From an uncultured Halobacteriovorax sp. (GTDB lineage Bacteria > Bdellovibrionota > Bacteriovoracia > Bacteriovoracales > Bacteriovoracaceae): 64,000 nucleotides of DNA. Shown here piece after piece: positions 1-64,000 of this stretch. How positions within the stretch are numbered: the stretch's first letter is position 1; each line of letters opens with the position of its first letter. The position numbers and the translations under genes were made by a program. The DNA is taken from positions 1 to 64,000 of the forward strand of contig CAJXVS010000005.1 of the NCBI GenBank assembly GCA_913061265.1, in the 5' to 3' direction. Below the pieces are notes generated by a model. It was not told where the DNA came from and made no database searches. It saw nothing but the letters and a program-made list of their open reading frames with translations.

Positions 1-213
1 ATCGCAATAATGGTAGTGCCAACGTAGGTAATAATAATGACGGTAGCCGAAACACTGGAAACAGAAATGTTGGGAACGGGAATGCTGGAAACCGTAATGA
101 TGGAAACAACAACGTAGGCAACGCAAATACTGGGAATAGAAACGAAGGTAATCGCAATAATGGTAGTGCCAACGTAGGTAATAATAATGACGGTAGCCGA
201 AACACCGGAAACT
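1..213 (+). repeat. 150-bp-spaced nucleotide duplication inside the pentapeptide array
   Basis: Bases 1-62 recur at 151-212 with one mismatch (aacact versus aacacc). The offset is exactly ten pentapeptide units (150 bp). The rest of the array is diverged in DNA while keeping the N-x-G pattern, so this looks like a recent in-frame expansion of the array. Confidence 0.85.
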
Positions 214-2141
214 CTAATGTTGGTAATCGTAATAACGGAGACTTTAATACAGGCAATAGAAACACTGGTGACTCTAACTTTGGTAATTTAAACAATGGAA
301 GTTTCAATACAGGTAATAGCAATAATGGAAACTCTAACTACGGGAATAACAACGTAGGTGATCGTAACAACGGTAATGAGAACCAAGGTAATGATAATAA
401 TGGTGATCAGAATGTTGGGGATAGAAATACAGGTAATCAGAACGTAGGTGATGATAACCGTGGAAATAATAATAACGGAAATAACAACGTTGGAAATGGT
501 CACGTCGGTGATTGGAATGAAGACGAGCTAGAGTTAAGAACCACTGTGGCCCCTATCGCCTTTGGTTTCTTTGATAGCTACAAAGTTATTGAAAACCTAA
601 CTCCACCAACGAACTTTTTAACAAATCATTCTTTAGAGTATGAAAGTTATAGTTCTGGATTTAACGTAATCAAAACTAGAACGATGAGTGCTGGAGTTGG
701 TGTTATATCGGCATTTGATTTCCCAAGAGCTGGAGATCGTTACACGCATCTAGCTAATGTTTGGGGAGCGCTTTCTCTAAGTTTCACAAAAGGATCAGAG
801 GCTAAGTTTTCTGCCTATGCGGCTAGTAAGTCAGATATCTCTAAGGTTAGTAAAAGAAAGATACCATTTACTGCCTCGGCACTAGAGAATTGGGCACCTG
901 GGGATTCTGTAAATTATATGACTAGCGGTGGAGTGAATTTCCATGCTGGTGCAGGATATTTATTTGCTGGAACAGGTTCAAGCATTGTTGTTAATGGAGA
1001 GTTTGGTTATACGATTACTAAAGAAACTGAAAATGTGGCCTCTATTGAAGTTTTTAGATCTAAGGCCAAGTCAGCATCTGTCATTGGTCGTGCATATCTT
1101 GCTTCAATATCATTAACAAGACTTGGAAGCAGAGGAAGTGGCTTCAAGTATTTATTTAGACTTGATAGTGAAGAAGCCAGAAGTGCTTATTCTGCCATGT
1201 TAAAAGGAAACTTAGAGGAAGTTCAGTATCAGGCGCAAAAAGACGCATTTGCTTTTGTTAAGCCCGTTAGCTCTTCGAAATTTAGTCTTAATGGAAAAAC
1301 GAGAACATTTAAGATCGCAACGCCATTATATCCAGTTCTTTCCATGTCTTCTTCAAAAGGAAAGTTCTATGAGTATAAAAACACAATTCATCACGATGAA
1401 AATGTAAGAACAATTACTGAGTATGGTATTTATAAGAAAACATATAATGGGCGTCACTTTAAGCACCGTAAGAATATATTAACGGCATTTAGTGGTGGTA
1501 TGGCTCAGACTTTTAAAGATGATGTTCTTACAAATACAAAAGTTAATAGTTCATTTTCTTGGAAGTACGCCAATAATATGTCGAACTCTAAAAAACTAAC
1601 AAAAGCGATTAAGAAGCTTCGTCAATCAACTCTTCTTTATGAAATGATGGATTTTGAAATTCCAAAGCATAAGAAACTTGGTTTTACTAAGATTGATTTT
1701 GAATACAAACTTTCTCAAGACTATTTGAAAATTATCTTGGCCACAGCTAGAAATGAAGTTGGTCTTAAAAACCTTGAAAAAATAGGCATGCAAGAAATTA
1801 ACAATGTCTTTTCAAAGGATGATTTAAGAAGAGAGCTTTGTGCTAATAATGCAAACCGAAATTCAGATTGTTTAAGAGAAACAAAAAGAAGCTTCAAGTC
1901 TAGCCTTAAAAGTTTTAATAAGGCCTTAGAGAAGCTTGATAAGAAGAGAGCTACGAGAACTGAGTTCTCAAAGTTAATGGCCGAAGTAGGGCAAGAGGCT
2001 TGGAGTAATAATATTCTCTTTAAGTCTATCTTTACTGATGCTCGCCGTTGTGGAGTTCATATGACGATGGTGATTTCTGGAGAGAAGTTATCTCAAGTAA
2101 AATTCCGTCATAGAACACAAAAATCTGCTCTTTGTAGATAA
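3..2141 (+). CDS. Pentapeptide-repeat surface-type protein (5' end outside window)
   Basis: The frame is open from base 3, so the gene starts before the window; 712 residues are visible. Visible residues 2-171 are 34 uninterrupted pentapeptides of the form N-x-G-[N/S/D]-x (units such as NVGNN, NTGNR, NNGDF). This matches the x-N-x-G-x class (Pfam Pentapeptide_2, best known from mycobacterial PPE-MPTR proteins) rather than the A(D/N)LxX class. The following 540 residues resemble nothing I recognise. They are rich in Ser, Lys and aromatics, with long charged helical stretches and a few Cys near the C-terminus (ELCANN, SDCLRE, RRCGVH, final LCR). An ATG at 546 lies inside the frame, but the repeats upstream are clearly coding, so it is not the start. 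Surface or secreted location is inferred from composition; the N-terminus needed to show a signal peptide is missing. Confidence 0.85.
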   Translation, partial: RNNGSANVGNNNDGSRNTGNRNVGNGNAGNRNDGNNNVGNANTGNRNEGNRNNGSANVGNNNDGSRNTGNSNVGNRNNGDFNTGNRNTGDSNFGNLNNGSFNTGNSNNGNSNYGNNNVGDRNNGNENQGNDNNGDQNVGDRNTGNQNVGDDNRGNNNNGNNNVGNGHVGDWNEDELELRTTVAPIAFGFFDSYKVIENLTPPTNFLTNHSLEYESYSSGFNVIKTRTMSAGVGVISAFDFPRAGDRYTHLANVWGALSLSFTKGSEAKFSAYAASKSDISKVSKRKIPFTASALENWAPGDSVNYMTSGGVNFHAGAGYLFAGTGSSIVVNGEFGYTITKETENVASIEVFRSKAKSASVIGRAYLASISLTRLGSRGSGFKYLFRLDSEEARSAYSAMLKGNLEEVQYQAQKDAFAFVKPVSSSKFSLNGKTRTFKIATPLYPVLSMSSSKGKFYEYKNTIHHDENVRTITEYGIYKKTYNGRHFKHRKNILTAFSGGMAQTFKDDVLTNTKVNSSFSWKYANNMSNSKKLTKAIKKLRQSTLLYEMMDFEIPKHKKLGFTKIDFEYKLSQDYLKIILATARNEVGLKNLEKIGMQEINNVFSKDDLRRELCANNANRNSDCLRETKRSFKSSLKSFNKALEKLDKKRATRTEFSKLMAEVGQEAWSNNILFKSIFTDARRCGVHMTMVISGEKLSQVKFRHRTQKSALCR

Positions 2142-2153
2142 GAAGAGCAGATT
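2122..2153 (+). terminator. Hairpin overlapping the stop of the pentapeptide gene
   Basis: An 11-bp perfect inverted repeat (2122-2132 with 2143-2153, 10-nt loop) spans the stop codon at 2139-2141. No strong T-run follows, so it is either a weak intrinsic terminator or a 3'-end stabilising hairpin. Confidence 0.45.
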
Positions 2154-2265
2154 AACTATTAATGATTTCTTTACGCATATTCCACAAGAGGTGACTGATA
2201 AAAGGTCTTCGATCTTCTCTTGTGGCGACCATAATAAGCTTTGTGATCTTTAGGTTCTCTGGGTC
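2152..2265 (-). pseudogene. C-terminal gene remnant, possibly universal-stress-protein-like
   Basis: On the minus strand a frame ends with TAA at 2152-2154 and reads IDPENLKITKLIMVATRED then RRPFISHLLWNMRKEIINS. The LIMVATRED-RR...HLLWNMRKEII pattern resembles the last strand and helix of a UspA fold (LIVVGTRGR...LLGSVAEKV). The frame runs back only into the repeat element at 2265-2395 and meets a stop there, so the 5' part is missing. I infer a truncated gene whose upstream half was lost at the repeat boundary. It is too short to assign with confidence. Confidence 0.35.
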
Positions 2266-2395
2266 TATATAGAAGTATAGCAGCACCAATCAAAAATCCT
2301 TAAATATTAAAATTTAATAGGGACGAGTTACCCCATATAATAGAGAATTATAAGAGAGCCTAATTTCAAATAGCGTGTTTGTTCGTCCTTACCTT
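2265..2395 (+). repeat. Scar-associated direct repeat, copy 1
   Basis: 131 bp related to 4852-5028. It opens with CTATATAGAAGTATAGCA (2265-2282, identical to 4852-4869). It closes with a 71-bp block (2325-2395) that matches 4958-5028 at 68 of 71 positions. The block contains an imperfect palindrome CCATATAAT-agaga-ATTATAAG. A broken coding remnant lies on each side: the minus-strand tail at 2152-2265 and the 5'-truncated doxX. No transposase is encoded within it. It is probably a small non-autonomous element or the scar of one. Confidence 0.75.
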
Positions 2396-2683
2396 GGCCT
2401 TCTATGTTTACTTACGAGGCATATGGAGAGTGAATTTAAGCGCTATGGCCTATCGAAGTTTAGGCTTCTGACTGGCTTATTGGAATTTCTCGGAGGAGTG
2501 GGGCTTCTCGTTGGGTATTACTTTTATCGTCCCTTGTTCACTCTGTCGGCGCTGGGCTTAGCTGTTCTGATGTTTTTAGGATTCTCCGTAAGAATAAAAG
2601 TTAAAGATCACTATCTTCAGATACTTCCTGCGCTAATGTTTCTTATTTTAAATATCTACTTACTTATTGGAAATGATGGATAA
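2375..2683 (+). pseudogene. 5'-truncated DoxX-family membrane protein
   Basis: 102 residues readable from a GTG that lies inside the repeat element. The part from about residue 9 on is a convincing DoxX-like protein: EFKRYGLSKFRLLTGLLEF, then GGVGLLVGYYF, then two further hydrophobic segments ending ILNIYLLIG. DoxX proteins are usually about 130 residues with four membrane helices. The first helix is missing here and is replaced by VFVRPYL, which comes from the end of the repeat, so the junction at about 2395 looks like a truncation. A shortened protein might still be made, but no good ribosome site is visible. Confidence 0.65.
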
Positions 2684-2699
2684 AACTATAATTCTATTA

Positions 2700-2912
2700 T
2701 TATTTCCAGCCTTCTAGCCAGAGTTCAGTGTCTTTTAAATCCTGAGGTTTTAACTTGAAGCTTCGTCCTGTCATGACTGCCTCTAAAGTTACGGATTCAA
2801 TCAGTTGAGGATCGTCAACATTCTTTAATATTTTTATGACACTGAAGTGCTTCTCTTTATTCTTAGGGGAGACTGCGGTCCACTTGGAATGTAGAAGTTT
2901 TTTGTAGTTCAT
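2700..2912 (-). CDS. TIGR02450-family small conserved protein
   Basis: 70 residues with the TIGR02450 signature: KLLHSKWTAV near the N-terminus, KHFSVIKI, a central LEAVMTGRSF and a C-terminal LWLEGW. The family is conserved in proteobacteria and has no established function. It starts 5 bp after the stop of the upstream amidohydrolase gene, so the two are probably cotranscribed. No signal peptide or membrane segment. Confidence 0.85.
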   Translation of the reverse strand: MNYKKLLHSKWTAVSPKNKEKHFSVIKILKNVDDPQLIESVTLEAVMTGRSFKLKPQDLKDTELWLEGWK

Positions 2913-2917
2913 TAATT

Positions 2918-4639
2918 TTATTCAAATTTATAAACGCTTTGACCCTCTTTTATTGTTTGGAGTATTTTGATTTTAATTAGATCTCTATGCTTAATAGTTA
3001 GAGGGTCTTGAGAAAGTACTGCAAAGTCAGCTAGTTTACCAACTTCTATAGATCCCTTTCTTGACTCTTCAGAGTACTGAGTTGCTGGCCAAATTGTCAT
3101 TGCCTTTAAAGCCGTTAGGGGGGTGATCCTTTCTTCTGGTCCTAGGATAAACTCAGACCTTGTTACCCTATTCACGGCACTATCTAGAAGTCTCATAGAG
3201 TCTGGAAAAATCACAGGTGCATCTGTGTGGATGCTAAATTTAAGTCCTGCCTTCATTAAAGATGCCGTTGGAGATGTGAAGGCTGCTCTTTGCTCACCAG
3301 CAACTGATTTTCTATGCCAATCTCCCCAGTAAAACGTGTGCATTGGATAGACTGATGGAAAGATATTAAGTTCTTTGATCTTTTGAATTTGGTCTTTCCT
3401 GATAAACTGTCCATGAATTAAGACCGTGTTAATTTCTTTTTCCCCATCGTTTTTTTTAGTATTTTCTACAACTTGAATTAATTGATCGATTGCTGCATCT
3501 CCATTGGCATGGGCTAATAGTTGCCAACCCTTTTTTTGCGTATAGTCGACTAGCTTCTGAAGTTTATCTATGTTTTTAAATATTGGAAAACCTCTGTAGC
3601 TATTTTTTTCATTATGTGGAGGAACTAAATATGGCTTTGTGAACCAGGCCGTTTTGCCTTGAGGAGATCCATCCAAAGATAATTTGACGCCGCCAATACG
3701 AAGTCGATTGGTATAGGCTTCTGACATTAGTGGACCCAGAAGAGTTTTATTATCCATATTCATCTCTAAATCAGCATATACAACGACATCAACTTTGAAT
3801 TTCTTATTGTTAGCCGTATAGATTAGTGACGCCAAACCATTTGGATCAGTTCTTCCATCTTGTATTGTTGTAATTCCGTTCTTTAGATAGACTTCTTGAG
3901 CCTTGAGAAGCATCTCTTGAATCTGGTTGTTAGTGTACTTAGGAATTAATTTATAAACGACTATGAAATGAGCATTCTCTGCCATAAGACCATTAGGGGT
4001 TTTTCCATCTTTCTCTCTGTAGATAGTTCCTCCTGCTGGATCTTTTGAGTTTTGATCTATTCCCGCTTTCTTTAATGCAAGGGAGTTATAAACCCCCAAG
4101 TGTCCCGACTGATGCATTATCACTATTGGAATTTCTGTTGAAACTTCGTCAAGCTCTTGCCTGTTAGGGTGACGCTTTTCTTTAAGTTGAGAGTCATCGT
4201 AATTAAATCCAATCGCAATTCCATGTTTTTTTATAGTAGGTGAGTTCTTAATAAACTCTTTCAAAATTTTCTGTAGTGTTGGTATGTCCTTAGCCCCACC
4301 ATCTGGAGGAGGAAGAAGGTTTGCCGAAACAGCTTGAACAGCGACAGTCGTAAGGTGGCTATGAGCGTCCACAATACCAGGTATGACGGTTTTCTCGTTA
4401 AAGCTTACAAGCTTCGTGTTAGGACCCTTGTATTTTGACACAAGTTCATTTTGGTTCAAGCCTACATCTAGAATTAGTCCGTTTTTGACGGCAACCGCCT
4501 TCGCTTTTGGAAAACTGTCATTCATTGTAATTATATTCCCGTTCGTATAAATGACTGAGGCGTATTTATCTTTTTCCTTTTTTGCACAACTGGTTAAAGA
4601 AAAAAATATTAGAGATAGCGTAAATGCCTTGCAAAGCAT
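2918..4639 (-). CDS. Amidohydrolase family lipoprotein (YtcJ-like, Amidohydro_3)
   Basis: 573 residues. The N-terminus is a lipoprotein signal with lipobox LTSC (Cys18), so the enzyme is predicted to be membrane-anchored outside the cytoplasm. The composite beta domain (TNGNIITM, DVGLNQNEL) leads into VDAHSHL (residues 90-96), the metal-binding HxH of amidohydrolases. Further on are HGQF, LLAHANGDAAID and IHTDAP, the usual His/Asp ligand positions of the Amidohydro_3/YtcJ group, and near the C-terminus WPATQYSEESRKGSIEVGKLADFAVL, the terminal strand found in this family (split here: WPATQYSEESRKGSIE, then VGKLADFAVL). The substrate cannot be told; the family hydrolyses amide or related C-N bonds. 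It heads a two-gene operon with the TIGR02450 gene and sits between the two scar repeats. Confidence 0.88.
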   Translation of the reverse strand: MLCKAFTLSLIFFSLTSCAKKEKDKYASVIYTNGNIITMNDSFPKAKAVAVKNGLILDVGLNQNELVSKYKGPNTKLVSFNEKTVIPGIVDAHSHLTTVAVQAVSANLLPPPDGGAKDIPTLQKILKEFIKNSPTIKKHGIAIGFNYDDSQLKEKRHPNRQELDEVSTEIPIVIMHQSGHLGVYNSLALKKAGIDQNSKDPAGGTIYREKDGKTPNGLMAENAHFIVVYKLIPKYTNNQIQEMLLKAQEVYLKNGITTIQDGRTDPNGLASLIYTANNKKFKVDVVVYADLEMNMDNKTLLGPLMSEAYTNRLRIGGVKLSLDGSPQGKTAWFTKPYLVPPHNEKNSYRGFPIFKNIDKLQKLVDYTQKKGWQLLAHANGDAAIDQLIQVVENTKKNDGEKEINTVLIHGQFIRKDQIQKIKELNIFPSVYPMHTFYWGDWHRKSVAGEQRAAFTSPTASLMKAGLKFSIHTDAPVIFPDSMRLLDSAVNRVTRSEFILGPEERITPLTALKAMTIWPATQYSEESRKGSIEVGKLADFAVLSQDPLTIKHRDLIKIKILQTIKEGQSVYKFE

Positions 4640-4851
4640 AAAGAAGTCCTTATTCAGTGGATAGATTGGTTAGAGATTGTAGCCTGAATAATAAGGGATG
4701 TCCTTCTTTTAACCGATGGATAAAATGCTTATTTTTAGAAGCTAAGAGGTTGAACTTATTATGGATATTAAACAACTTAAAAGATTACTGAAGAACTTTT
4801 TTAGATATTTTTACTTAGATTTAATATAGACAAAAACCTCTTCCAACTAAG
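4640..4851. other. Intergenic region upstream of the amidohydrolase
   Basis: No convincing gene. An interrupted inverted repeat (CCTTATTCAG near 4647 with CTGAATAATAAGG near 4683) could be an operator or a weak hairpin. A 22-codon open frame from an ATG at about 4761 has no support. The amidohydrolase promoter should lie here. Confidence 0.4.
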
Positions 4852-5028
4852 CTATATAGAAGTATAGCAGGTCCCAACAAAATTTCTTAAAAATTTAAAT
4901 ATATAGAAGTATAGCATTTCACACCAAAATTTCTTAAAGTTTTTCTTCGGAAGGGGAGAGTTACCTCATATAATAGAGAATTATATGAGAGCCTAATTTC
5001 AAATAGGGTGTTTGTTCGTCCTTACCTT
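4852..5028 (+). repeat. Scar-associated direct repeat, copy 2
   Basis: 177 bp. The sub-motif TATATAGAAGTATAGCA occurs twice (4853-4869 and 4900-4916), each followed by an AAATTTCTTAAA-type block, so copy 2 holds about two units of a 47-bp repeat where copy 1 has one. The closing 71-bp block (4958-5028) matches 2325-2395 at 68 of 71 positions and holds a perfect palindrome: arms 4965-4974 and 4980-4989 (CTCATATAAT / ATTATATGAG) around a 5-nt loop. Downstream it abuts a transposase tail whose front is missing, as copy 1 abuts a truncated doxX. Confidence 0.8.
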
Positions 5029-5215
5029 AATGCGAGATGAGTTTTTAAATGGAGAAATATTTTATTCGCTAAAGGAAGCACAGGTTTTGATCGAGAAGTG
5101 GAGAAGAGATTATAATACAGTTAGACCGCATAGCTCTCTGGGTTACAGAAGCCCAGTGCCACTAGCCGTGCTGCCTAGCTATGAGAAAGAAGATGTGTTA
5201 AGAAGTATACATTAA
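5012..5215 (+). pseudogene. IS3-family transposase (OrfB), C-terminal fragment
   Basis: About 60 residues of the end of an IS3-type DDE integrase: RDEFLNGEIFYSLKEAQVL, EKWRRDYNTVRPHSSLGYR, then SPVPLAVLPS. This is the classic C-terminal signature, with the Glu of the DDE triad normally within the RDEFLNGE region. The first residues of the frame come from the repeat element, so everything upstream of about 5029 is lost. Not functional. Confidence 0.9.
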
Positions 5216-5236
5216 CCTGGACGTATTCGTGGGGTC
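5029..5236 (+). mobile_element. Right-end remnant of an IS3-family element
   Basis: Contains the transposase tail and about 20 bp beyond it, ending GGGGTC (5231-5236). That fits IS3-family (IS407-type) termini, which end in GGGGTCA. Directly after this point the minus-strand hutD-like frame begins, so the right junction seems preserved while the left part has been deleted up to the repeat at 4852-5028. Confidence 0.65.
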
Positions 5237-5449
5237 TCCTTCGAGTTGAACAATCGTTCTAGAAACGTTGTTAAAGCTTGAGAAGGGGCCAGATCTTGTG
5301 ACGTAGGCCATGCTCAGGCGCCAGATAAAGTTGTCGCTACTAGTGATGGGTTTGCTGGCAATTTCAAAGGTTATGCCCTGACCATTCTTCCATGGTTTTT
5401 CGATATAAGCGCTTCGTGGGATTAAGAGTAATTCTTTGATTGGGCTAAT
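5237..5449 (-). pseudogene. HutD/Ves-like N-terminal fragment, cut by the IS remnant
   Basis: About 71 residues are readable on the minus strand: ELLLIPRSAYIEKPWKNGQ, ITFEIASKP, FIWRLSMAYVTRSGPFSSF and SRTIVQLEG. This matches the HutD/Ves family (PWKNGGG.T.EIA...DWRLS.A.....GPFS.F....RT...LEG). The frame stops being recognisable at the IS end near 5237. There is no ATG, GTG or TTG. The frame begins at an ATT two bases after the stop of the formyltransferase gene, so the start codon may have decayed or may be non-standard. I infer a former second gene of the formyltransferase operon, destroyed by IS insertion. Confidence 0.65.
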
Positions 5450-5451
5450 CC

Positions 5452-7128
5452 TTATCTTCGGCGGCGATAAATCGCGTCGATTATATGAAGGTTTTCAACT
5501 CTATTGAAGGTATGGGTTCCAATGATTTCCTTATCCCAATTCGGCTCTACTTGAGAGACAACTCTCTCTTCATATTTTTCGTCATCTAAGTGAATGATCT
5601 CGTTGATGTTAAATCCATAACCATAGCGGACACTGCAATTTTGCGAGGGCCTGTAGATCTTAGATCCTTCTTTGAAGATCTTTCCAGCCGGCCTTGAGCT
5701 CTTACAGTCAGAGACAACCGGATTGTTCTTATGGGGCTTCCAATCTTGGCTTAATAGGTTCTCTGATGAAAAAAGATAGAGTTCATCCCAACTTGAGGCG
5801 CCTTTGGTTTCTATGCAATTAGCGAAGAGCCACCACTTGCCATTATGAAAGAGGGGAGTCGCGTCCACGGCTTCGATATTTTCCATAAGGTTCATTTGAA
5901 ACTCCCACTTCTTAGGAAAGTCAGTGCACTTGTAAAGCTCTATGGTCTTGTTTGCAATGGTTTCAGGAATCATATAATACTCATCCTCATGTTCAAAAAC
6001 ATAAGGATAAGAGAGGTGATAGGGCAGTTCTAAGACAGTTTCTGGCTGTGTGTAATTTCCTTTAGCATCCATTTCAATAAGAGAGATATGCCCTTTTTGA
6101 GTAGCATAGAGGAGTTCTTCTATATAGATATAATACTTATTGTCTTTGAAAAGAATATGAGGATCGGCCCAAAAACGATCTTTTGGTGGGACAATCTTTT
6201 TATAGCGCCAAAGGGAAGAGGAGAATTCTTTTTTCATATGAAACATAAGAATCCATTGATTCATATAAAACTTGTTTCCAATGATAGTGGTGATTTTTTC
6301 TTTTAACTTGTTAAAAACGAGAAAGGCATACTCACTATTTGTAGGGTTCTTATAAAGCTTTCGAGAGTAAAAGGTTGGAGCTTGATTGAGTTCATCGACC
6401 TTTGAGAAAAATGCTGCTTCACCATCTCTATGAAGTTCTTTCATCTTTCTCGTCATAAAGGAGAGGGTCTTCCAGTAGTAATTATTTCTATTGTCTTGAA
6501 TAGATAGAGAGTCTGTACAGGAAAAGGAGCGGTATAGGACCTTACCATTATCTAAATCCTCAGAGAGGATCTGTAAGATAGACCCAGTCTCTGGCCAGCC
6601 TTCTAGACTTTCCCAAAAACCAGCAGGGCCTCCTCTGTTGAGGAGGTTATCACCATGATGAAAAGACCAGATTCCATACTTTGCAAGGTTTAGGATCTCT
6701 CCTCGTAGTATTCCAAAGCCGGCCCTGACTAAGATGTCTAGGTCATAAGCTCTTATCTCTTCTAGATCTTTATCTAAGAAATACTCAGAGATCTTCTTCT
6801 TAAGAGTCTTTATCTTTAAAGTTGGAGTCCCTTCTAAGTCTGACTTAATATTAACGACTGCGTTTGAGTCGGGGAGGTATACGTTTCGCTCTATGATCTT
6901 ATTGTAAATAGTCTCACATAGTTTTCTTGTGATAACAGAGAAGATCCTGCTTGAATTGTTCGTTATTTTCTTTAAGAGTGAGTTATTAGGGACGGGCTTT
7001 GGGTTATCATCAATAAGAACTAGCTTGATCTCAGCAAAGTCGCTTTTAATAATATTGTTGATCATAGTGGCAGACCAAGCAGCTTGATCATAGCTATCAA
7101 TGAGTATTCCAATCTTAAGTTTTTTCAT
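5452..7128 (-). CDS. Formyltransferase-like / GINT1-type beta-propeller fusion protein
   Basis: 558 residues, no signal peptide. The N-terminal half (about 1-250) resembles formyl_trans_N proteins such as methionyl-tRNA or sugar formyltransferases: KLKIGILIDS at the start, LDILVRAGFGILRGEIL, then FHHGDNLLNRGGPAGFWE (about 158-175), the counterpart of the HPSLLP.YRG loop. The C-terminal half (about 290-555) resembles the N-terminal propeller-like domain of glucosamine inositolphosphorylceramide transferase 1: FWADPHILFKDNKYYIYIE, SYPYVFEHEDEYYMIPE, VDATPLFHNGKWWLFA, SRPAGKIF, RPSQNC. Such fusions occur near polysaccharide genes, and a role in sugar or lipid modification is inferred. A hutD-like remnant follows 2 bp downstream. 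Confidence 0.7.
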   Translation of the reverse strand: MKKLKIGILIDSYDQAAWSATMINNIIKSDFAEIKLVLIDDNPKPVPNNSLLKKITNNSSRIFSVITRKLCETIYNKIIERNVYLPDSNAVVNIKSDLEGTPTLKIKTLKKKISEYFLDKDLEEIRAYDLDILVRAGFGILRGEILNLAKYGIWSFHHGDNLLNRGGPAGFWESLEGWPETGSILQILSEDLDNGKVLYRSFSCTDSLSIQDNRNNYYWKTLSFMTRKMKELHRDGEAAFFSKVDELNQAPTFYSRKLYKNPTNSEYAFLVFNKLKEKITTIIGNKFYMNQWILMFHMKKEFSSSLWRYKKIVPPKDRFWADPHILFKDNKYYIYIEELLYATQKGHISLIEMDAKGNYTQPETVLELPYHLSYPYVFEHEDEYYMIPETIANKTIELYKCTDFPKKWEFQMNLMENIEAVDATPLFHNGKWWLFANCIETKGASSWDELYLFSSENLLSQDWKPHKNNPVVSDCKSSRPAGKIFKEGSKIYRPSQNCSVRYGYGFNINEIIHLDDEKYEERVVSQVEPNWDKEIIGTHTFNRVENLHIIDAIYRRRR

Positions 7129-7158
7129 AGGACTAGTTTACTGAATTTGAGGCTTTAT

Positions 7159-7187
7159 TGTATAAAATTATTTGGAGCCTTACTTAA
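7159..7187 (-). promoter_or_regulatory. Candidate sigma-70-type promoter for the formyltransferase fusion
   Basis: On the minus strand TTAAGT (7187-7182), a 17-bp spacer and TATACA (7164-7159) lie about 30 bp before the start codon. Position and spacing fit, but the -35 box is weak. Confidence 0.35.
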
Positions 7188-7282
7188 GTTCTATCGTCGG
7201 GTATGAGAGGTTTCCTGATGTTAACAGAAATTATTGGGGTGGAAATTAAAGTAGGTTTTTTGGTTTGTCCTAATCTTTGCCT

Positions 7283-7310
7283 AAAAAGGCGCCCAGTTAT
7301 ACTAGGCACC
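7283..7310 (-). terminator. Intrinsic terminator of the small Cys-repeat gene
   Basis: Minus strand: GGTGCC (7310-7305), an 11-nt loop, GGCGCC (7293-7288), then TTTTT. It lies about 10 bp after the stop of the 7320-7547 gene. Confidence 0.7.
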
Positions 7311-7319
7311 CAAGTCTTT

Positions 7320-7547
7320 TTACATACAGGCTAGGATTGCTCTTTCATTACTAAATCCATAACGGTTTGTGTATAAGTTAACGCATTTTTTAAAATCGCT
7401 ATTTTCTTCAGCACAGAATTTGGCAGCTTGCTCTGCTGTTAGGTTGTAACGATCTGTTGCTTCGTTGATACATTCTTGGTTTGTTTCAGTAGCATTTAGT
7501 CCATTGATTGAAATCATTAGAACTGTCATTAGAAATAAAGTTTTCAT
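7320..7547 (-). CDS. Small exported Cys-repeat protein (two repeats)
   Basis: The start at 7547 is chosen because AAGGAGAC lies 5-12 bp upstream and the resulting 75-residue protein opens with a clean signal peptide (MKTLFLMTVLMISINGLNA). An upstream ATG at 7580 would add 11 polar residues. The mature part holds two copies of a short unit C-[I/V]-N-x(15-17)-C: first from ECINEATDRYN to AAKFC, second from KCVNLYTNRYG to AILAC. The 17169-17636 protein has four units of the same type, so the two are paralogous repeat proteins. Probably periplasmic with disulfides. Function unknown. Confidence 0.8.
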   Translation of the reverse strand: MKTLFLMTVLMISINGLNATETNQECINEATDRYNLTAEQAAKFCAEENSDFKKCVNLYTNRYGFSNERAILACM

Positions 7548-8103
7548 ATTGTCTCCTTGTCGGTTTATAGAGCGCAACATTTCATAATTCGCTGGGTATG
7601 AGAAGAATTTAGGATGGTCAAAATGATAAAGATATCTCGTTATATTGTGAAAACTTCTAGGGGATAAAAAGGTAAGGTGTCATGCCGGAGTCGACATGCA
7701 GTAGATTCTTTCTGAAGAGATTTTGAGAGACAAACACTATATTTCTTAACTCTTATAACTGTGGATGTTCCTAAATATTAAGATTTTTTTCTAGGCAAAA
7801 TAAAGAAGTGTCTTAATAAACACTATTCAATAATGGCCTATAAATTAAATATGAAAAGTGGGTTAAGCCTGAAAGCTTTTGCTCTTTCAAAGTCCTATCC
7901 TTAAGCCCTTAAATAGGTAATTTTAGGAGAATGCTGCTCTAGCCTTTATTCATTGGCTACTAAGGTGAGATTAAGAAAATAATATTCCTGTAAGTTACCG
8001 AAATATCATTGCTCTCCTTAATAAACCTTAAATCAACATATAATTAATCCGATTAGAATTATGAGAAAATGTCCTATTTTTGGGGCCCGGTGGTTAACGC
8101 TCG
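7548..8103. other. Long intergenic region before the giant lipoprotein gene
   Basis: About 550 bp, AT-rich, without a frame that has both a ribosome site and coding character. It holds the divergent promoters for the genes at 7547 (minus) and 8104 (plus) and a small inverted repeat GAAAG...CTTTC near 7880. Nothing else is recognisable. A small RNA cannot be excluded. Confidence 0.5.
8039..8044 (+). promoter_or_regulatory. Candidate -10 box for the giant lipoprotein gene
   Basis: A perfect TATAAT lies 60 bp before the start codon. No good -35 is found at 16-18 bp, so it is a weak or activated promoter if real. A GGTGG ribosome site lies 8 bp before the ATG at 8104. Confidence 0.35.
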
Positions 8104-11100
8104 ATGAATCGAATCTGTTTGATCCTATTAATTCTTACCTGCTTTTCCTGTGTTGGAGAGAAGACAAGTTCAGGGAGAGATAAGGTACCTGCGCCTTCAC
8201 AAGGTGGAGGTGCAGTACCACCTACAAGTTTTACTTCGACGATCTCTTCAGTTTCAGTGGTTAATAATCAATTCGTTTTAAATGGCCAAAAGTTATCTCT
8301 AGTAAACTCAGTGCAGATAACAGGACCAAGCGGGTTTAATGAAACTTTAAGTATCGAATCTCAAAGCTCATCTACTCTAATAGCTAACGGATTAAGAAAT
8401 ATATCGTTTGTCATGAATGGCGTCTTTGATTTAATTATTTCAAATGCAGAAGGTGCTGCAACCTTTCAAGTTACTTTTACTATTTCTGATGGATCAATCA
8501 CAGGATCAATGCTCTCAGATATGGGAGCCAGTGTTGGGCAGGTCTTAACCTTCGATGGGACTGATTGGGTTCCTAATGACTTGACTGGATTAACTTATGC
8601 AGGGAATTGGAATGGAAGTCTAAATATTCCTGACCTCTCTGGCGGGGGAAGTGCTGGTGAGTATTATATTGTCAGCAATGCTGGAACTTACGATTTAAGT
8701 GGGGGCGCTGGAACTGATTCATGGTCAGGTGGTGATTGGGTTGTTTGGAACTCTACACTAAACCAATGGGAAAAAATTGATAACGCCGCGGGAGTTGTTA
8801 CTTTTAATGGCCGAAATGGAACTGTTGTTCCTTTAGCAAATGATTATACTTGGGCGCAGATTGATAAAACTACTTCTTCTCTTACTGATATTGCCAATGT
8901 TGATACAACGGGCGCTGTTAATGGGAAGATCTTAAAGTATGATGGAACATCTTGGATCATTGCAGATGATGATAGTGGAGGGGCAGCTCTTCCTCAGGCC
9001 GATGGAAGTACTGATGGCTTTATCTCAAGTACGGATTGGAATACTTTTAATAACAAGGCAACTATCACAGCAGGTTCTTCAACCCAGTTTTTAAGGGGAG
9101 ACTTTAGCCTAGGTAATTTTGAAACTGAAATTAGAGGGACTGACTTAAGTGGATTTTCTTCGACTACTGGTGCCATTAATGCAACGGATACAATTCTTAG
9201 TGCTATTAATAAACTCGATGGAAATGTAAATGCAAAGGAAGCTGCTTTTTCAGCAGGAACAGCAGCTCAGTATTTTAGAGGTGATAAGACCTGGCAGTCA
9301 CTAACAACTGATTCACTTGTTATAGGTACAAATAAGTTCTATACAGCGACTCAAGCGCGAACAGATTTAATTGAGGGAGCTAGCTTAACTAACGGACAAA
9401 CGACTACAGCTCCAAGCAGTGATGTTGTTTTTGATCAGCTAGCTTTAAAACAAGATGTTATTTCAACAACAGACTCTCTTGACGTAAATTCAATCACAAC
9501 TAATTCTCAAGCTGGTGTTTCTATGACTCCTTATGGAATCGCTGCCGGTAATACAAGTGAGTTTCGTTTTTATGAACTTACTGGAAACGGTTCTCACTAT
9601 GCTGGCTTTAAAGCGCCAGACGCCCTTGGGGCCTCGCTTATTTGGACTCTTCCTGCTAACGACGGATCTGTTGGGCAAATCTTAAGTACAAACGGTAGTG
9701 GAATTCTCTCTTGGGTGACTGATACTGGCGGGGGCGGAGCAAGCGCTTCGACTTTTGATGTAACGCCAATTGGAACTAATGCCGGTGAAACGGGTGAGAT
9801 GCGCTATCAAGAATTAGCAGCGAACGGAACAAATTATGTAACATTTAAGGCGCCTGATTCTCTTACAGCAGACTTAGCTTTTATTCTTCCTGCAACTGAT
9901 GGAACGAGTGGAAATGTTTTAACTACTAATGGTACTGGAACTCTGTCATGGTCTGCTCCAGCTGGGGGCGCGGCCCTTCCCCCAGGAAATGCGGGGCAAA
10001 ATGGTTATATTACTTCTGGTGACTGGACAACTTTTAATAATAAACAAGACAGCTTAACAACAGGAACGACTGCCCAGTATTTTAAAGGTGATCTGTCCCT
10101 TGGAACTCTTAATGATGATGTTCTCTCTTCACTGCTTACCGGGTTTAGTTCTGGTTCTGGGGTTTTAAGTGCGACAGATTCTATCATTTCGGCCCTTAAT
10201 AAATTAGATGGTAATATTTCAGATAAAGAAGGAAGTTTAGCCGCTGGTACCTCAGCTCAATACTATAGGGGAGATAAAACCTGGCAAACCTTAAATACTG
10301 ATAGTGTCGCAGAAGGCTCTAGTCTCTACTTTACCTCAGCAAGAGCTCAGAGTGCCGTTATAGAAACATCGAGTTTAACAAATGGGCAAACAAACACGGC
10401 TCCAAGTAGTGATGTTGTTTTTGATAGACTTGCCTTAAAGCAAGATAATTTAATTAATACTTCTGATATAACGATAAATTCTGTGACAACAGATTCTCAA
10501 GCGGCACTTCGCCTACTTTCTTTTGGAAGTAGTGCCGGGCAGACCGGTGAGTTTCGTTTTTATGATCTTAACGACTCAAACTACGTTGCTTTTAAATCTC
10601 CTGATACCGTAGCCTCTAATATCATTTGGACCCTTCCTCCAAGTGACGGAAGCACTGGTCAAATCTTAAGCACGAATGGTTCAGGAGTTCTTTCATGGGT
10701 GACTGATACTGGTGGCGGCGGATCGAGTGCTTCAACTTTTGAAATAACTCCAATTGGAACAGGCGTTGGTGAAACTGGAGAGATGCGCTATCAAGAATTA
10801 GCAGCGAACGGTACTAATTATGTAACCTTCAAAGCACCTGATTCACTCACCGCTGATTTAGCCTTTGTTCTTCCTTCAACTGATGGAACGAGTGGAAATG
10901 TTTTAACAACTAATGGTACTGGAACTCTTTCATGGTCTGCTCCAGCTGGCGGCGCGGCCCTACCTCCAGGAAATGCCGGTCAAAATGGTTATATAACTTC
11001 TGGCGATTGGACTATCTTTAATAATAAACAAGACGCCATCGGTAACACCTCTGATATTTTAGTAAACTCTGCTCTTTCAGATTCTCAATTTGGTTTTACT

Positions 11101-14100
11101 TTAGATCCTTATGGAACGAATGCAGGGGAAACGGGAGCGGTTCGTTTTAAAGAACTAGCGGCCAATGGAACAAACTTCGCTGCCTTTAAAGCATCAGATA
11201 GTATGGGAACAAACATCACTTGGGCCCTTCCTGATTCTGACGGATCTACAGGACAAGTTCTTAGCACTGATGGATCGGGTCAACTGTCTTGGATCGCAGC
11301 AGGCTCTACTATGGCCCAAGCAAATGGAACAACTGATGGTTTCTTGGCCATGGGAGATTGGACGACTTTTAATAATAAGGAAACGGCCATCGCAGCCGGA
11401 ACGACGGCGCAATATTTTAGAGGTGATAAAACTTGGCAAGCTCTAACAACTGATTCTTTAACAATAGGAACAAATCAATTCTATACCTCAGCCTCAGCTA
11501 GAGCTGACTTAATAGAAACTGCAAGCTTAACGGATGGGCAAACAACGACTGCACCAAGCAGTGATGTGGTCTTTGATAGGCTCGCTTTAAAACAAGATAA
11601 CTTAAATAATACAGTAGATCTTTCTATCAACTCTATTGAAACTGATTCCCAAGATGGCGTTAGTATTATGCCATATGGAGCTGGAGTTGGTGAAACTGGT
11701 GAGTTTAAGTTTTACGAAATTGGAAGCACAAACTATGTTGGTTTTAAGGCAGCAGATAGTTTAGCAGCTGATTTAATATGGACGCTTCCTTCATTAGATG
11801 GCTCTAGTGGGCAGGTTCTTACTACTGATGGAGCAGGAATACTATCTTGGACTACAGCAGCTGGTGGCGGCGGTGGAACAAGCGCTAGTACGTTTACTAT
11901 CTCTGAAATTAATGCGGGAGCGACGGGAGAGATGAGATTCTCAGAGCTTTCAGCGATTGGATCAAACTTTGTCGCTTTTAAAGCACCTACTGTGATAGGC
12001 GCAAATATTACTTGGACCTTACCAGCAGGTGACGGGACGAATGGACAAGTACTGAGCACAGATGGCTCGGGGGTTTTGAATTGGGAATCAGTTAGTGCAC
12101 CTTTATCTCAAGCAAATGGAACAACTGATGGCTTTCTTGCCATGGGAGATTGGACGAATTTTAATAATAAACAAAACGCGATAACCTCTGGAACTAGTTC
12201 ACAGTTTTTAAAAGGTGACTTTAGTCTTGGTGATTTCGGTACTGATGTTAGGGCCGTTACTCTAACCGGCTTTTCTTCAGGAGCAGGAGTCATTAGTGCG
12301 AGTGATACGGTCCTAAGCGCTATCAATAAACTCGATACAAAAGAGCCAGGTTTTTCTGAAGGTACGTCAGCACAGTACTATAGAGGGGATAAAACTTGGC
12401 AAACGCTAGACACGGATATTGTTCCTGAAGGTTCAAATGTCTATTATACAGCTACTAGGGCAAGAGCAGATCTTCTAGAAACAGCGACTATCACTGATGG
12501 AGTTGCAACAAAATCTCCCTCAAGTAATCTTGTCTTTGATGCCTTAGCTGCTAAGCAAGCTCTTTTATCTGTGGCAAGTGACTTAAGTATAAACTCTTTA
12601 GAAACTAATGATCAGGCAGGTGTCAGTATCAAAGCTTACGATACTGGAGCTGGGCAAACAGGCGAGTTTAGATTCTATGAAATTGGTAGCACAAACTATG
12701 TTGGTTTTAAAGCCGCGGATAATTTAGCGGCGGATTTAATATGGACTCTTCCTATAGGTGATGGAGTGAGTGGTCAGGTTCTTACCACAGATGGAGCCGG
12801 TATTCTTACTTGGTCAACCCCTGGTGGCGGTGGCGGTGGAGCAACTAATGCGAGTACTTTTAGTATTACAGATATAGATGCTAGTAATGTAGGTGAATTA
12901 CGATTCACAGAACTGGCCTCTTCAGGGTCTGATTATGTAGGTCTAAGATCACCTGCCTCAGTCTCTGGAAGTGTTACCTTTACTCTTCCTAGTGCAGATG
13001 GGGCAAATGGTGAGTTCTTATCAACTGATGGTTCTGGAAACCTCGCATGGGCAGCCGGTGGCGGTGGAGGCGGAGGAGGCGGCACTTCGATTTCTTTAGA
13101 TACAAAATCTGCTGACTATACTGTTGTCTCTGGTGATGAAGCTAAAGTACTCATCGTAACAGGTAATTCTCTCATCACATTACCTCCAGCAGCGACTGCT
13201 GGAAACGGCTTTACTGTTACTATTAAAAATAATGATGCCTCTAATATTGTAAAAGTTAAAGGCGATGGGGCAGAGACTATAGATGGGGCCAATACTGTTT
13301 CACTTTATAATAAGTTCTCTTCTGTAGAAGTAGCTTCTAGTGGAACAGAATGGTTTGTGACTTATTCAAAGGGGAATATCAGTCCCCTAAAATGCCCTAC
13401 AGGTTTTGTAAGTATCCCTGGGAATTCGACATTAGGAACAGATGACTTTTGTGTCATGAAATACGAAGCTAGGTCAAACTCAGGTCTTCTTAAATCAATT
13501 TCTCTAGGAACTCCCTACGTTAATATATCTGCGGACGACGCGTATACAGAATGCGGTGAGATTATGGAATCAGGCTTCGCAGGAAGCTTTAAGTTAATTA
13601 CAAATCCAGAGTGGATGACTATTGCTAGGAATGTTGAAGTTCAAGATGCTAACTGGTCATCAGCGACAGTTGGCACAGGTCATCTCTCCCGAGGATGGAC
13701 CGCTGAAAGTGCAGATGATGCTTGGACTAACTCTTCATTGGCCTCATCTAGTAAGGGTAGTTGTCTTTTCAATACGGCGGCTGAGACCTGTGCTAGCGCG
13801 GGAACACATAAATACAAAAGAACCTTTGTTCTCTCTACTGGCGAAGACATTTGGGATTTCGCTGGAAATGCCTCGGAATGGGTAGATTGGGACGATACCG
13901 CTGGGTTTACTCAAGGACCTAATGATACTAGCCCAGCCAATGTTGAAGACCCTAGGGAAGTCAATGATATCAATGGCTCTCTTACTCTTTTAGACATTCA
14001 GCCAACTGATAATACATACACAGCAACTGAAGGTGTTGGGCGTTGGTTTGCTTTAACAGATCCGACAGCTGGTCATAGTGCAAGAGGTGGTGGTCTGGAG

Positions 14101-14193
14101 TGGGGAGCAAGTGGCGGGGCCTTTGCTTTATCTTTAGAAGAAGATGGCTCCTCAGCACCAGGCATCGGTTTTCGTTGTGTTTATAGACCTTAA
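8104..14193 (+). CDS. Giant modular repeat lipoprotein with C-terminal FGE/SUMF1-like domain
   Basis: 2029 residues. The signal peptide has lipobox FSC (Cys16), followed by a Ser/Gly/Pro linker. Residues about 40-135 form an IPT/TIG-like Ig domain. From about 290 to 1650, tail-fibre-like modules recur: TDGFLAMGDWTTFNNK (DNA near 9036, 10021, 11001, 11358, 12150), QYFRGDKTWQ (near 9271, 10261, 11412, 12375), TAPSSDVVFDRLALKQ, and blocks ending in LSTNGSGVLSWV followed by Gly-rich linkers. Residues about 1660-1755 (TLPPAATAGNGFTVTIKN) match a domain common in phage tail fibres. The last 270 residues resemble the formylglycine-generating-enzyme fold: FCVMKYEAR, WMTIARNVE, WDFAGNASEWVDW, ARGGG and GIGFRCVYR; the enzyme activity itself is not evident. 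I infer an elongated outer-surface fibre with a C-terminal recognition head. Standalone transcription is likely. Confidence 0.85.
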   Translation: MNRICLILLILTCFSCVGEKTSSGRDKVPAPSQGGGAVPPTSFTSTISSVSVVNNQFVLNGQKLSLVNSVQITGPSGFNETLSIESQSSSTLIANGLRNISFVMNGVFDLIISNAEGAATFQVTFTISDGSITGSMLSDMGASVGQVLTFDGTDWVPNDLTGLTYAGNWNGSLNIPDLSGGGSAGEYYIVSNAGTYDLSGGAGTDSWSGGDWVVWNSTLNQWEKIDNAAGVVTFNGRNGTVVPLANDYTWAQIDKTTSSLTDIANVDTTGAVNGKILKYDGTSWIIADDDSGGAALPQADGSTDGFISSTDWNTFNNKATITAGSSTQFLRGDFSLGNFETEIRGTDLSGFSSTTGAINATDTILSAINKLDGNVNAKEAAFSAGTAAQYFRGDKTWQSLTTDSLVIGTNKFYTATQARTDLIEGASLTNGQTTTAPSSDVVFDQLALKQDVISTTDSLDVNSITTNSQAGVSMTPYGIAAGNTSEFRFYELTGNGSHYAGFKAPDALGASLIWTLPANDGSVGQILSTNGSGILSWVTDTGGGGASASTFDVTPIGTNAGETGEMRYQELAANGTNYVTFKAPDSLTADLAFILPATDGTSGNVLTTNGTGTLSWSAPAGGAALPPGNAGQNGYITSGDWTTFNNKQDSLTTGTTAQYFKGDLSLGTLNDDVLSSLLTGFSSGSGVLSATDSIISALNKLDGNISDKEGSLAAGTSAQYYRGDKTWQTLNTDSVAEGSSLYFTSARAQSAVIETSSLTNGQTNTAPSSDVVFDRLALKQDNLINTSDITINSVTTDSQAALRLLSFGSSAGQTGEFRFYDLNDSNYVAFKSPDTVASNIIWTLPPSDGSTGQILSTNGSGVLSWVTDTGGGGSSASTFEITPIGTGVGETGEMRYQELAANGTNYVTFKAPDSLTADLAFVLPSTDGTSGNVLTTNGTGTLSWSAPAGGAALPPGNAGQNGYITSGDWTIFNNKQDAIGNTSDILVNSALSDSQFGFTLDPYGTNAGETGAVRFKELAANGTNFAAFKASDSMGTNITWALPDSDGSTGQVLSTDGSGQLSWIAAGSTMAQANGTTDGFLAMGDWTTFNNKETAIAAGTTAQYFRGDKTWQALTTDSLTIGTNQFYTSASARADLIETASLTDGQTTTAPSSDVVFDRLALKQDNLNNTVDLSINSIETDSQDGVSIMPYGAGVGETGEFKFYEIGSTNYVGFKAADSLAADLIWTLPSLDGSSGQVLTTDGAGILSWTTAAGGGGGTSASTFTISEINAGATGEMRFSELSAIGSNFVAFKAPTVIGANITWTLPAGDGTNGQVLSTDGSGVLNWESVSAPLSQANGTTDGFLAMGDWTNFNNKQNAITSGTSSQFLKGDFSLGDFGTDVRAVTLTGFSSGAGVISASDTVLSAINKLDTKEPGFSEGTSAQYYRGDKTWQTLDTDIVPEGSNVYYTATRARADLLETATITDGVATKSPSSNLVFDALAAKQALLSVASDLSINSLETNDQAGVSIKAYDTGAGQTGEFRFYEIGSTNYVGFKAADNLAADLIWTLPIGDGVSGQVLTTDGAGILTWSTPGGGGGGATNASTFSITDIDASNVGELRFTELASSGSDYVGLRSPASVSGSVTFTLPSADGANGEFLSTDGSGNLAWAAGGGGGGGGGTSISLDTKSADYTVVSGDEAKVLIVTGNSLITLPPAATAGNGFTVTIKNNDASNIVKVKGDGAETIDGANTVSLYNKFSSVEVASSGTEWFVTYSKGNISPLKCPTGFVSIPGNSTLGTDDFCVMKYEARSNSGLLKSISLGTPYVNISADDAYTECGEIMESGFAGSFKLITNPEWMTIARNVEVQDANWSSATVGTGHLSRGWTAESADDAWTNSSLASSSKGSCLFNTAAETCASAGTHKYKRTFVLSTGEDIWDFAGNASEWVDWDDTAGFTQGPNDTSPANVEDPREVNDINGSLTLLDIQPTDNTYTATEGVGRWFALTDPTAGHSARGGGLEWGASGGAFALSLEEDGSSAPGIGFRCVYRP
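9787..11034 (+). repeat. Duplicated 88-codon module within the giant lipoprotein
   Basis: 9787-10050 and 10771-11034 encode nearly the same 88 residues (from ETGEMRYQELAANG to TFNNKQD). Codon by codon I count 25 synonymous and 3 amino-acid differences (I/V, A/S, T/I). The modules are therefore old at DNA level yet held constant in protein sequence. Confidence 0.9.
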
Positions 14194-14323
14194 TGAATCA
14201 AGACGAATTATGTTCTTGGAGCCGAAAGGGCACTTTAGTAACTTTCCCCTGTAAGAAAGAGAGATAAGTTGCTCAAACCCTGTAGAAACTAATGTAAGCC
14301 CCCTATAAACTTTCTAAGTGCTG

Positions 14324-14352
14324 TTGAAGTGAATCATACTTTATTGTATTAA
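14324..14352 (+). promoter_or_regulatory. Sigma-70-type promoter upstream of the 14374 gene
   Basis: TTGAAG (14324-14329), a 17-bp spacer and TATTAA (14347-14352). Transcription would begin near 14359, downstream of the ATG at 14353, which supports 14374 as the start. Confidence 0.55.
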
Positions 14353-14373
14353 ATGCGCTGGAGAGCTAGCGCT

Positions 14374-15096
14374 ATGAAAAGATCAATCTTATTTCTTCTT
14401 ACCCTTTTGTCATCTATGGTTCAGGCAAATGACCTTATTGATCTTATTAATGGAGATAAGCCTGCCTGTAGTTCGGCAGTAGTTCGTTTATCAGTTAAAC
14501 CGATCCCATGCATAAAGGATGATCTTGATAGTGATCTTTTTGATATACCAAATCTTGAATTAGACTTTAGTGACCTTGAAGATGTCTTTAACGGGGCAGA
14601 ATCTAGTGGGGGACACACTATAGGCCCTATGAATTATCCAAGAAGAATGGGTCTTCCTATCACTCCTTTTCCTATGGCCCTTCGTTGTCAGGCAAAGCTT
14701 TTAAGTGATGGTGGAAAAAGAGTTAGCTTTCTAAGTAAGCAGTCTTTTTCTCTTAATGCTATTCAGTTTACTACTTACTTATTTGCTGACAGATGGCTTC
14801 ACGGAATTGCCCTAGGTGCTGAATTAAACCCTAGCAATTGGGTTGAAGTGCCGGTGTCACCTGCCGTAGAACTTAAGAATTATAGTGTTACTTTAGGCTA
14901 TAACAAAAAAACAAATAAGCTTAGCTTAACTGCTTGTGAAGGTAATCTTAAGACAGGTGGAGACTCAACAGTTGCCGCATGTTCAGAGGTAGAGTTTAGC
15001 CGTTATTCTTATAAAGTTAAGACCCGTCTTAAAACTTTGATCCTTAAGAAGAATATTCGAATTCAAAAGACTCTTGATATTTCTTGCCGAATCTAA
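14374..15096 (+). CDS. Exported protein of unknown function
   Basis: 240 residues from the ATG at 14374. This start has GGAGAG 9 bp upstream and gives a standard signal peptide (MKRSILFLLTLLSSMVQA); the in-frame ATG at 14353 lies before the likely transcription start. The mature protein has an acidic stretch (DDLDSDLF, LDFSDLEDVF) and several Cys (PACSS, PCIKD, ALRCQ, TACEG, AACSE, final SCRI), suggesting disulfides in the periplasm. No family recognised. It has its own promoter and is convergent with the regulator at 15110. Confidence 0.75.
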   Translation: MKRSILFLLTLLSSMVQANDLIDLINGDKPACSSAVVRLSVKPIPCIKDDLDSDLFDIPNLELDFSDLEDVFNGAESSGGHTIGPMNYPRRMGLPITPFPMALRCQAKLLSDGGKRVSFLSKQSFSLNAIQFTTYLFADRWLHGIALGAELNPSNWVEVPVSPAVELKNYSVTLGYNKKTNKLSLTACEGNLKTGGDSTVAACSEVEFSRYSYKVKTRLKTLILKKNIRIQKTLDISCRI

Positions 15097-15109
15097 GCCT
15101 AGGTAGGAA

Positions 15110-15919
15110 CTAGATCTTAAAGAAGTCCATGGTTATAATTTGAAGCCTTTCTTCTTTTGAGACCTTTATAATCTCCCTACATTCTTCAATCGCCTTAATC
15201 ATGATTTCTTTTATCTTAGGGACATCTTTGTCTGACATGGAAAGGACGCTAGAGTAGTGAAGTGCTTCCTCTTCGTTCTTATCGATAGAAGTTATGGCCT
15301 GATTTCTCCAGTTGGTATGATGCCTTCTTATTTGAACACTTGTTTTACTAAGATGAATCCTCGTTAATCCAATTTCATATTTGCCGCTTTTTTGAACGGC
15401 GAGTCCAGTCGTCTCTAGGAAGGATAAGATCTCTTGGATCTGTTTAAGAGGTAGACGTAAATGATTCGCAATTGATTTTGGAGTTTGAAACTCTGGAATA
15501 GAAAGGAGGATATGAACGGCAGCGTAATACCAGGCTGAATAGTAAATATGCTGATTTGTTTCATCAAGAGAGTCCTTTATATTAAGCCTCTCTTTTAGGT
15601 TTGATCTCTTCTCAACTATCTCTTCCATCTCAGTTCTTAAAAAGTTCTCTAAGTCCTTACTGCCGGCCCTTTGAAATTGAACTAAGAGCAAGAAGAAGCG
15701 CGACTCCTCTTTATTATGCTCCCAAAACTGATTCATCTTTACCGCTTGCTCTAGGGAGAAGTTAACATGTTGGTTTAAGACCTGGCTGACATAGGCCGTC
15801 TGACAGCCTAGGAAGGCCGCCATATTGCGCTTAATCCCTCGGCCCTTATTTGGTGAGGCTAAGATTTTTTCATGGATATATGTCTTATAATCCTTATATT
15901 CAAAGACCGTCTTTTTCAT
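15110..15919 (-). CDS. TIGR02147 / DUF4423-family regulator
   Basis: 269 residues matching the TIGR02147 family, which is expanded in Bdellovibrio, Fibrobacter and relatives: an N-terminal FEYKDYKTYI segment, a helix-turn-helix-like region (RNMAAFLGCQTAYVSQVLN, about 32-50), an EESRFFLLLVQFQRAG segment, and a second winged-helix-like part (PKSIANHLRLPLKQIQEIL, about 146-164) with SDKDVPKIKEIM near the end. Members are assumed to regulate transcription; no target is known. It stands alone, convergent with the 14374 gene and divergent from the exported protein at 16068, which could be its target (inference from position only). Confidence 0.8.
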   Translation of the reverse strand: MKKTVFEYKDYKTYIHEKILASPNKGRGIKRNMAAFLGCQTAYVSQVLNQHVNFSLEQAVKMNQFWEHNKEESRFFLLLVQFQRAGSKDLENFLRTEMEEIVEKRSNLKERLNIKDSLDETNQHIYYSAWYYAAVHILLSIPEFQTPKSIANHLRLPLKQIQEILSFLETTGLAVQKSGKYEIGLTRIHLSKTSVQIRRHHTNWRNQAITSIDKNEEEALHYSSVLSMSDKDVPKIKEIMIKAIEECREIIKVSKEERLQIITMDFFKI

Positions 15920-16067
15920 ATAATTTCAACTGGTTACATTTATGAGTTAATAAAATACTTAGCTAATAGTATATAAATTAATTAAAAAAATCTATTTAAA
16001 AATGTCCCTCCGCGCTAATTAAGCCTCAGAAACAAACGGGCAATGACCCATAACTCTGGAGAGAGAC

Positions 16068-16625
16068 ATGAAAACATCACTATTAATCACAATTGGCCTA
16101 CTTTTTTCAACCAACGTCTTTGCTAAGGACTTAGCGAGCTACCGCTTTGCCGTTAGAGAAGATGTCGCTGGGAAAAGTATTATTCACCATATGGTGACTA
16201 CTATTACTGAAGAAGCAGAACTTAATATTGTTCTTAATACTTCAAGTGGAAGTTTCCCATTCTTTATTGATGGAGAAAGTGAAGCAGAGGCCAATTTTTC
16301 AAAGCCATTAAACAAGCATATCTTCGCTCTCCTTAAAAGAGACATAACTCGTCTCTCTGGGGCAGATATTGAAAGAAGAACAAACCAAATTGTTTGTATG
16401 ATGATGCCAGGACCTACAATGTCTAATAATCATCTTTCTGTTCTTCGTGGGTATGACTACAACACAGGTACTTTTGCTGGTGTAATGGAATTAGTAGATG
16501 GACCAAGTGGTTGCTGGGTTTCAAGTGCGACTTACCCTAAGAATACTTATGACCGTACAGCGGCCACTAGTCTTAAGGGACTAATTAAAGCTATCACTCT
16601 TGATTCAATTGGATCTGATCTTTAA
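16068..16625 (+). CDS. Exported protein of unknown function
   Basis: 185 residues with signal peptide MKTSLLITIGLLFSTNVFA and a GGAGAGAG ribosome site just upstream. The mature protein has two Cys (IVCMMM, SGCWVS) that may pair. No domain recognised. It is divergent from the TIGR02147 regulator and followed by another exported gene after a hairpin. Confidence 0.75.
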   Translation: MKTSLLITIGLLFSTNVFAKDLASYRFAVREDVAGKSIIHHMVTTITEEAELNIVLNTSSGSFPFFIDGESEAEANFSKPLNKHIFALLKRDITRLSGADIERRTNQIVCMMMPGPTMSNNHLSVLRGYDYNTGTFAGVMELVDGPSGCWVSSATYPKNTYDRTAATSLKGLIKAITLDSIGSDL

Positions 16626-16634
16626 TTTAGGACT

Positions 16635-16664
16635 AGGGCTCCTTCGTTAGGAGGAGCTCTTTAT
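16635..16664 (+). terminator. Weak hairpin terminator
   Basis: CTCCT-tcgtt-AGGAG stem extended by GGG/CTC across a GAG bulge, followed by TTTATT. Confidence 0.4.
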
Positions 16665-16713
16665 TAACAATAAAAAAAACTAGAAATATTCCCAAAGGGA
16701 AAAAGGATTTAAC

Positions 16714-17115
16714 ATGAAAACATTATTAGTCTTAATCACTTTAGTAAGTGCCTTCTCGGCAAGCGCAAGATCAATTAGACACGAAGAATTTAAATTTAAT
16801 ACTTGTACCTCTGGAGATATGAACCTGCTTGAAGCGGCTACTGTTAGAGGAAACCAAGCGGTTATCGAATTAGTAAAAAAGGATACAATTGAAAACGGAG
16901 CAGACTGCGTTGTTAAGAAGCCTCGTTATATGCACCCAATGGTTTGTGGAACTAGTATTTCTCAGATCGATACATTTATCATCAACACTAAAACTGAAGC
17001 TACTTATACGGTTGTTGTAGATTCCAGCTATAGAAGCTGTCTACGTATGAGAATCATTCCTATGATCAAGTCTTTAAAGTTCGAGCCAACTCCAAGATTC
17101 ATCCCTTTTCCTTAA
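16714..17115 (+). CDS. Small exported protein of unknown function
   Basis: 133 residues with signal peptide MKTLLVLITLVSAFSASA and AAAGG a few bases upstream. Four Cys (FNTCTSG, ADCVV, MVCGTS, RSCLRM) suggest two disulfides. No family recognised. A strong hairpin follows. Confidence 0.72.
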   Translation: MKTLLVLITLVSAFSASARSIRHEEFKFNTCTSGDMNLLEAATVRGNQAVIELVKKDTIENGADCVVKKPRYMHPMVCGTSISQIDTFIINTKTEATYTVVVDSSYRSCLRMRIIPMIKSLKFEPTPRFIPFP

Positions 17116-17127
17116 TAAGTCTATTTT

Positions 17128-17157
17128 GGAAGTAGTGCCCAAGTTGGGCCTACTTCC
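17128..17157 (+). terminator. Intrinsic terminator of the 16714 gene
   Basis: GGAAGTAG / CTACTTCC outer stem and GCCCA / TGGGC inner stem with one bulged T and a 3-nt loop, followed by a T-rich tail (TCTTTTCTTT). It lies between convergent genes. Confidence 0.85.
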
Positions 17158-17168
17158 ATGTCTTTTCT

Positions 17169-17636
17169 TTAATGATAAAGATTCTTAATCAAAACCCATG
17201 CACCAATAGCAGAATGACTACAAAGTACTGAAGCGCGATCTCTATTAATAGTTCCAGTTAATTCTTTATAACATTTTATAATTGAGGCAGCCTCAGTTGA
17301 GTCTTTGATTCCTGCGCAAAGAATAGCAGATCTTTGGTAAGAGATGTCGCCATTTTTATTTTGGTAACAAGAGATTCTTGCCTTTTGAGAAGTTATAGAG
17401 AAAGAACGATTACATAGTAGAGCGGCTCTCGTTTTTTCAATTCTTTGATCAGTAGCATTTTTATAACAATCTTTAACGGATTCAACCTCTAAGCTTGTCG
17501 TTGTACCTTGGCAAAGGATGGCAGCTCTATGACGAGAAATTTCTGTAGAGAGACTATTGTAGCAGTTCGCAACTTGAGTGTTTGATTCTGCTTGGACTGA
17601 TAAAAATAAAAGGCATAAAAGTAGAAGCTTTTTCAT
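17169..17636 (-). CDS. Exported Cys-repeat protein (four repeats)
   Basis: 155 residues with signal peptide MKKLLLLCLLFLSVQA. Four units share the pattern C-Y-x(15-16)-L-C, with an R-[A/S]-[A/S] step near the end of each: NCYNSLSTEISRHRAAILC, DCYKNATDQ...RAALLC, SCYQNKNGDISYQRSAILC, KCYKELTGTINRDRASVLC. Units are about 31-34 residues apart. The protein at 7320-7547 has two units of the same type. Each unit probably forms a disulfide-closed helical hairpin (inference). The ribosome site AGGA is buried in a perfect hairpin directly upstream. Confidence 0.82.
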   Translation of the reverse strand: MKKLLLLCLLFLSVQAESNTQVANCYNSLSTEISRHRAAILCQGTTTSLEVESVKDCYKNATDQRIEKTRAALLCNRSFSITSQKARISCYQNKNGDISYQRSAILCAGIKDSTEAASIIKCYKELTGTINRDRASVLCSHSAIGAWVLIKNLYH

Positions 17637-17642
17637 AGTTAA

Positions 17643-17666
17643 TCCTAGGTTAGTTAAAACCTAGGA
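17643..17666 (-). promoter_or_regulatory. Hairpin sequestering the ribosome-binding site
   Basis: Perfect 9-bp inverted repeat (17658-17666 with 17643-17651, 6-nt loop). On the minus strand the right arm contains AGGA, 6 bp before the ATG at 17636. When folded, the Shine-Dalgarno would be paired. Confidence 0.55.
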
Positions 17667-17766
17667 AAACTAACTTATAGGGGACTCTTGCTCCAGAGAA
17701 ATGAGTGGTTTTACCTTCGTTGCTTGAGCAGATGACGAAGTATAAGACCTTCGATCGCCTAAGTGC

Positions 17767-18222
17767 TTAAATCTTCTTAACACCAGTTGCCATGACTGAG
17801 TACTCAGTGATTGGCTTTGAGACCTTAGGGTTCTTTATTCCGGCATCTTCCATATAGTGCTTGGCCTCACTTACTGAGAGGATTTTTTTCTTTAAGATTC
17901 CTGAGACTCTTACCTTAGAGCCTACTAATGAGATGGGAACAAAAAAGGCATAGTCTTTAAACTTAACTCGAGTCGATCCTGCTTTATTTTCAAGAACCAT
18001 CCAACAACCTTTCTTCACGCAAACCTTTCCGACTTTTGCATCAAAAGTGATTTCCCTACCTTGATATTCTTTAAAGTTTTTTGTGACTTTTTCTAAGCTA
18101 GGAGCTGAGTCAGCCTTTATATATTTCCCGTAGAAGGGAGCTTCTTTGATTTTATTTCCAGTCATCTTTCCAGAACTTAGAATGAGGATACAGCCGATAA
18201 AGAGGGTAGTGATTCTTTTCAT
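17767..18222 (-). CDS. DUF4920-domain exported protein
   Basis: 151 residues with an N-terminal hydrophobic export signal (MKRITTLFIGCILILSSG). The body is a DUF4920 domain: a PFYGKYI start, EITFDAKVGKVCVKKGCWM (Cys pair C-x4-C), VKFKDYAFFVP, then AKHYMEDAGI. DUF4920 proteins are small OB-like exported domains without a proven role. The gene follows the NapH-type Fe-S gene with a 64-bp gap. Its ribosome site lies in a perfect 12-bp hairpin. Confidence 0.85.
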   Translation of the reverse strand: MKRITTLFIGCILILSSGKMTGNKIKEAPFYGKYIKADSAPSLEKVTKNFKEYQGREITFDAKVGKVCVKKGCWMVLENKAGSTRVKFKDYAFFVPISLVGSKVRVSGILKKKILSVSEAKHYMEDAGIKNPKVSKPITEYSVMATGVKKI

Positions 18223-18223
18223 A

Positions 18224-18258
18224 TTATGATTCTCCTTTTAATAATGGGAGAATCATAA
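18224..18258 (-). promoter_or_regulatory. Perfect 12-bp hairpin sequestering the DUF4920 ribosome site
   Basis: TTATGATTCTCC (18258-18247 on the minus strand), an 11-nt loop, GGAGAATCATAA (18235-18224), one base, then ATG at 18222. The Shine-Dalgarno GGAG is fully within the right arm. No T-run follows, so it is not an ordinary terminator of the upstream Fe-S gene. Confidence 0.7.
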
Positions 18259-18286
18259 CTTTACTAAATATTGCCTGACAATAGTT

Positions 18287-19378
18287 TTAGGCCCAGTTTT
18301 TATATTCAAACTCTAAGGCATCAAAAGGACAAACATCTACGCAGCCACCACAACCAATACAAGTCGTATTATAGAGGCCAAAGTCTCCGTTTATAGGCTT
18401 TTTATCCTTATGCGCAAATGAGGCGACATCAATACCCATAGGACAGACTTGGCTACAGAGATCGACACCCTTACAGTTTTCATTGGCCTTGACTTTAAAA
18501 TGACCTTTAGTCCACCTGCCAAAAAGCTCCATCATTTTAGCTAAGGGACATCCATAACGGCACCAGATTCTTGTCCCTAAAAATGGATAAGCACCAACAC
18601 CTATAATGGCACCGAAGATAAAGTCGACGACAAAGGCTTCAAAGTTTCTTGAGGCCTCAATTAAACTTGATGATGAGAAAACCTTAAGCATGTCAAAGAA
18701 CAACAAGAAGCCAAAGAAGAAGCCAAAGATCATAAAGATGGTTTGAATACTTTCTAGCTTTTCGGCTGTCTTACCAGTTGGAGTCTTGTGTTTTACCCAA
18801 GCTGCTCCCCACTTCGTCACGCCAATAGTCTCTGCCAGGTTTCCACATGCACAGAACCAAGAGCAATACCTTTTACCAAAATACCAAACAGATATAGGAA
18901 TTAAGACAAAGCAATAAATCATTGAACCCCATGAAGTAAATCCTTTTGAGATATAAACATAGGCTGAAAAATAACTTGAAGCGACCGGATCACTAAGAAG
19001 ACTTCTGCCCGCCGCGAGGGGGGAGATGACATAAGGGAGTAGGTAGAAAATTATTAATTGAACGAAGAAAATACTTAAGAATTTATTACGTTGATACTTA
19101 GATAGCTTAGGATTCTTTCCTCTTTTATAAGGGGATTTACTACTGAGGAGTATCTTTCCTGAGATCCAACAAACGATACCCGTATAAACGGTTGAGTACC
19201 AAAAGCTTGGGCTTTTCCCAAAGAGCCAAAAGGCATCAAGAGAATCAACATAGCCTTGCTCGACAAACCAGTGTGGCCATTTATAAACCGAATACATGAG
19301 AAAGACAGTTGGTAAGAAGACGGCAATAAAGAAAATTTCTGCCTTACTTCTTTTGTACTCATTTTTTGCATAACTCAT
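18287..19378 (-). CDS. NapH/NosR-type 4Fe-4S membrane protein
   Basis: 363 residues with about six membrane segments. Two Cys motifs sit in the membrane part: FGKRYCSWFCACGNLAE (about 168-184) and WCRYGCPLAKMMELF (about 272-286). A C-terminal soluble ferredoxin part carries two 4Fe-4S motifs, NCKGVDLCSQVCPMGI and TCIGCGGCVDVCPF. This is the NapH/NosR/YccM layout, which moves electrons between the quinone pool or cytoplasm and periplasmic enzymes. The partner is unknown. The DUF4920 gene follows in the same direction. Confidence 0.85.
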   Translation of the reverse strand: MSYAKNEYKRSKAEIFFIAVFLPTVFLMYSVYKWPHWFVEQGYVDSLDAFWLFGKSPSFWYSTVYTGIVCWISGKILLSSKSPYKRGKNPKLSKYQRNKFLSIFFVQLIIFYLLPYVISPLAAGRSLLSDPVASSYFSAYVYISKGFTSWGSMIYCFVLIPISVWYFGKRYCSWFCACGNLAETIGVTKWGAAWVKHKTPTGKTAEKLESIQTIFMIFGFFFGFLLFFDMLKVFSSSSLIEASRNFEAFVVDFIFGAIIGVGAYPFLGTRIWCRYGCPLAKMMELFGRWTKGHFKVKANENCKGVDLCSQVCPMGIDVASFAHKDKKPINGDFGLYNTTCIGCGGCVDVCPFDALEFEYKNWA

Positions 19379-19675
19379 AAATTTCTCCAGACCACTCTAT
19401 TATAGCCAACTACCTAAAAGTTTTAAGTTTAATTTTTATATTAGTGCTTGATTGAAGCCATTTGTTACAATCTTTAAGGAAATTTCTTGAGATGCTGCCC
19501 CTTGTTGTAGCTTTCCTTTAAGTGACAACTTTTCGAGTCGATATTTAAGAAAAGAATGATCTTTAACCTCCTATAGTCCTATGAGCTATCCCGATTATCT
19601 CATTGCTTTAGCATAGGCCTATCCAATTGCGACTCATTAGTACGTATGCTCTAGCAATTAAACTAGGAGTAAACG

Positions 19676-20536
19676 ATGAAGAACCTTTTTATACTTTGCT
19701 TATTTTTATTACTAGTTTCTGCAACTTCTTGCGTTGAAGAAAAACCAGAAACAGATCCAACAAAAGTATTAGACTCCCTTGTAAGTCCTTATGGTTTTAT
19801 TGGTTTTCAAAATGCCATGGACCGCGCTGATAATGGAACTCATACTGGTGTTCTTGTCGGCGGTAGGCCTTCTGCTTTAGCTTATGTTTCTGGTCATGAT
19901 ACCTGCTTTCCTGTTTCTGATGAATTAAGAAGAGATCAGGATAGAGCAAATATTAGTAAGTCATACCGTTATAGCTTTCAAGGTAATCTTGGCTTTTTAT
20001 CTCTTGGGTTACCGATTGTTTCAGCTGCCTTTGGTCTGTCTAAGTCTATGACTGTTGAGTTAGAACTTGATGGTTTAGTTATAGAATACCTAGATTCAAT
20101 TGATGTAACTGATTGGTATAGAGAAGGGATGGGATCAACATGCCAAGAATACTTAGATGAAGTTGGCTTTTTAATCCAAACCATTCACACAGACACTATG
20201 AGGCTTTCAGTTAAAAGAACTGGTGGAACAAATATTGGTCTGAATTCGGATAATGTAGGTGACTACTTTTCTTTTGAAGCAGGTGTTAGTTATGAGTTGA
20301 TTGATAATTATACAATCGAAATCACTACCCCTCACACTTTAGGATACCAAATCGCTTTGATGAAGCCTGAGGATAATGGGAAAGCTCTTTATCGTGCCTT
20401 AAGCACTAAAGATGACCGTTTTGTTTTTGAAAAGATTGGATTCTCTGATTTACCAATTTCAACGCCTAATTCACCAAGTTCTCAAAAGAGCTTAAAAGAA
20501 ATTGAATCTATAGATAATGGAATATTTGTAGATTAA
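19676..20536 (+). CDS. Lipoprotein of unknown function
   Basis: 286 residues with a lipoprotein signal ending at TSC (Cys19), preceded by an AGGAG ribosome site. No known domain. Two widely spaced Cys (DTCFPV and STCQEY) could pair. About 300 bp upstream is non-coding, and a strong terminator follows, so it is probably monocistronic. Confidence 0.78.
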   Translation: MKNLFILCLFLLLVSATSCVEEKPETDPTKVLDSLVSPYGFIGFQNAMDRADNGTHTGVLVGGRPSALAYVSGHDTCFPVSDELRRDQDRANISKSYRYSFQGNLGFLSLGLPIVSAAFGLSKSMTVELELDGLVIEYLDSIDVTDWYREGMGSTCQEYLDEVGFLIQTIHTDTMRLSVKRTGGTNIGLNSDNVGDYFSFEAGVSYELIDNYTIEITTPHTLGYQIALMKPEDNGKALYRALSTKDDRFVFEKIGFSDLPISTPNSPSSQKSLKEIESIDNGIFVD

Positions 20537-20581
20537 ATAAAGAAAAGGGCCTCTTTTTTTGAGAGAGGCCTTTTCTTTATT
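20536..20581 (+). terminator. Strong intrinsic terminator
   Basis: Long inverted repeat AATAAAGAAAAGG(G)CCTCT / AGAGGCCTTTTCTTTATT with one bulged G, GC-rich core and flanking A/T tracts. It may work in both directions. Confidence 0.9.
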
Positions 20582-20616
20582 ACTAAACGCCATGATTCGT
20601 TCTAAAATAACCCTAT

Positions 20617-22308
20617 ATGAAATTCTTAATTATTTTACTCGCGCTAGTTAACTCTTCAATTGCCTCTGATTCCTTTGAATTTACGGTCTTTCATACTAAT
20701 GACCTCCATTCTTACTTTGAAGGAAGCGGCCCCGATTCAAATTTTACGGAAAAAGAAGGGGATGGCGATATTGTCTCTGGCCACTATGCAAGGCTGGCTC
20801 ATCTTATTAAAAAGGAAAAGTCTTTATCAGCAACACCAAATCTTCTTTTAGATGCAGGGGACTTCTTTGCAGGGACTTTGTTTCACGCACTAGGACCTAA
20901 TAAAAAGATAAACATCTTTCCTGAAGCTGAGTTTTTTAATTTGGTAGGCTATGACGCTACTACGCTTGGAAATCATGAATTTGATGCGGGAGACTTAGGT
21001 CTTGAAACTATGTTAAATAAGTGGATTGACCGGAAGGTGATGACACCTATCATTAGCAGTAATTCATTCTTTCAAAACAAAGACTCTGTTCTTAAAAAGT
21101 TTTATGGCAAAGACCTTCCGATAAAAAAATATGTCGTCAAAGAGCTTGTTCAAGGAAATAAGAGATTAAGGGTTGGTATTATTGGTCTTCTAGGACCTGA
21201 TGGGGCTTTAGTGTCTTTAGCTACCCGTAGTGACGTGGGCTTTATTGGTTATGATGATAGTAAGAGCAAGAAGGATATGGATGCCTTAACTGACTATCTA
21301 AATGACTTTGTTAAAAAAATAAAAAAGGATGAGAAACTAGATATTGTCATTGGTCTTATTCATGGTGGTCATCCTGAAGATGTAGAGATTCTCGAGGAGG
21401 TCTCTAGTATTAATTTACTTATAGCGGGGCATACTCATGTGGTTTACCCAAGGCCTATTAGAGTAGAGAAGGCCCTGTTAGTTCAGGCCGGTAGTTTTGG
21501 TAGGTATCTAGGGAAGCTAAAGCTAAGTTGGAATGGAGTCGATCTTAAGCTTTTAAATAAGGATAATATTTTAAAGGTCGATGATAGTATCCCCGTTGAC
21601 CAAGAGATGATGAAGGCGATTTCAAGTTATAAAGTTCATCTTAATCAGTTCCTAGAGAAGACAGGCTTTAGTTATGATAGCTTTATCTTTACCGCAAAAG
21701 ACTCTTTTATAAGAAGAAAAGAATCCCTCAACGAACTAGGTGTCCTAGTGACTAGCGGGGTTAGAGATCAACTAAACAAAACTGAAGTTGAACCGATCGA
21801 TCTTTATTTTACTTCCTTAGGATTGATTAGAAAGAATATACAAAAGGGTCATAGCTATCAGCTCTCTGATATTTTTAAAATCTTGGCCATTGGTTTTGAC
21901 GAAGAACTCGATCCCGGCTCAAAGGTTGTTAGTTTTTATCTTCATAAAAAAGAAGTCTTCAATCTCATCAATTTCATGGAAGTCTATGGAATGATATCCC
22001 ACAAGTTTACACCTGCTTTTTCAAACTCTGTTTCTTATCGAAATAGATGGTGGGGAATTCCTTTTGTAAATAAACTCGCTGATTTAAAGCTTTATGGAAA
22101 AGAGTATGATGAGTGGCCGGAACTTATTAATGTAGCAACCTCTCAATTTGTGGCCGCCTATCTACCAAAGGTACAATCAATGTCCTATGGGATGCTTGAG
22201 TTTGAGCCCAAGAATAAAATGGGAAAGGTTTTAAAAGTTCCGAAGGTTTTATCTGAAAAAGAATACCTTCTCTTGGCCAAGTACTTTAAAGGACAATCTA
22301 AAGACTAG
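20617..22308 (+). CDS. Exported 5'-nucleotidase / UshA-family metallophosphatase
   Basis: 563 residues with signal peptide MKFLIILLALVNSSIA. The metallophosphatase domain shows the binuclear-site motifs in order: HTNDLHSYF, DAGDFFAGT, GNHEFD, a GLIHGGH segment and AGHTH (about 275-279). The C-terminal domain (about 350-540) fits 5_nucleotid_C, which binds the nucleobase. Family members hydrolyse 5'-nucleotides or UDP-sugars in the periplasm. Its stop overlaps that of convergent scoB by 4 bp. Confidence 0.87.
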   Translation: MKFLIILLALVNSSIASDSFEFTVFHTNDLHSYFEGSGPDSNFTEKEGDGDIVSGHYARLAHLIKKEKSLSATPNLLLDAGDFFAGTLFHALGPNKKINIFPEAEFFNLVGYDATTLGNHEFDAGDLGLETMLNKWIDRKVMTPIISSNSFFQNKDSVLKKFYGKDLPIKKYVVKELVQGNKRLRVGIIGLLGPDGALVSLATRSDVGFIGYDDSKSKKDMDALTDYLNDFVKKIKKDEKLDIVIGLIHGGHPEDVEILEEVSSINLLIAGHTHVVYPRPIRVEKALLVQAGSFGRYLGKLKLSWNGVDLKLLNKDNILKVDDSIPVDQEMMKAISSYKVHLNQFLEKTGFSYDSFIFTAKDSFIRRKESLNELGVLVTSGVRDQLNKTEVEPIDLYFTSLGLIRKNIQKGHSYQLSDIFKILAIGFDEELDPGSKVVSFYLHKKEVFNLINFMEVYGMISHKFTPAFSNSVSYRNRWWGIPFVNKLADLKLYGKEYDEWPELINVATSQFVAAYLPKVQSMSYGMLEFEPKNKMGKVLKVPKVLSEKEYLLLAKYFKGQSKD

Positions 22309-22913
22309 GCGAGCTTTAGGTCTTTTTCGTTAACTCCAGGAGCGAGTTTGATAACTTCAAACTTAGAGCCATTTGGTTTAAAGATGCCTTTATCCGTAAC
22401 AACGAGATCAACTACATTCTTTCCTGTCAGTGGTAAGACGCATTGACCAAGCAATTTTGGTTCTCCGTGTTTATTGAAATGAGTCATCATGATGATAACT
22501 TGGCGTGCTCCATTAACGAGGTCCATGGCCCCGCCCATCCCCGTAACTTTCTTCCCTGGGATCATCCAATTGGCTAGGTTCCTCTTAGCGTCAACTTCCA
22601 TGCCTCCAAGAACACAATAATCTATATGACCACCCCGGATCATTCCAAAGCTTAGAGATGAATCAAAGAAGCTTGCGCCCTTTGAGATAGAAATAGTCTC
22701 TTTTCCTGCATTTATTAAAGTAGGAGAGAGAGTCTCTTTAGTAGGACGGCCCGCAACTCCAAGGACTCCATTTTCTGATTGAATCATTACATTTGATTCC
22801 GGATTCATCCTCTCAGCTATAAGAGTGGGAAGGCCAATGCCTAAGTTAACTGAAACATCTGACCCAATTAGTAAGATGACCTCATCGGCCATTTGATCTA
22901 CGCTCCAGCTCAC
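22305..22913 (-). CDS. scoB: 3-oxoacid CoA-transferase subunit B
   Basis: 202 residues. It shows the CoA-transferase subunit B signature, with the catalytic Glu in SENGVLG (Glu47) and GGAMDLVNGA, IIMMTHFNKHG, GKNVVDLVVTDKGIF. With subunit A it moves CoA between succinyl-CoA (or acetyl-CoA) and a 3-oxoacid such as acetoacetate, by way of a glutamyl-CoA thioester. It overlaps scoA by 4 bp and is the last gene of the operon that starts at thrS. Confidence 0.92.
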   Translation of the reverse strand: MSWSVDQMADEVILLIGSDVSVNLGIGLPTLIAERMNPESNVMIQSENGVLGVAGRPTKETLSPTLINAGKETISISKGASFFDSSLSFGMIRGGHIDYCVLGGMEVDAKRNLANWMIPGKKVTGMGGAMDLVNGARQVIIMMTHFNKHGEPKLLGQCVLPLTGKNVVDLVVTDKGIFKPNGSKFEVIKLAPGVNEKDLKLA

Positions 22914-23605
22914 TTCTCACCTTCAAGTTTTAAAAATTCAATTTCGTTTTTATAATCACTACCTTGAAATATTCTTTGAACAAAAAGACCAGGGAGATGA
23001 ACATCTTCAGCTTTAATATCTCCAAGCTCTACAAGTTCTTCTACCTCTACAATAGTCGTCTTAGCGGCCATGGCCATTAAGGGGGAGAAGTTTCTGGCCG
23101 TTTCTTTAAACCATAGGTTCCCATAAGGGTCGGCTTTTTGCGCCTTAATAATGGCAAAATCTGCGTGAAGGGCGGTCTCTAAGATGCAAGGACGGTCAAA
23201 GGTTTTCTCATCCTTACCTTCAGCAACCAAGGTTCCATATCCAGTAGGAGTATAAAAGGCCCTGATGCCGAGTCCCGCAGCTCTAATTCTTTCAGAAAAG
23301 GTTCCTTGAGGAACAAGCTCCACGTCAATTTCATTCTTAAGCATCTGTTCTTCTAGATCTGGGTTTCCACCAACGTAGGAACAATAGGCCTTCTTAATCT
23401 TTTTTTGTATCAAGATCTTAACTAGGCCTCTTCCAGAGTTTCCAATATTATTTGAGATAACTGTTAAGTCTTTAACATCCATTAAGGTTAGAGCGTCGAT
23501 ACAGTTCTCTGCAATACCACAAAGCCCAAAGCCTCCACTCATTAAAGTCATTCCAGACTTAAAGTCCTTAAGAGCGTCAGTGGCATCTTTATATATTTTA
23601 GCCAA
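22910..23605 (-). CDS. scoA: 3-oxoacid CoA-transferase subunit A
   Basis: 231 residues, typical for the A subunit. The start has GMTLMSGGFGLCGIAENCID (CoA-binding GGFGxCG motif), then YVGGNPDLEEQMLKNEIDVE and VPQGTFSERIRAAGLGIRAF, followed by TPTGYGT. It overlaps the preceding aminotransferase gene by 8 bp and scoB by 4 bp, so translation is coupled. The gene neighbours suggest the CoA acceptor is the 3-oxo product of an aminotransferase (inference). Confidence 0.92.
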   Translation of the reverse strand: MAKIYKDATDALKDFKSGMTLMSGGFGLCGIAENCIDALTLMDVKDLTVISNNIGNSGRGLVKILIQKKIKKAYCSYVGGNPDLEEQMLKNEIDVELVPQGTFSERIRAAGLGIRAFYTPTGYGTLVAEGKDEKTFDRPCILETALHADFAIIKAQKADPYGNLWFKETARNFSPLMAMAAKTTIVEVEELVELGDIKAEDVHLPGLFVQRIFQGSDYKNEIEFLKLEGEK

Positions 23606-24752
23606 GAAGGGCCTCCAAAGTTTTAAATGATTTACTCCACTCTTTAAGAGGAAGATTAAGATGAGGAGCGAGGATCAACCTCTTTTCCTGAGCAACTAGA
23701 GAAAGACCTGAATCAAGACATTCTCTAAAGCTTGGAGCCTTATCTAGATCAATGGCCGCGAGGAGCCCGATTGACCTGGTTTTATGTTTAAGAGACTCGA
23801 TGTCTTTAGTAAAAACTTCAATGAACTCTTTTAAATGGTCTTTAAATTCTTTTTGATTCGTATAATCTAAGACTGATTCTAAGGCCTTTAGGCCAAGAGG
23901 GTGGGCGTAGTTGGTCAGGCCGCAGCTAAGAGTCTTATCATTAAAATGTGAGTGAATCTTATCATTGGTCCAAACAGCACCAAAGGGGATAACCCCTGCG
24001 GTGATTCCTTTGGCCATGGTAATAATATCCGGTTTGAGGTTAAATTGCTGAAAACCAAAAGCTGTGCCTAGTCTATAAAAGCCGCAGATCACTTCATCAA
24101 GAATAAGAAGAACATTATTTTCATCGCAAAGTTTTTGAATACCTTGAAGCCAAGAAAGCTCTGGAACTAACACGCCATTATTACCAGGAACAGTCTCTAA
24201 GATTATCCCAACTAGGTCTTTAGTTTCTTTAAATATTTTCTCTGTTTTAGAGAGGTCAGGGTCTTCGTGAGGCTCTGGTATTCTAACAGTCCACTGATCA
24301 AGAGTTGGGACATCATCGTTGCGCCAATCACCAGTGACTGAGACAGCGCCTAAGGTTGCACCATGATAGCTTGGCCTTCTGGCGAGAATAATTTTCTTTC
24401 CAGTATAAAGGCGGGCCATCTTCAAAGCATTTTCAACTGCTTCAGCACCACTTGTTGTATAGAAGATCTTTCCTCCATCAAGAGAAATAAGATCGATCAA
24501 TCTTTTAGTAATATTTGTTTTTAAATCATGAGTCGCTTTAGGGGCTACGATAGTAAAGTTATCAAGTTGATTCTTTACGGCCTCTAAAGCAAACTTAGGC
24601 TTAAGGCCAAAACTGGCCTGATAGCTAATACTTGATAGATCAGCAATCCTTGATCCATTAGAATAAAAATAGTGATCCTCTACTGAATCAAGTGGATAGG
24701 TAGAAGCTCCCTTTTGCTTTGACCAAGTTATATAATAGGGATGATTACTCAT
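23598..24752 (-). CDS. Class III PLP-dependent aminotransferase
   Basis: 384 residues, slightly short for the class (about 420-450). Motifs in order: YFYSNGSRIADLSS (N-terminal substrate region), FYTTSGAEAVENALKMAR (PLP phosphate binding), SYHGATLGAVS, LILDEVICGFYRLG (Asp that binds the PLP ring) and DIITMAKGITAG (Schiff-base Lys). Class III enzymes act on omega-amino or beta-amino groups. The CoA-transferase next door makes a beta-amino-acid substrate attractive. The gene starts 2 bp after the C45 gene stops. Confidence 0.88.
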   Translation of the reverse strand: MSNHPYYITWSKQKGASTYPLDSVEDHYFYSNGSRIADLSSISYQASFGLKPKFALEAVKNQLDNFTIVAPKATHDLKTNITKRLIDLISLDGGKIFYTTSGAEAVENALKMARLYTGKKIILARRPSYHGATLGAVSVTGDWRNDDVPTLDQWTVRIPEPHEDPDLSKTEKIFKETKDLVGIILETVPGNNGVLVPELSWLQGIQKLCDENNVLLILDEVICGFYRLGTAFGFQQFNLKPDIITMAKGITAGVIPFGAVWTNDKIHSHFNDKTLSCGLTNYAHPLGLKALESVLDYTNQKEFKDHLKEFIEVFTKDIESLKHKTRSIGLLAAIDLDKAPSFRECLDSGLSLVAQEKRLILAPHLNLPLKEWSKSFKTLEALLG

Positions 24753-24754
24753 AC

Positions 24755-25861
24755 TTAAACCTTTTTGATATCCATTTCATCGCCAAATTTCTCTAACTTA
24801 AATGAATGCTCCACATAGTTATCATCATGAACCGGGCAGCCTCTCCAAAAGGATAAGTCATTTCCAGTAAGATCAGCAATCCCACCCCCACAAGTCATAG
24901 AAGGGTCTTGGGCGCCATTTTCAAAATGAGAGCAAATACTCTTAGGATAACCATCATGGTCTTGAAGTAACTTTTTTAGGTCATCATAGCTTTTAACTTT
25001 CGGCATTTTTTCAGTGAGAAGATCAAATCGGCAATGAGTAGTTGAACTCATTGAATTCTTATCTTCCATCTTAGAGACCTCAACGCCTAGGCAATGATTA
25101 GTATGAAAGGTTCCACCAACTTCAGAAGCGGCCATTGATCCAACCTTTTCATTATGAAGGGGAGTCACTTCCCAGTGCTCGCCACCAGTTTTATCAGAGA
25201 TTATATAATTATGACCTGAAGTAACGGGAGAGTTTAAAAGAATCTGTCTCATATCAACTAAGTTCTTAGCTTCAAGGCATTTTCTCACGAGAACGGGCCA
25301 TATCAAAGCGGCCCTAGCGTTTGAAGTGTTAATATTATTGACACCAATAAGGCTATTATAAGAATTAACGCCCATCATACCAACGCAGCCAACTAAAGAA
25401 AAAGAGACTGTTGCAGGCAGGCCGTGATCATTTGGAGTCTTAATCAGGCAAACATAATCTTTAGCAGATGAATGCATATCCCAAGTCTGACCGCTATAGA
25501 CCTTGCCAGCGTTAGAGACGTGTACCGTTGAACAGCCTTCTTCAGGCATTTCTATATCTCTAAAGTCAGTATAATTATTTAAAATAACAATCTCAGACTT
25601 TGTTAACCCAGCGCCTTCAGCGATTCCTTCTAGCTCATCTGTTAAATGAGGAGCGAATTCACGAGTCACCTTTAATTGTTCATCAGCAAGTGGGGCAATA
25701 TTAGGTTTTAAGGCCGGGTTCTTGGCCAGCATTAGTTCAATTCTAATTTCAAAAAGTTCCCTAATGGCATCTCTATGAGACTCACCATGGAATTGACCCC
25801 ACTGCCTAAAAGACTTTCCTTTTTCATACTCAATAATAGGGAAACCGCAGTCTTTACTCAC
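24755..25861 (-). CDS. C45-family acyltransferase/peptidase (isopenicillin N acyltransferase-like)
   Basis: 368 residues. The Ntn-hydrolase nucleophile is Cys110 in PEEGCSTVHV, with Gly109-Cys110 as the expected self-cleavage point. Further family marks are EGIAEGAGLTKSEI, SGQTWDMHS, GVNNINTSNARA, SGHNYIISD and TFHTNHCLG. The family cleaves or transfers acyl groups on amides (penicillin side chains, carcinine, acylated amino acids). No signal peptide, so cytoplasmic. It shares a base with the stop of the fusion gene upstream. Its place among aminotransferase genes suggests it unmasks or masks an amino group. Confidence 0.85.
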   Translation of the reverse strand: MSKDCGFPIIEYEKGKSFRQWGQFHGESHRDAIRELFEIRIELMLAKNPALKPNIAPLADEQLKVTREFAPHLTDELEGIAEGAGLTKSEIVILNNYTDFRDIEMPEEGCSTVHVSNAGKVYSGQTWDMHSSAKDYVCLIKTPNDHGLPATVSFSLVGCVGMMGVNSYNSLIGVNNINTSNARAALIWPVLVRKCLEAKNLVDMRQILLNSPVTSGHNYIISDKTGGEHWEVTPLHNEKVGSMAASEVGGTFHTNHCLGVEVSKMEDKNSMSSTTHCRFDLLTEKMPKVKSYDDLKKLLQDHDGYPKSICSHFENGAQDPSMTCGGGIADLTGNDLSFWRGCPVHDDNYVEHSFKLEKFGDEMDIKKV

Positions 25862-28800
25862 TAAAACCTCTCGTTGAATTTCTTCATCGCCCCTAGACTT
25901 GGGATGAATTTATATCGGCCGTGACCCATAGGGGTCATTAGGCTCGATAGTGAGTAGGGCAGATCACCTTTGATCGAACCTACTCCATTGTGAATATTAA
26001 ATTCACTTATATTATTTTCTTTAACTATTGCTGTTAGCTTCTCTGTGAACTTTGAAATGACAGTACTTGATTTAGCTCGCAGCTCTAGGGCCTTAAGATA
26101 AGCTCCATAAGAAAACTCATCTCCATCCCAAGTAGAGATCATCATGAGGGGTTTACTCATAAAGTTGGCCTCATTTATAAAGACGATACCTGCTTGCCCG
26201 CCCATAAAGATAAACCCAGCATCAGGCTCAATCGAGCTTTCATTCGAGGCGCAAAATGTTTCTTTATTAAACCTGTTCATGGCAGCAGCCGATTCATTAA
26301 AGACTAGGTTGATCTTATGATCTTTAGTCCACTTTCTTAGTTCTTGAAGAAAACTTAAAGGGACTGGCTCTAAGATATTTTGAGGAAGAGGCTCGATCCA
26401 TACGGCGAGAGTCTCTTTAGGGTTTGATTGATCCTTGATGGCCTTAAGGACTTCTTTCCAGTTCTTTTCATTAGGAGAGTCAAAATGAGTTGCTGGAAAA
26501 TATCCATCTTCTTGAAGGCTTAAGCTTCTGCTCATAAAGCTTCCAAGTCCAAAGTAATGACCTTTAAAACTGATCATCTTTACTCTATCTTCAGAGTCTG
26601 CCACAAAAAGTGACTTACTAATCTTATCGACACATTCACTTTGTCCGCTAGCTGAGTAACCATGACGAAGAGCTATAGGGAGCATGCTCATCATCTTTTT
26701 GAAATGATCTAAGTAGCGAGTGCTGACAAAGTTTGAAAGGCAAACCTTATTGGTAAGATAGGGAAGTTGTTCTTGGATGAACTCTTTTGTTAAATCACTT
26801 GAGTCTAAAGGCGAGACTAAGGCATTATCAAGTCTATAGTTCTCATCACTCCAGGTTAATTCATTATTATAATAAAAGACGTCTCTATGCTTTTCAAAGT
26901 CTGGATAGTCTTCAGGAACATAGAGCTCTTCTCTCGCGCCTAGTCCTAAGTTGATTGAGAGCATGGCACCGGCCAAGCGGTCGCGGTTTCTACCAACGAT
27001 CTTTTCTTTTCCTTCACTCATAGCAAGAAGATTGAGAGCGGACTTAATCTGACGACCGAGTCCTTTTCCTTGATGACCTGGTCTAACCGTGCAGTCGACC
27101 ATGTATAAAGTCTCGCTCTTTTCAAAGTCAGGGTCTCTTCTTAAGATACGTTCCATTGGAAATTGTGAGGCGGTTCCGCTAATGGCCATAGCCTCGATTC
27201 TTTTATCTTTTAAAAGGAGAATCGCTACAGAGGTATTATCTGAAACTGCTTTTTCAAAAGTCTCAAGAGAAGTTTGTCTCTCCGTTTCATAGACTTCTTT
27301 TTGAATGGCTGCAATATCGTCTTTGTAATTTGAAAAGTTATCTTTATTTAACCTAATGGCCTCTGATCCCTTGAGACCATTATCACTAGTAAGGATTCTT
27401 TCAATAGCATTCCAAGTTTCTTTTTTAGATGGAGGAGAATTATTTAGACTTAACAGCCTGTGATCAAGGAGTAATTCATTCCATTCATATAGATTGTCAG
27501 GGTTTCTCTCTATTGAATCTGCAGTGTCGACAAGAGTAGCTTCACTCTTACCTAGAACACTCCCAACAAGTTGCTCTAGTCTTTCAAAAAGAAAATTTAT
27601 ATCCTTGGCGCTAAAAGCAGTGTTTAAACGAAAGCGAAGAGTCTTATCACCCGCTGGGTAATAAAGAAGCCCATGATCAAATCTTGCCCCTATAAAAGAA
27701 GCGACTTTCTCTTTATCACAGATATCAAAAGCGAAACTTAGGCCTTTAAGCCTTGGCCTTTCGATAAGTCCTTCGTGCTTCTTAATAAGCTCAAGAAGTT
27801 TTTCCCTACAAGTCTCTTCCATCTTAATGATCTTATCTTGAGCCTGATCGAGGGCCACTGCATGAAAGTAACCTCTAATCATTGAGACCACTGAATACTC
27901 TTCGGATCCTTGATTGATGAGAGTTTCATCCCCATGAGAGAGAACAAGACCGATCTGCGCTTTTTTCGCGCAAACAACATAATTAGGGTTTAATTGATTC
28001 CCTGATCCATCTTCAAGCTTAAGCATCTTATGCCAAAAGAACTCTCGCCCTAGGTGAAATCCTGTTTGAACTTCATCGTGGATAACTCCTACGCCGAAGC
28101 TTCTCGCTAAAAGAAGAAGGGCAGAGTGAAAGCGTCCACTCGCGTAACGATCTCCACCTTCGCATTGCATAGGCTCTACGATGATAGAGAAGATCTCGCC
28201 CTTAAGAAGCTCATTACGAATCAAACTTAGGCAATGTACCTCGTCTTTTAAGATACTATCTTTATCCCACTCAGTAGGAGTCGTTATCTTTTTATGAGTT
28301 CCTTGTTCCCAGAATTGATGCCAATTGGCAGGAGCTTCTTGGTGAATATCATCACCCTTGAGCTCGGGGTATTCAGTAAAGGCGCATTCAAAGCCAGGAA
28401 ATAAGAAGGGCTCTCTTTTACTTGGATTCCAAGTGGCTTGAAGTGAGACTAACATCCTTCCATGAAAGGATCCTTTGAAGGCCAAGACTTTATTTGCTTT
28501 GGTATTCTTTCTAGCACGGTAACAATAACCAAGTGCAATCTCGTTGGCCTCGGCACCAGAGTTACAAAAGGTTGTGTGAAGAGAGTCCCAATTGGTTTTT
28601 CTTTTTAAGAATGACTCAAAGCCAGTTCTTACACTAGCGACAGACTTGGTATGATTTTCGTTGGTCCATGATTCTAAGAAGTGAGAAGGGCCCATGAATA
28701 CGGAAGAATTAAAGCCAAGACCTAATGTAGCGATCTGGCTGGCAGCGTCCATAAGATAATGAGTTCTTTGCCCATCAACTTCGATTCCCATAAAGGGGCC

Positions 28801-28926
28801 ATGAGAAGCTCTAAGCTTTGTTAAGTATAGTTTCTTCTCAGCCGGTAGGAGTCCACCCTCGTAATAGACATCTAGTTTTTCTTTGGCAAAGCTTTCATCG
28901 GTACGTTTAATTAAGTCTAGTTTCAT
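25861..28926 (-). CDS. Three-domain fusion: class III aminotransferase, GNAT, pseudoaminotransferase
   Basis: 1021 residues. Domain 1 (about 30-455) is a class III aminotransferase: FCNSGAEANEIALGY, FKGSFHGRMLVS, VIHDEVQTGFH (about 281-291) and the Lys pair in VVCAKKAQIG (321-322). Domain 2 (about 515-690) is a GNAT acetyltransferase with the acetyl-CoA loop VRPGHQGKGLGRQ (614-626). Domain 3 (about 695-1021) follows domain 1 segment by segment, but active-site positions are changed: SFKGHYFGLGSF, LVFNESAAAMNRF in place of the HDEVQTGF segment, and FMGGQAGIVF in place of CAKKAQIGLV. The Schiff-base Lys is gone, so domain 3 should be inactive and may be structural. A chain carrying its own degenerate partner is unusual. 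It overlaps ddl by 4 bp. Confidence 0.85.
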   Translation of the reverse strand: MKLDLIKRTDESFAKEKLDVYYEGGLLPAEKKLYLTKLRASHGPFMGIEVDGQRTHYLMDAASQIATLGLGFNSSVFMGPSHFLESWTNENHTKSVASVRTGFESFLKRKTNWDSLHTTFCNSGAEANEIALGYCYRARKNTKANKVLAFKGSFHGRMLVSLQATWNPSKREPFLFPGFECAFTEYPELKGDDIHQEAPANWHQFWEQGTHKKITTPTEWDKDSILKDEVHCLSLIRNELLKGEIFSIIVEPMQCEGGDRYASGRFHSALLLLARSFGVGVIHDEVQTGFHLGREFFWHKMLKLEDGSGNQLNPNYVVCAKKAQIGLVLSHGDETLINQGSEEYSVVSMIRGYFHAVALDQAQDKIIKMEETCREKLLELIKKHEGLIERPRLKGLSFAFDICDKEKVASFIGARFDHGLLYYPAGDKTLRFRLNTAFSAKDINFLFERLEQLVGSVLGKSEATLVDTADSIERNPDNLYEWNELLLDHRLLSLNNSPPSKKETWNAIERILTSDNGLKGSEAIRLNKDNFSNYKDDIAAIQKEVYETERQTSLETFEKAVSDNTSVAILLLKDKRIEAMAISGTASQFPMERILRRDPDFEKSETLYMVDCTVRPGHQGKGLGRQIKSALNLLAMSEGKEKIVGRNRDRLAGAMLSINLGLGAREELYVPEDYPDFEKHRDVFYYNNELTWSDENYRLDNALVSPLDSSDLTKEFIQEQLPYLTNKVCLSNFVSTRYLDHFKKMMSMLPIALRHGYSASGQSECVDKISKSLFVADSEDRVKMISFKGHYFGLGSFMSRSLSLQEDGYFPATHFDSPNEKNWKEVLKAIKDQSNPKETLAVWIEPLPQNILEPVPLSFLQELRKWTKDHKINLVFNESAAAMNRFNKETFCASNESSIEPDAGFIFMGGQAGIVFINEANFMSKPLMMISTWDGDEFSYGAYLKALELRAKSSTVISKFTEKLTAIVKENNISEFNIHNGVGSIKGDLPYSLSSLMTPMGHGRYKFIPSLGAMKKFNERF

Positions 28927-29918
28927 TTTCGGCTCTCAATACTAATGATCGACCTGATCCATTCTTTATATGAATGTCCATTTTGCTTCATCATTAGGGG
29001 GAAAAGGCTAATAGGTGTCATGCCTGGAAAGGTGTTGATCTCATTTAGGTAAATATCTCCATCATCAGTTAAAAAGAAGTCGATGCGGGAGAGGTGTCTG
29101 AGCTTTAACGCTTTAAAGGCATTAAGGGCATACTTCTTCATATTCTTAACAACTTCTTCACTTACTTCTTTTGCTTTAGGGATAGTGATGGTGGAACTTT
29201 CAGCATTATATTTTTCTTCGTAGGTATAAAACTCATTGGGACAGATGATCTCTCCCGGGTCTGAGATATGAACTTCGCCATTAAATTCATAGGCGCTCAT
29301 CTCTAGCTCACGGCCTTTGATGGTCTTCTCAACTAAAACATAGTCAGAGTACTTAAAAGCCTCTTTTAAAAAGCCATGGTATTTCTCAGAATCAGTGCAA
29401 TGAAAACAACCAACACTTGAACCTTGGTTGGAAGCTTTTATATAAACGTCTTTGTTTTGTTTAAAGAACTTATCTGCTTTTGTTAATTCATCAGCTTCTA
29501 GGCTAGTTAGATAACAAAAGGGAGTATTAGGAATACCTAAGTTATCGAACCATAACTTAGTGGTTACTTTATTAAAGCAGATGACACTGGTCTCTGGTGA
29601 ACAGCCAAGATAGGGTAGGTTCATCATTTCAAAGACTGATTGAATATCTCCCGTTTCACCTGGGTAGCCATGGATGCTTGGGATAACAAAGTCTAGTTTG
29701 ATACTTTTATCGGGATAGACAAGCTCACCGCTTTTACGAAGCTCGCAAAGGGCACCGGAGCGGTCTTTTCTTTCTCCGTTTTTTTCTATGACAACATGAT
29801 GAAGGTTGATTTCATCCCAATCTTTTAACTGATTATAGATAAACTCAGCGGAGACAAGAGACACTTCATGCTCAGTGCTACCGCCACCACAAATGAGGAG
29901 TACTTCTTTCTTGGTCAT
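28923..29918 (-). CDS. ddl: D-alanine--D-alanine ligase (ATP-grasp)
   Basis: 331 residues with the full Ddl motif set: GGGSTEHEVSLVSA near the N-terminus, IPSIHGYPGETGDIQ, SNQGSSVGC, VLVEKTIKGRELE, FYTYEEKYN, SRIDFFL and LNEINTFPGMT. The normal reaction joins two D-Ala for peptidoglycan in the cytoplasm. It sits 18 bp after thrS and overlaps the aminotransferase fusion. This is odd company for a cell-wall gene, so a different dipeptide or amide substrate should be kept open. If the genome has a second ddl in the mur cluster, this copy would be the specialised one. Confidence 0.85.
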   Translation of the reverse strand: MTKKEVLLICGGGSTEHEVSLVSAEFIYNQLKDWDEINLHHVVIEKNGERKDRSGALCELRKSGELVYPDKSIKLDFVIPSIHGYPGETGDIQSVFEMMNLPYLGCSPETSVICFNKVTTKLWFDNLGIPNTPFCYLTSLEADELTKADKFFKQNKDVYIKASNQGSSVGCFHCTDSEKYHGFLKEAFKYSDYVLVEKTIKGRELEMSAYEFNGEVHISDPGEIICPNEFYTYEEKYNAESSTITIPKAKEVSEEVVKNMKKYALNAFKALKLRHLSRIDFFLTDDGDIYLNEINTFPGMTPISLFPLMMKQNGHSYKEWIRSIISIESRK

Positions 29919-29936
29919 CCGTTTCCCTTATAGGCC

Positions 29937-31697
29937 TTATCTTAAAGATTCAGGCATTTTTTCTAAGTTCAATTCCGTGAACATAGCCGTTAACTCATCC
30001 ATCTTTATGCTCTCTGAATCTCTTGATCCATAACGCCTAAAGTTTAAAGTCTCTGTCTCCATCTCTTGGTCACCAACAACTAACATAAAAGGAATTTTGC
30101 CTTTTTGTATTTGCCTAGTCTTATAACCCATGGATTCATTTCTATCATCGACGCGAACTCTAAAGCCCTGTTCGTTTAATGTCTTAGCTAAATTATTACT
30201 ATACTCAAGATGATTTTCATTTCTCACTGGAACGATAACGGCTTGCTCTGGAGCTAACCAAAAAGGAAAGGCCCCGGCCACATGCTCTAGGTAAACGCCA
30301 AAGAATCTTTCTAAACTTCCAAGTAAAGCACGGTGAATAACCACAGGTCTTTCTTCGTTACCATCAGCTGTTGTAAATTTTAAATTGAACCTATCGGGAA
30401 GTTGAAAATCAAGTTGGATTGTTCCTAACTGATAATATCTGTTAAGAGCGTCCGCGATTTCTACGTCAATCTTAGGTCCGTAAAAAGCGCCATCGCCTTC
30501 TTTGATCTCATACTCATGTCCACTAGCTTCGAGGGCATCTTTAAGAGCGCCTTCAGCAATATCCCAAGTTTTGTCATCCCCAGCTTTCTTCTCAGGCCTT
30601 GTTGAGAGGTGAACCTTGATGTCTTTAAAGCCAAAATGCTTATAACAAGTAAAGAACATGTTCATAAGGTCTTGAATCTCACCTTGAATCTTCTCTAGTG
30701 GAATAAAAATATGGGCGTCATCTTGGCAAAAAGTTCTTACTCTCGTGAGTCCAGTGACTGCGCCAGCTTTTTCATAACGATGAAGCCTACCAAAGTCTGC
30801 ATATCTTAAAGGAAGATCTCTATAACTGTATTTATAGTGACCAAACATAAGCATATGGCAGGGACAGTTCATGGGCTTAACGGCGTATTCTCTTTCATCA
30901 ACATTAGAGAAGTACATATTTTCTTTATAATGCTCATAATGACCTGAAGTATGCCAAAGCTCACTATCGAGGACTTGAGGCGTGATTACTTCATCATAGC
31001 CAAACTTACGGTAGATCCTTCTCATGAAGTCGATCAATTCGTTATAAACAAAGGCGCCTTTAGGCATAAAAAAGGGTGAGCCTGGGGCTACTGGATCAAA
31101 ATGAAAGAGTTCTAGCTCTTTTCCAAGCTTTCTATGATCTCGCTTCTTAGCTTCTTCTAGGAAATGGATATGGTCTTTAAGTTCTTCTTTTGAATCAAAA
31201 CAAACGGCGTAGATTCTTTGAAGCATTTCATTATCAGAGTTACCACGCCAGTAGGCGCCTGCTGTATGGAGCAGTTTGAAGGATCTTGGTAACTGATTTG
31301 TATTATCAACATGGGGCCCACGGCAAAGGTCTATAAAATTACCTTGCTGATAGCAGCCAATCTCTTCCCCTTCAGGAATGGCGCTAATAAGCTCTACTTT
31401 TAGGTCTTGCCCTTTTTCAGAGAAGAACTTGATGGCCTCGTCACGGCTCATGACCTTTCTTTCGATAGGGAGTTTTTCTTTCATGATCTTTTTCATGAGG
31501 TCTTGGATCTTCTTGAGATCCTCATCTTTGATCTGATAGTCCATTTTCACGTCATAATAGAATCCGTTTTCAATAACGGGTCCCACGCCAAATTGAACGT
31601 TCTGATCTGGCCATAATCTCTCGATGGCCTGCGCCATAAGATGGGCTGAGGAGTGTCTTAATGTATCAATATCAAATTTAGGGGCCTGTTCCGACAT
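29937..31697 (-). CDS. thrS: Threonyl-tRNA synthetase lacking the TGS domain
   Basis: 586 residues. The editing domain (about 10-190) has HSSAHLMAQA and the paired motif DLCRGPHV, giving the HxxxH...C zinc-type site. The class II catalytic core shows PMNCPCHMLMF, RYADFGRLHRYE, GLTRVRTFCQDDAHIF and VIHRALLGSLERF, and the C-terminal anticodon-binding domain follows. The usual N-terminal TGS domain (about 60 residues) is absent, as in some bacterial lineages. It is the first gene of the long minus-strand operon, ahead of ddl. Confidence 0.95.
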   Translation of the reverse strand: MSEQAPKFDIDTLRHSSAHLMAQAIERLWPDQNVQFGVGPVIENGFYYDVKMDYQIKDEDLKKIQDLMKKIMKEKLPIERKVMSRDEAIKFFSEKGQDLKVELISAIPEGEEIGCYQQGNFIDLCRGPHVDNTNQLPRSFKLLHTAGAYWRGNSDNEMLQRIYAVCFDSKEELKDHIHFLEEAKKRDHRKLGKELELFHFDPVAPGSPFFMPKGAFVYNELIDFMRRIYRKFGYDEVITPQVLDSELWHTSGHYEHYKENMYFSNVDEREYAVKPMNCPCHMLMFGHYKYSYRDLPLRYADFGRLHRYEKAGAVTGLTRVRTFCQDDAHIFIPLEKIQGEIQDLMNMFFTCYKHFGFKDIKVHLSTRPEKKAGDDKTWDIAEGALKDALEASGHEYEIKEGDGAFYGPKIDVEIADALNRYYQLGTIQLDFQLPDRFNLKFTTADGNEERPVVIHRALLGSLERFFGVYLEHVAGAFPFWLAPEQAVIVPVRNENHLEYSNNLAKTLNEQGFRVRVDDRNESMGYKTRQIQKGKIPFMLVVGDQEMETETLNFRRYGSRDSESIKMDELTAMFTELNLEKMPESLR

Positions 31698-31813
31698 ATA
31701 AGTCCTTTAAATTACGTAGTATTTGGGCAATATTTCCGCCTCTACATTAGCAATCTAACCTTAGGAAATCAATGACTTGTAAGGCTAAAAATTACATACT
31801 TTCCTGAGGCTTT

Positions 31814-31843
31814 TTGACCTGTATTAGGTTAGTGTGATATGAG
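31814..31843 (+). promoter_or_regulatory. Candidate sigma-70-type promoter of the TPR/winged-helix gene
   Basis: TTGACC (31814-31819), an 18-bp spacer and TATGAG (31838-31843), 66 bp before the start codon. Confidence 0.5.
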
Positions 31844-31909
31844 AAGTAAGACTATGCGAAAAAGTCTTTAATTTCGGGTATTACGCATTAGTTTATCGGA
31901 GACAGAATT

Positions 31910-33199
31910 ATGGATCAGACAACAGAAGTTAACATGAACACTATTCCTTCAGGGCAAATCGCTGATGTAGAAGCGGCTTTGGGGTTTATGGAGGTTGATG
32001 AAAACTTAATGATAAAACCAGAATCACTTACGAAACATGAAGTGGGTCGGGCCTTTTATCAACTAGGTAAACTTCACTACGATAAGTCTGATTTAGTGAA
32101 AGCAGAAATGGATTTTCTTAAGGCCTATAAGTGTGCCGAGCTTCCAAGAGATGCTTTTTCTGTATTAAAGATACTTGGTTTTCTTATTCGTATTGCTTCA
32201 GAGAGGCAAGATGATGAAAAAGGAACTTATTACATCAATGAAGCTGAAAAAATCGCGAATGATCTTACCGGAATCCTAGGAAGTCTTAACTCTGAGTATT
32301 TTTATAATGTTGGAATTGTGAAGAACTACTCAGGTAAGTTTGACGAAGCTAGAGAGAACTTTGAATTAGCCTATAAGAGAAGTAAGGAAGAGAATGAGCC
32401 TGAGCTTCTGTCAAAATGTCTTCTTGCCCTTGCTACGAATAGCTACAATAGAAAAGATTATGAATCATCATTAGAGTACTTAGCTCAGCTAAATCAGCTA
32501 CTAAAGATCATCAACAAAAACTACCTGCAAGGGGCCATGTTCCTTTTCGCAGCTAAGGTTTATACAGAGCTTGATCTTTTTGAAAAAGCTCTTCAAAACT
32601 ACAAAAATGCCAATGAAACTCTTCAAGATAAGAAATGTTGGAACCTTTATGGTTATATCCTTCTTGGTAAGGGAATGGTCTATAAGAGAATGGGCGATTA
32701 TGACCGTGCTCTAGGTCTTTTTCAACTAGCTCAAGAGTCAATTGATAAGGCCACTTTTAGAAGACTAGCTGAACTTATCGATAAAGAGATCAAAGACGTT
32801 AACGATTCTAGTGTTGACCTCTATCTTGATAGAGCTAATAGAAAAGTTAAGGAAAAATCTCTTGGAACAATCGATTTTAAGCATAGATTTGTTCTTCTTG
32901 AGATCCTTTTCCTTCTGGCTAAGAACTCAGGCTCTTATTATGATAAAGACGCTCTGGCTAAGTCTATTTGGAAGGATGAATACAATCCTCTTATTCACGA
33001 TAAGCTAATCTATACAAGTGTTTCTCGTCTGAGAAAGCTGATTGAGCCTAAGAATGATAAAGGACAAAAGAGAAAGTATATTGTCCGCGGTAAAGATGGT
33101 TATACTTTTAATCCTCTAGCTAAGATTCGTTTTCATATGGAAGCAAAACCTCAAGTTGATAGGACTATTGGGAACGTTGAGTTAAGTTCACCAGTTTAA
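31910..33199 (+). CDS. TPR protein with C-terminal OmpR-type winged-helix domain
   Basis: 429 residues, no signal peptide. Residues about 45-300 hold tandem TPR-like helical pairs (AFYQLGKLHYDKSDLVKAE, YNVGIVKNYSGKFDEAREN, LLGKGMVYKRMGDYDRAL). Residues about 320-405 look like the OmpR/PhoB DNA-binding domain: FVLLEILFLLAKNSG, ALAKSIWKDEY, YTSVSRLRKLIEP (recognition helix), then KYIVRGKDGYTF. It has no receiver domain, so activity is probably controlled by protein or ligand contacts of the TPR part (inference). A GGAG ribosome site lies 8 bp upstream. Two short genes follow closely. Confidence 0.82.
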   Translation: MDQTTEVNMNTIPSGQIADVEAALGFMEVDENLMIKPESLTKHEVGRAFYQLGKLHYDKSDLVKAEMDFLKAYKCAELPRDAFSVLKILGFLIRIASERQDDEKGTYYINEAEKIANDLTGILGSLNSEYFYNVGIVKNYSGKFDEARENFELAYKRSKEENEPELLSKCLLALATNSYNRKDYESSLEYLAQLNQLLKIINKNYLQGAMFLFAAKVYTELDLFEKALQNYKNANETLQDKKCWNLYGYILLGKGMVYKRMGDYDRALGLFQLAQESIDKATFRRLAELIDKEIKDVNDSSVDLYLDRANRKVKEKSLGTIDFKHRFVLLEILFLLAKNSGSYYDKDALAKSIWKDEYNPLIHDKLIYTSVSRLRKLIEPKNDKGQKRKYIVRGKDGYTFNPLAKIRFHMEAKPQVDRTIGNVELSSPV

Positions 33200-33201
33200 T
33201 T

Positions 33202-33744
33202 TTGAATAAATATTTAGTTTTCACGTTATTTTTACTGCAAATAGCAGGGATAGAGAGGGCCTACGGTAAAGACCGGGCCCTTTTTCGTTTTGAAAACAAA
33301 GTCATCTTTTTAAGTGAGGCAAAGAAGCTTATCTCAGAGTTAGAAAGCTTTAGATGCCTAAAGAGTGACTGGGTTTCTCTTGAGTTAACTAACCTCTCAA
33401 ACAAAGACTATAAAAGATTTCCAAAGCTAGGCTTTTCAAAGGCAGCTTTAAATAAAGAAAAACAGTTCATTGAGCGCTTTATCACTCTTCAAAAACTCAA
33501 GGTCTTTGCTAAAGAGCAATTAGTTAAGATTGACGACAACGATCTCTCAAAAGTTAACAAATCAAGCTGTTTTCCTAGAGGCCATAAGTCTTGGTCCACT
33601 GAAGTGGAAGACTTGGTAAAGCTTGAATACTATTTAAAGTCTCGCTACATCGATAATGCTAAAAAGGACGAAGACCTTAAGATTAGGCTTAATTCTTTTC
33701 TTTCAACAATTAGCCGTAAATCTACTGATGTCCTCTTCTTTTAA
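33202..33744 (+). CDS. Exported protein of unknown function
   Basis: 180 residues from a TTG start 2 bp after the regulator's stop, so translation is probably coupled; no separate ribosome site is visible. The N-terminus (MNKYLVFTLFLLQIAGIERAYG) reads as a signal peptide. The rest is Lys/Glu-rich and helical with two Cys (FRCLK, SSCFP). No family recognised. The end overlaps the next gene by 17 bp. Confidence 0.65.
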   Translation: MNKYLVFTLFLLQIAGIERAYGKDRALFRFENKVIFLSEAKKLISELESFRCLKSDWVSLELTNLSNKDYKRFPKLGFSKAALNKEKQFIERFITLQKLKVFAKEQLVKIDDNDLSKVNKSSCFPRGHKSWSTEVEDLVKLEYYLKSRYIDNAKKDEDLKIRLNSFLSTISRKSTDVLFF

Positions 33745-34252
33745 TCCAGATTTTTTTGAATTTGAGTTCTTTTCGCCAGGTAGTAACATGACCGGGCATA
33801 AACATTTCGCCGATCTCTCTCAAGCATCTCTCGAAGAAACCTCAATTTTTGACTCCAAATACTTCCCGAACCCATGGACAAAAGCTAAGTGGAATCAGGT
33901 GAGTAATGGAGAGTTGGGTCCTTGCATGCTAGGACTTGTGTATAAAGATAAGCGTCTCGTGGGGTTAATCTTGTTTGGAATTGCGGATCCTGACACGGGA
34001 CATCTTTATAAAATCTTAGTCTCCCCAGATGAGCAGGGATCAGGATTAAGCCAAGAACTTCTTTTGCGCTCCGAGTCTCATTTACAACATGGGAAATACA
34101 TTTCGGTCTATTTAGAGGTAGAACAATCTAATCTTAGGGCCTTAGCCTTTTACCAAAAGCACGGCTACCAAGTGCTTGTGAAGAAAAAAGGCTTTTATGG
34201 CGCTGGGCGTGATGGCCTTGCCTTAGAGCATATCCTACCGAAGCTAGTTTAA
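33728..34252 (+). CDS. RimI-like GNAT N-acetyltransferase
   Basis: 174 residues from the ATG at 33728; an upstream frame extension would overlap the previous gene by about 90 bp and adds no conserved sequence. GNAT marks: FPNPWTKAKWNQ (as in RimI), LVGLILFGIADPDTGHLYKI, VSPDEQGSGLSQELL (acetyl-CoA loop) and EQSNLRALAFYQKHGYQV (motif B). It probably acetylates a protein N-terminus such as that of ribosomal protein S18, by analogy with RimI. It lies just upstream of the rimP-nusA-infB cluster. Confidence 0.75.
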   Translation: MSSSFNPDFFEFEFFSPGSNMTGHKHFADLSQASLEETSIFDSKYFPNPWTKAKWNQVSNGELGPCMLGLVYKDKRLVGLILFGIADPDTGHLYKILVSPDEQGSGLSQELLLRSESHLQHGKYISVYLEVEQSNLRALAFYQKHGYQVLVKKKGFYGAGRDGLALEHILPKLV

Positions 34253-34270
34253 TAATTTCAGTGTCCTATA

Positions 34271-34299
34271 TTGTCTTTTCAACAGCGCTTTGATACATA
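34271..34299 (+). promoter_or_regulatory. Candidate promoter for the rimP operon
   Basis: TTGTCT (34271-34276), a 17-bp spacer and TACATA (34294-34299), lying upstream of the hairpin at 34328-34363. There is no room for a promoter between that hairpin and the rimP start. Confidence 0.5.
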
Positions 34300-34327
34300 G
34301 TAGCAGTTCTTTTATTGAATATTATTT

Positions 34328-34363
34328 AAGGGCGGTAAAATTTTTTTTCCGCCCTTTTTTTTT
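34328..34363 (+). terminator. Terminator/attenuator in the rimP leader
   Basis: 8-bp stem AAGGGCGG / CCGCCCTT (34328-34335 with 34349-34356) followed by a run of nine T (34355-34363). The rimP start is at 34377, so operon transcripts from the visible promoter must read through. The ribosome site GGCGG (34367-34371) could also pair with the CCGCC of the 3' arm, giving an alternative structure. Confidence 0.7.
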
Positions 34364-34376
34364 ATAGGCGGTTTGA

Positions 34377-34880
34377 TTGGTTTTACGGCAAAAGCGTACC
34401 GGAGTAGATAAGCGATTCTTCGAACTTTGTTCGAAGGTTTGCGAAGCTGAAGGTCTGCATGTTTATGATATGGATTATCTTCATGGCTCCCATGAGTTAA
34501 GAATCTTTGTTATCAACCCTGAAACAAACACGGCCGTCATTGATGATTGCATGAAAGTCGATAAAGCTCTTACCCCCTTTATTGAAGAAGAAGAATGGAT
34601 GCCGGCTGAATTAACGTTAGAGGTAAGCAGTCCTGGAGTTTATAGAAACCTTTCGACTATAGAGCATTTTGAAAATGTAGAAGGTCAAAGTGTTCAACTT
34701 CAACTTAAGCAAAAGCTTGATGAGGCAAAACTTGAAGGACTTCCAAAGAGGCTTAAGTCCCAGAAAAATTTGATCTTTCTTCTTACTAAAGTGAATGAAG
34801 ATTCATTAGACGTAGAATTAGAAGGAATAAGTTTAAATATTAAATATGACGAAATAAAAAAAGCTAACCTAGAAGACTAG
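34377..34880 (+). CDS. rimP: Ribosome maturation factor RimP
   Basis: 167 residues from TTG at 34377, 5 bp after GGCGG. No other start would keep the conserved N-terminal helix (RFFELCSKVCEAEGLHVYD). Family marks: LRIFVINPE, VIDDCMKVDKALTPFIE and LEVSSPGVYRNL (PGxxRPL motif), then the C-terminal SH3-like domain. RimP binds the 30S subunit and helps 16S rRNA maturation. First gene of the rimP-nusA-infB-rbfA-truB operon. Confidence 0.92.
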   Translation: MVLRQKRTGVDKRFFELCSKVCEAEGLHVYDMDYLHGSHELRIFVINPETNTAVIDDCMKVDKALTPFIEEEEWMPAELTLEVSSPGVYRNLSTIEHFENVEGQSVQLQLKQKLDEAKLEGLPKRLKSQKNLIFLLTKVNEDSLDVELEGISLNIKYDEIKKANLED

Positions 34881-34902
34881 TTAGCATAAGAGTGAGGAAT
34901 AT

Positions 34903-36312
34903 ATGGTTTTTTCAGAAATTGGAAAAGTAATTGAAACATTAGGAAAAGATCGCGGAATCGAAAGAGACATCGTGATTAAGGCCATCGAGCAAGCCTTCCT
35001 AGTAACTGCTAGAAAAAAGTTTGGAATCCAAGGTGAGTACGAAACTCGTTATAATGACGCAGAAGATGAGATTGAAATCTTTCAGTATAAGAACGTTGTT
35101 GCTGAAGTTAGAGACTCAATCCTCGAGATCACTTTAAATGATGCAAAAGAATTAGACGAAGAAGTAGAAGTTGGCGATCAATTAGGTATTAGAATTGAAA
35201 ACCCTAACTTCACAAGAGTTGATGTTCAGACTGCAAGACAGATTATCTTTCAAAAAGTAAGAGACGCAGAAAGAGAGATTCTTTTTGCTGATTTTAAGCA
35301 TAGAGAAACTGAACTGATCACTGGTATTGCCCGTAGATATGAACGTGGAAATATCATTGTTGACCTTGGAAAGGCAGACGCTATATTACCTAGAAGAGAG
35401 ATCATTCCTGGAGAGAACTTTAAGACTGGAGATAGAATCCAAGCTTATTTATCTGAAGTTGTTATGACGAACAGAGGTCCAGAGATCAGACTCTCTAGAA
35501 CAAGCCCATTATTTCTAGTTAAGCTCTTTGAAGTAGAAGTTCCTGAAATTCAAGATGGAACTATTGAAATCAAAGCCGCCGCTAGAGAGCCAGGACATCG
35601 AGCCAAGATTGCTGTTGTTTCTGTTGATAAAGACATCGACCCAGTAGGGGCCTGTGTTGGTATGAAAGGTAGCCGTGTTCAAAACGTTGTTAATGAACTT
35701 CAAGGTGAAAAGATCGATATCGTTAAGTACTCTGAAGATTTAGAGACTTTCGCTAGAGCTGCTCTTGCACCTGCTGAAATTACAAATATTATGATTGATG
35801 ACGATGACAAAAACCTTGCGGTTGTTGTTGAAGAAGATCAATTAAGCCTAGCTATCGGTAGAAGAGGGCAAAACGTCCGTCTAGCGGCCATGCTTACAGG
35901 CTATAAAGTTAATATCATTTCTAAAACTAAGCTTCAGGAGAAAATCCAGAAAGCTGTTGAGAATCTTATGCAGATTCCTGTTATCGCTGAATCAAGAGCT
36001 CAGGTTATGGTTCAATCTGGTGTTGAAGGTGTTGGCGATCTTGCAGCTATGGAAGTTGAGCAGTTAGTTAGTCTTCTTAATATTGAAGCGGCTGAAGCTG
36101 AAGAAATGCTTAAAACAACTCATGATCTTATTGAAAAAGGTGAGATCAGTTTACAAATTGATGAAGAAGAAGAGCTGGTCTCTGCTTCTGCTATCCCGGC
36201 TTATCATGGGAAAATTGAAAAATCTGAAGGTGAAGGCGAAACAGACGAAGAGAAATTCTCTGATGCTGAAAGACGTCTTCGTGAAGAACTTGCAGCTTTT
36301 AAATTGAAATAA
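34903..36312 (+). CDS. nusA: Transcription termination/antitermination factor NusA
   Basis: 469 residues. N-terminal RNA-polymerase-binding domain (about 1-125: AFLVTARKKFG, FTRVDVQTARQII), then S1 domain (about 130-200: GIARRYERGNIIVDLGKADA, LPRREIIPGE), then two KH domains with GACVGMKGSRVQNVVNEL and LAIGRRGQNVRLAAMLTGY, and an acidic C-terminal helical tail. It controls pausing, termination and antitermination. Spaced 22 bp after rimP, with GAGGA before the ATG. Confidence 0.97.
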   Translation: MVFSEIGKVIETLGKDRGIERDIVIKAIEQAFLVTARKKFGIQGEYETRYNDAEDEIEIFQYKNVVAEVRDSILEITLNDAKELDEEVEVGDQLGIRIENPNFTRVDVQTARQIIFQKVRDAEREILFADFKHRETELITGIARRYERGNIIVDLGKADAILPRREIIPGENFKTGDRIQAYLSEVVMTNRGPEIRLSRTSPLFLVKLFEVEVPEIQDGTIEIKAAAREPGHRAKIAVVSVDKDIDPVGACVGMKGSRVQNVVNELQGEKIDIVKYSEDLETFARAALAPAEITNIMIDDDDKNLAVVVEEDQLSLAIGRRGQNVRLAAMLTGYKVNIISKTKLQEKIQKAVENLMQIPVIAESRAQVMVQSGVEGVGDLAAMEVEQLVSLLNIEAAEAEEMLKTTHDLIEKGEISLQIDEEEELVSASAIPAYHGKIEKSEGEGETDEEKFSDAERRLREELAAFKLK

Positions 36313-36317
36313 CACAA

Positions 36318-36336
36318 GATAAGGAACTTCCTTATC
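36318..36336 (+). promoter_or_regulatory. Short hairpin between nusA and infB
   Basis: Perfect inverted repeat GATAAGGAA-c-TTCCTTATC, ending 13 bp before the infB ATG. The usual ylxR gene is absent from this gap. It may stabilise or process the mRNA. Confidence 0.45.
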
Positions 36337-36349
36337 GATGGAGTAGAGA

Positions 36350-39145
36350 ATGCCCAAAAAAGTTTTTGAACTGGCAAAAGAATTAGAGCTGAAACCACTT
36401 GATTTAGTGGAGGAGCTTAAGACCAAAGGTTTCGATGGTATTAAAAACCATATGAGCCTCTTAAGTGACGATGACTTAGCGAAATTTGAGTCTTTAAAAG
36501 AAGCAGAAGCTACTGCCAAAGCAGCAGATGCCGCAACTAAGAAGACGAAGAAGAAGACGACTAAGAAGAAAGCTGCTACCGCCAAGACCACTAAAAAAGT
36601 CGCTAAAACGGCAAAGAAAGCTGGTTCTAAAAAAGCGGCCGCTACGGCGGATACAGAGAAAGCTTCAACTACTGTGAGAAAAAAGAGCACAGTTATTAGA
36701 AGAAAGTCTGGTGAGAAAGAACCTGAAGAAGTTCTAGAAACTGCTCCAATAGCTGAGGCTTTAGTAGAAAGTACTGAATCAAGCGATGTTCAAGAAACAA
36801 CGGCTCCTGCCTCTGAAGAAAAAAGAGAAGGTGGTCTTCAAGTTGTAAGTAGACCGGAAGTAGAGGTTAAAGAAGAACCAAAAGCTCCAGCTGAAGAGAA
36901 AAAAGATATTTATGAAGAAAAAGTTCATAAGTTCACTCCTGTCTTTATTCCAGAGAAAAAAGAAGAAAAAGAAGAAGCACCTAAAAAAGTTGCTGCTAAA
37001 CCAGGAACTGAAACAACGACGGCCGCAGGTACTGCAGCTGATAATGACCCATCAAAGAAAAAATTTGGTGGCCTAGCCTCAATGATGTCTGGGAAGAAAG
37101 CGGCTGTTAGTAAGTCAGCTCTTCTTACTCAAACAAGAGCTGATTCAGAACTCAAAAGTTATGCAGCTTTAAGTGGAACGGGTCGTCCGATCTATACTCA
37201 AGTTAAAAAGAAAAGAATCTACTCAGGAGCTAAAAACAAGACTGAGATCACTGATGTTAAAGACGCGAAAAGAGTCGTTAATATTCATGGCGGAGCAACT
37301 GTTGTAGATCTTGCTAAGAAATTAAAAGTTAAGTCTAAAGAGCTTATTGATAAGGCCCTCGAATTAAATCTTCTTCTTAAGAATGAAGATTTTGTTGGGA
37401 TCATCCTAGCTGAAGAGCTAGCGGCCCTTTATGACTATAGAGTTGAAGATAAGAAGTTTGATGAGGATGCAGTTCTTGAATTAGAAACTCTTTCAGAGGA
37501 AGAGCATTCAAAGCTTCCTACAAGAAATCCGATCATTACTATTATGGGTCATGTTGACCATGGTAAAACAACTCTTCTTGATCATATTAGACAAGCCAAA
37601 GTATGTGACGGTGAAGCCGGTGGTATCACTCAGCATATCGGAGCCTACTCAGTTAAAGTTGGAGATAAGAAAACTCTTACTTTTCTTGATACTCCTGGTC
37701 ACGCGGCCTTTGCCTCAATGAGACAAAGGGGAGCTGACGTAACTGATATTGTTGTCTTAGTTGTTGCTGCCGATGATGGTGTTATGCCTCAGACGAAAGA
37801 ATCAATTAAGTTTTGTGAAATCTCTGGTTGCCCAATTATCATCGCTGTTAACAAGATGGATAAAGAAGGCGTTAACACTGACAGAATTAAATCAGAACTA
37901 TCTGAGTACAACTTAGCTCCTGAAGACTGGGGCGGATCAACTCAATATTTTCCCATCTCAGCCTTAAAGGGTGACGGGATTGATGAACTCCTTGAAGGGA
38001 TTGCTCTTCAATCAGAGATGATGGAACTTCGCGCTGATCCTAAAGGAAATGCTGAAGGTGTAGTTATTGAATCTAAGATTGAGCAAGGTCGTGGACCAAT
38101 CGCTACAATCCTAGTGACTAAAGGAACACTCTCTAAAGGAGATACTCTTGTTGTAGGTGAAACTTACGGAAGAGCGAGAAGCTTAATGGACTCAACTGGT
38201 GCCATGCTTAAAGCAGCAGGACCTTCGACTCCTATTCAAATTCTAGGTTTAGATAGCCCACCAAGTCCTGGTGACACTATGAACTTAGTTAAGAATGAAA
38301 GAGAAGCTAAGAAGATTGTTCAAAATAGAATTGATGAAAGAAAGAAACTAGAGAGTGTACCTACGAAGAAACAGGTTTCTCTGGAAGACTTTTTTGGAAC
38401 TGCTGCTAACGAAGGCGCCGAGCAAAAGACCCTTAACCTTATTATTAGAACAGATGTTCAAGGTTCTTTTGAAGCTATTAAGCAATCTCTTGAACCACTT
38501 GGGAATACTGAAGTTGACGTAAAAGTTATCGGCGGCGGAGTAGGTCCTATTACTGATAGTGATATCAACCTTGCAGAGTCTTCAGGAGCCGTTGTTATCG
38601 GCTTTGGAATGAGACCTGTTACTTCAGCGAGAAAGCTCTCTGAGGAAAAAGGCATTGATGTTAAGACTTATCAGATCATCTATGAATTAATCGACGATGT
38701 TAGAGCGGCCCTAGAAGGCCTTCTTGATCCTGATACTGAAGAGCAATTTTGCGGTAGAGCAGAAGTTAAAGATACTTTCGTTGTTCCGAAGATTGGTCAG
38801 ATTGCTGGATCACTCGTTGTTGACGGGAAAATCCAGGTTGGATGCCATATTAGGCTCCTTCGTGGTGGAAGAATCATGTTTGATGGTGAGTTATCTTCAC
38901 TTAAACGCTTCAAAGACGATGTTAAAGAGGTTAAAAACGGCCTAGAGTGTGGTATCGGTCTTAAAGATTACAGTGACTTAAAGGCTGGAGACCTCTTTGA
39001 GGCCTATATGCTTGTAGAAAAGAAACGGACCCTTGAAGATGTGGAGCAAGCTGAGCTAAAAAAGGCTGAAGAAGAAGCTGAATTAGCAGCTCAAGCGGAA
39101 GCCGCAGCTGCAGCTGAAGAAGTAGAGAACGAAACAAGTCTCTAG
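36350..39145 (+). CDS. infB: Translation initiation factor IF-2
   Basis: 931 residues. The N-terminal IF2_N helix bundle (KKVFELAKELELKPLDLVEE) is followed by a long Lys/Ala and Glu/Pro-rich linker (about 50-240), a second IF2_N-like part (VDLAKKLKVKSKELIDKAL) and the GTPase domain: GHVDHGKTTLLDHIR (P-loop), DTPGHAAF, NKMD. Domains II-IV include VQGSFEAIKQSLE and FGMRPV. It brings fMet-tRNA to the 30S subunit. An upstream GGAG serves as ribosome site. Confidence 0.97.
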   Translation: MPKKVFELAKELELKPLDLVEELKTKGFDGIKNHMSLLSDDDLAKFESLKEAEATAKAADAATKKTKKKTTKKKAATAKTTKKVAKTAKKAGSKKAAATADTEKASTTVRKKSTVIRRKSGEKEPEEVLETAPIAEALVESTESSDVQETTAPASEEKREGGLQVVSRPEVEVKEEPKAPAEEKKDIYEEKVHKFTPVFIPEKKEEKEEAPKKVAAKPGTETTTAAGTAADNDPSKKKFGGLASMMSGKKAAVSKSALLTQTRADSELKSYAALSGTGRPIYTQVKKKRIYSGAKNKTEITDVKDAKRVVNIHGGATVVDLAKKLKVKSKELIDKALELNLLLKNEDFVGIILAEELAALYDYRVEDKKFDEDAVLELETLSEEEHSKLPTRNPIITIMGHVDHGKTTLLDHIRQAKVCDGEAGGITQHIGAYSVKVGDKKTLTFLDTPGHAAFASMRQRGADVTDIVVLVVAADDGVMPQTKESIKFCEISGCPIIIAVNKMDKEGVNTDRIKSELSEYNLAPEDWGGSTQYFPISALKGDGIDELLEGIALQSEMMELRADPKGNAEGVVIESKIEQGRGPIATILVTKGTLSKGDTLVVGETYGRARSLMDSTGAMLKAAGPSTPIQILGLDSPPSPGDTMNLVKNEREAKKIVQNRIDERKKLESVPTKKQVSLEDFFGTAANEGAEQKTLNLIIRTDVQGSFEAIKQSLEPLGNTEVDVKVIGGGVGPITDSDINLAESSGAVVIGFGMRPVTSARKLSEEKGIDVKTYQIIYELIDDVRAALEGLLDPDTEEQFCGRAEVKDTFVVPKIGQIAGSLVVDGKIQVGCHIRLLRGGRIMFDGELSSLKRFKDDVKEVKNGLECGIGLKDYSDLKAGDLFEAYMLVEKKRTLEDVEQAELKKAEEEAELAAQAEAAAAAEEVENETSL

Positions 39146-39154
39146 GGATATAAA

Positions 39155-39499
39155 ATGGCCAAGAAAACGTTTACTAAGATTAAGCTTGAAGAGAGGATCA
39201 TGAACGAGATCAACACCTCTCTTCGTGGTGTTGTAAACGATCCGTCATTACAATTTGTCAGCGTTACAAAGGTTGCCTTAAACGGCGACTTCTCTGAAGC
39301 CTCTTGTTCTTGGGATACTTTTGATAGTTCAAGACGAGGGGATGCAAAGAAGGCCATCGCTAAAGTCTCCTCTAGGCTTAGAGGAATCATTTCTAAAAAA
39401 CTAGAACTTCGTCATACACCAAAGCTTAATTTTTCTTATGATGACTCTTTTGAGTGTGAGGCGAATATAACTGAGCTTCTCTCAACAAATAAAAAATGA
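39155..39499 (+). CDS. rbfA: Ribosome-binding factor A
   Basis: 114 residues, usual size. RbfA marks: KLEERIMNEINTSLRG, VSVTKVALNGDFSEASCSW, LRGIISKKLELRHTPKLNF (KH-fold segment) and DDSFECEANITELL. It binds the 30S subunit during 16S rRNA 5'-end maturation. It starts 9 bp after infB and overlaps truB by 4 bp. Confidence 0.92.
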   Translation: MAKKTFTKIKLEERIMNEINTSLRGVVNDPSLQFVSVTKVALNGDFSEASCSWDTFDSSRRGDAKKAIAKVSSRLRGIISKKLELRHTPKLNFSYDDSFECEANITELLSTNKK

Positions 39500-40398
39500 A
39501 ACCCATAGCATTCTTAGTTGATAAACCTGAAGGCATGGGGAGTACCGATGTCGTTAGGCAATTCAAAAGAAACCTCCCTAAACCTTTTAAGAAAATAGGC
39601 CACTTTGGAACTTTAGATCCTTTTGCTACAGGACTCCTTATCATTGGTGTTAACGGCTCTCAGAGGCTTTCAGATTATGTTCATGCCGATTATAAAAAAG
39701 TCTATAGAGCGATAGGTCTTTTTGGCGTGCACTCTAATACTGGCGATAGAACAGGCCAGTTAGAGAATAAGCACAACGAAGAAGATGTGAAAAAAATCTT
39801 TGAGAATCATGATAAAGATGAATTAGAGAAAAAATGGTTAGAAGAGTTCTCCACTGAATACTTTCAAAGACCACCTGCTTACTCAGCAGCTAAACATAAG
39901 GGCAAGAACCTTTATGAATATGCTAGAGAGGGAGTTATCATTGAAAAAGAAAAGGTGAGAAGGGAAGTTTTAGATTTTAAAATAATTAATTGGGACTTAC
40001 CAAGAATTGAATTTGAAGTAACTGTTGGTATTGGAACCTATATTCGTGTTCTCTTTGAAGACATGGCAAAAGCTGTTGGTTCAGTTGGGCATTTAGAACA
40101 ACTAAGAAGAGTCTCTATTGGGCCTCACTTAGTAGATAAGGCCAACGATCTAGAGTTATGGCCTAAGCAATCCCTAAGTCCTGAAGAGCTCTATGTTGGA
40201 CAGGAAGTTATCCTGAATAACCCAGAAAATGAAAAGAAGTATAGAAATGGCATGAAACTAAGGGCGACAGATTGTGCGTCGCATCTTAGTGATAATGAGC
40301 ATGGATGGGTAAAGTCCCCATCTGGAGAGCTTCTCGGCCTTGCTAGGCGCGTAGGAGAAGACCTCCTAGTCCTCTTCAACTTTCCTCAAAATTCTTAA
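39496..40398 (+). CDS. truB: tRNA pseudouridine(55) synthase TruB
   Basis: 300 residues. The catalytic Asp lies in HFGTLDPFATGLL (about residue 41), preceded by DKPEGMGSTDVVR. RPPAYSAAKHKGKNLYEYAR and VGIGTYIRVLFEDMAKAVGS follow, as expected for TruB. It converts U55 of the tRNA T-loop to pseudouridine. The 4-bp overlap with rbfA indicates coupled translation. Confidence 0.95.
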   Translation: MKPIAFLVDKPEGMGSTDVVRQFKRNLPKPFKKIGHFGTLDPFATGLLIIGVNGSQRLSDYVHADYKKVYRAIGLFGVHSNTGDRTGQLENKHNEEDVKKIFENHDKDELEKKWLEEFSTEYFQRPPAYSAAKHKGKNLYEYAREGVIIEKEKVRREVLDFKIINWDLPRIEFEVTVGIGTYIRVLFEDMAKAVGSVGHLEQLRRVSIGPHLVDKANDLELWPKQSLSPEELYVGQEVILNNPENEKKYRNGMKLRATDCASHLSDNEHGWVKSPSGELLGLARRVGEDLLVLFNFPQNS

Positions 40399-40469
40399 AA
40401 CTCATTGGCAAGATGGGCTAAGGATATTATCTTAGAAGCATAGTAATTTCATAAGATTAGGAGTTAGGT

Positions 40470-41312
40470 TTGAGTCTTCAGGTTCTTTCATTAGGTGTTG
40501 CTGCACTTATGGCCATAGGCCTCGTTGTCGGTATTGGTCTGTTAAGTTTAACAAGCGGTGGATTGCATTTTCTTTTCGCAAGACCTGGCTACGAAATATT
40601 AAAGTCTAAAAAAGGAAGTACGGGTTTTGCTTTTGCTTTTCGTTGGAATAGTTCAAGAGAACCAGTCACCTTTAATGTTATCAGATTAAGAATGTTCAAT
40701 CCTTTTGGAACACCAACTCAGGTTGATGTTACAAGAGATTTCGAAGCTGCTAGCTCAACCTTTGCTAGAGACTTAGATTTTGGAATCGGTCTTGATAATA
40801 TGGTCAAAGCAAAAGGCTTTGATGATGCCCTTATTGAAATTGAAATCAATTCAAGTAAAGAAGGGATCTCTCAATACTTTAAGTTAAAAGGTAAGAAGTT
40901 TAAGGAGCAATTGGACGCAGCTAAAGAATCAGCTGATGAATATAACGAAGCCCACGCTCTTAATTATAAAAAACCAGTCTATCAAACAGTTCAAAGAAGC
41001 TTTATTGCTGAACCACTACCGGCCTCTAATATGGCGCTTAAGATTCAAAGTAATCCTGAGTTTGCTGGTGACTTCGCTGCTGGTGGCGGCGACACCGGTG
41101 CGGCTGTTGAGAACTTTACTTTGGCCAAGGTATGGATCGAAGATGGTTGTATTGTCTGTGATGCTTGCGAGACGATCTCGCCTGATGTCTTTGAAGTAAA
41201 AGACGGTGGTTGTATTGTAAGACCAGGGGCTCCTTTAGAGAACGGTCTTAATATTGAAGAAGCTGCTGAAGCTTGTCCGGTTGAGATTATTAAATTTACT
41301 AAAGCTAACTAA
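40470..41312 (+). CDS. Membrane-anchored single-cluster ferredoxin
   Basis: 280 residues from TTG at 40470, with AGGAG 6 bp upstream. An N-terminal membrane helix (VLSLGVAALMAIGLVVGIG) is followed by about 170 residues of unrecognised, mostly soluble sequence and a C-terminal ferredoxin domain (about 215-280): WIEDGCIVCDACETISPDVF gives C-x2-C-x2-C, and EACPVEII supplies the fourth Cys of one 4Fe-4S cluster. This resembles small ferredoxins of the Fer4_13 type. A membrane-anchored electron carrier is inferred; the partner is unknown. Distal to truB, 71 bp away, and closed by a terminator. Confidence 0.75.
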   Translation: MSLQVLSLGVAALMAIGLVVGIGLLSLTSGGLHFLFARPGYEILKSKKGSTGFAFAFRWNSSREPVTFNVIRLRMFNPFGTPTQVDVTRDFEAASSTFARDLDFGIGLDNMVKAKGFDDALIEIEINSSKEGISQYFKLKGKKFKEQLDAAKESADEYNEAHALNYKKPVYQTVQRSFIAEPLPASNMALKIQSNPEFAGDFAAGGGDTGAAVENFTLAKVWIEDGCIVCDACETISPDVFEVKDGGCIVRPGAPLENGLNIEEAAEACPVEIIKFTKAN

Positions 41313-41315
41313 AAA

Positions 41316-41342
41316 AAAAGGGCACTATCAAAGTGCCCTTTT
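41316..41342. terminator. Bidirectional intrinsic terminator
   Basis: AAAAGGGCACT-atcaa-AGTGCCCTTTT, perfect 11-bp stem with A and T tracts on its sides, between the convergent ferredoxin and metzincin genes. Confidence 0.95.
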
Positions 41343-41367
41343 CTCTACTTAATCTTTCTTCTTATTT

Positions 41368-44300
41368 TTATCTAAAGTGAACCATTTCAGGAAGGTATGG
41401 AAGAACTTGTTCATAGCGCTCGATACTCTTCTCTAAGCTTCCATTAAGAAAGCCTACTAGTTCTTCAATCTCCATATTGTAGAGCTTAACTTCTACTTCA
41501 GTGGCGAGATCCGGTGCTTGACCAAGAGACTCTTGGATACCAATTAGTTTAGTTAATCCCTCAAGACCTAGCTTATAAGCATTAAAGATCTTAGTTCCTT
41601 GCTCTTCTCCAAATCTTTCGACTAGGAAAGGTAGTTCCACTTCAATGCCTCTTTCTATAGCGCCAACTAGTGACTTAAGGAGAGCAACATCAAGAGTAAG
41701 AGAAGCTAATTCAACTTCGCTTAGACCATCAGGAAGAGTAGGGTTAATCCTTGCATTCGCTACTTTTGCGATAAGGGCTGGATCAATATCCTTAAGAATC
41801 TCTAGAACTTTAAATGAAGTGATCATTGTGCTTGCTAAAGCATTGTTCTCATTAGCAGCAAAGATCGTATCTTCAAGTAAGATGTACTCAAGGTCTGTTA
41901 AGTCTCTAGCTTGTCCTAATTTAAACTTTCTAACAGTAAAGAGGTTTACAATATTGTGCGACTCTTGACCGTTTTCTTCACCGTAAGTTAGGCCAAATTG
42001 CTTAGCGTTCGATAAAAGAACTCCAAGAAGCTTTGAACTACCTGATGGTGCCATATTAAAGAAGTCAGCAAGCCACGCAACACCTCTTTGAGGTCCAGTG
42101 ATACTGTATTCTAGATCAATGGCATACTTATGTTCAAAAAGTGATCCATCCTCTTTTGTAAAAAGGACTGGCTGAATGAGGTCATCGCCTAAGATAAGGT
42201 GGTTCAAGAAGTTCCCAATTTTAGGAGAAATTCCAGAGTGACTTACCATGGCCATATGATTGGTCTCAGTTAGTCCTCTACCACTTTCTCTTTGAAGAAG
42301 TGCCTTTAGAGCGAATACCTTATCAACCCAAACACCACGGACAGCTCTATCATTTGAATAAATATGAGAGTCACTATTGTCTTTGAATCCGTTAAGAAAC
42401 TTACCAGCTTCACCTACAACTACAAATCCGTCTTCGGCTACTTTTGTCTTAACAGCTTGGTCAAAACAAGTCTTAGTTACGTGATCAGTTGTAAACTTGA
42501 TATCATCATAGATGCTAAAAAGTGTCTTTGACTCAACTACCACTTCTGGAGCTTCAGCTTTTGCTAGAGCACAAGTATGATCAGGAGTCTTAAGAATATT
42601 TAAGAAGAAGTCACCAGCAATTAAGACTGAATCTCTTCTCTCATTGATATCCTTACAAATAGGGTAGAGCTTAACTTCTGCAGGTCCACAACCTTGAACC
42701 ATTAGTTCTTCACCGAAGATTCCAGCGAAGAATTCCCATTCTTCGAAGATCCCTCTGATTCTATTGAACTCATTGTAACGAGCGATTGCGTATCCGCCTA
42801 GGCCTTCGGCCTGAAACGTGTCTCTTCCATCTCTGAAGTTTCTGTACTTGTAATAAGTTTCATACTTCGAGATATAGTGATTAACAATTTCTACTAAATT
42901 AGATCCTTCGTCAAAACGATTACAGCTAGCTGAAAGTCCAGCATTTGAATCTGTACAGAATTGGTAACCAGCAAGAGATTCAACTAAGGCAGGAGTCTCT
43001 TCGTCTGTTGATCTAGCAGCATTTTCTTCTTCAATCTTTTTACTAAGTTTATTTAAAGTAGATTCAACTTTAACAAACTCAGTTGGCTTAACATCTTCTG
43101 GTAATTCGCCATTAGCAGTCATTGATCTATTTAACTGAACCTCACGAGCATAACCAAATCTAAGGGCAGCAATATCATACTTACCAAAGACAGTACTTTC
43201 GTTTAGAGAATCAAAAGCGTAATCCATAACTGATGAGTATGCTGGTGCATGCTCTAGGCCTAGGGCATGAGCTTCTTCTTCAGTCCAATAATTGGCAGCA
43301 TCCTTAGAAGCAATAAAGTTATGTCTAAGTCCTAGCCCATGTCCAACTTCGTGAACAAGAGTTGCTGAATAAGTATAAGGAACGATGATATCAGTTGCCG
43401 CTTTCTTTTGAACTTCAGTTAGCTCTGACCATCTTTTTAAAGTTCCATCTTCTTTAAAGACATCTTTGATCTCTTTGATTCCTGGAATTAACTGCTTAAC
43501 AGTATGAGCAATCTTATAAGCTTCGTCAGAAAGAGCGTTGTTTGCCGCGAATCTTTCAAGACGAACTTGCTTTTTGTGGGCAAGTTTTTCAAACTTAGTT
43601 AAGTGCTCTAGTGAATCATCACGATCACTAACTCTAACTTGTCTTTCACGAAGTCTTCTCTTCATGGCAGATTGAGCTTTTTTAGTGTTCTTAGTGATTA
43701 ATTCAACTTTGTTAGTAAGCACTCTATGGTGAAGATCGTTTCCAAGTACATGACCAGCGGCTCTTGGACCACCTTCAAGAGCTTTTTGTAAAAGTCTCTT
43801 GTTAGTGATTGTCTTAAGAAGCTTTGACTTGTCTGTATCAGACTTTTCTTTTTTAGACTTCTCTGCTGAAGCAAGCTTCTCAGTCTTAATAAGCTTCAGG
43901 CTCTCTAGTTTCTTTTCTTCTTGAGCTTTCTCAATTGTAAAATCAACCATTCCTTCCCAGTTATGACGAACGATAGAAGTTAGAACTCCTGAGTACATGT
44001 TTACATGTCCTTGGATGATCTCACCTGTTCTTGGGTTAGTTACTGTTGGCGCGTATCCTAAAAGACCATTTGATAGTGGATCATCAATAAGAACGATCAT
44101 GCTGTTTCTTAGGTCACCAGATTTCTTTCCTGAAGGCTCTTTAAGTTCAAGTTGAAGACCAGTGTTGGCCATCTTAAGTGAACGGTTCATGCCTTCAAAG
44201 GCCTTATAAGTAGCGTCTTTGATAAGCTTGTTCTTTGGCTTATCAAAAGTATCACTTAAGTGATAAGTGATTACCTTTTTATTAGGGTTCCATCTGTTAA

Positions 44301-46173
44301 GACGGTAGTTATTCTCTTTTCTTTGACGATCAAAGTCTGAAGAAAGTTTAGAGATCTTATCTTTGAAGAAACCAAATTCATCATGATCAGGAATTGGGTA
44401 AGCTACAGGAGTATAGTCTTTACTAGCAAGACTCTTGATATCAACAATTGAATAAAAGAACCTTACCTTAAATCCAGCTTTTGAAAATCCAGTCATATTC
44501 TCTGTATCATCAAAATAGTGCTCAGCAATACATCTCCAAGAGTTGCTTGTCTTATAAGTCTTCTCTAGTTCGATGTTTAGAACACCTTTTTTAATAGTAT
44601 GGCTAACAAGTTGAGTATCAACTTTAATAAGACAGTTATCAGACTCTACAGTCATAACGTCTAGTGGGTTAATCTCAACAGTCTTTAAGTTATCAAGTGA
44701 AGGAACGAAGAATCTCTTTTGGTCCCATGACTTATCAGTATCAACAGTATCTCCACCAATACACTCATCATCACTATTTTCAGTACACTTAAAATCAAGA
44801 TGCTTTCCAGGAATAGTAAAAACTGGAGAGTTATTTAAATCGTTATCTTGGAATCTTTCATCTTTTTCAATTTCAAAGATCTCAAGTCCATCTTTAGAAA
44901 ACTTCATTTTAACAATCTTTTCTTTACCTTGGTAGAAAGGATCAGCTGCAATAACTTCTCTTGGAGTTCCCATAGTCATAGGAACATAGATGTACTCAGC
45001 ATTTACATCAAAATGTTTCTCTTTATTAGTTAGAATCTCGTCAACCATATTGATGTCTTTTCCGATCATCTCTAAAGTCATTTTTTCATCAAGATCAATT
45101 TGAACAAGCTTTGAGCGACTAGCTTTTGAAAGAACCTTAGGAGCGTCAATCTCAGCCATTGTAACGCCATCAACTTCTTTGGTTTGAAGTTCAACGTGAG
45201 AGATAGCAATAGATACATATGGTCTTAGTACACAGCTAGAAACTTCAATTCCAACCGCTTGAGCGATTGTTTTATCGCACATATTTATTCTTGGGTCTTT
45301 TGCGGCATTTAAAAGAGCTGCAAGTTCAATCGAAGTTAAGTCTGATTTCTTAGTAGGCTTTTGAATGAAAAGCTTATCACCGACAATCTTAACTCTAGAG
45401 AAGTCTTTATCTCCTAGAGTCGAAAATCTTTGTAGTTGAGCTGTATCGTTAAAAAGAGATACAAGGTCTTTAGTTTTAAAGAGTCTTTGAGATAGTCTTT
45501 GCTTGTTAAAGATGATGTTTGTTTTATCAAGGTCAGAGAATCTTAATCCTGCATTCTTTCTTTTTTCTTGCTTTGGATCGATCTTAATATGAGTAGCTGA
45601 ATCCATTGTCTTAGTCTTAAAGATAACTGTTCTCGTCTCCTCATTAAGGGCGTTAGTTGCTCTTTCAAGGATTCCAAAAGCATCTACGTTATACTGAAAG
45701 ATAGGGTAGGCATTAACTACAGCCCCGCTAAAAGTCTTGATCGCTTTTGTTAATTGAGAATTAACTAATGTAACTCTTTGATTCTTTACTTCAGCGTAAG
45801 CAATAAGTGCTTTGCTATTAAAAGCGAAGTGGACAGTAAACTTCTCTCCTGGAAAAGAAGACTCAAGCTTTAGTCCTGTAAAGAAAGCAGCTAGCTCTGA
45901 AGGTCCTTTAGTCATTGTTACTGATCTAAGGCCTAATTCGTTAACAGCTACGATATCATTGACTTCTTCTTTAGACTGAAGAGCCAGTGTTCCTTCTTCA
46001 TCGTCGGAAGAAATTTCGACCGAGCCTTTGAAGAGGTTTAAAGAGTGAGCCGTTTCTTGAATGTCATCACTAACATCCTCAGGCAATTCTTTAGCACAAC
46101 CAACAAGTAAACTTGCCAGAAAGACAAGAGTCATCATTGATTTCAAAATTGATTTTTCGTCCTTAACCTTCAT
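41368..46173 (-). CDS. Very large metzincin-type zinc metalloprotease lipoprotein
   Basis: 1601 residues. Lipobox LLVGC (Cys26) places it on a membrane outside the cytoplasm. The zinc site ATLVHEVGHGLGLRHNF (about 940-955) has HExxHxxGxxHN of metzincins, followed by YSSVMDYAFD, the expected Met-turn. The layout resembles the large DUF5117/DUF4953 metalloproteases of Gram-negative bacteria. Around the catalytic domain lie a long N-terminal beta-rich part and a Lys/Glu-rich helical insert (about 750-870) that looks coiled-coil. A role in breaking down host or prey protein is inferred from lifestyle, not shown. It follows the barrel protein gene by 11 bp, so the two are probably one operon. Confidence 0.82.
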   Translation of the reverse strand: MKVKDEKSILKSMMTLVFLASLLVGCAKELPEDVSDDIQETAHSLNLFKGSVEISSDDEEGTLALQSKEEVNDIVAVNELGLRSVTMTKGPSELAAFFTGLKLESSFPGEKFTVHFAFNSKALIAYAEVKNQRVTLVNSQLTKAIKTFSGAVVNAYPIFQYNVDAFGILERATNALNEETRTVIFKTKTMDSATHIKIDPKQEKRKNAGLRFSDLDKTNIIFNKQRLSQRLFKTKDLVSLFNDTAQLQRFSTLGDKDFSRVKIVGDKLFIQKPTKKSDLTSIELAALLNAAKDPRINMCDKTIAQAVGIEVSSCVLRPYVSIAISHVELQTKEVDGVTMAEIDAPKVLSKASRSKLVQIDLDEKMTLEMIGKDINMVDEILTNKEKHFDVNAEYIYVPMTMGTPREVIAADPFYQGKEKIVKMKFSKDGLEIFEIEKDERFQDNDLNNSPVFTIPGKHLDFKCTENSDDECIGGDTVDTDKSWDQKRFFVPSLDNLKTVEINPLDVMTVESDNCLIKVDTQLVSHTIKKGVLNIELEKTYKTSNSWRCIAEHYFDDTENMTGFSKAGFKVRFFYSIVDIKSLASKDYTPVAYPIPDHDEFGFFKDKISKLSSDFDRQRKENNYRLNRWNPNKKVITYHLSDTFDKPKNKLIKDATYKAFEGMNRSLKMANTGLQLELKEPSGKKSGDLRNSMIVLIDDPLSNGLLGYAPTVTNPRTGEIIQGHVNMYSGVLTSIVRHNWEGMVDFTIEKAQEEKKLESLKLIKTEKLASAEKSKKEKSDTDKSKLLKTITNKRLLQKALEGGPRAAGHVLGNDLHHRVLTNKVELITKNTKKAQSAMKRRLRERQVRVSDRDDSLEHLTKFEKLAHKKQVRLERFAANNALSDEAYKIAHTVKQLIPGIKEIKDVFKEDGTLKRWSELTEVQKKAATDIIVPYTYSATLVHEVGHGLGLRHNFIASKDAANYWTEEEAHALGLEHAPAYSSVMDYAFDSLNESTVFGKYDIAALRFGYAREVQLNRSMTANGELPEDVKPTEFVKVESTLNKLSKKIEEENAARSTDEETPALVESLAGYQFCTDSNAGLSASCNRFDEGSNLVEIVNHYISKYETYYKYRNFRDGRDTFQAEGLGGYAIARYNEFNRIRGIFEEWEFFAGIFGEELMVQGCGPAEVKLYPICKDINERRDSVLIAGDFFLNILKTPDHTCALAKAEAPEVVVESKTLFSIYDDIKFTTDHVTKTCFDQAVKTKVAEDGFVVVGEAGKFLNGFKDNSDSHIYSNDRAVRGVWVDKVFALKALLQRESGRGLTETNHMAMVSHSGISPKIGNFLNHLILGDDLIQPVLFTKEDGSLFEHKYAIDLEYSITGPQRGVAWLADFFNMAPSGSSKLLGVLLSNAKQFGLTYGEENGQESHNIVNLFTVRKFKLGQARDLTDLEYILLEDTIFAANENNALASTMITSFKVLEILKDIDPALIAKVANARINPTLPDGLSEVELASLTLDVALLKSLVGAIERGIEVELPFLVERFGEEQGTKIFNAYKLGLEGLTKLIGIQESLGQAPDLATEVEVKLYNMEIEELVGFLNGSLEKSIERYEQVLPYLPEMVHFR

Positions 46174-46184
46174 TACATCATCCT

Positions 46185-47000
46185 TTAGTAGGTAAAGCTA
46201 AAACCAGCGTAAACGCCGGATTCCCTTGAATTAAAAATATTTATATCTGAATCTGTTCCATTTGCTGAAAGTGGGTTGCCGCCAATTGAATGTCCAATTT
46301 CGATGCCTGTAGCATCCGATGGGGCAAACGAGATACTCTGACTTAATGAATAGAAGTCTTTAGAGTTTCCGTTATAAGTAAATCTTCTTGCGTAAGAGCC
46401 ACCTAGTGAAAGGCTAAAGAGGTCCCAAGCATTGTAGTTGTAACTTGCAGACTGGCTTAGAGAGTACTGAGTATTGCTAGAGCCAACTAAGCTGGTTTTA
46501 TACTCATGAAAGTTAATTTTCACGCCAGGAGCGTATGAAAGCGAGCTATTCTCAGTTGTCTTATAAGAGAACTTTGGAGAGAGCTTAATTCCTGTTTTTA
46601 ATGTTTGAATATCTTTAGTCGCTTCCGCTAATGGAATAACAGCAGAAACTGAAGCACTTATGCTAAGCTTGTCATATTTTCTAAGACCTTTAGAAAGAGC
46701 AATAAATCCATTACCCATATGAAACTTTCTTTCTCCCTTTAAATCTTTAGTCCCGCTTAGTCCTGCTATAAAGGTATATCCACCATCAAGACTAATGCTT
46801 GGAGTGATTGAGAATTCGTTTGAAAGTGAGTGGTCGATATCGCTTGTTTTATGAAGTGATGAGGCCAGGACTGAAGAAAAGCCGATATTGTAGTTCTTTT
46901 TTGGAGCTGGATTGAGATCTGTCGAACTTTTAGACACATCGGCACCATAAGCGCTGCTCATTAAAGCAAGAATACAAATTGAATTACGCACTAAAGCCAT
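46185..47000 (-). CDS. Outer-membrane beta-barrel protein
   Basis: 272 residues from the ATG at 47000, which has AGGA 5 bp upstream; in-frame ATGs at 47012 and 47036 lack a ribosome site. The signal peptide (MALVRNSICILALMSSAYGA) is followed by alternating strands rich in Ser, Tyr and Phe (KLSISASVSAVIPLAE, FSLSLGGSYARRF) and ends with an aromatic C-terminal strand (GVYAGFSFTY), the usual barrel-assembly signal. Function unknown. It immediately precedes the giant metzincin lipoprotein gene and may help display it (inference from linkage). Confidence 0.78.
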   Translation of the reverse strand: MALVRNSICILALMSSAYGADVSKSSTDLNPAPKKNYNIGFSSVLASSLHKTSDIDHSLSNEFSITPSISLDGGYTFIAGLSGTKDLKGERKFHMGNGFIALSKGLRKYDKLSISASVSAVIPLAEATKDIQTLKTGIKLSPKFSYKTTENSSLSYAPGVKINFHEYKTSLVGSSNTQYSLSQSASYNYNAWDLFSLSLGGSYARRFTYNGNSKDFYSLSQSISFAPSDATGIEIGHSIGGNPLSANGTDSDINIFNSRESGVYAGFSFTY

Positions 47001-47192
47001 GATTTTCCTCATGTTGAAGCTTAATGACAAATCCATATGTCTTTTCGTTTACTGATAAGAGTGCAATAGGAGTGCCATCCTTTCAGTGTCATTACCGGAC
47101 CGATTTAGTCTAATGTAGCTGAATTTAGGTTGGGGACGTAGCGCAAAATGGCACTAGTGTATTATCTTTAGACAGTGCGTAATTTCGGGTAC

Positions 47193-47876
47193 TTAGATAT
47201 AGGCTTTGATGTTCTCAGAGAGCATGACTTCTTTGAAGCCTGCTTCAGATTCTTCCCAAATATCTTTCAGGGCCTTGGTCTCAGAAATAATAGGGCATTC
47301 GAAGGTAAGGACAGGCGAAGAGTATTTCTCAGGAGCGTAGTCACCAAGAGAGCCCGGCGTGGGGTGTCCTTGGATGTCATCACAGACTTCATAGTTATTA
47401 TGTTTATGAAGGATCTCTGCGATATCTTTACAGGGACCATTATAATTCACCATAGGTTTCCATGAATGCATGGTGAGAATGATTCCTGGAGTGAACTTTG
47501 AAAAAAGTTTTTCTAAAAAGATATTCTCAGGCTCACTTAAAGCTTTAGCGCCTGGGTTATATTTTGGTTCTCTAGCTTCGTCCGTCCAGCTGGTAGAGGG
47601 CAGGTTTCTATTAAGGTCAACGCCGTGAGCGTTCACTCGAGTGCCGGCCCGGTAGCCATCAACATTTAGGATAGGAACGACTATTGTGGGTAATTGATAA
47701 TCATCATTATCTTTTAACCAATCCACAAGTTGTTGAAGAACATAAACTCCCTCAACTTCATCACCGTGAACACCGGCTAATAGATAAACATATTTTTGTC
47801 CTTTCGTTTCAGAACGAAAAGCAGCGATATCGTCACCCTCTACAGAATGACCTGGCTTTAAATCAACAATGTTCAT
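47193..47876 (-). CDS. M14-family zinc carboxypeptidase (MpaA-like)
   Basis: 227 residues, no signal peptide. Zinc ligands: His and Glu of AGVHGDEVEG, then His of ILTMHSW; the general-base Glu is in LTFECP near the C-terminus. VDLNRNLPST and VPILNVDGYRAGTR are typical of the succinylglutamate-desuccinylase/MpaA branch. MpaA removes meso-diaminopimelate from murein tripeptide, so a role in recycling or digesting peptidoglycan peptides is plausible but not proven. Confidence 0.8.
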   Translation of the reverse strand: MNIVDLKPGHSVEGDDIAAFRSETKGQKYVYLLAGVHGDEVEGVYVLQQLVDWLKDNDDYQLPTIVVPILNVDGYRAGTRVNAHGVDLNRNLPSTSWTDEAREPKYNPGAKALSEPENIFLEKLFSKFTPGIILTMHSWKPMVNYNGPCKDIAEILHKHNNYEVCDDIQGHPTPGSLGDYAPEKYSSPVLTFECPIISETKALKDIWEESEAGFKEVMLSENIKAYI

Positions 47877-48018
47877 ATCTCTCCCAAAATAAGTATTTTA
47901 ATTTTAAGGTCAGAGCACTTCGATAGCAAGAGCATTACTTGTCGCATCAAAGGTAAAAAATGGGACAAGTATAGTGAATTTGGTTAAACTATTGCGGTTA
48001 TCTAAATGGAGCTAGTTT

Positions 48019-49263
48019 ATGTCAGAAGTTGTTGACGCCCAATTATCAAAAGAACAAGAAGCAGAATTTCAACGCCAATGGGATATCCTCTCTTTTGGCA
48101 TCTCTGAGATCACCCCTGAGCCTGACTTTAAGAAGATGCTTAGGCATTCGATTAAAGAAGGAAAACCTCTAAGAATTAAATGTGGCATTGACCCTACGGG
48201 GTTTGATGTTCATCTAGGACACCTAGTTCCTTATAAAAAGATGCGCCAATTTCAAGACCTAGGTCACTTAGGTGTTGTTATTATCGGTGATTATACAGCG
48301 AGTATTGGTGACCCATCTGGAAAAGACGCCAGTCGTGGCGCTTTAACCGCTGACGAAGTCCGTGCTAATGCCAGGACCTATATGGAACAGGTCTATACAG
48401 TTGTTGATGTTGATAAGACGGAAGTTTGCTATCAAACGGAATGGTTTGAAGAAGTCGGTCTTAGAGAAATCATTGGCTGGGCCGCTGAGACCACTTGCGC
48501 AAAACTTTTATCTCACGATACTTTCGCTAAAAGACTTAAAGAGGGAAGTCCTCTTTCTCTTCACGAACTTTTCTACCCTGTTCTACAAGGAATTGACTCA
48601 GTTTATGTTAAGGCCGATGTAGAGCTTGGCGGAAGTGATCAAAAATTCAATGTCCTTATGGGGCGTGACTATCAAAAACATAGAGGCATGAGACCACAAG
48701 TGGCCATGCTGCTTCCGATTATTACAGGAACCTGTGGCAGTCAGAAGATGAGTAAGTCTTTAAATAATTATATCGCCATCAAAGATGAGCCTTTTGATAA
48801 GTTTGGAAAGGTCATGTCTATTCCTGATGAATTAATGCCAGAGTACTACCAGTATATCTCTAGCTTTGAGCGGGTAGAAATTGAAACCATTCTTAGTGGG
48901 CTAAAAGACGGATCCCTTCATCCAAACGAAGTCAAAAAGAAACTTGCCATGAATGTTGTGGACTTCTTTCATGGTGAAGGATCTGGGGCTTCGATGAGAG
49001 AGAAGTTTGAAGCTGTTTTTAAGAAAGGCGGCGTCCCTGATGATGCTCCTGAACTTGAATTTAGTAGAGGCGCGCTTCTTATCGATATCCTTCTTGAGGG
49101 GGGAGTTGTTCCTTCTAAAAAAGAGGCTCGTAGGATGGTTGAGGCCAATGCTGTTGGTATTGTAGACGAAGAAAAGATTAATAGCATTGAGGCTGTTCTC
49201 GATGAATCTTTTGCTGGCAAGGTTATTAAAGTCGGTAAGAGAAAATTCTTAAAGTTAAAATGA
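48019..49263 (+). CDS. tyrS: Tyrosyl-tRNA synthetase
   Basis: 414 residues. Class I motifs: DVHLGHLVP (HIGH) and SQKMSKSLNN (KMSKS). GSDQKFNVLMGRDYQK is the tyrosine-binding segment. A C-terminal S4-like RNA-binding domain (about 350-414) ends with GKRKFLKLK. The layout matches the shorter TyrRS type. The stop overlaps the RNase H gene by 4 bp. Confidence 0.95.
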   Translation: MSEVVDAQLSKEQEAEFQRQWDILSFGISEITPEPDFKKMLRHSIKEGKPLRIKCGIDPTGFDVHLGHLVPYKKMRQFQDLGHLGVVIIGDYTASIGDPSGKDASRGALTADEVRANARTYMEQVYTVVDVDKTEVCYQTEWFEEVGLREIIGWAAETTCAKLLSHDTFAKRLKEGSPLSLHELFYPVLQGIDSVYVKADVELGGSDQKFNVLMGRDYQKHRGMRPQVAMLLPIITGTCGSQKMSKSLNNYIAIKDEPFDKFGKVMSIPDELMPEYYQYISSFERVEIETILSGLKDGSLHPNEVKKKLAMNVVDFFHGEGSGASMREKFEAVFKKGGVPDDAPELEFSRGALLIDILLEGGVVPSKKEARRMVEANAVGIVDEEKINSIEAVLDESFAGKVIKVGKRKFLKLK

Positions 49264-49901
49264 GTAAAGTAAAACTAAAGAAACATATTAAGTATCTAAG
49301 AGAAGTTTTTTCTTCAAATGAAAAAGCTCTTGGACTCATTGAGGATCTTGAAAATGAAGGGGAGTCTCTTGATTTTTCCCCTTCGAAAACAAGCTCTGGA
49401 GAGTTTCCGGCGCCCTCAAACCTAAAAGAAAACGGCTTCGCCGTTTATAGTGATGGCGCCTGCAGAGGGAATCCCGGTCCTGGGGCATGGGGAATGGTGG
49501 CTCAATCAAGTGATGGATCAGTTCTGTTCTTCGATTCAGGGGTTGAAGATCATAGCACCAACAACCGAATGGAGCTTCAAGGAGCAATAGAAGGGATAAA
49601 GTCTCTTCTTGAGTACTTTGAAGAGCAGAACCTTCCTGCCTCAACTGAGGTTAGGCTGGTTAGTGATTCAAAATATGTTTTAGATGGAATTTCAAAATGG
49701 GTTCCTGGCTGGAAGGCCCGGGGCTGGAAAAAAGCAGATAAGAAAGAGCCCGAGAACGTTGAAAGGTGGAAGACCTTAGATGAACTCGTTGGTGAACTTT
49801 CAAATATTAGTTATGAATGGGTCAGAGGCCATCAAGGTCATCCTCAAAATGAGTATTGTGATCTATTGGCCAATCAGGCCCTCGACAATAATGGTTATTA
49901 A
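49260..49901 (+). CDS. rnhA: Ribonuclease HI with N-terminal extension
   Basis: 213 residues, about 60 longer than a minimal RNase HI. The extension (1-58) is charged and helical, not a recognisable hybrid-binding domain. The catalytic part begins FAVYSDGACRGNPGPGAWG. The four acidic residues are seen in YSDGA, NNRMELQGAI, LVSDSKYV and NEYCDLLAN, with HQGHPQ supplying the His loop. It cleaves RNA in RNA-DNA hybrids. Translationally coupled to tyrS. Confidence 0.9.
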   Translation: MSKVKLKKHIKYLREVFSSNEKALGLIEDLENEGESLDFSPSKTSSGEFPAPSNLKENGFAVYSDGACRGNPGPGAWGMVAQSSDGSVLFFDSGVEDHSTNNRMELQGAIEGIKSLLEYFEEQNLPASTEVRLVSDSKYVLDGISKWVPGWKARGWKKADKKEPENVERWKTLDELVGELSNISYEWVRGHQGHPQNEYCDLLANQALDNNGY

Positions 49902-49914
49902 TAAAGGTATTTTT

Positions 49915-50706
49915 ATGATGAAAAAAATTGCGCTTATCCTAAGCTTATTGGCTTTGGTTTCATGTTCTCAAATCACTCAAAAGTCTAACCCTCAAAGTTT
50001 TATGGTTGGGGCGACTCTTTGGATTCAAAATGCAGCAGAGTACCGAGCCTTAAGTTACCAGGCTTTTAATTTTGCTAAGCAGCGCCTAAACACTGACCTT
50101 AAATACAGAAAACATTCTAAAAGAAGAGCAGTAGTTGTTGATGTGGATGAGACTGTCTTAGACAATTCTCCTTTTCAGGCCAAGCTTATTATAGATGGGG
50201 AGAGTTATAATAGGGAAAACTGGAAAGAGTGGACGGAAAAAGCAAACGCCCATGGTCTTCCTGGCGCAGTAGACTTTCTTACTTGGGCGAATTCCCAAGG
50301 TGTAGAAGTCTTTTATGTGACTAATCGAAATATTGGCCTTTTTGATGCTACATATAAAAACCTAAAGACAGCTGGTTTCCCGGTTAAGAAAGAAAACCTA
50401 TTAATGAAGACGACTACTGGTAAGAAAGGCCCGAGAAGAAAGCAGGTCTTAGATCGTTTTCATATTGTTCTTTTAATGGGTGATACTCTTGGTGACTTTG
50501 ACGATATCTTTGACGGAAAACCGTTAGATGCTAGAGCCACTCTTGTTGATAGTAAGAAAAAAGACTGGGGTAATCGATTTATTATTCTGCCTAATCCCCT
50601 TTACGGCGATTGGGAGTGGGCGCTCTATAATAATAACTACAAGATCACGCCGCAAGGCAAACAACGAGCATGGGAAAAGCATCTCTATCCTGAGCCGTTA
50701 AACTAA
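49915..50706 (+). CDS. e(P4)-family acid phosphatase lipoprotein (HAD fold)
   Basis: 263 residues from ATG at 49915, chosen for AAAGG 7 bp upstream and a lipoprotein signal with lipobox LVSC; upstream in-frame ATGs lie inside rnhA. HAD motifs: VVDVDETVLDNSPF (DxDET nucleophile), FYVTNRN, and GDTLGDFDDIF (acidic pair). The ENWKEWTEKANA segment is typical of the class C acid phosphatase / e(P4) family. These enzymes dephosphorylate nucleotides such as NMN at the outer membrane. Possibly cotranscribed with rnhA. Confidence 0.88.
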   Translation: MMKKIALILSLLALVSCSQITQKSNPQSFMVGATLWIQNAAEYRALSYQAFNFAKQRLNTDLKYRKHSKRRAVVVDVDETVLDNSPFQAKLIIDGESYNRENWKEWTEKANAHGLPGAVDFLTWANSQGVEVFYVTNRNIGLFDATYKNLKTAGFPVKKENLLMKTTTGKKGPRRKQVLDRFHIVLLMGDTLGDFDDIFDGKPLDARATLVDSKKKDWGNRFIILPNPLYGDWEWALYNNNYKITPQGKQRAWEKHLYPEPLN

Positions 50707-50786
50707 ACTTGATGAATTATCTTTGCAAAAGCAATAAGGTTCATTAGAATTTTCAGTAATATAGAAATTATGACAAAGGATGTTAA

Positions 50787-51512
50787 ATGAAGTTTCTTAG
50801 TTTTGCCCTTCTTATGGGTGCACTTCTAGCAGTTGGATGTAACAAAAACGGTGGTAGTGCTAAAGGTGGAAAGACTCCATCAACAGATGATGAAAAAGTA
50901 TTCTACACAGTAGGAAATATGTTTGGTTCAAGATTGGCCAACCTCTCTTTAAACGAAGGTGAAATCAGCTCTTTAGTTCAAGGTGTAAGAGACGCTGCAA
51001 CTGGAGCTAAGTCTCAAGTTGATGTTGCTAAATTTCAACCTCAAGTTCAAAAAGTATTTCGTGAAAGAATGCAGAAGAACTCTGAAAAAGTTAAAGTTGC
51101 TGGAACAGATTTCCTAGCTAAATTTGTTAAAGAGGGAGCGACTAAGACAGCTTCAGGTCTTGCTTATAAAGTCATTAAAGAAGGAACTGGGAAAACTCCT
51201 AAGCCAGAGGATAATGTAGAAGTTCATTACCATGGGACTCTTATTGATGGGACAGTTTTTGATTCATCAAAAGACAGAGGAACAAAGGTAACTTTTCCAC
51301 TTAACAGAGTGATCAAGGGTTGGACTGAAGGTCTTCAGTTAATTAAAGAAGGTGGATCTATTAAACTAGTAATCCCTGCTTCTCTTGCTTACGGTGATGC
51401 CGGAGCACCTCCAAAGATTCCTGGTGGCGCAACTCTAGTGTTTGATGTTGAGCTTTTTGAAATCAAAAAGAAAGACGAAGCAGCTAAGACACCAGCTCCA
51501 AAGAAAAAATAA
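50787..51512 (+). CDS. FKBP-type peptidyl-prolyl isomerase lipoprotein (FkpA/Mip-like)
   Basis: 241 residues with lipobox AVGC (Cys18). The N-terminal helical dimerisation region (about 35-115, FGSRLANLSLNEGEISSL) resembles FKBP_N. The FKBP domain (about 130-230) shows VEVHYHGTLIDGTVFDSS, RVIKGWTEGLQLIKEGG and IPASLAYGDAGAPPKIPGGA, then LVFDVELFEI. It assists protein folding in the periplasm or at the outer membrane. A terminator follows. Confidence 0.93.
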   Translation: MKFLSFALLMGALLAVGCNKNGGSAKGGKTPSTDDEKVFYTVGNMFGSRLANLSLNEGEISSLVQGVRDAATGAKSQVDVAKFQPQVQKVFRERMQKNSEKVKVAGTDFLAKFVKEGATKTASGLAYKVIKEGTGKTPKPEDNVEVHYHGTLIDGTVFDSSKDRGTKVTFPLNRVIKGWTEGLQLIKEGGSIKLVIPASLAYGDAGAPPKIPGGATLVFDVELFEIKKKDEAAKTPAPKKK

Positions 51513-51525
51513 AAAAACTTTTGAT

Positions 51526-51553
51526 AACCCCTCTTTTAAGAGGGGTTTTTTTT
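51526..51553 (+). terminator. Intrinsic terminator
   Basis: AACCCCTCTT / AAGAGGGGTT perfect stem followed by eight T. Confidence 0.93.
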
Positions 51554-51590
51554 GGTCCTCTTGGGCCGCAATTTTAAACTAGGATTAAAA

Positions 51591-52073
51591 ATGAAAATAG
51601 CCAAAGACTGTGTAGTATCTATCAATTACACCCTTACAGGTGACGATGGGAATGTAATGGACTCATCAGATGGACAAGATCCACTAACTTTTCTTCAAGG
51701 GCATGGTAACCTTATACCAGGTCTAGAGAAGGCCCTAGAAGGTAAGACAACGGGCGAAGAGCTTAAAGTAAGTATCAACCCAGAGGACGGATATGGTCCT
51801 TATAGAGATGAACTCGTTCAGGATATCCCAAAATCAAACTTTGACCCAGGTCAGCCTCTTGCAGTTGGTGATCAATTTCAGGTTGAGACTGAAGTTGGCC
51901 CACTTGTTGTTCAAGTAACAAAGATTGAAGGGGAGAATGTAAGCATAGATGGAAATCATCCAATGGCGGGTAAAACACTCAACTTTGATGTAAAGATCGA
52001 AGAAGTGAGAGCAGCAACAGAAGAAGAGCTCTCTCATGGCCATGCTCACGGTCCAGGTGGACATAATCACTAA
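51591..52073 (+). CDS. slyD: SlyD-like FKBP isomerase with His-rich tail
   Basis: 160 residues from ATG at 51591 (AGGA 7 bp upstream). The FKBP half-domain (VVSINYTLTGDDGNVMDSS, FLQGHGNLIPGLEKALEG) encloses the insert-in-flap chaperone domain (about 70-120) and ends with FDVKIEEVRAATEEEL and the metal-binding HGHAHGPGGHNH. SlyD folds proteins and binds nickel in the cytoplasm. It lies between two terminators, so transcription seems independent. Confidence 0.93.
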   Translation: MKIAKDCVVSINYTLTGDDGNVMDSSDGQDPLTFLQGHGNLIPGLEKALEGKTTGEELKVSINPEDGYGPYRDELVQDIPKSNFDPGQPLAVGDQFQVETEVGPLVVQVTKIEGENVSIDGNHPMAGKTLNFDVKIEEVRAATEEELSHGHAHGPGGHNH

Positions 52074-52085
52074 GATATTATCAAC

Positions 52086-52112
52086 AAGGGCCTCATTAAG
52101 AGGCCTTTTTTT
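52086..52112 (+). terminator. Intrinsic terminator of slyD
   Basis: GGCCTC-attaa-GAGGCC with flanking AA/TT and seven T. Confidence 0.9.
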
Positions 52113-52241
52113 GGTTTAAAAACAATAACTTCCTCAATAAAACTCTCTTACTCAATCAATTTAAGTCCTATCTCCAGATTACGATAAGGTTAACAGTGAG
52201 AAGAGAGAATTTGCCTTAAATTTCAGGCAGATGATTAATTC

Positions 52242-52299
52242 TATAATAGATGATTTTATCCTCATTCTAGTTACTTCAAAGAGAAAACAAGTTTTCTCT
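52242..52299 (+). promoter_or_regulatory. Candidate -10 box and leader hairpin of the 52343 gene
   Basis: A perfect TATAAT (52242-52247) without a clear -35 is followed by the hairpin AGAGAAAAC-aa-GTTTTCTCT (52280-52299). The rest of 52113-52342 shows no gene. Confidence 0.4.
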
Positions 52300-52342
52300 A
52301 AAGAATATGGGTAACTCTTGAGAGAATAAAAGGACTGGAGCT

Positions 52343-53539
52343 ATTATTAAATCCTTAGTCATTGCCATTATTTTTTTAACTCAAGCAGCTTTCAGCGAAG
52401 AGCTTTCTAAGGAACAAGTTTCAAGGCTTGTTGGAAAGATGGAAAGAACTAAAGACGAGATTAAGGCGATCAATAAAGACAAAGCCCCATGTCCTATTCC
52501 TAAAGCGATCATCGTTGAGGAAGTAAAACTTACTGAGCTTACTAAGCCTCGCTCTGTTTCAAGCTTTACTGATACCTGTCTAAAGAGTTTAAAAAAGATT
52601 TCACCAAAAAACTTTAAAGAATCAATCTCTCTCGCTGTTCAACTAAATGCAGAACCAGGAGAAAACGCCCTTAGCAGTCATATATCAAAGACCTATAATA
52701 GTGAGAAGTGGACTTCAGACGTGGGTCTTTATTCTCATCCTATGTGTGAGTCGCTTGATGAAAAATTAACCGTTAGAGATAGTAGTGATAAAAAAGCTAG
52801 GGCCAAAAGAGTTAAGGGCCCTATGAGTTCTATCCCAAAACATTTTAATAAAGTTAGAAGCTTATATCTTAGTGCAGTGGCGAAGAAGGATAAAAGTAAT
52901 GCCGCTAAATATAAGGCACTTCTTGATCAATTCTACACCACACTAATGGGTGTACTTGCCAATCACGAGTCGCTTTCAACAGCAGATAATAAATCTTCAA
53001 AAGGTCATGCCAGTAGTTTTGGTTCTAAATATGGTGTATCAAAATTTAAAAAACCTCCAGGCGTTAAGCTGTATTATGATAAGGCCCAAACGAAGGAAGA
53101 CTCAAAAAGAAATGTAGGCCTTTATCAACTTCCTATGAGCGGAAACGTTGCTGCCTGTGTGAAGGCCTGGAATGACAGAGTCGGGAGTAAGAGTAAGTCC
53201 TGTAAGATAACTAAAAGCTCTAAAAAAGATATGTTCCTCTTAAACTCTGCTTCTGATCAGTTGTTTAACGCCTTTTGCGGTGCCAATAAGCTCGTTCAAT
53301 CCTTTGGGGTTCAAGTTAATACTAATAAGTTTGAAGTCTATAGTGGAAAGGCCAGACGAACTCATAAAGACAATTTAGATCCTAAGACTAAGAAGCTAAA
53401 AGACGGTAGCAAGAGATGCGTAAGTTTATTCACGCATACAAGTAATACTTATAATCATTTTGGAACACTTGGTTTTACGACTAAGAACAATACAGTGGAT
53501 GTAGTTAAAGATGTTCAATCAATAGAAGGAATTAAATAG
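52343..53539 (+). CDS. Exported protein with lysozyme-like features, probable ATT start
   Basis: The first standard start is ATG at 52439, but the frame is open upstream to a TGA near 52318. The 32 extra codons encode a textbook signal peptide (IIKSLVIAIIFLTQAAFS, then EEL). Without them the protein has no export signal. The only start-like codons are tandem ATT at 52343 and 52346, with AGGA/GGAG just upstream, so I propose AUU initiation (about 398 residues). In the body, VLANHESLS followed about 60 residues later by NVGLYQL and ending in VAACVKAWN recalls the Glu...GLFQ arrangement of soluble lytic transglycosylases, with GVKLYYDKAQ between. The enzymatic role is a hypothesis only. The next gene's GTG overlaps this stop. 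Confidence 0.65.
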   Translation: MIKSLVIAIIFLTQAAFSEELSKEQVSRLVGKMERTKDEIKAINKDKAPCPIPKAIIVEEVKLTELTKPRSVSSFTDTCLKSLKKISPKNFKESISLAVQLNAEPGENALSSHISKTYNSEKWTSDVGLYSHPMCESLDEKLTVRDSSDKKARAKRVKGPMSSIPKHFNKVRSLYLSAVAKKDKSNAAKYKALLDQFYTTLMGVLANHESLSTADNKSSKGHASSFGSKYGVSKFKKPPGVKLYYDKAQTKEDSKRNVGLYQLPMSGNVAACVKAWNDRVGSKSKSCKITKSSKKDMFLLNSASDQLFNAFCGANKLVQSFGVQVNTNKFEVYSGKARRTHKDNLDPKTKKLKDGSKRCVSLFTHTSNTYNHFGTLGFTTKNNTVDVVKDVQSIEGIK

Positions 53540-54717
53540 TGAAGAAAATGTTATTTATAAGTCTGCTTCTAAGTACGGCCCTTTACTCAAGTGAAGGGGA
53601 TTGTCCTTGGAATGATATCTTAACCAAGATTCAACACGAAGATCTCATCACTCAAGAGAAGATCTGTGAGAGTCTGCCGAAAATTAAAACAAAAAAAGAT
53701 ATGAAAGAGGTTTTAGAATTCTTTTTTGATCAGGCAAACCTGAATGATGACCCCGATAGGCATAAAGCAACGAAGAAGCTAAATGCTTGTAAGCCTTCAA
53801 AAAATTCTAAAGCCTTAGTTATAGCCTTTGAAGGAACTGGAGCTTATGAGCCGTTGGTTCCTGCTACCATGGCCAGGTTTAATAAGTGCTTTGGAGGAAA
53901 GGTCGATAAAAAAATTCTTAGTAATGTTTATTCAGATACTAGAGAAGTATTTAAAGCAAAAAAAGGGCGGGACTCAAAATGGTCGGGACTCCAATCAGGA
54001 GTTATGTCTGAGATGATGTCTATGGATGGGGGGAAGAACGTCGATTGGTTTAGTTTCCCTTCAGAAGAAGTAGAGCAATTGGCGGGACTTGAAAAACTAA
54101 AAGACACTTCACTTACCCAACTCGTTGATGATGTTAAGAACTCTGTTAATAGCAACCCAAAAGGTATTCAAAACGCAAGGCATTGCATTAAAAATTATAT
54201 TAAAGAAGCTAAGCTTTTAGGGGTAACTCCAAAGATTGTTCTTACTAGTCATAGCTCAGGGGGACGCAGCCTTGTTAAATTCGCCGAGCATATGAAAAAA
54301 GATGTTGGTGTAGATGTTGACCTGGCCTTCTCTATAGACCCTGTTAAAGAGGCTCATCACGCCGTAGAAGAGGTGTTACCGCAGAAGCTAGGTGAACCCC
54401 TACGCTATGCCAGATGGAAGATTATGGGGGGAAAAGGCGAGAATTACCCTTACTCAGCCGTTTGGTCTGGCGGTCAACCTTCTAGTTTGTATAAAGCTAC
54501 AAATGTAAAAGATCATATTAACTTCTATCAAAAAGAAGACCGCGAAGGTCTTAAGATAGGAGGAGATGCCTTACGCTTTGGTATTCATGGCTCTCCTATA
54601 GCAGGGGCAGATAATCATTTTATAAAAGGTGTCGGTATGAGCGGCCATGGTGAGATTACCTACGAGAGCTCTGTAGTGAATAAATTTAACGAAAAAATGA
54701 AAGACTTTCTCAAATAA
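53539..54717 (+). CDS. Exported alpha/beta-hydrolase-like protein
   Basis: 392 residues from GTG at 53539, which overlaps the preceding TAG; an ATG three codons later (53548) is also possible. Signal peptide MLFISLLLSTALYSS. KALVIAFEGTGAY resembles the oxyanion strand of lipases, and IVLTSHSSGGRSLVKFA resembles a nucleophile elbow (a variant of GxSxG). AFSIDP and a late His (HFIKG or SGHGEI) could complete a triad. The substrate is unknown. It is translationally coupled to the 52343 gene, so both are probably exported together. Confidence 0.7.
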   Translation: MKKMLFISLLLSTALYSSEGDCPWNDILTKIQHEDLITQEKICESLPKIKTKKDMKEVLEFFFDQANLNDDPDRHKATKKLNACKPSKNSKALVIAFEGTGAYEPLVPATMARFNKCFGGKVDKKILSNVYSDTREVFKAKKGRDSKWSGLQSGVMSEMMSMDGGKNVDWFSFPSEEVEQLAGLEKLKDTSLTQLVDDVKNSVNSNPKGIQNARHCIKNYIKEAKLLGVTPKIVLTSHSSGGRSLVKFAEHMKKDVGVDVDLAFSIDPVKEAHHAVEEVLPQKLGEPLRYARWKIMGGKGENYPYSAVWSGGQPSSLYKATNVKDHINFYQKEDREGLKIGGDALRFGIHGSPIAGADNHFIKGVGMSGHGEITYESSVVNKFNEKMKDFLK

Positions 54718-54721
54718 AAAA

Positions 54722-54744
54722 GGCTCCCATCGGGAGCCCTCTTT
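54722..54744 (+). terminator. Intrinsic terminator
   Basis: GGCTCCC-atc-GGGAGCC followed by CTCTTTT, 4 bp after the 54717 stop. Confidence 0.9.
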
Positions 54745-54766
54745 TAATCGGATATTTAATTTAAAC

Positions 54767-55639
54767 TTACTTAACTTTGTACCAGCATAGTGGACGAAGA
54801 CCGTCTACATCACCAGCAGTTCTACTACATACGTTCTTAGTATGAGAAGTTCCGTCAACGTCAGCGTAAGCATCTCTATCACAAAGAGCTCCAGCAAAAT
54901 AAGTATCTAGACGACACTGAGGTGCTGGGTGATTGTGGTTAGTTGCAGTAACTTTCTTAGGATCTGGAGTATCAAACTTCAGTTCTGTTTCAAGGTTACG
55001 TAGAGCTCTGAAAAGGTTACCAAGGCTAAGTCCGGCCATTGCACCTCTGTAACACATTGCTACTTCATTAGCGTCTGAGAAGTTAGCATCACATTTTGAT
55101 TTTGCTAGCTCTGGAAGATTAAGGTTACCAGCGATAGTGATGTTGTCTTCGTCTTCCATGTATTTTCTCATACACTTCATGTTACCCCACCAGTCAGACT
55201 GACCTTCGTTTGAGGCCCAAGTAGTTCCAAACCATGATTTCTTTCTTGGTTGTCCACCTAGGTGATGTCCTAGCTCATGACAAGCTACTAATGCCATTGC
55301 ATCAGAAGTAATTGTCTCATGACGGGCTAAACCACCAAACATTGAAACTTTCCAAACGTTTCCAGTTTGTTGAGCGTAAGCGTTGACTGTACCGTCTTCC
55401 CACTTACGAATTAATTCTAGTGTTTTACCTTTAGCGGCAATAACAGGCTTATAGATCTTTTCGATTTTATCCATAATTTTAGTGAATTCTTTTTCGTCAA
55501 TAGTGCTTACCGATTTAGCATCTGTTGAAATCCAAAGATTGTTTTCTTCTACAAAACCACTGTTTCCGTGCATGTCACAAGCAAATGCAGGGGCGGACAG
55601 TACAGTAGCAAGCGCGAGAGCTATTAGTCCTTTTCTCAT
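54767..55639 (-). CDS. Secreted HELGH zinc metalloprotease
   Basis: 290 residues with signal peptide MRKGLIALALATVLSAPAFA. The zinc motif HELGHHLGG (His121, Glu122, His125) is followed by SNEGQSDWWGN, whose Glu (about 143) is a likely third ligand as in gluzincins. At least eight Cys suggest several disulfides. The C-terminal part (CRLDTYFAGALCDRDAY, LRPLCWYKVK) looks like a conserved module with Cys pairs. GGAGGAG precedes the ATG. No closer family assignment is made. Confidence 0.82.
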   Translation of the reverse strand: MRKGLIALALATVLSAPAFACDMHGNSGFVEENNLWISTDAKSVSTIDEKEFTKIMDKIEKIYKPVIAAKGKTLELIRKWEDGTVNAYAQQTGNVWKVSMFGGLARHETITSDAMALVACHELGHHLGGQPRKKSWFGTTWASNEGQSDWWGNMKCMRKYMEDEDNITIAGNLNLPELAKSKCDANFSDANEVAMCYRGAMAGLSLGNLFRALRNLETELKFDTPDPKKVTATNHNHPAPQCRLDTYFAGALCDRDAYADVDGTSHTKNVCSRTAGDVDGLRPLCWYKVK

Positions 55640-55729
55640 GAGTTTCTCCTCCGTGATTGACGACTTGGGGTCGCCGTAATGGATTCATTCCATTTCAATT
55701 TTTATAAATTTTTCTTTAGTGGTGGCGTT

Positions 55730-55758
55730 TTGTCTAATTATTAGAACTTGGTTATATT
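55730..55758 (+). promoter_or_regulatory. Sigma-70-type promoter
   Basis: TTGTCT (55730-55735), a 17-bp spacer and TATATT (55753-55758), upstream of the 55849 gene. Transcription should start near 55765. Confidence 0.6.
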
Positions 55759-55848
55759 AGTTGTAAGAATTTATTAGCAACGTTAGTGTTCGGTCAAAAA
55801 ATTGACCAGAAAGTTAGGTTTTTATTACCTAATTTCGAGGAGTTTGCG

Positions 55849-56160
55849 GTGTATAAAATAGCTACCTTTGTTAATCTTGACGGTGTTGATAGGGTATTGA
55901 GTGAGATGTTTGAAAGCGGTGGAGGGAGGATTGGAAACTATGATTCTTGCTGTTTTATCAGTAAAGGAATAGGCCAGTTTAGACCCTTGAAAGGCTCAAA
56001 CCCCGCCTTAGGCGAGCATGGGGTCCTTACGAAAGTAGAGGAGGCCCGAATTGAAATGGTGGTTGAAGATAAGTACATTAAAGAAGTGATTGCAGCTTTG
56101 AAAAGGGCCCATCCTTACGAAACCCCGGCCTATGAAGTTTTCCGTTTAGAGGATCTATGA
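55849..56160 (+). CDS. NIF3/YqfO-like small protein
   Basis: 103 residues from GTG at 55849, chosen for GAGGAG 5 bp upstream and because VYKIATFV is the conserved start of this fold; a longer frame from 55786 adds 21 unconserved residues. Marks: GGGRIGNYDSCCF, IGQFRPLKGSNPA, LGEHG, and C-terminal RAHPYETPAYEVF, as in the YqfO insert domain of NIF3 proteins and free-standing relatives (CutA/PII-like fold). Function unknown. It overlaps the next gene by 4 bp. Confidence 0.82.
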   Translation: MYKIATFVNLDGVDRVLSEMFESGGGRIGNYDSCCFISKGIGQFRPLKGSNPALGEHGVLTKVEEARIEMVVEDKYIKEVIAALKRAHPYETPAYEVFRLEDL

Positions 56161-56867
56161 TCAAAATTTTGCTTATCAATATTCTTTTATCTTCAACTTT
56201 ATTTGCCGAGGACAGAAGAGAGGACCGCTATAAAGAAGCTGAGAAGCAGCGCGCTTTATGGGAAATCGAGCAAGAGGAAGCGGTAAAAAGATGGCGTAAG
56301 GATATGCAAAAAGACCGACTTCTTATTCAGAAGTATTTCAAAGGTGATCTTTTTAAGCAGTTTGATAAAGAGATTGAAAAAGTATTAAAGAGTTCTGACC
56401 CTGGTAGTTTTCAAAACTTCTTTGATAAAAAGAATGTTGATAAACTCCTTAAGGGTAGCAAGGTTACCAATAACCTTGGTGAAGGGGACTTCCGCTGGAT
56501 AGAAACACCCCTTGAGAAGATTCTTATTTTGAAGATGACTCTAAAAGAAGATGCTCCGTTTGAAATTAAGATTGAGAACAATCATATCATCTTAAAAGGC
56601 GAGGTTACCCAAGAGCGAGAACAGAGAACAGGGACTGGCTCTCATTTTTATAAAAAGTCCCGAACCGTCATGAGAACTTTTTCTGTTCCAAGTGGTGTGG
56701 ACCAGACTCGAGTTGAATTTGAAAACAAAGCAGGCAAGATCCTTATCAAGCTGCCAAAAACCAAGGTCTCTGATATCTATAAACGAGACAAGTTCTTAAG
56801 GCCTAAAAAGAAGCTAGGCCCGAAGATCTCACCACTTCTTAAGTCTGATGGCGATATAACTATCTAA
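56157..56867 (+). CDS. Exported alpha-crystallin-domain (Hsp20-like) protein
   Basis: 236 residues with signal peptide MIKILLINILLSSTLFA. A charged helical region (about 20-110) leads to a domain at about 115-205 that reads like an alpha-crystallin fold: LEKILILKMTLKED, FEIKIENNHIILKGEV, TVMRTFSVPSGVDQTRVEF and GKILIKLPK. Small heat-shock proteins normally work in the cytoplasm; this one should reach the periplasm. Fold assignment is by pattern only. A periplasmic holdase role is inferred. Coupled to the NIF3-like gene by an ATGA overlap. Confidence 0.7.
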   Translation: MIKILLINILLSSTLFAEDRREDRYKEAEKQRALWEIEQEEAVKRWRKDMQKDRLLIQKYFKGDLFKQFDKEIEKVLKSSDPGSFQNFFDKKNVDKLLKGSKVTNNLGEGDFRWIETPLEKILILKMTLKEDAPFEIKIENNHIILKGEVTQEREQRTGTGSHFYKKSRTVMRTFSVPSGVDQTRVEFENKAGKILIKLPKTKVSDIYKRDKFLRPKKKLGPKISPLLKSDGDITI

Positions 56868-56897
56868 AATGACATATTCCTGAGCCTAATACACCGG

Positions 56898-56924
56898 TAA
56901 AGTTTTCCTCCGTAAGACCGATAA
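56898..56924 (+). promoter_or_regulatory. Sigma-28 (FliA) promoter
   Basis: TAAAGTTT (56898-56905), an 11-bp spacer and ACCGATAA (56917-56924) match the FliA consensus TAAAGTTT-N11-GCCGATAA at 15 of 16 positions. It lies 21 bp before the ATG at 56946, with GAGGAGGG in between. Confidence 0.88.
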
Positions 56925-56945
56925 GTTGAGTATCGAGGAGGGACC

Positions 56946-57398
56946 ATGAAGAGCGTGGTTTTATTAATATTAGGAACAGCATGGATACTTATCTTCAATA
57001 GAGCTATGGCCTTAGAAGATAGTTATTATGCTAAGAGCACGAAATTCACAGTCCCTGTCCGTGAAGTCTCCATCATTGCTACTGATGAAGGTTTCTATCC
57101 AAGAAGAATCTCAATCTTTAAAGGTGAGAAGCTAAAAATATTCCTAACCGGAAAAGATAAGAACCCTAGTTGCCTAACTATTCCTGATAAAGATCTTTTT
57201 ATGTCGGCGAATGTTGGAGAGATAACTGAAGGGAGTGCTTATTTTAAAAAAGCAGGTGTCTATAAGTTCTATTGCCCAACAGGGAAAATAGAAGGACGGA
57301 TTACTGTCTTAGAAAAACCTAATAAAGAAGAAAAAATAAAACGTAAGATTGCATCTGAACCTAAGAAAAATAGTGTTTGGATTCCTAGGGAGTATTAA
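56946..57398 (+). CDS. Exported cupredoxin-like protein with degraded copper site
   Basis: 150 residues with a signal peptide (VVLLILGTAWILIFNRAMA). The core (about 38-125) follows Cupredoxin_1: ATDEGFYPRRISIFKGEKL, LTIPDKDLFM, GSAYFKKAGVYKFYCPTG, then IEGRITVLE. The Cys of the copper loop is kept, but the usual His and Met after it are not (YCPTGKIEG), and the upstream His position reads SCLTIP, so normal type-1 copper binding is doubtful. It follows a sigma-28 promoter, and cpaF starts 4 bp after its stop. A role tied to motility or pili is inferred. Confidence 0.75.
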   Translation: MKSVVLLILGTAWILIFNRAMALEDSYYAKSTKFTVPVREVSIIATDEGFYPRRISIFKGEKLKIFLTGKDKNPSCLTIPDKDLFMSANVGEITEGSAYFKKAGVYKFYCPTGKIEGRITVLEKPNKEEKIKRKIASEPKKNSVWIPREY

Positions 57399-57401
57399 AG
57401 C

Positions 57402-58532
57402 GTGAGTGTATTTAATGATGCCATTGAAGGATTGCTTTCTCCGATAGGCGATCTTTTAGCAGATGAGTCTGTTACTGAAATCATGATCAATGGTCCTGAC
57501 GAAGTCTTTGTTGAACAAAAGGGACTCGTTTACAAAACACCAAATAAGTTCCCTAGTGAAGATGCTTTGATGTCTGCTATGCGGGCGATTGCTCAGAAAG
57601 TAGGGAGAGTTATCGATGAAGATAACCCACGCCTCGATGCCACACTTCCAGATGGTTCACGTGTTTGTGTTGTGATTCCACCGATGGCCCAAAATGGAAC
57701 GACAGTAGCAATTAGAAAGTTTTCAAAAGAAAAATTAGGAATAAAAGATTTAATTGAATTTGGATCTGTTTCCGCAATGGGAGCTCGTTTCTTAGATATC
57801 TGTATGTATCTTGGAAAGAATATCATTGTCTCTGGTGGTACTGGTTCAGGCAAGACGACGATGCTTAATGTTTTAGGGGGAAGAATACCTAAGACCCAGA
57901 GGTTAATTATTATTGAAGATTCAAAAGAACTTCAGGTTAAAGCAGAGCATGTCGTCCAGTTTTGTACGAGAAAAGCTGACCCTGCTAGAGGTATTACTCC
58001 GGTTGAGATAAGGGACTTAGTGATGTCGGCGATGAGGCTGCGTCCTGACCGCATCATTGTTGGAGAGGTAAGAGGGGATGAGGCCTTAGATCTTATTCAA
58101 GTTATGAATACAGGTCACGATGGTTCAATGGGAACTGTTCATGCCAATAATCCATTAGATGCCTGTACTAGGCTTGAGACTTTATGCCTTATGGGTGAAA
58201 CTCAAATACCGCCAGACGCTATTAGAAAAATGATTGGCTCTGCTATGCAGGTCATCGTTCAATGCAGCCGTTATCACGATGGCGGCAGAAGAACTTCACA
58301 TATAAGTGAAATCCTAGGATTAGATTCTCATGGCAACTATATTGTAAAAGATATTTTTCGATGGGTTCAAACGGGAAAAGACCCTGAAACGGGTAGGTAT
58401 ATAGGAGAGATGGTTCCTTGTAATTATGTGCCTAGCTTCTTTGAGGATATTGTTGTGAACAAGCTTCCCTTTCCGAAGAGTAATTTTATCTCCCCGGATT
58501 GGGTAAAAGAATTAAAAAAGAAAGCTGCTTAA
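57402..58532 (+). CDS. cpaF: CpaF/TadA-family secretion ATPase
   Basis: 376 residues from GTG at 57402. N-terminal domain VTEIMINGPDEVFVEQKG; Walker A GGTGSGKTTML (about 145-155); RPDRIIVGEVRGDEALDLI (Walker B region), MNTGHDGSMGTVHANN (His box) and C-terminal MQVIVQCSRYHDGGRR. This is the hexameric ATPase type that powers Flp/Tad type IVb pili. No other tad gene is adjacent, so it either serves a system elsewhere or has a different role. Its only visible promoter is the sigma-28 site ahead of the cupredoxin gene. Confidence 0.92.
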   Translation: MSVFNDAIEGLLSPIGDLLADESVTEIMINGPDEVFVEQKGLVYKTPNKFPSEDALMSAMRAIAQKVGRVIDEDNPRLDATLPDGSRVCVVIPPMAQNGTTVAIRKFSKEKLGIKDLIEFGSVSAMGARFLDICMYLGKNIIVSGGTGSGKTTMLNVLGGRIPKTQRLIIIEDSKELQVKAEHVVQFCTRKADPARGITPVEIRDLVMSAMRLRPDRIIVGEVRGDEALDLIQVMNTGHDGSMGTVHANNPLDACTRLETLCLMGETQIPPDAIRKMIGSAMQVIVQCSRYHDGGRRTSHISEILGLDSHGNYIVKDIFRWVQTGKDPETGRYIGEMVPCNYVPSFFEDIVVNKLPFPKSNFISPDWVKELKKKAA

Positions 58533-60067
58533 CGGGCCATTAGCCAATCATAGGCCATACCACCAAAACCGCTTAGCTCTGAATCACCATCGACATTGAC
58601 GGAAAACATTCCTTCAACATCTTGTCTTAAAGTTCTATCTCTAAACTTCTTATTTAATTTCTTAAACTCTTTCATCTTAATATATTCTTGAATCTTTTTA
58701 TAAGTATCGAAGTCAGTAAAGCTCTTTAAGCTAACTGATACTTCAGTTTCAGCATTAAAGGCGATCTTCTTAGCATCGAATTCTAGTACCCATGCGCCTA
58801 GAGCAAGAACTCTTTTTGTGTAACCTTGATAGTCTGAACCAAGTTGATTTTGAAACTCTTCTTTTAAGTGAAATGACACGGCGTCTTCAAAGAGAAGTTT
58901 CTTTACGTCGTCTCTTGTAAAAGCTTCTTTTGAAGAAAGAGTGCTTAATACATTTGTAAATGAAGATCTTAGAACAGTTGAGAGATTAGCTTGAAGATTA
59001 GTTCTATCGGCTTTTAGCTCAAGTTGAGCTGCAGCTAAAGTATAGAGTCTAGACTTCATTGCATCTTTATACTTACCAGTGTTCATGAATAAGGCCATAG
59101 CCGTTTTACTCTTAGCATGCAGTTGCTCAGCATCATTGTATTTTAAGGCAAGTTTAGTTGCGAAAGCTTCGTATCCAAGAATCTTTTTAATCTTTACTTC
59201 ACTAAGACTTGGTCTGATTCCATCAATAGCCTTTTGGTGAGCTGCTTCAAACTTAGATTCGCTATCTTCAAGGATTCTTGAAAGAGGGGCCGTGTTTATG
59301 CTTAGGTAATTGATGTCTTTAATAAGAAGCTTTAACTCAGGATTTTTAGCTAGGAACTGTGAAACTTCAGTTTGAGTCATCATCTTTCCATTGAGATTAG
59401 TTTCAATGGTTTTCTTTCCAGACTTATAAAAATCATTTGCCTCGAAAGGACGAATATAGATCTCTGTTAGGTGACCCATTGAAGCGATGGCCTCATATTT
59501 TTTAGCTTCAGAGGCTCTTAACTGATGCTTGAGTCTGAATTTTTGATCGTAGTACCAACGAAAGTAAACGTCTGTATTTGATTCACCCTCTTTATGAGGA
59601 AAGTTACTTTTAATTAAGTATTCTCCGAATTGATCTCTTGATTTTACAATCCCGAGTCTCTTATCTAGTAATGGCTTTAAAACTTCACTTTCAAGAGCTT
59701 CAATTTGTTTATAGTAGTCATTACTTGAAATTCGAAATGCCTTCCATTCACGGATATTCTTACCAGAAGTAGCGTGGTGCTCTAAAACTTTGTTGAACAT
59801 AAGGGCCTTAAGAGCAGACTCAAAAGACTTCTTTGTTGTTCTATGAACAAGGTTCTTATAAGTGCTATAGTCCTTACCCGCTTTTTCAAAAAGTTCAGAT
59901 CTTTGGGCGTCATCTAAGATAGCGCGCTCCATATACTGATAGACATCATAGTTAGTGTAGATCTTGTTCATGACCTTACCAGCTATCCAAAACCTTTGGA
60001 TTTCATTGGCAGAGGCTATAGAGCCTAGGAGAACAAAGATGATAATTGTTGAGATTAAGTTTTTCAT
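58529..60067 (-). CDS. Exported helical protein of unknown function
   Basis: 512 residues with signal peptide MKNLISTIIIFVLLGSIASA. The start of the mature part (WIAGKVMNKIYTNYDVYQYM) recalls the SurA/PpiD-type chaperone opening (VxNxxIT..DV), but no parvulin domain follows. The rest is Lys/Glu/Leu-rich and mainly helical with no Cys. The stop overlaps that of convergent cpaF by 4 bp. A periplasmic chaperone-like role is speculative. Confidence 0.72.
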   Translation of the reverse strand: MKNLISTIIIFVLLGSIASANEIQRFWIAGKVMNKIYTNYDVYQYMERAILDDAQRSELFEKAGKDYSTYKNLVHRTTKKSFESALKALMFNKVLEHHATSGKNIREWKAFRISSNDYYKQIEALESEVLKPLLDKRLGIVKSRDQFGEYLIKSNFPHKEGESNTDVYFRWYYDQKFRLKHQLRASEAKKYEAIASMGHLTEIYIRPFEANDFYKSGKKTIETNLNGKMMTQTEVSQFLAKNPELKLLIKDINYLSINTAPLSRILEDSESKFEAAHQKAIDGIRPSLSEVKIKKILGYEAFATKLALKYNDAEQLHAKSKTAMALFMNTGKYKDAMKSRLYTLAAAQLELKADRTNLQANLSTVLRSSFTNVLSTLSSKEAFTRDDVKKLLFEDAVSFHLKEEFQNQLGSDYQGYTKRVLALGAWVLEFDAKKIAFNAETEVSVSLKSFTDFDTYKKIQEYIKMKEFKKLNKKFRDRTLRQDVEGMFSVNVDGDSELSGFGGMAYDWLMAR

Positions 60068-60091
60068 AAGTCGTTTTCTTCGTTTAGATTT

Positions 60092-60117
60092 AAAAGGCCC
60101 GATTGTCGTTACGGGCC
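60092..60117 (-). terminator. Intrinsic terminator of the 60132 gene
   Basis: Minus strand: GGCCCG, a 10-nt loop, CGGGCC, then TTTT (60117 down to 60092), 15 bp after the stop. Confidence 0.85.
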
Positions 60118-60131
60118 CTGATTATTATTGA

Positions 60132-61286
60132 TTAGTCTAAGTTATCTGGTTCTTCTTCATCAGTTCCGCCAAAGATTGAAGTTTGGTTTTGAACTCTTCC
60201 GCTTGTTCCGAAAGTATAAGTTAAGTTAAGTCCAACTGAGAATCCATCTTGTCTGCTTACGTAGTCGCTATAACGAACTTCAGCTCCGAGAGATAGGTTT
60301 TGAGTAAGAGCCACTCTTGCACCTAATCCAATTTGGCTTACCTCTTTTTCAATCCAAGTATATTCAACGATGATGTCAGTTGTTTCATGAACTCTCATCA
60401 TTCCACCAGCAGTAATACCAAAAGATGAATTTGGGTATTCAGGGTTATTTGAGAAGTACATTCCCTCTACCCAACCAACTAATGCGCCATCAGAGGTTTC
60501 ACCGATAAGGCCAACTGAAGTTCTTCTTTCTTTACCCGTTGTTAAGTGGCTATTCCCTTGCTCAACATGACTTAGGCTTAATAGCCAGTTGTCTGTTAAT
60601 GCTTTAGATAAACGAATTGAAACACCGTCTATCTTTCCTATTTCTAGGTCACCTTCTTTTGATTCAAAGACTGAAACTTCAGCTTGATCAAAGAGTCCAA
60701 AAAGTCCTTCTGTTAACTCAACGGTTAGTCCAAAGACTTCATCGATTTCTTGAAGGTTTGATAATGGGTTGTTCTTAAAGATAGGCATGGCCTGAACATT
60801 TTGACCAAAAGCAATTGGCTGCTTACCAACGATAACTGCAACTGGTGCACCTTTGATTTCTCTAATTTCGATATAGGCTTCTTTAATGAATTCTCCAAGG
60901 CTGAAGTCATCATTAAGATCAATCTTATTTTCCTTGAAGATCTCTTCAAGCTTCGCAGTAATAACCGCTCTAATCTTATTTTTATAAACAACACTTAATG
61001 AAACATAAGACTCATCGAAGTTTGCTCCGTCAGTAGCTCCGCCATTAATAGCGTTTGCATTAATCTCTCCATCTACAGAGATTTGAAAATCACTCTCAAG
61101 GCCTTCGTCTAATTCATCATCAAGATCAGAAAAATCATCAATATCGGCATAGTCGTCTGTTTCTTCTTTATCCGAGACAACTTCTTGTTTTTCTTTTTCT
61201 TTCTTTTTATCCTGACCGGCATCTTGGGCAAACGCTGTTTGACCTAAAAGGGTTAGAATTGAAATAGCGATAAGTGATTTTTTCAC
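60132..61286 (-). CDS. Outer-membrane porin-like barrel protein
   Basis: 384 residues with signal peptide MKKSLIAISILTLLGQTAFA. A highly charged linker (KKKEKEKQEV, then an Asp-rich run to about residue 65) precedes a barrel: VSLSVVYKNKIRAVITAKLE, VIVGKQPIAFGQN (a segment seen in phosphate-porin/LbtU-like proteins), and alternating strands to FSVGLNLTYTF. The last 20 residues are acidic and extend beyond the barrel. The exact family is uncertain. It is monocistronic, with a terminator after it. Confidence 0.75.
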   Translation of the reverse strand: MKKSLIAISILTLLGQTAFAQDAGQDKKKEKEKQEVVSDKEETDDYADIDDFSDLDDELDEGLESDFQISVDGEINANAINGGATDGANFDESYVSLSVVYKNKIRAVITAKLEEIFKENKIDLNDDFSLGEFIKEAYIEIREIKGAPVAVIVGKQPIAFGQNVQAMPIFKNNPLSNLQEIDEVFGLTVELTEGLFGLFDQAEVSVFESKEGDLEIGKIDGVSIRLSKALTDNWLLSLSHVEQGNSHLTTGKERRTSVGLIGETSDGALVGWVEGMYFSNNPEYPNSSFGITAGGMMRVHETTDIIVEYTWIEKEVSQIGLGARVALTQNLSLGAEVRYSDYVSRQDGFSVGLNLTYTFGTSGRVQNQTSIFGGTDEEEPDNLD

Positions 61287-61494
61287 GCAAAGGCTCCTTG
61301 TCCATACAATAAAAGTAATTACCTAATATTAGCCCACTGCAGCACTCATCTCCATTGAACTGTAATGATTACACGGTGCGTCGTAAAGGCGACGAGAAGT
61401 GACTAAGTTATTGAATATAGGACTTTTTTGAAGCCTTGACTATGCTCTATAGAACTTGAAATGATAGTAAGGTACCTAATTAATTGGAGAGACT

Positions 61495-62076
61495 ATGAAG
61501 TTTTTGTTTGGCCTGGCCTTGGCCCTTTTAAGTTTAACGGCCCTAAGTGAAGAGCTTAGGATTGAGCATAACTACCTTATTAAAGCAGAAAGATACGAGC
61601 AGTTCCGTGCCATCCTCTATAAAGATGACGGATCAAAGCAAGATGTAACTGCTGAATCGCAATTTAGATCAAATAACGGAAGAGAGAGGCAAAATGGAGA
61701 ATTCTATTTCTCACTACCTCCTTTTGGAAGTCAGGATAGGTTTTCGGCCAGGATTGATGTGACTTATGCAAGTGACCGCGGGATTCAATCTACTGGTAAG
61801 TCATTAATGATTGATGCCAGCCCTGATTCTATTTATCTTTGGGGAATGAGTATTGCTAGAAGTGGAGGCTTTGTTTCTATGCGTGCAGAGGGGCTTTATA
61901 ATGGTAGAAGAGTTAACCTTACTCAAAAGGGTCATTGGTCTGCGATCTATGGAAGAGTAAACTCTTGGGGTCAGTACAATGCTCCTTACCTTAGAACTCA
62001 GCCATCTGTTTATGATTCAATAACTTTTAGGTTTGGTCTTAGAAGTGCCCGTCATAGTATTATGGTGAGAAAGTAA
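61495..62076 (+). CDS. Exported protein of unknown function
   Basis: 193 residues with signal peptide MKFLFGLALALLSLTALS and GGAGAG 7 bp upstream. The mature part is beta-rich and may be Ig-like (YEQFRAILYKDDGSKQDVT, FSARIDVTYASDRG, VSMRAEGLYNGRRVNLTQK), without Cys. No family recognised. It is convergent with the signalling cluster. Confidence 0.72.
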   Translation: MKFLFGLALALLSLTALSEELRIEHNYLIKAERYEQFRAILYKDDGSKQDVTAESQFRSNNGRERQNGEFYFSLPPFGSQDRFSARIDVTYASDRGIQSTGKSLMIDASPDSIYLWGMSIARSGGFVSMRAEGLYNGRRVNLTQKGHWSAIYGRVNSWGQYNAPYLRTQPSVYDSITFRFGLRSARHSIMVRK

Positions 62077-62081
62077 TTGTA

Positions 62082-62786
62082 TTAACTGTCGGAGTTGGCC
62101 ACAAGCCAGCTCCTGACTGCACCAAGTAAGTCGTGATTATCAGGATTAAATTCTAAAAACGCTCTATACATACTTCTTTCAGTTTCCATCCATGTATCAG
62201 TAACAAAAAGCCTTAAGACTTGATCTGGACTGCCAAGAATCTTTGATACCACATTTGATTTTATCTTTAAGAGGGTTCCTCTAGCTATAAGCGTAGGGCC
62301 TTCAATAGTTACTCCAAACTCATTGATTGAAACAATCTTGTGAGTAATTTTCATACTAGAGCGTCTCTTCGATTCTGTGACTTCAAAATAAGGAAGGGGC
62401 TGAAAAGGGTCTTTAACGTTTACGTACTGATTTATTTTATCGAGAAGGACTAAGTCATCAAGAGGCTTATGAATATAATCGTTAGCTCCAAGTTGAATTG
62501 CCCTGGCAATATCTTTTTTATCATGACGGAAGCTTAAGACAAAAAGAGGGGTCTTAGAGCCTTTAGTCTTTCGTATGGCCTCAATTAATTGAAAGCCTGC
62601 TCCGAAGGCCTCATCTAAGTTAAGATCTATTAAGCAAAGGGAAGGGTTTCTATGATGAAGCATTCTTAAGAAGTCTTTTGCATTAGTTGTAGTGATAACT
62701 TCAAAGCCGTGCTTTTTCAGAATGACAGAGATAAGTCTATTAAAGTCTTCATCATCATCAATGGTTAGGATTAGGTTCTTTTCCAT
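62082..62786 (-). CDS. Response regulator with PilZ-like C-terminal domain
   Basis: 234 residues. The receiver domain (1-120) is complete: acidic pair in TIDDDED, phosphoacceptor Asp54 in CLIDLNLDE, Ser in FVLSFRHD and Lys in YIHKPLDD. The C-terminal part (about 135-230: KRRSSMKITHKIVSINEFG, TIEGPTLIARGTLLKI) has a PilZ-like look, but the RxxxR...D/NxSxxG c-di-GMP motif is not clean, so binding is uncertain. It overlaps the 62786-63511 gene by 1 bp. Confidence 0.8.
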   Translation of the reverse strand: MEKNLILTIDDDEDFNRLISVILKKHGFEVITTTNAKDFLRMLHHRNPSLCLIDLNLDEAFGAGFQLIEAIRKTKGSKTPLFVLSFRHDKKDIARAIQLGANDYIHKPLDDLVLLDKINQYVNVKDPFQPLPYFEVTESKRRSSMKITHKIVSINEFGVTIEGPTLIARGTLLKIKSNVVSKILGSPDQVLRLFVTDTWMETERSMYRAFLEFNPDNHDLLGAVRSWLVANSDS

Positions 62787-63511
62787 TAGCTTTTTGTCAC
62801 CCTCATGGCCCTAATCTTTTGGGCGGTCTTTTCATCAATTCCTATTAGGCTAAAACGAGTGCTAAAAGACCCAGCTCCGGTTGTTCGGCTGTTCTCAATG
62901 GATCTGTAGCCAAGACCCTCGCCGCCCATCTTATTAATGAGGTCATTTTCAAACTCAATGACTGTTCCTTTAGGAAACTTTAAAGGTCCTTGCAAAATAC
63001 AAGAGAGCTCATTGATAGACCTTAAATTAATATCAGTCTCAACCTCAACATCAAAATTATTTTCAAAGGCAACTTGAAACTCATCTTTGTAGTCTCCTTC
63101 ATCGTTAAGAAAGAGAACTTCAGGACTTTGATAGTCCATGAATATTCTTCTTACTTTCTGGATGAGGATTTTTGAAACAATAGGCTTAAGCATATATTCA
63201 GAAGCACCAAGGGCCAATGATTGAAAGATAGTCTGTCTGTTGGCATCAGCGCTTATGACAAAGACTGGAATTTTTTTAAATTTGGGATGATCTTTTAGGT
63301 AGCGCTGAACATCGATTCCACTTTTCTCATCATTAAGTTTGATGTCTGTTATCACTAAGTGAGGGACAGACTCATCAAGTTTTTCAAGAGCCTCATCATA
63401 GTTCAATGCCTGAACAATGGTGACACCAATATTGGCCAAGATATTATTCATGAAAAATTGATACTGAGTATCATCATCAATAATTAAAATTTCTTTACCT
63501 TTAAGACTCAC
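62786..63511 (-). CDS. Response regulator with PilZ-like C-terminal domain
   Basis: 241 residues. Receiver domain (1-120) with IIDDDTQ, phosphoacceptor Asp56 in LVITDIKLND, FVISADANR and YMLKPIVS. The second half (about 135-240: EVETDINLRSINELSCILQ, LKFPKGTVIEFENDL) has the same layout as the neighbour's C-terminal part, suggesting duplication. It is coupled to the Hpt gene (4-bp overlap) and to the second regulator (1-bp overlap). Confidence 0.8.
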   Translation of the reverse strand: MSLKGKEILIIDDDTQYQFFMNNILANIGVTIVQALNYDEALEKLDESVPHLVITDIKLNDEKSGIDVQRYLKDHPKFKKIPVFVISADANRQTIFQSLALGASEYMLKPIVSKILIQKVRRIFMDYQSPEVLFLNDEGDYKDEFQVAFENNFDVEVETDINLRSINELSCILQGPLKFPKGTVIEFENDLINKMGGEGLGYRSIENSRTTGAGSFSTRFSLIGIDEKTAQKIRAMRVTKS

Positions 63512-63810
63512 TTGTAAACGACCTCTAGGTTACTAAGATAGCTCTTATAAAGTTCAAACTGCTCTTTCACTTCCTCTAGGTTTTCATTTTGGCAGCAAGC
63601 TTCCATTTTTGCTCCAATTAAACCTAAGTCTGTAAAGCCGTAGGAGCCGGCGTTGCCAGCTAATTTATGAGAGATAACCTCAATCCCTTGGAAGTTTTTC
63701 TCTAAGAGGAAGGCATCAATCTCTTTAAGATCCTTTTGCCTATTATCTAAAAACATGGGGACAATCTCTTCAATGTCTTTGTCGATTTGAACTATTACTT
63801 TTTCAGTCAT
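63508..63810 (-). CDS. Histidine phosphotransfer (Hpt) protein
   Basis: 100 residues, a single Hpt domain. The phosphorylated His is in VISHKLAGNAGSYGF (H-K-L-x-G-x-A-x-x-x-G), within a four-helix layout. It should pass phosphate between a sensor kinase elsewhere and the two receiver proteins encoded downstream in the same operon. It is divergent from another receiver gene at 63935. Confidence 0.88.
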   Translation of the reverse strand: MTEKVIVQIDKDIEEIVPMFLDNRQKDLKEIDAFLLEKNFQGIEVISHKLAGNAGSYGFTDLGLIGAKMEACCQNENLEEVKEQFELYKSYLSNLEVVYK

Positions 63811-63934
63811 ATTATTATCACACCTTTTATTCTATGATTTTATCAATCAATTGAATTTTATTGTAGGAAACTTTTCAAAAAAACCTTAAAATTTAACTAA
63901 CTGACGTAATTAATAAAACCGGAATACTCAAGTA

Positions 63935-64000
63935 ATGAAAAAAATCCTAGTTGTTGATGATGACCAAGATATCTTTAACCTCGTTCATGCCTCACTTTCA
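63935..64000 (+). CDS. Receiver-domain protein, 5' end only
   Basis: Only 22 codons are inside the window: KKILVVDDDQDIFNLVHASL, the beta1 strand and acidic pair of a CheY-like receiver. It could be a lone receiver or the start of a larger regulator or hybrid kinase. Divergent from the Hpt operon, with which it probably shares a function. Confidence 0.8.
   Translation, partial: MKKILVVDDDQDIFNLVHASLS

Follow-up and report, generated by a model that had tools for sequence, protein, structure and literature searches.

Gene Organization of the Locus

Which metabolic task is served by a run of seven closely packed genes at positions 22305–31697 of the window, the whole 64,000-nucleotide stretch of DNA from an uncultured Halobacteriovorax sp. 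that was analysed here? All seven lie on the minus strand and are read in the order thrS (29937–31697; TIGR00418), ddl (28923–29918; NF002527 above cut-off), the gene of a 1021-aa fusion protein with a PF00202 aminotransferase part (25861–28926), the gene of a C45 isopenicillin N acyltransferase-like autoproteolytic amidase/acyltransferase (24755–25861; NF040521/PF03417), the gene of AT3, a second class III aminotransferase (23598–24752; PF00202), and finally scoA (22910–23605, start TTG) and scoB (22305–22913, start GTG), encoding subunits A and B of a 3-oxoacid CoA-transferase, both above the cut-off of their profiles (TIGR02429 and TIGR02428). From thrS to scoB the spacing is +18, −4, −1, +2, −8, and −4 bp, and thus the closely spaced, same-strand run described in the initial annotation was confirmed. 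The arrangement is not due to chance, since the same seven-gene order recurs across the family, and an Rfam scan for a leader RNA gave nothing. The functional unit consists of five of these genes, namely the fusion, C45, AT3, scoA, and scoB, with one relative (L104) lacking AT3 at the corresponding place.

The Fusion Protein

The fusion contains a class III aminotransferase domain carrying the PLP lysine (AT1, residues about 1–460), a GNAT domain (about 478–698), and, at the C-terminus, an aminotransferase-like domain that lacks the PLP lysine (pAT, about 700–1021). The first description, an aminotransferase fused to a GNAT, was right as to the GNAT fold, which is backed by structure, and overlooked the third domain. 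By sequence, the GNAT part matches PF00583 with E=0.0035, under Pfam's cut-off, but the structure predicted for it (pLDDT 93.8) resembles those of solved GNAT enzymes. The model of the whole fusion (pLDDT 91.9, pTM 0.93) has lysine 6-aminotransferase as its top match in a fold search, tied by GABA aminotransferases. Lys321 and Thr932 are invariant in 37/37 fusions, and because AT1 has the PLP lysine while pAT would supply the phosphate-binding threonine as its lysine-less partner, each fusion chain is predicted to form an internal aminotransferase dimer with a single active site. The GNAT domain was also considered as a direct homologue of AblB or AstA and rejected as such, given that no similarity was detectable to AblB (hhalign against one AblB sequence) and none was detected to AstA. 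In Myxococcota, an AstD-like aldehyde dehydrogenase (ALDH) is fused ahead of AT1-GNAT-pAT in proteins of 1727–1728 aa, and this part reaches 404 bits with the AstD family versus 222–255 with succinate-semialdehyde dehydrogenases.

The C45 Enzyme, AT3, and the CoA-Transferase

The C45 protein scores 167 bits with NF040521 (cut-off 85), and its Gly109-Cys110 cleavage site is invariant in 12/12 sequences, Cys110 being the predicted nucleophile after Gly109. A YodQ-type deacylase gave no significant match here, and a C45 enzyme stands in its place. AT3, predicted to act on a β-amine, has taurine:2-oxoglutarate aminotransferase as its nearest solved relative; it stands at 27–29% to YodT, and both lack the gate Glu and the C-terminal Arg. 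A closer YodT relative (35%) occurs at locus L052, where a fusion, a C45 gene, a thiolase, and a glutaconate-type CoA-transferase lie nearby. ScoA and ScoB have 36% and 43% identity, respectively, to the Bacillus YodR/YodS-type CoA-transferase, and among solved structures ScoA is closest to succinyl-CoA:3-ketoacid transferases, with no PcaI-named chain there.

The Unlinked KamA, a Probable Lysine 2,3-Aminomutase

These five genes lack the key enzyme in their own operon, the lysine 2,3-aminomutase KamA, which is encoded elsewhere. In the window genome it belongs to a 457-aa clade (KamA457) and lies on the same contig as the operon, 215 kb away (C5:246331–247701), and it is likewise unlinked in the window's family. 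In Planctomycetes, KamA lies within the operon, beside scoA; it adjoins scoA in eight genomes reached through the fusion (G039 and G042–G048), mostly Pirellulales, and at L113 and L095, the most complete loci, it stands between scoA and scoB, followed by a thiolase. Among 100 genomes of the family, 45 have both the fusion and the KamA457 clade, 51 have neither, one has only the fusion, and three have only KamA457 (Fisher 1.2e-23, uncorrected for phylogeny); counted by genus, this amounts to 18/18 vs. 3/26, also uncorrected for phylogeny. The fusion without KamA457 was seen in G218, G220, G223, G228, and G229, which are incomplete or small MAGs, and KamA457 is also present in 11/11 fusion-bearing genomes outside the family that were checked by locus.

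With clostridial LAM as the reference, the equivalents of the iron-sulphur cysteines, the PLP lysine, Arg134, and the lysine-binding aspartates Asp293 and Asp330 are kept in 29/29 KamA457 sequences read, and that of Lys337 is also conserved. KamA457 scores 252 bits with TIGR00238 (KamA family), over the cut-off of 199, and 283 bits with TIGR03820 (AblA equivalog), under the cut-off of 525, and hence its lysine specificity is judged from these residues. Conserved residues by themselves do not discriminate lysine specificity, since the EpmB-like paralogue L008 retains the same ones.

Proposed Lysine Catabolism through β-Lysine

From the observed gene content, linkage, co-occurrence, and residue conservation, we infer that fusion-C45-AT3-scoA-scoB very probably serves lysine catabolism through KamA-made β-lysine, whatever the order of the steps. 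KamA would convert L-lysine into β-lysine (3,6-diaminohexanoate), which the GNAT domain would N-acylate, a modification that would also block the cyclisation of later intermediates. AT3 would turn the β-amine into a ketone, ScoAB would convert the 3-oxoacid into its 3-oxoacyl-CoA, and a thiolase, operonic in Planctomycetes and encoded elsewhere in the window genome, would free acetyl-CoA. C45 would take off the acyl group, and AT1 plus an aldehyde dehydrogenase would remove the leftover ω-amine. The initial annotation had already proposed deacylation by C45, transamination to a 3-oxoacid, and activation of the latter by ScoAB, and this outline is supported by the sequence analysis; its broader substrate class, acylated β- or ω-amino acids, missed what is most likely lysine delivered as β-lysine by KamA.

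Regarding the step order, we lean somewhat towards the β-lysine pathway inferred for Bacillus, by analogy with which N6-acetyl-β-lysine would become 6-acetamido-3-oxohexanoate, then its CoA ester, and then 4-acetamidobutyryl-CoA, this being deacylated to 4-aminobutyrate and further converted through succinate semialdehyde into succinate. In the window's family, neither a thiolase nor a dedicated aldehyde dehydrogenase was found linked to the operon, and searches with AstD and succinate-semialdehyde dehydrogenase queries for an enzyme tracking the fusion did not separate fusion-bearing genomes from the others.

This proposal assigns a function that can be tested to proteins with generic annotations common to three phyla, and it would link the KamA copies of Planctomycetes and of Bacteriovoracaceae-type bacteria, which are related to the predatory bdellovibrios, to lysine breakdown. 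It also suggests that, in this aminotransferase, the former partner subunit now sits on the same polypeptide as a domain lacking the PLP lysine, and that an acetyltransferase has been inserted between the two halves.

Alternative Readings

Starting from the same lysine and KamA, an order resembling the arginine succinyltransferase (AST) pathway would have the GNAT acylate the β-amine, AT1 convert the ω-amine into a semialdehyde, and an AstD-like dehydrogenase oxidise the latter; C45 would then release 3-aminoadipate, AT3 would form 3-oxoadipate, and ScoAB plus thiolase would yield succinyl-CoA and acetyl-CoA. This sequence of steps is collinear with the gene order fusion-C45-AT3-ScoAB-thiolase, and it agrees with the AstD-like domain of the Myxococcota fusions, which suits this order better than the Bacillus one, with a true AstD in Botrimarina (711 bits, cut-off 579), which is convergent to the thiolase in a genome without AstB, and with lysine 6-aminotransferase as best fold match. 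Nevertheless, the tie with GABA aminotransferases weakens the last point, succinyl-CoA:3-ketoacid transferases, and no chain named PcaI, came up as the closest solved structures of ScoA, the Bacillus parallel points to the other order, and the thiolases, which as PcaF would have favoured 3-oxoadipate, reach scores of 256 and 315 where PcaF requires 597, and thus we regard this order as possible but unlikely. It is likewise doubtful that an undescribed route of this kind, in which the far end of N-acylated β-lysine is converted into N-acyl-3-aminoadipate by the fused aminotransferase-GNAT(-AstD), deacylated by C45, and degraded as 3-oxoadipate into succinyl-CoA and acetyl-CoA, is common to Bacteriovoracaceae-type bacteria, Planctomycetes, and Myxococcota. 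AstB was also tried as a sign of arginine use and was uninformative: it is absent in Botrimarina and in most fusion-bearing genomes checked other than that of the window, and present in some, as a gene standing alone.

It is very improbable that KamA and the GNAT domain make N-ε-acetyl-β-lysine as a compatible solute that the remaining enzymes recycle. Methanogens make this solute with ablA/ablB, it has been proposed likewise for Pelobacter (PMC3543383), and several family members are assigned to marine genera; against this, profile comparison revealed no AblB-like gene, and the presence of two aminotransferases together with a CoA-transferase and a thiolase speaks for degradation.

A peptide-like metabolite assembled by an ATP-grasp ligase and capped by GNAT or C45, the second idea of the initial annotation, is rejected with a negligible chance of being correct, despite the 4-bp overlap of ddl with the fusion gene, because this ddl is the only true Ddl of the genome and Planctomycetes, Myxococcota, and L086 carry the gene set without it. 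The ddl product scores 364 bits with NF002527 (cut-off 310), as a D-Ala-D-Ala ligase equivalog, and the genome holds no second true copy, a point overlooked in the initial annotation, the C8 homologue scoring 103–143 bits vs. cut-offs of 243–310. In some relatives of the family, thrS, ddl, or both are missing beside the cluster, and thrS is absent there in several, so the gene set is indeed kept without thrS; in other phyla it is found with neither gene. Therefore, given these relatives and the other phyla, thrS and ddl are housekeeping neighbours, passengers of the five-gene unit judged outside the pathway, instead of members of a coupled one as initially thought.

Comparison with Known Systems

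The C45 enzyme resembles isopenicillin N acyltransferase (PDB 2x1d) in a near full-length match and in the Gly-Cys cleavage site, but the latter makes penicillin, whereas the window enzyme is expected to hydrolyse an amide of another substrate. The AST pathway (astCADBE) shares the logic of acylating one amine, transaminating the other, oxidising, and deacylating, and the AstD-like ALDH of Myxococcota and Botrimarina adds to this likeness; however, the GNAT domain is dissimilar to AstA, Botrimarina has no AstB, and C45 occupies the place of AstE, with KamA and the CoA-transferase being additional. The L-β-lysine pathway of Pseudomonas B4 (Barker laboratory, 1979–81) reportedly proceeds through N6-acetylation, two different transaminases, a deacetylase-thiolesterase, and a 4-aminobutyrate intermediate, and at the level of reactions it coincides with the proposed steps in the N6-acetylation, both transaminations, the deacylation, and 4-aminobutyrate.

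The closest parallel is the Bacillus kam/yod operon, seen as yodT-yodS-yodR-yodQ-ablB-kamA in a Cytobacillus genome, which also combines lysine 2,3-aminomutase, a class III aminotransferase, CoA-transferase A/B, an amide-cutting enzyme, and an acetyltransferase. The initial statement that no described pathway has this set needs correction because the Bacillus operon follows the same logic, although the literature searched yielded no described lysine pathway of this kind in a Bacteriovorax or a Planctomycete. In B. thuringiensis, kamA has been filed under L-lysine metabolism (PMC4428206). In contrast to Bacillus, where kamA lies inside the operon and AblB and the YodQ peptidase are used, the window's family has an unlinked KamA, a GNAT domain inside the aminotransferase fusion, a C45 amidase, and a second (ω) aminotransferase, and family models fail to name the set because non-orthologous enzymes would serve the AblB and YodQ steps. 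By this analogy, the five-gene set is best read as a Bacillus kam/yod operon variant in which other enzymes take the parts of acetyltransferase and deacylase.

The gene set and its neighbours

The seven genes thrS-ddl-fusion-C45-AT3-scoA-scoB lie on the minus strand at 22305-31697, where the initial annotation had placed them; their open reading frames were confirmed, their family assignments hold up in profile searches, and the intergenic gaps, from thrS to scoB, are +18, -4, -1, +2, -8, and -4 bp. The same order is repeated in loci of the same family, ddl stands without an adjoining thrS at L068, L069, L090, L091, L096, L098, and L120, both genes are missing at L086, and loci of other phyla carry the fusion set without thrS and without ddl. 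The set is kept without thrS in relatives, a check proposed by the initial annotation; its other check, for a second ddl, turned up no further true copy, the window's ddl being the sole true Ddl of the genome. Given these two observations, ddl and thrS are neighbours of the set, not its partners. A homologue on C8 was ruled out as a true Ddl, scoring far under the cut-offs. The Pfam matches of ThrRS (29937-31697) begin at the SAD domain, with no TGS-domain match, and a TPR/winged-helix protein (31910-33199), encoded divergently from thrS, keeps its position across the family at about 47-94% identity.

Architecture of the fusion protein

The fusion (25861-28926; 1021 aa) does join a class III aminotransferase (AT1) to a GNAT domain, as first annotated, but a third part, the aminotransferase-like C-terminal domain pAT, had been missed. 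Its AlphaFold model, built from 37 relatives, reached a pLDDT of 91.9 and a pTM of 0.93, its closest folds being M. tuberculosis lysine 6-aminotransferase and GABA aminotransferases, and the isolated GNAT domain (pLDDT 93.8) matches solved GNAT acetyltransferases. AT1 shares the His-Gly-Arg, Glu-Gly-Gly, and C-terminal Arg motifs of E. coli AstC. In class III enzymes, a threonine from the partner subunit extends to the PLP phosphate. The PLP lysine is found only in AT1 (Lys321, invariant in 37/37), which lacks that threonine, and pAT has an invariant Gln911 within a Gly-Gly-Gln motif in place of the lysine, together with an invariant Ser-Thr-Trp motif holding the phosphate threonine, Thr932; we therefore infer an internal aminotransferase dimer with a single active site.

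Association with KamA

A single genome-wide scan found fusion relatives in Bacteriovoracaceae-type MAGs, Pirellulales, and Myxococcota. KamA, a candidate lysine 2,3-aminomutase, adjoins scoA in 8 genomes altogether: L113 (Botrimarina) and L095 read fusion-C45-AT3-scoA-KamA-scoB-thiolase, and at L100 and L112 KamA comes after scoA, the contig ending before any scoB appears. These scoA-linked proteins are 63-67% identical to the KamA of the window's own genome (C5:246331-247701). At L121, L122, and L189, C45 is followed by scoA, with scoB not adjacent.

Beyond the family, the 11 genomes with a fusion whose loci were examined all contain this KamA. Within it, 100 genomes with a completeness of 85% or more were compared: the fusion and KamA occur together in 45, the fusion alone in one, KamA alone in three, and neither gene in 51 (Fisher p, uncorrected for shared descent, 1.2e-23 by genome and 1.3e-9 by genus); the fusion-only genome, G267, is an 88% complete MAG with a fusion fragment. 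G012, G020, and G279 are family members with the KamA clade and no fusion, G020 having two KamA copies. In a wider Myxococcota sample, G221 and G230-G234 combine full-length ALDH-bearing fusions with this KamA, and G218, G220, G223, G228, and G229 have the fusion without it. An AstA-AstD-lon run (L200, L201, L202) occurs in Myxococcota G218-G220, genomes that lack AstB and have the AT1-GNAT-pAT fusion adjoining C45.

KamA can be aligned to C. subterminale lysine 2,3-aminomutase (2A5H), and the equivalents of Arg134, Asp293, Asp330, and Lys337, with CxxxCxxC, are kept in 29/29 clade members. Asp293 and Asp330 are reported to bind the lysine side chain in that structure. These residues support a lysine side chain in the substrate and are no proof of free lysine, since an EpmB-like paralogue retains them too; by profile score KamA falls below the curated AblA cut-off. 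Elsewhere, a KamA-like gene (43%) on a Klebsiella plasmid (CP067934; L233 4957-11882) is grouped with genes for a PLP aminotransferase, an MFS transporter, and a member of the class I tRNA-ligase family, in what looks like a small-molecule cluster using beta-lysine. On a Deinococcus plasmid (L235 6129-12948), the genes close to KamA include a CoA transferase, a member of the acetylornithine-aminotransferase family, and a glutamate-semialdehyde dehydrogenase; this may be a further route for beta-lysine or lysine.

Proposed pathway and order of steps

In the most probable scheme, KamA would convert lysine to beta-lysine, which GNAT would N-acylate before beta-transamination by AT3; ScoAB would then transfer CoA, and after thiolysis C45 would deacylate the product, leaving omega-transamination by AT1 and oxidation as the last steps. 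The closest solved relative of C45 is isopenicillin N acyltransferase, which acts on amides and acyl-CoA thioesters; this would suit C45 to the role of a deacetylase-thiolesterase, and the Barker laboratory reportedly described such a Pseudomonas enzyme for 4-acetamidobutyryl-CoA.

We lean, by a little, towards this order, the one inferred for Bacillus, through 4-aminobutyrate. The alternative is AST-like and would pass through N-acyl-3-aminoadipate and 3-oxoadipate. It is favoured by the AstD-like dehydrogenase fused ahead of AT1-GNAT-pAT in Myxococcota and by Botrimarina, which lacks AstB but has a true AstD lying convergent to the thiolase; however, the thiolases are far from PcaF and the Bacillus parallel follows the other order, and we regard the AST-like order as rather unlikely. 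Should it hold, the lysine-degradation route would be a new one.

Comparison with known systems

The substrate route is already known in kind, and the enzyme set is new as a variant; no description of this set was found in the searchable literature, beyond whose reach most subscription journals lie. In Bacillus, kamA of B. thuringiensis has been assigned to L-lysine metabolism (PMC4428206), and KamA of B. subtilis produces L-beta-lysine in vitro (PMC6522883). The kam/yod operon of a Cytobacillus replicon reads aminotransferase, CoA-transferase A, B, peptidase, ablB, and ablA. The window's ScoA shares 36% identity with YodS, its ScoB 43% with YodR, and AT3 27-29% with YodT, whereas C45 and GNAT have no sequence counterpart there. 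At L052, from a more distant member of the window's phylum, the fusion and C45 are accompanied by a thiolase, a CoA-transferase of the glutaconate type, and an aminotransferase resembling YodT (35%). Around a core of fusion and C45 that stays constant, different enzyme families therefore do the same job.
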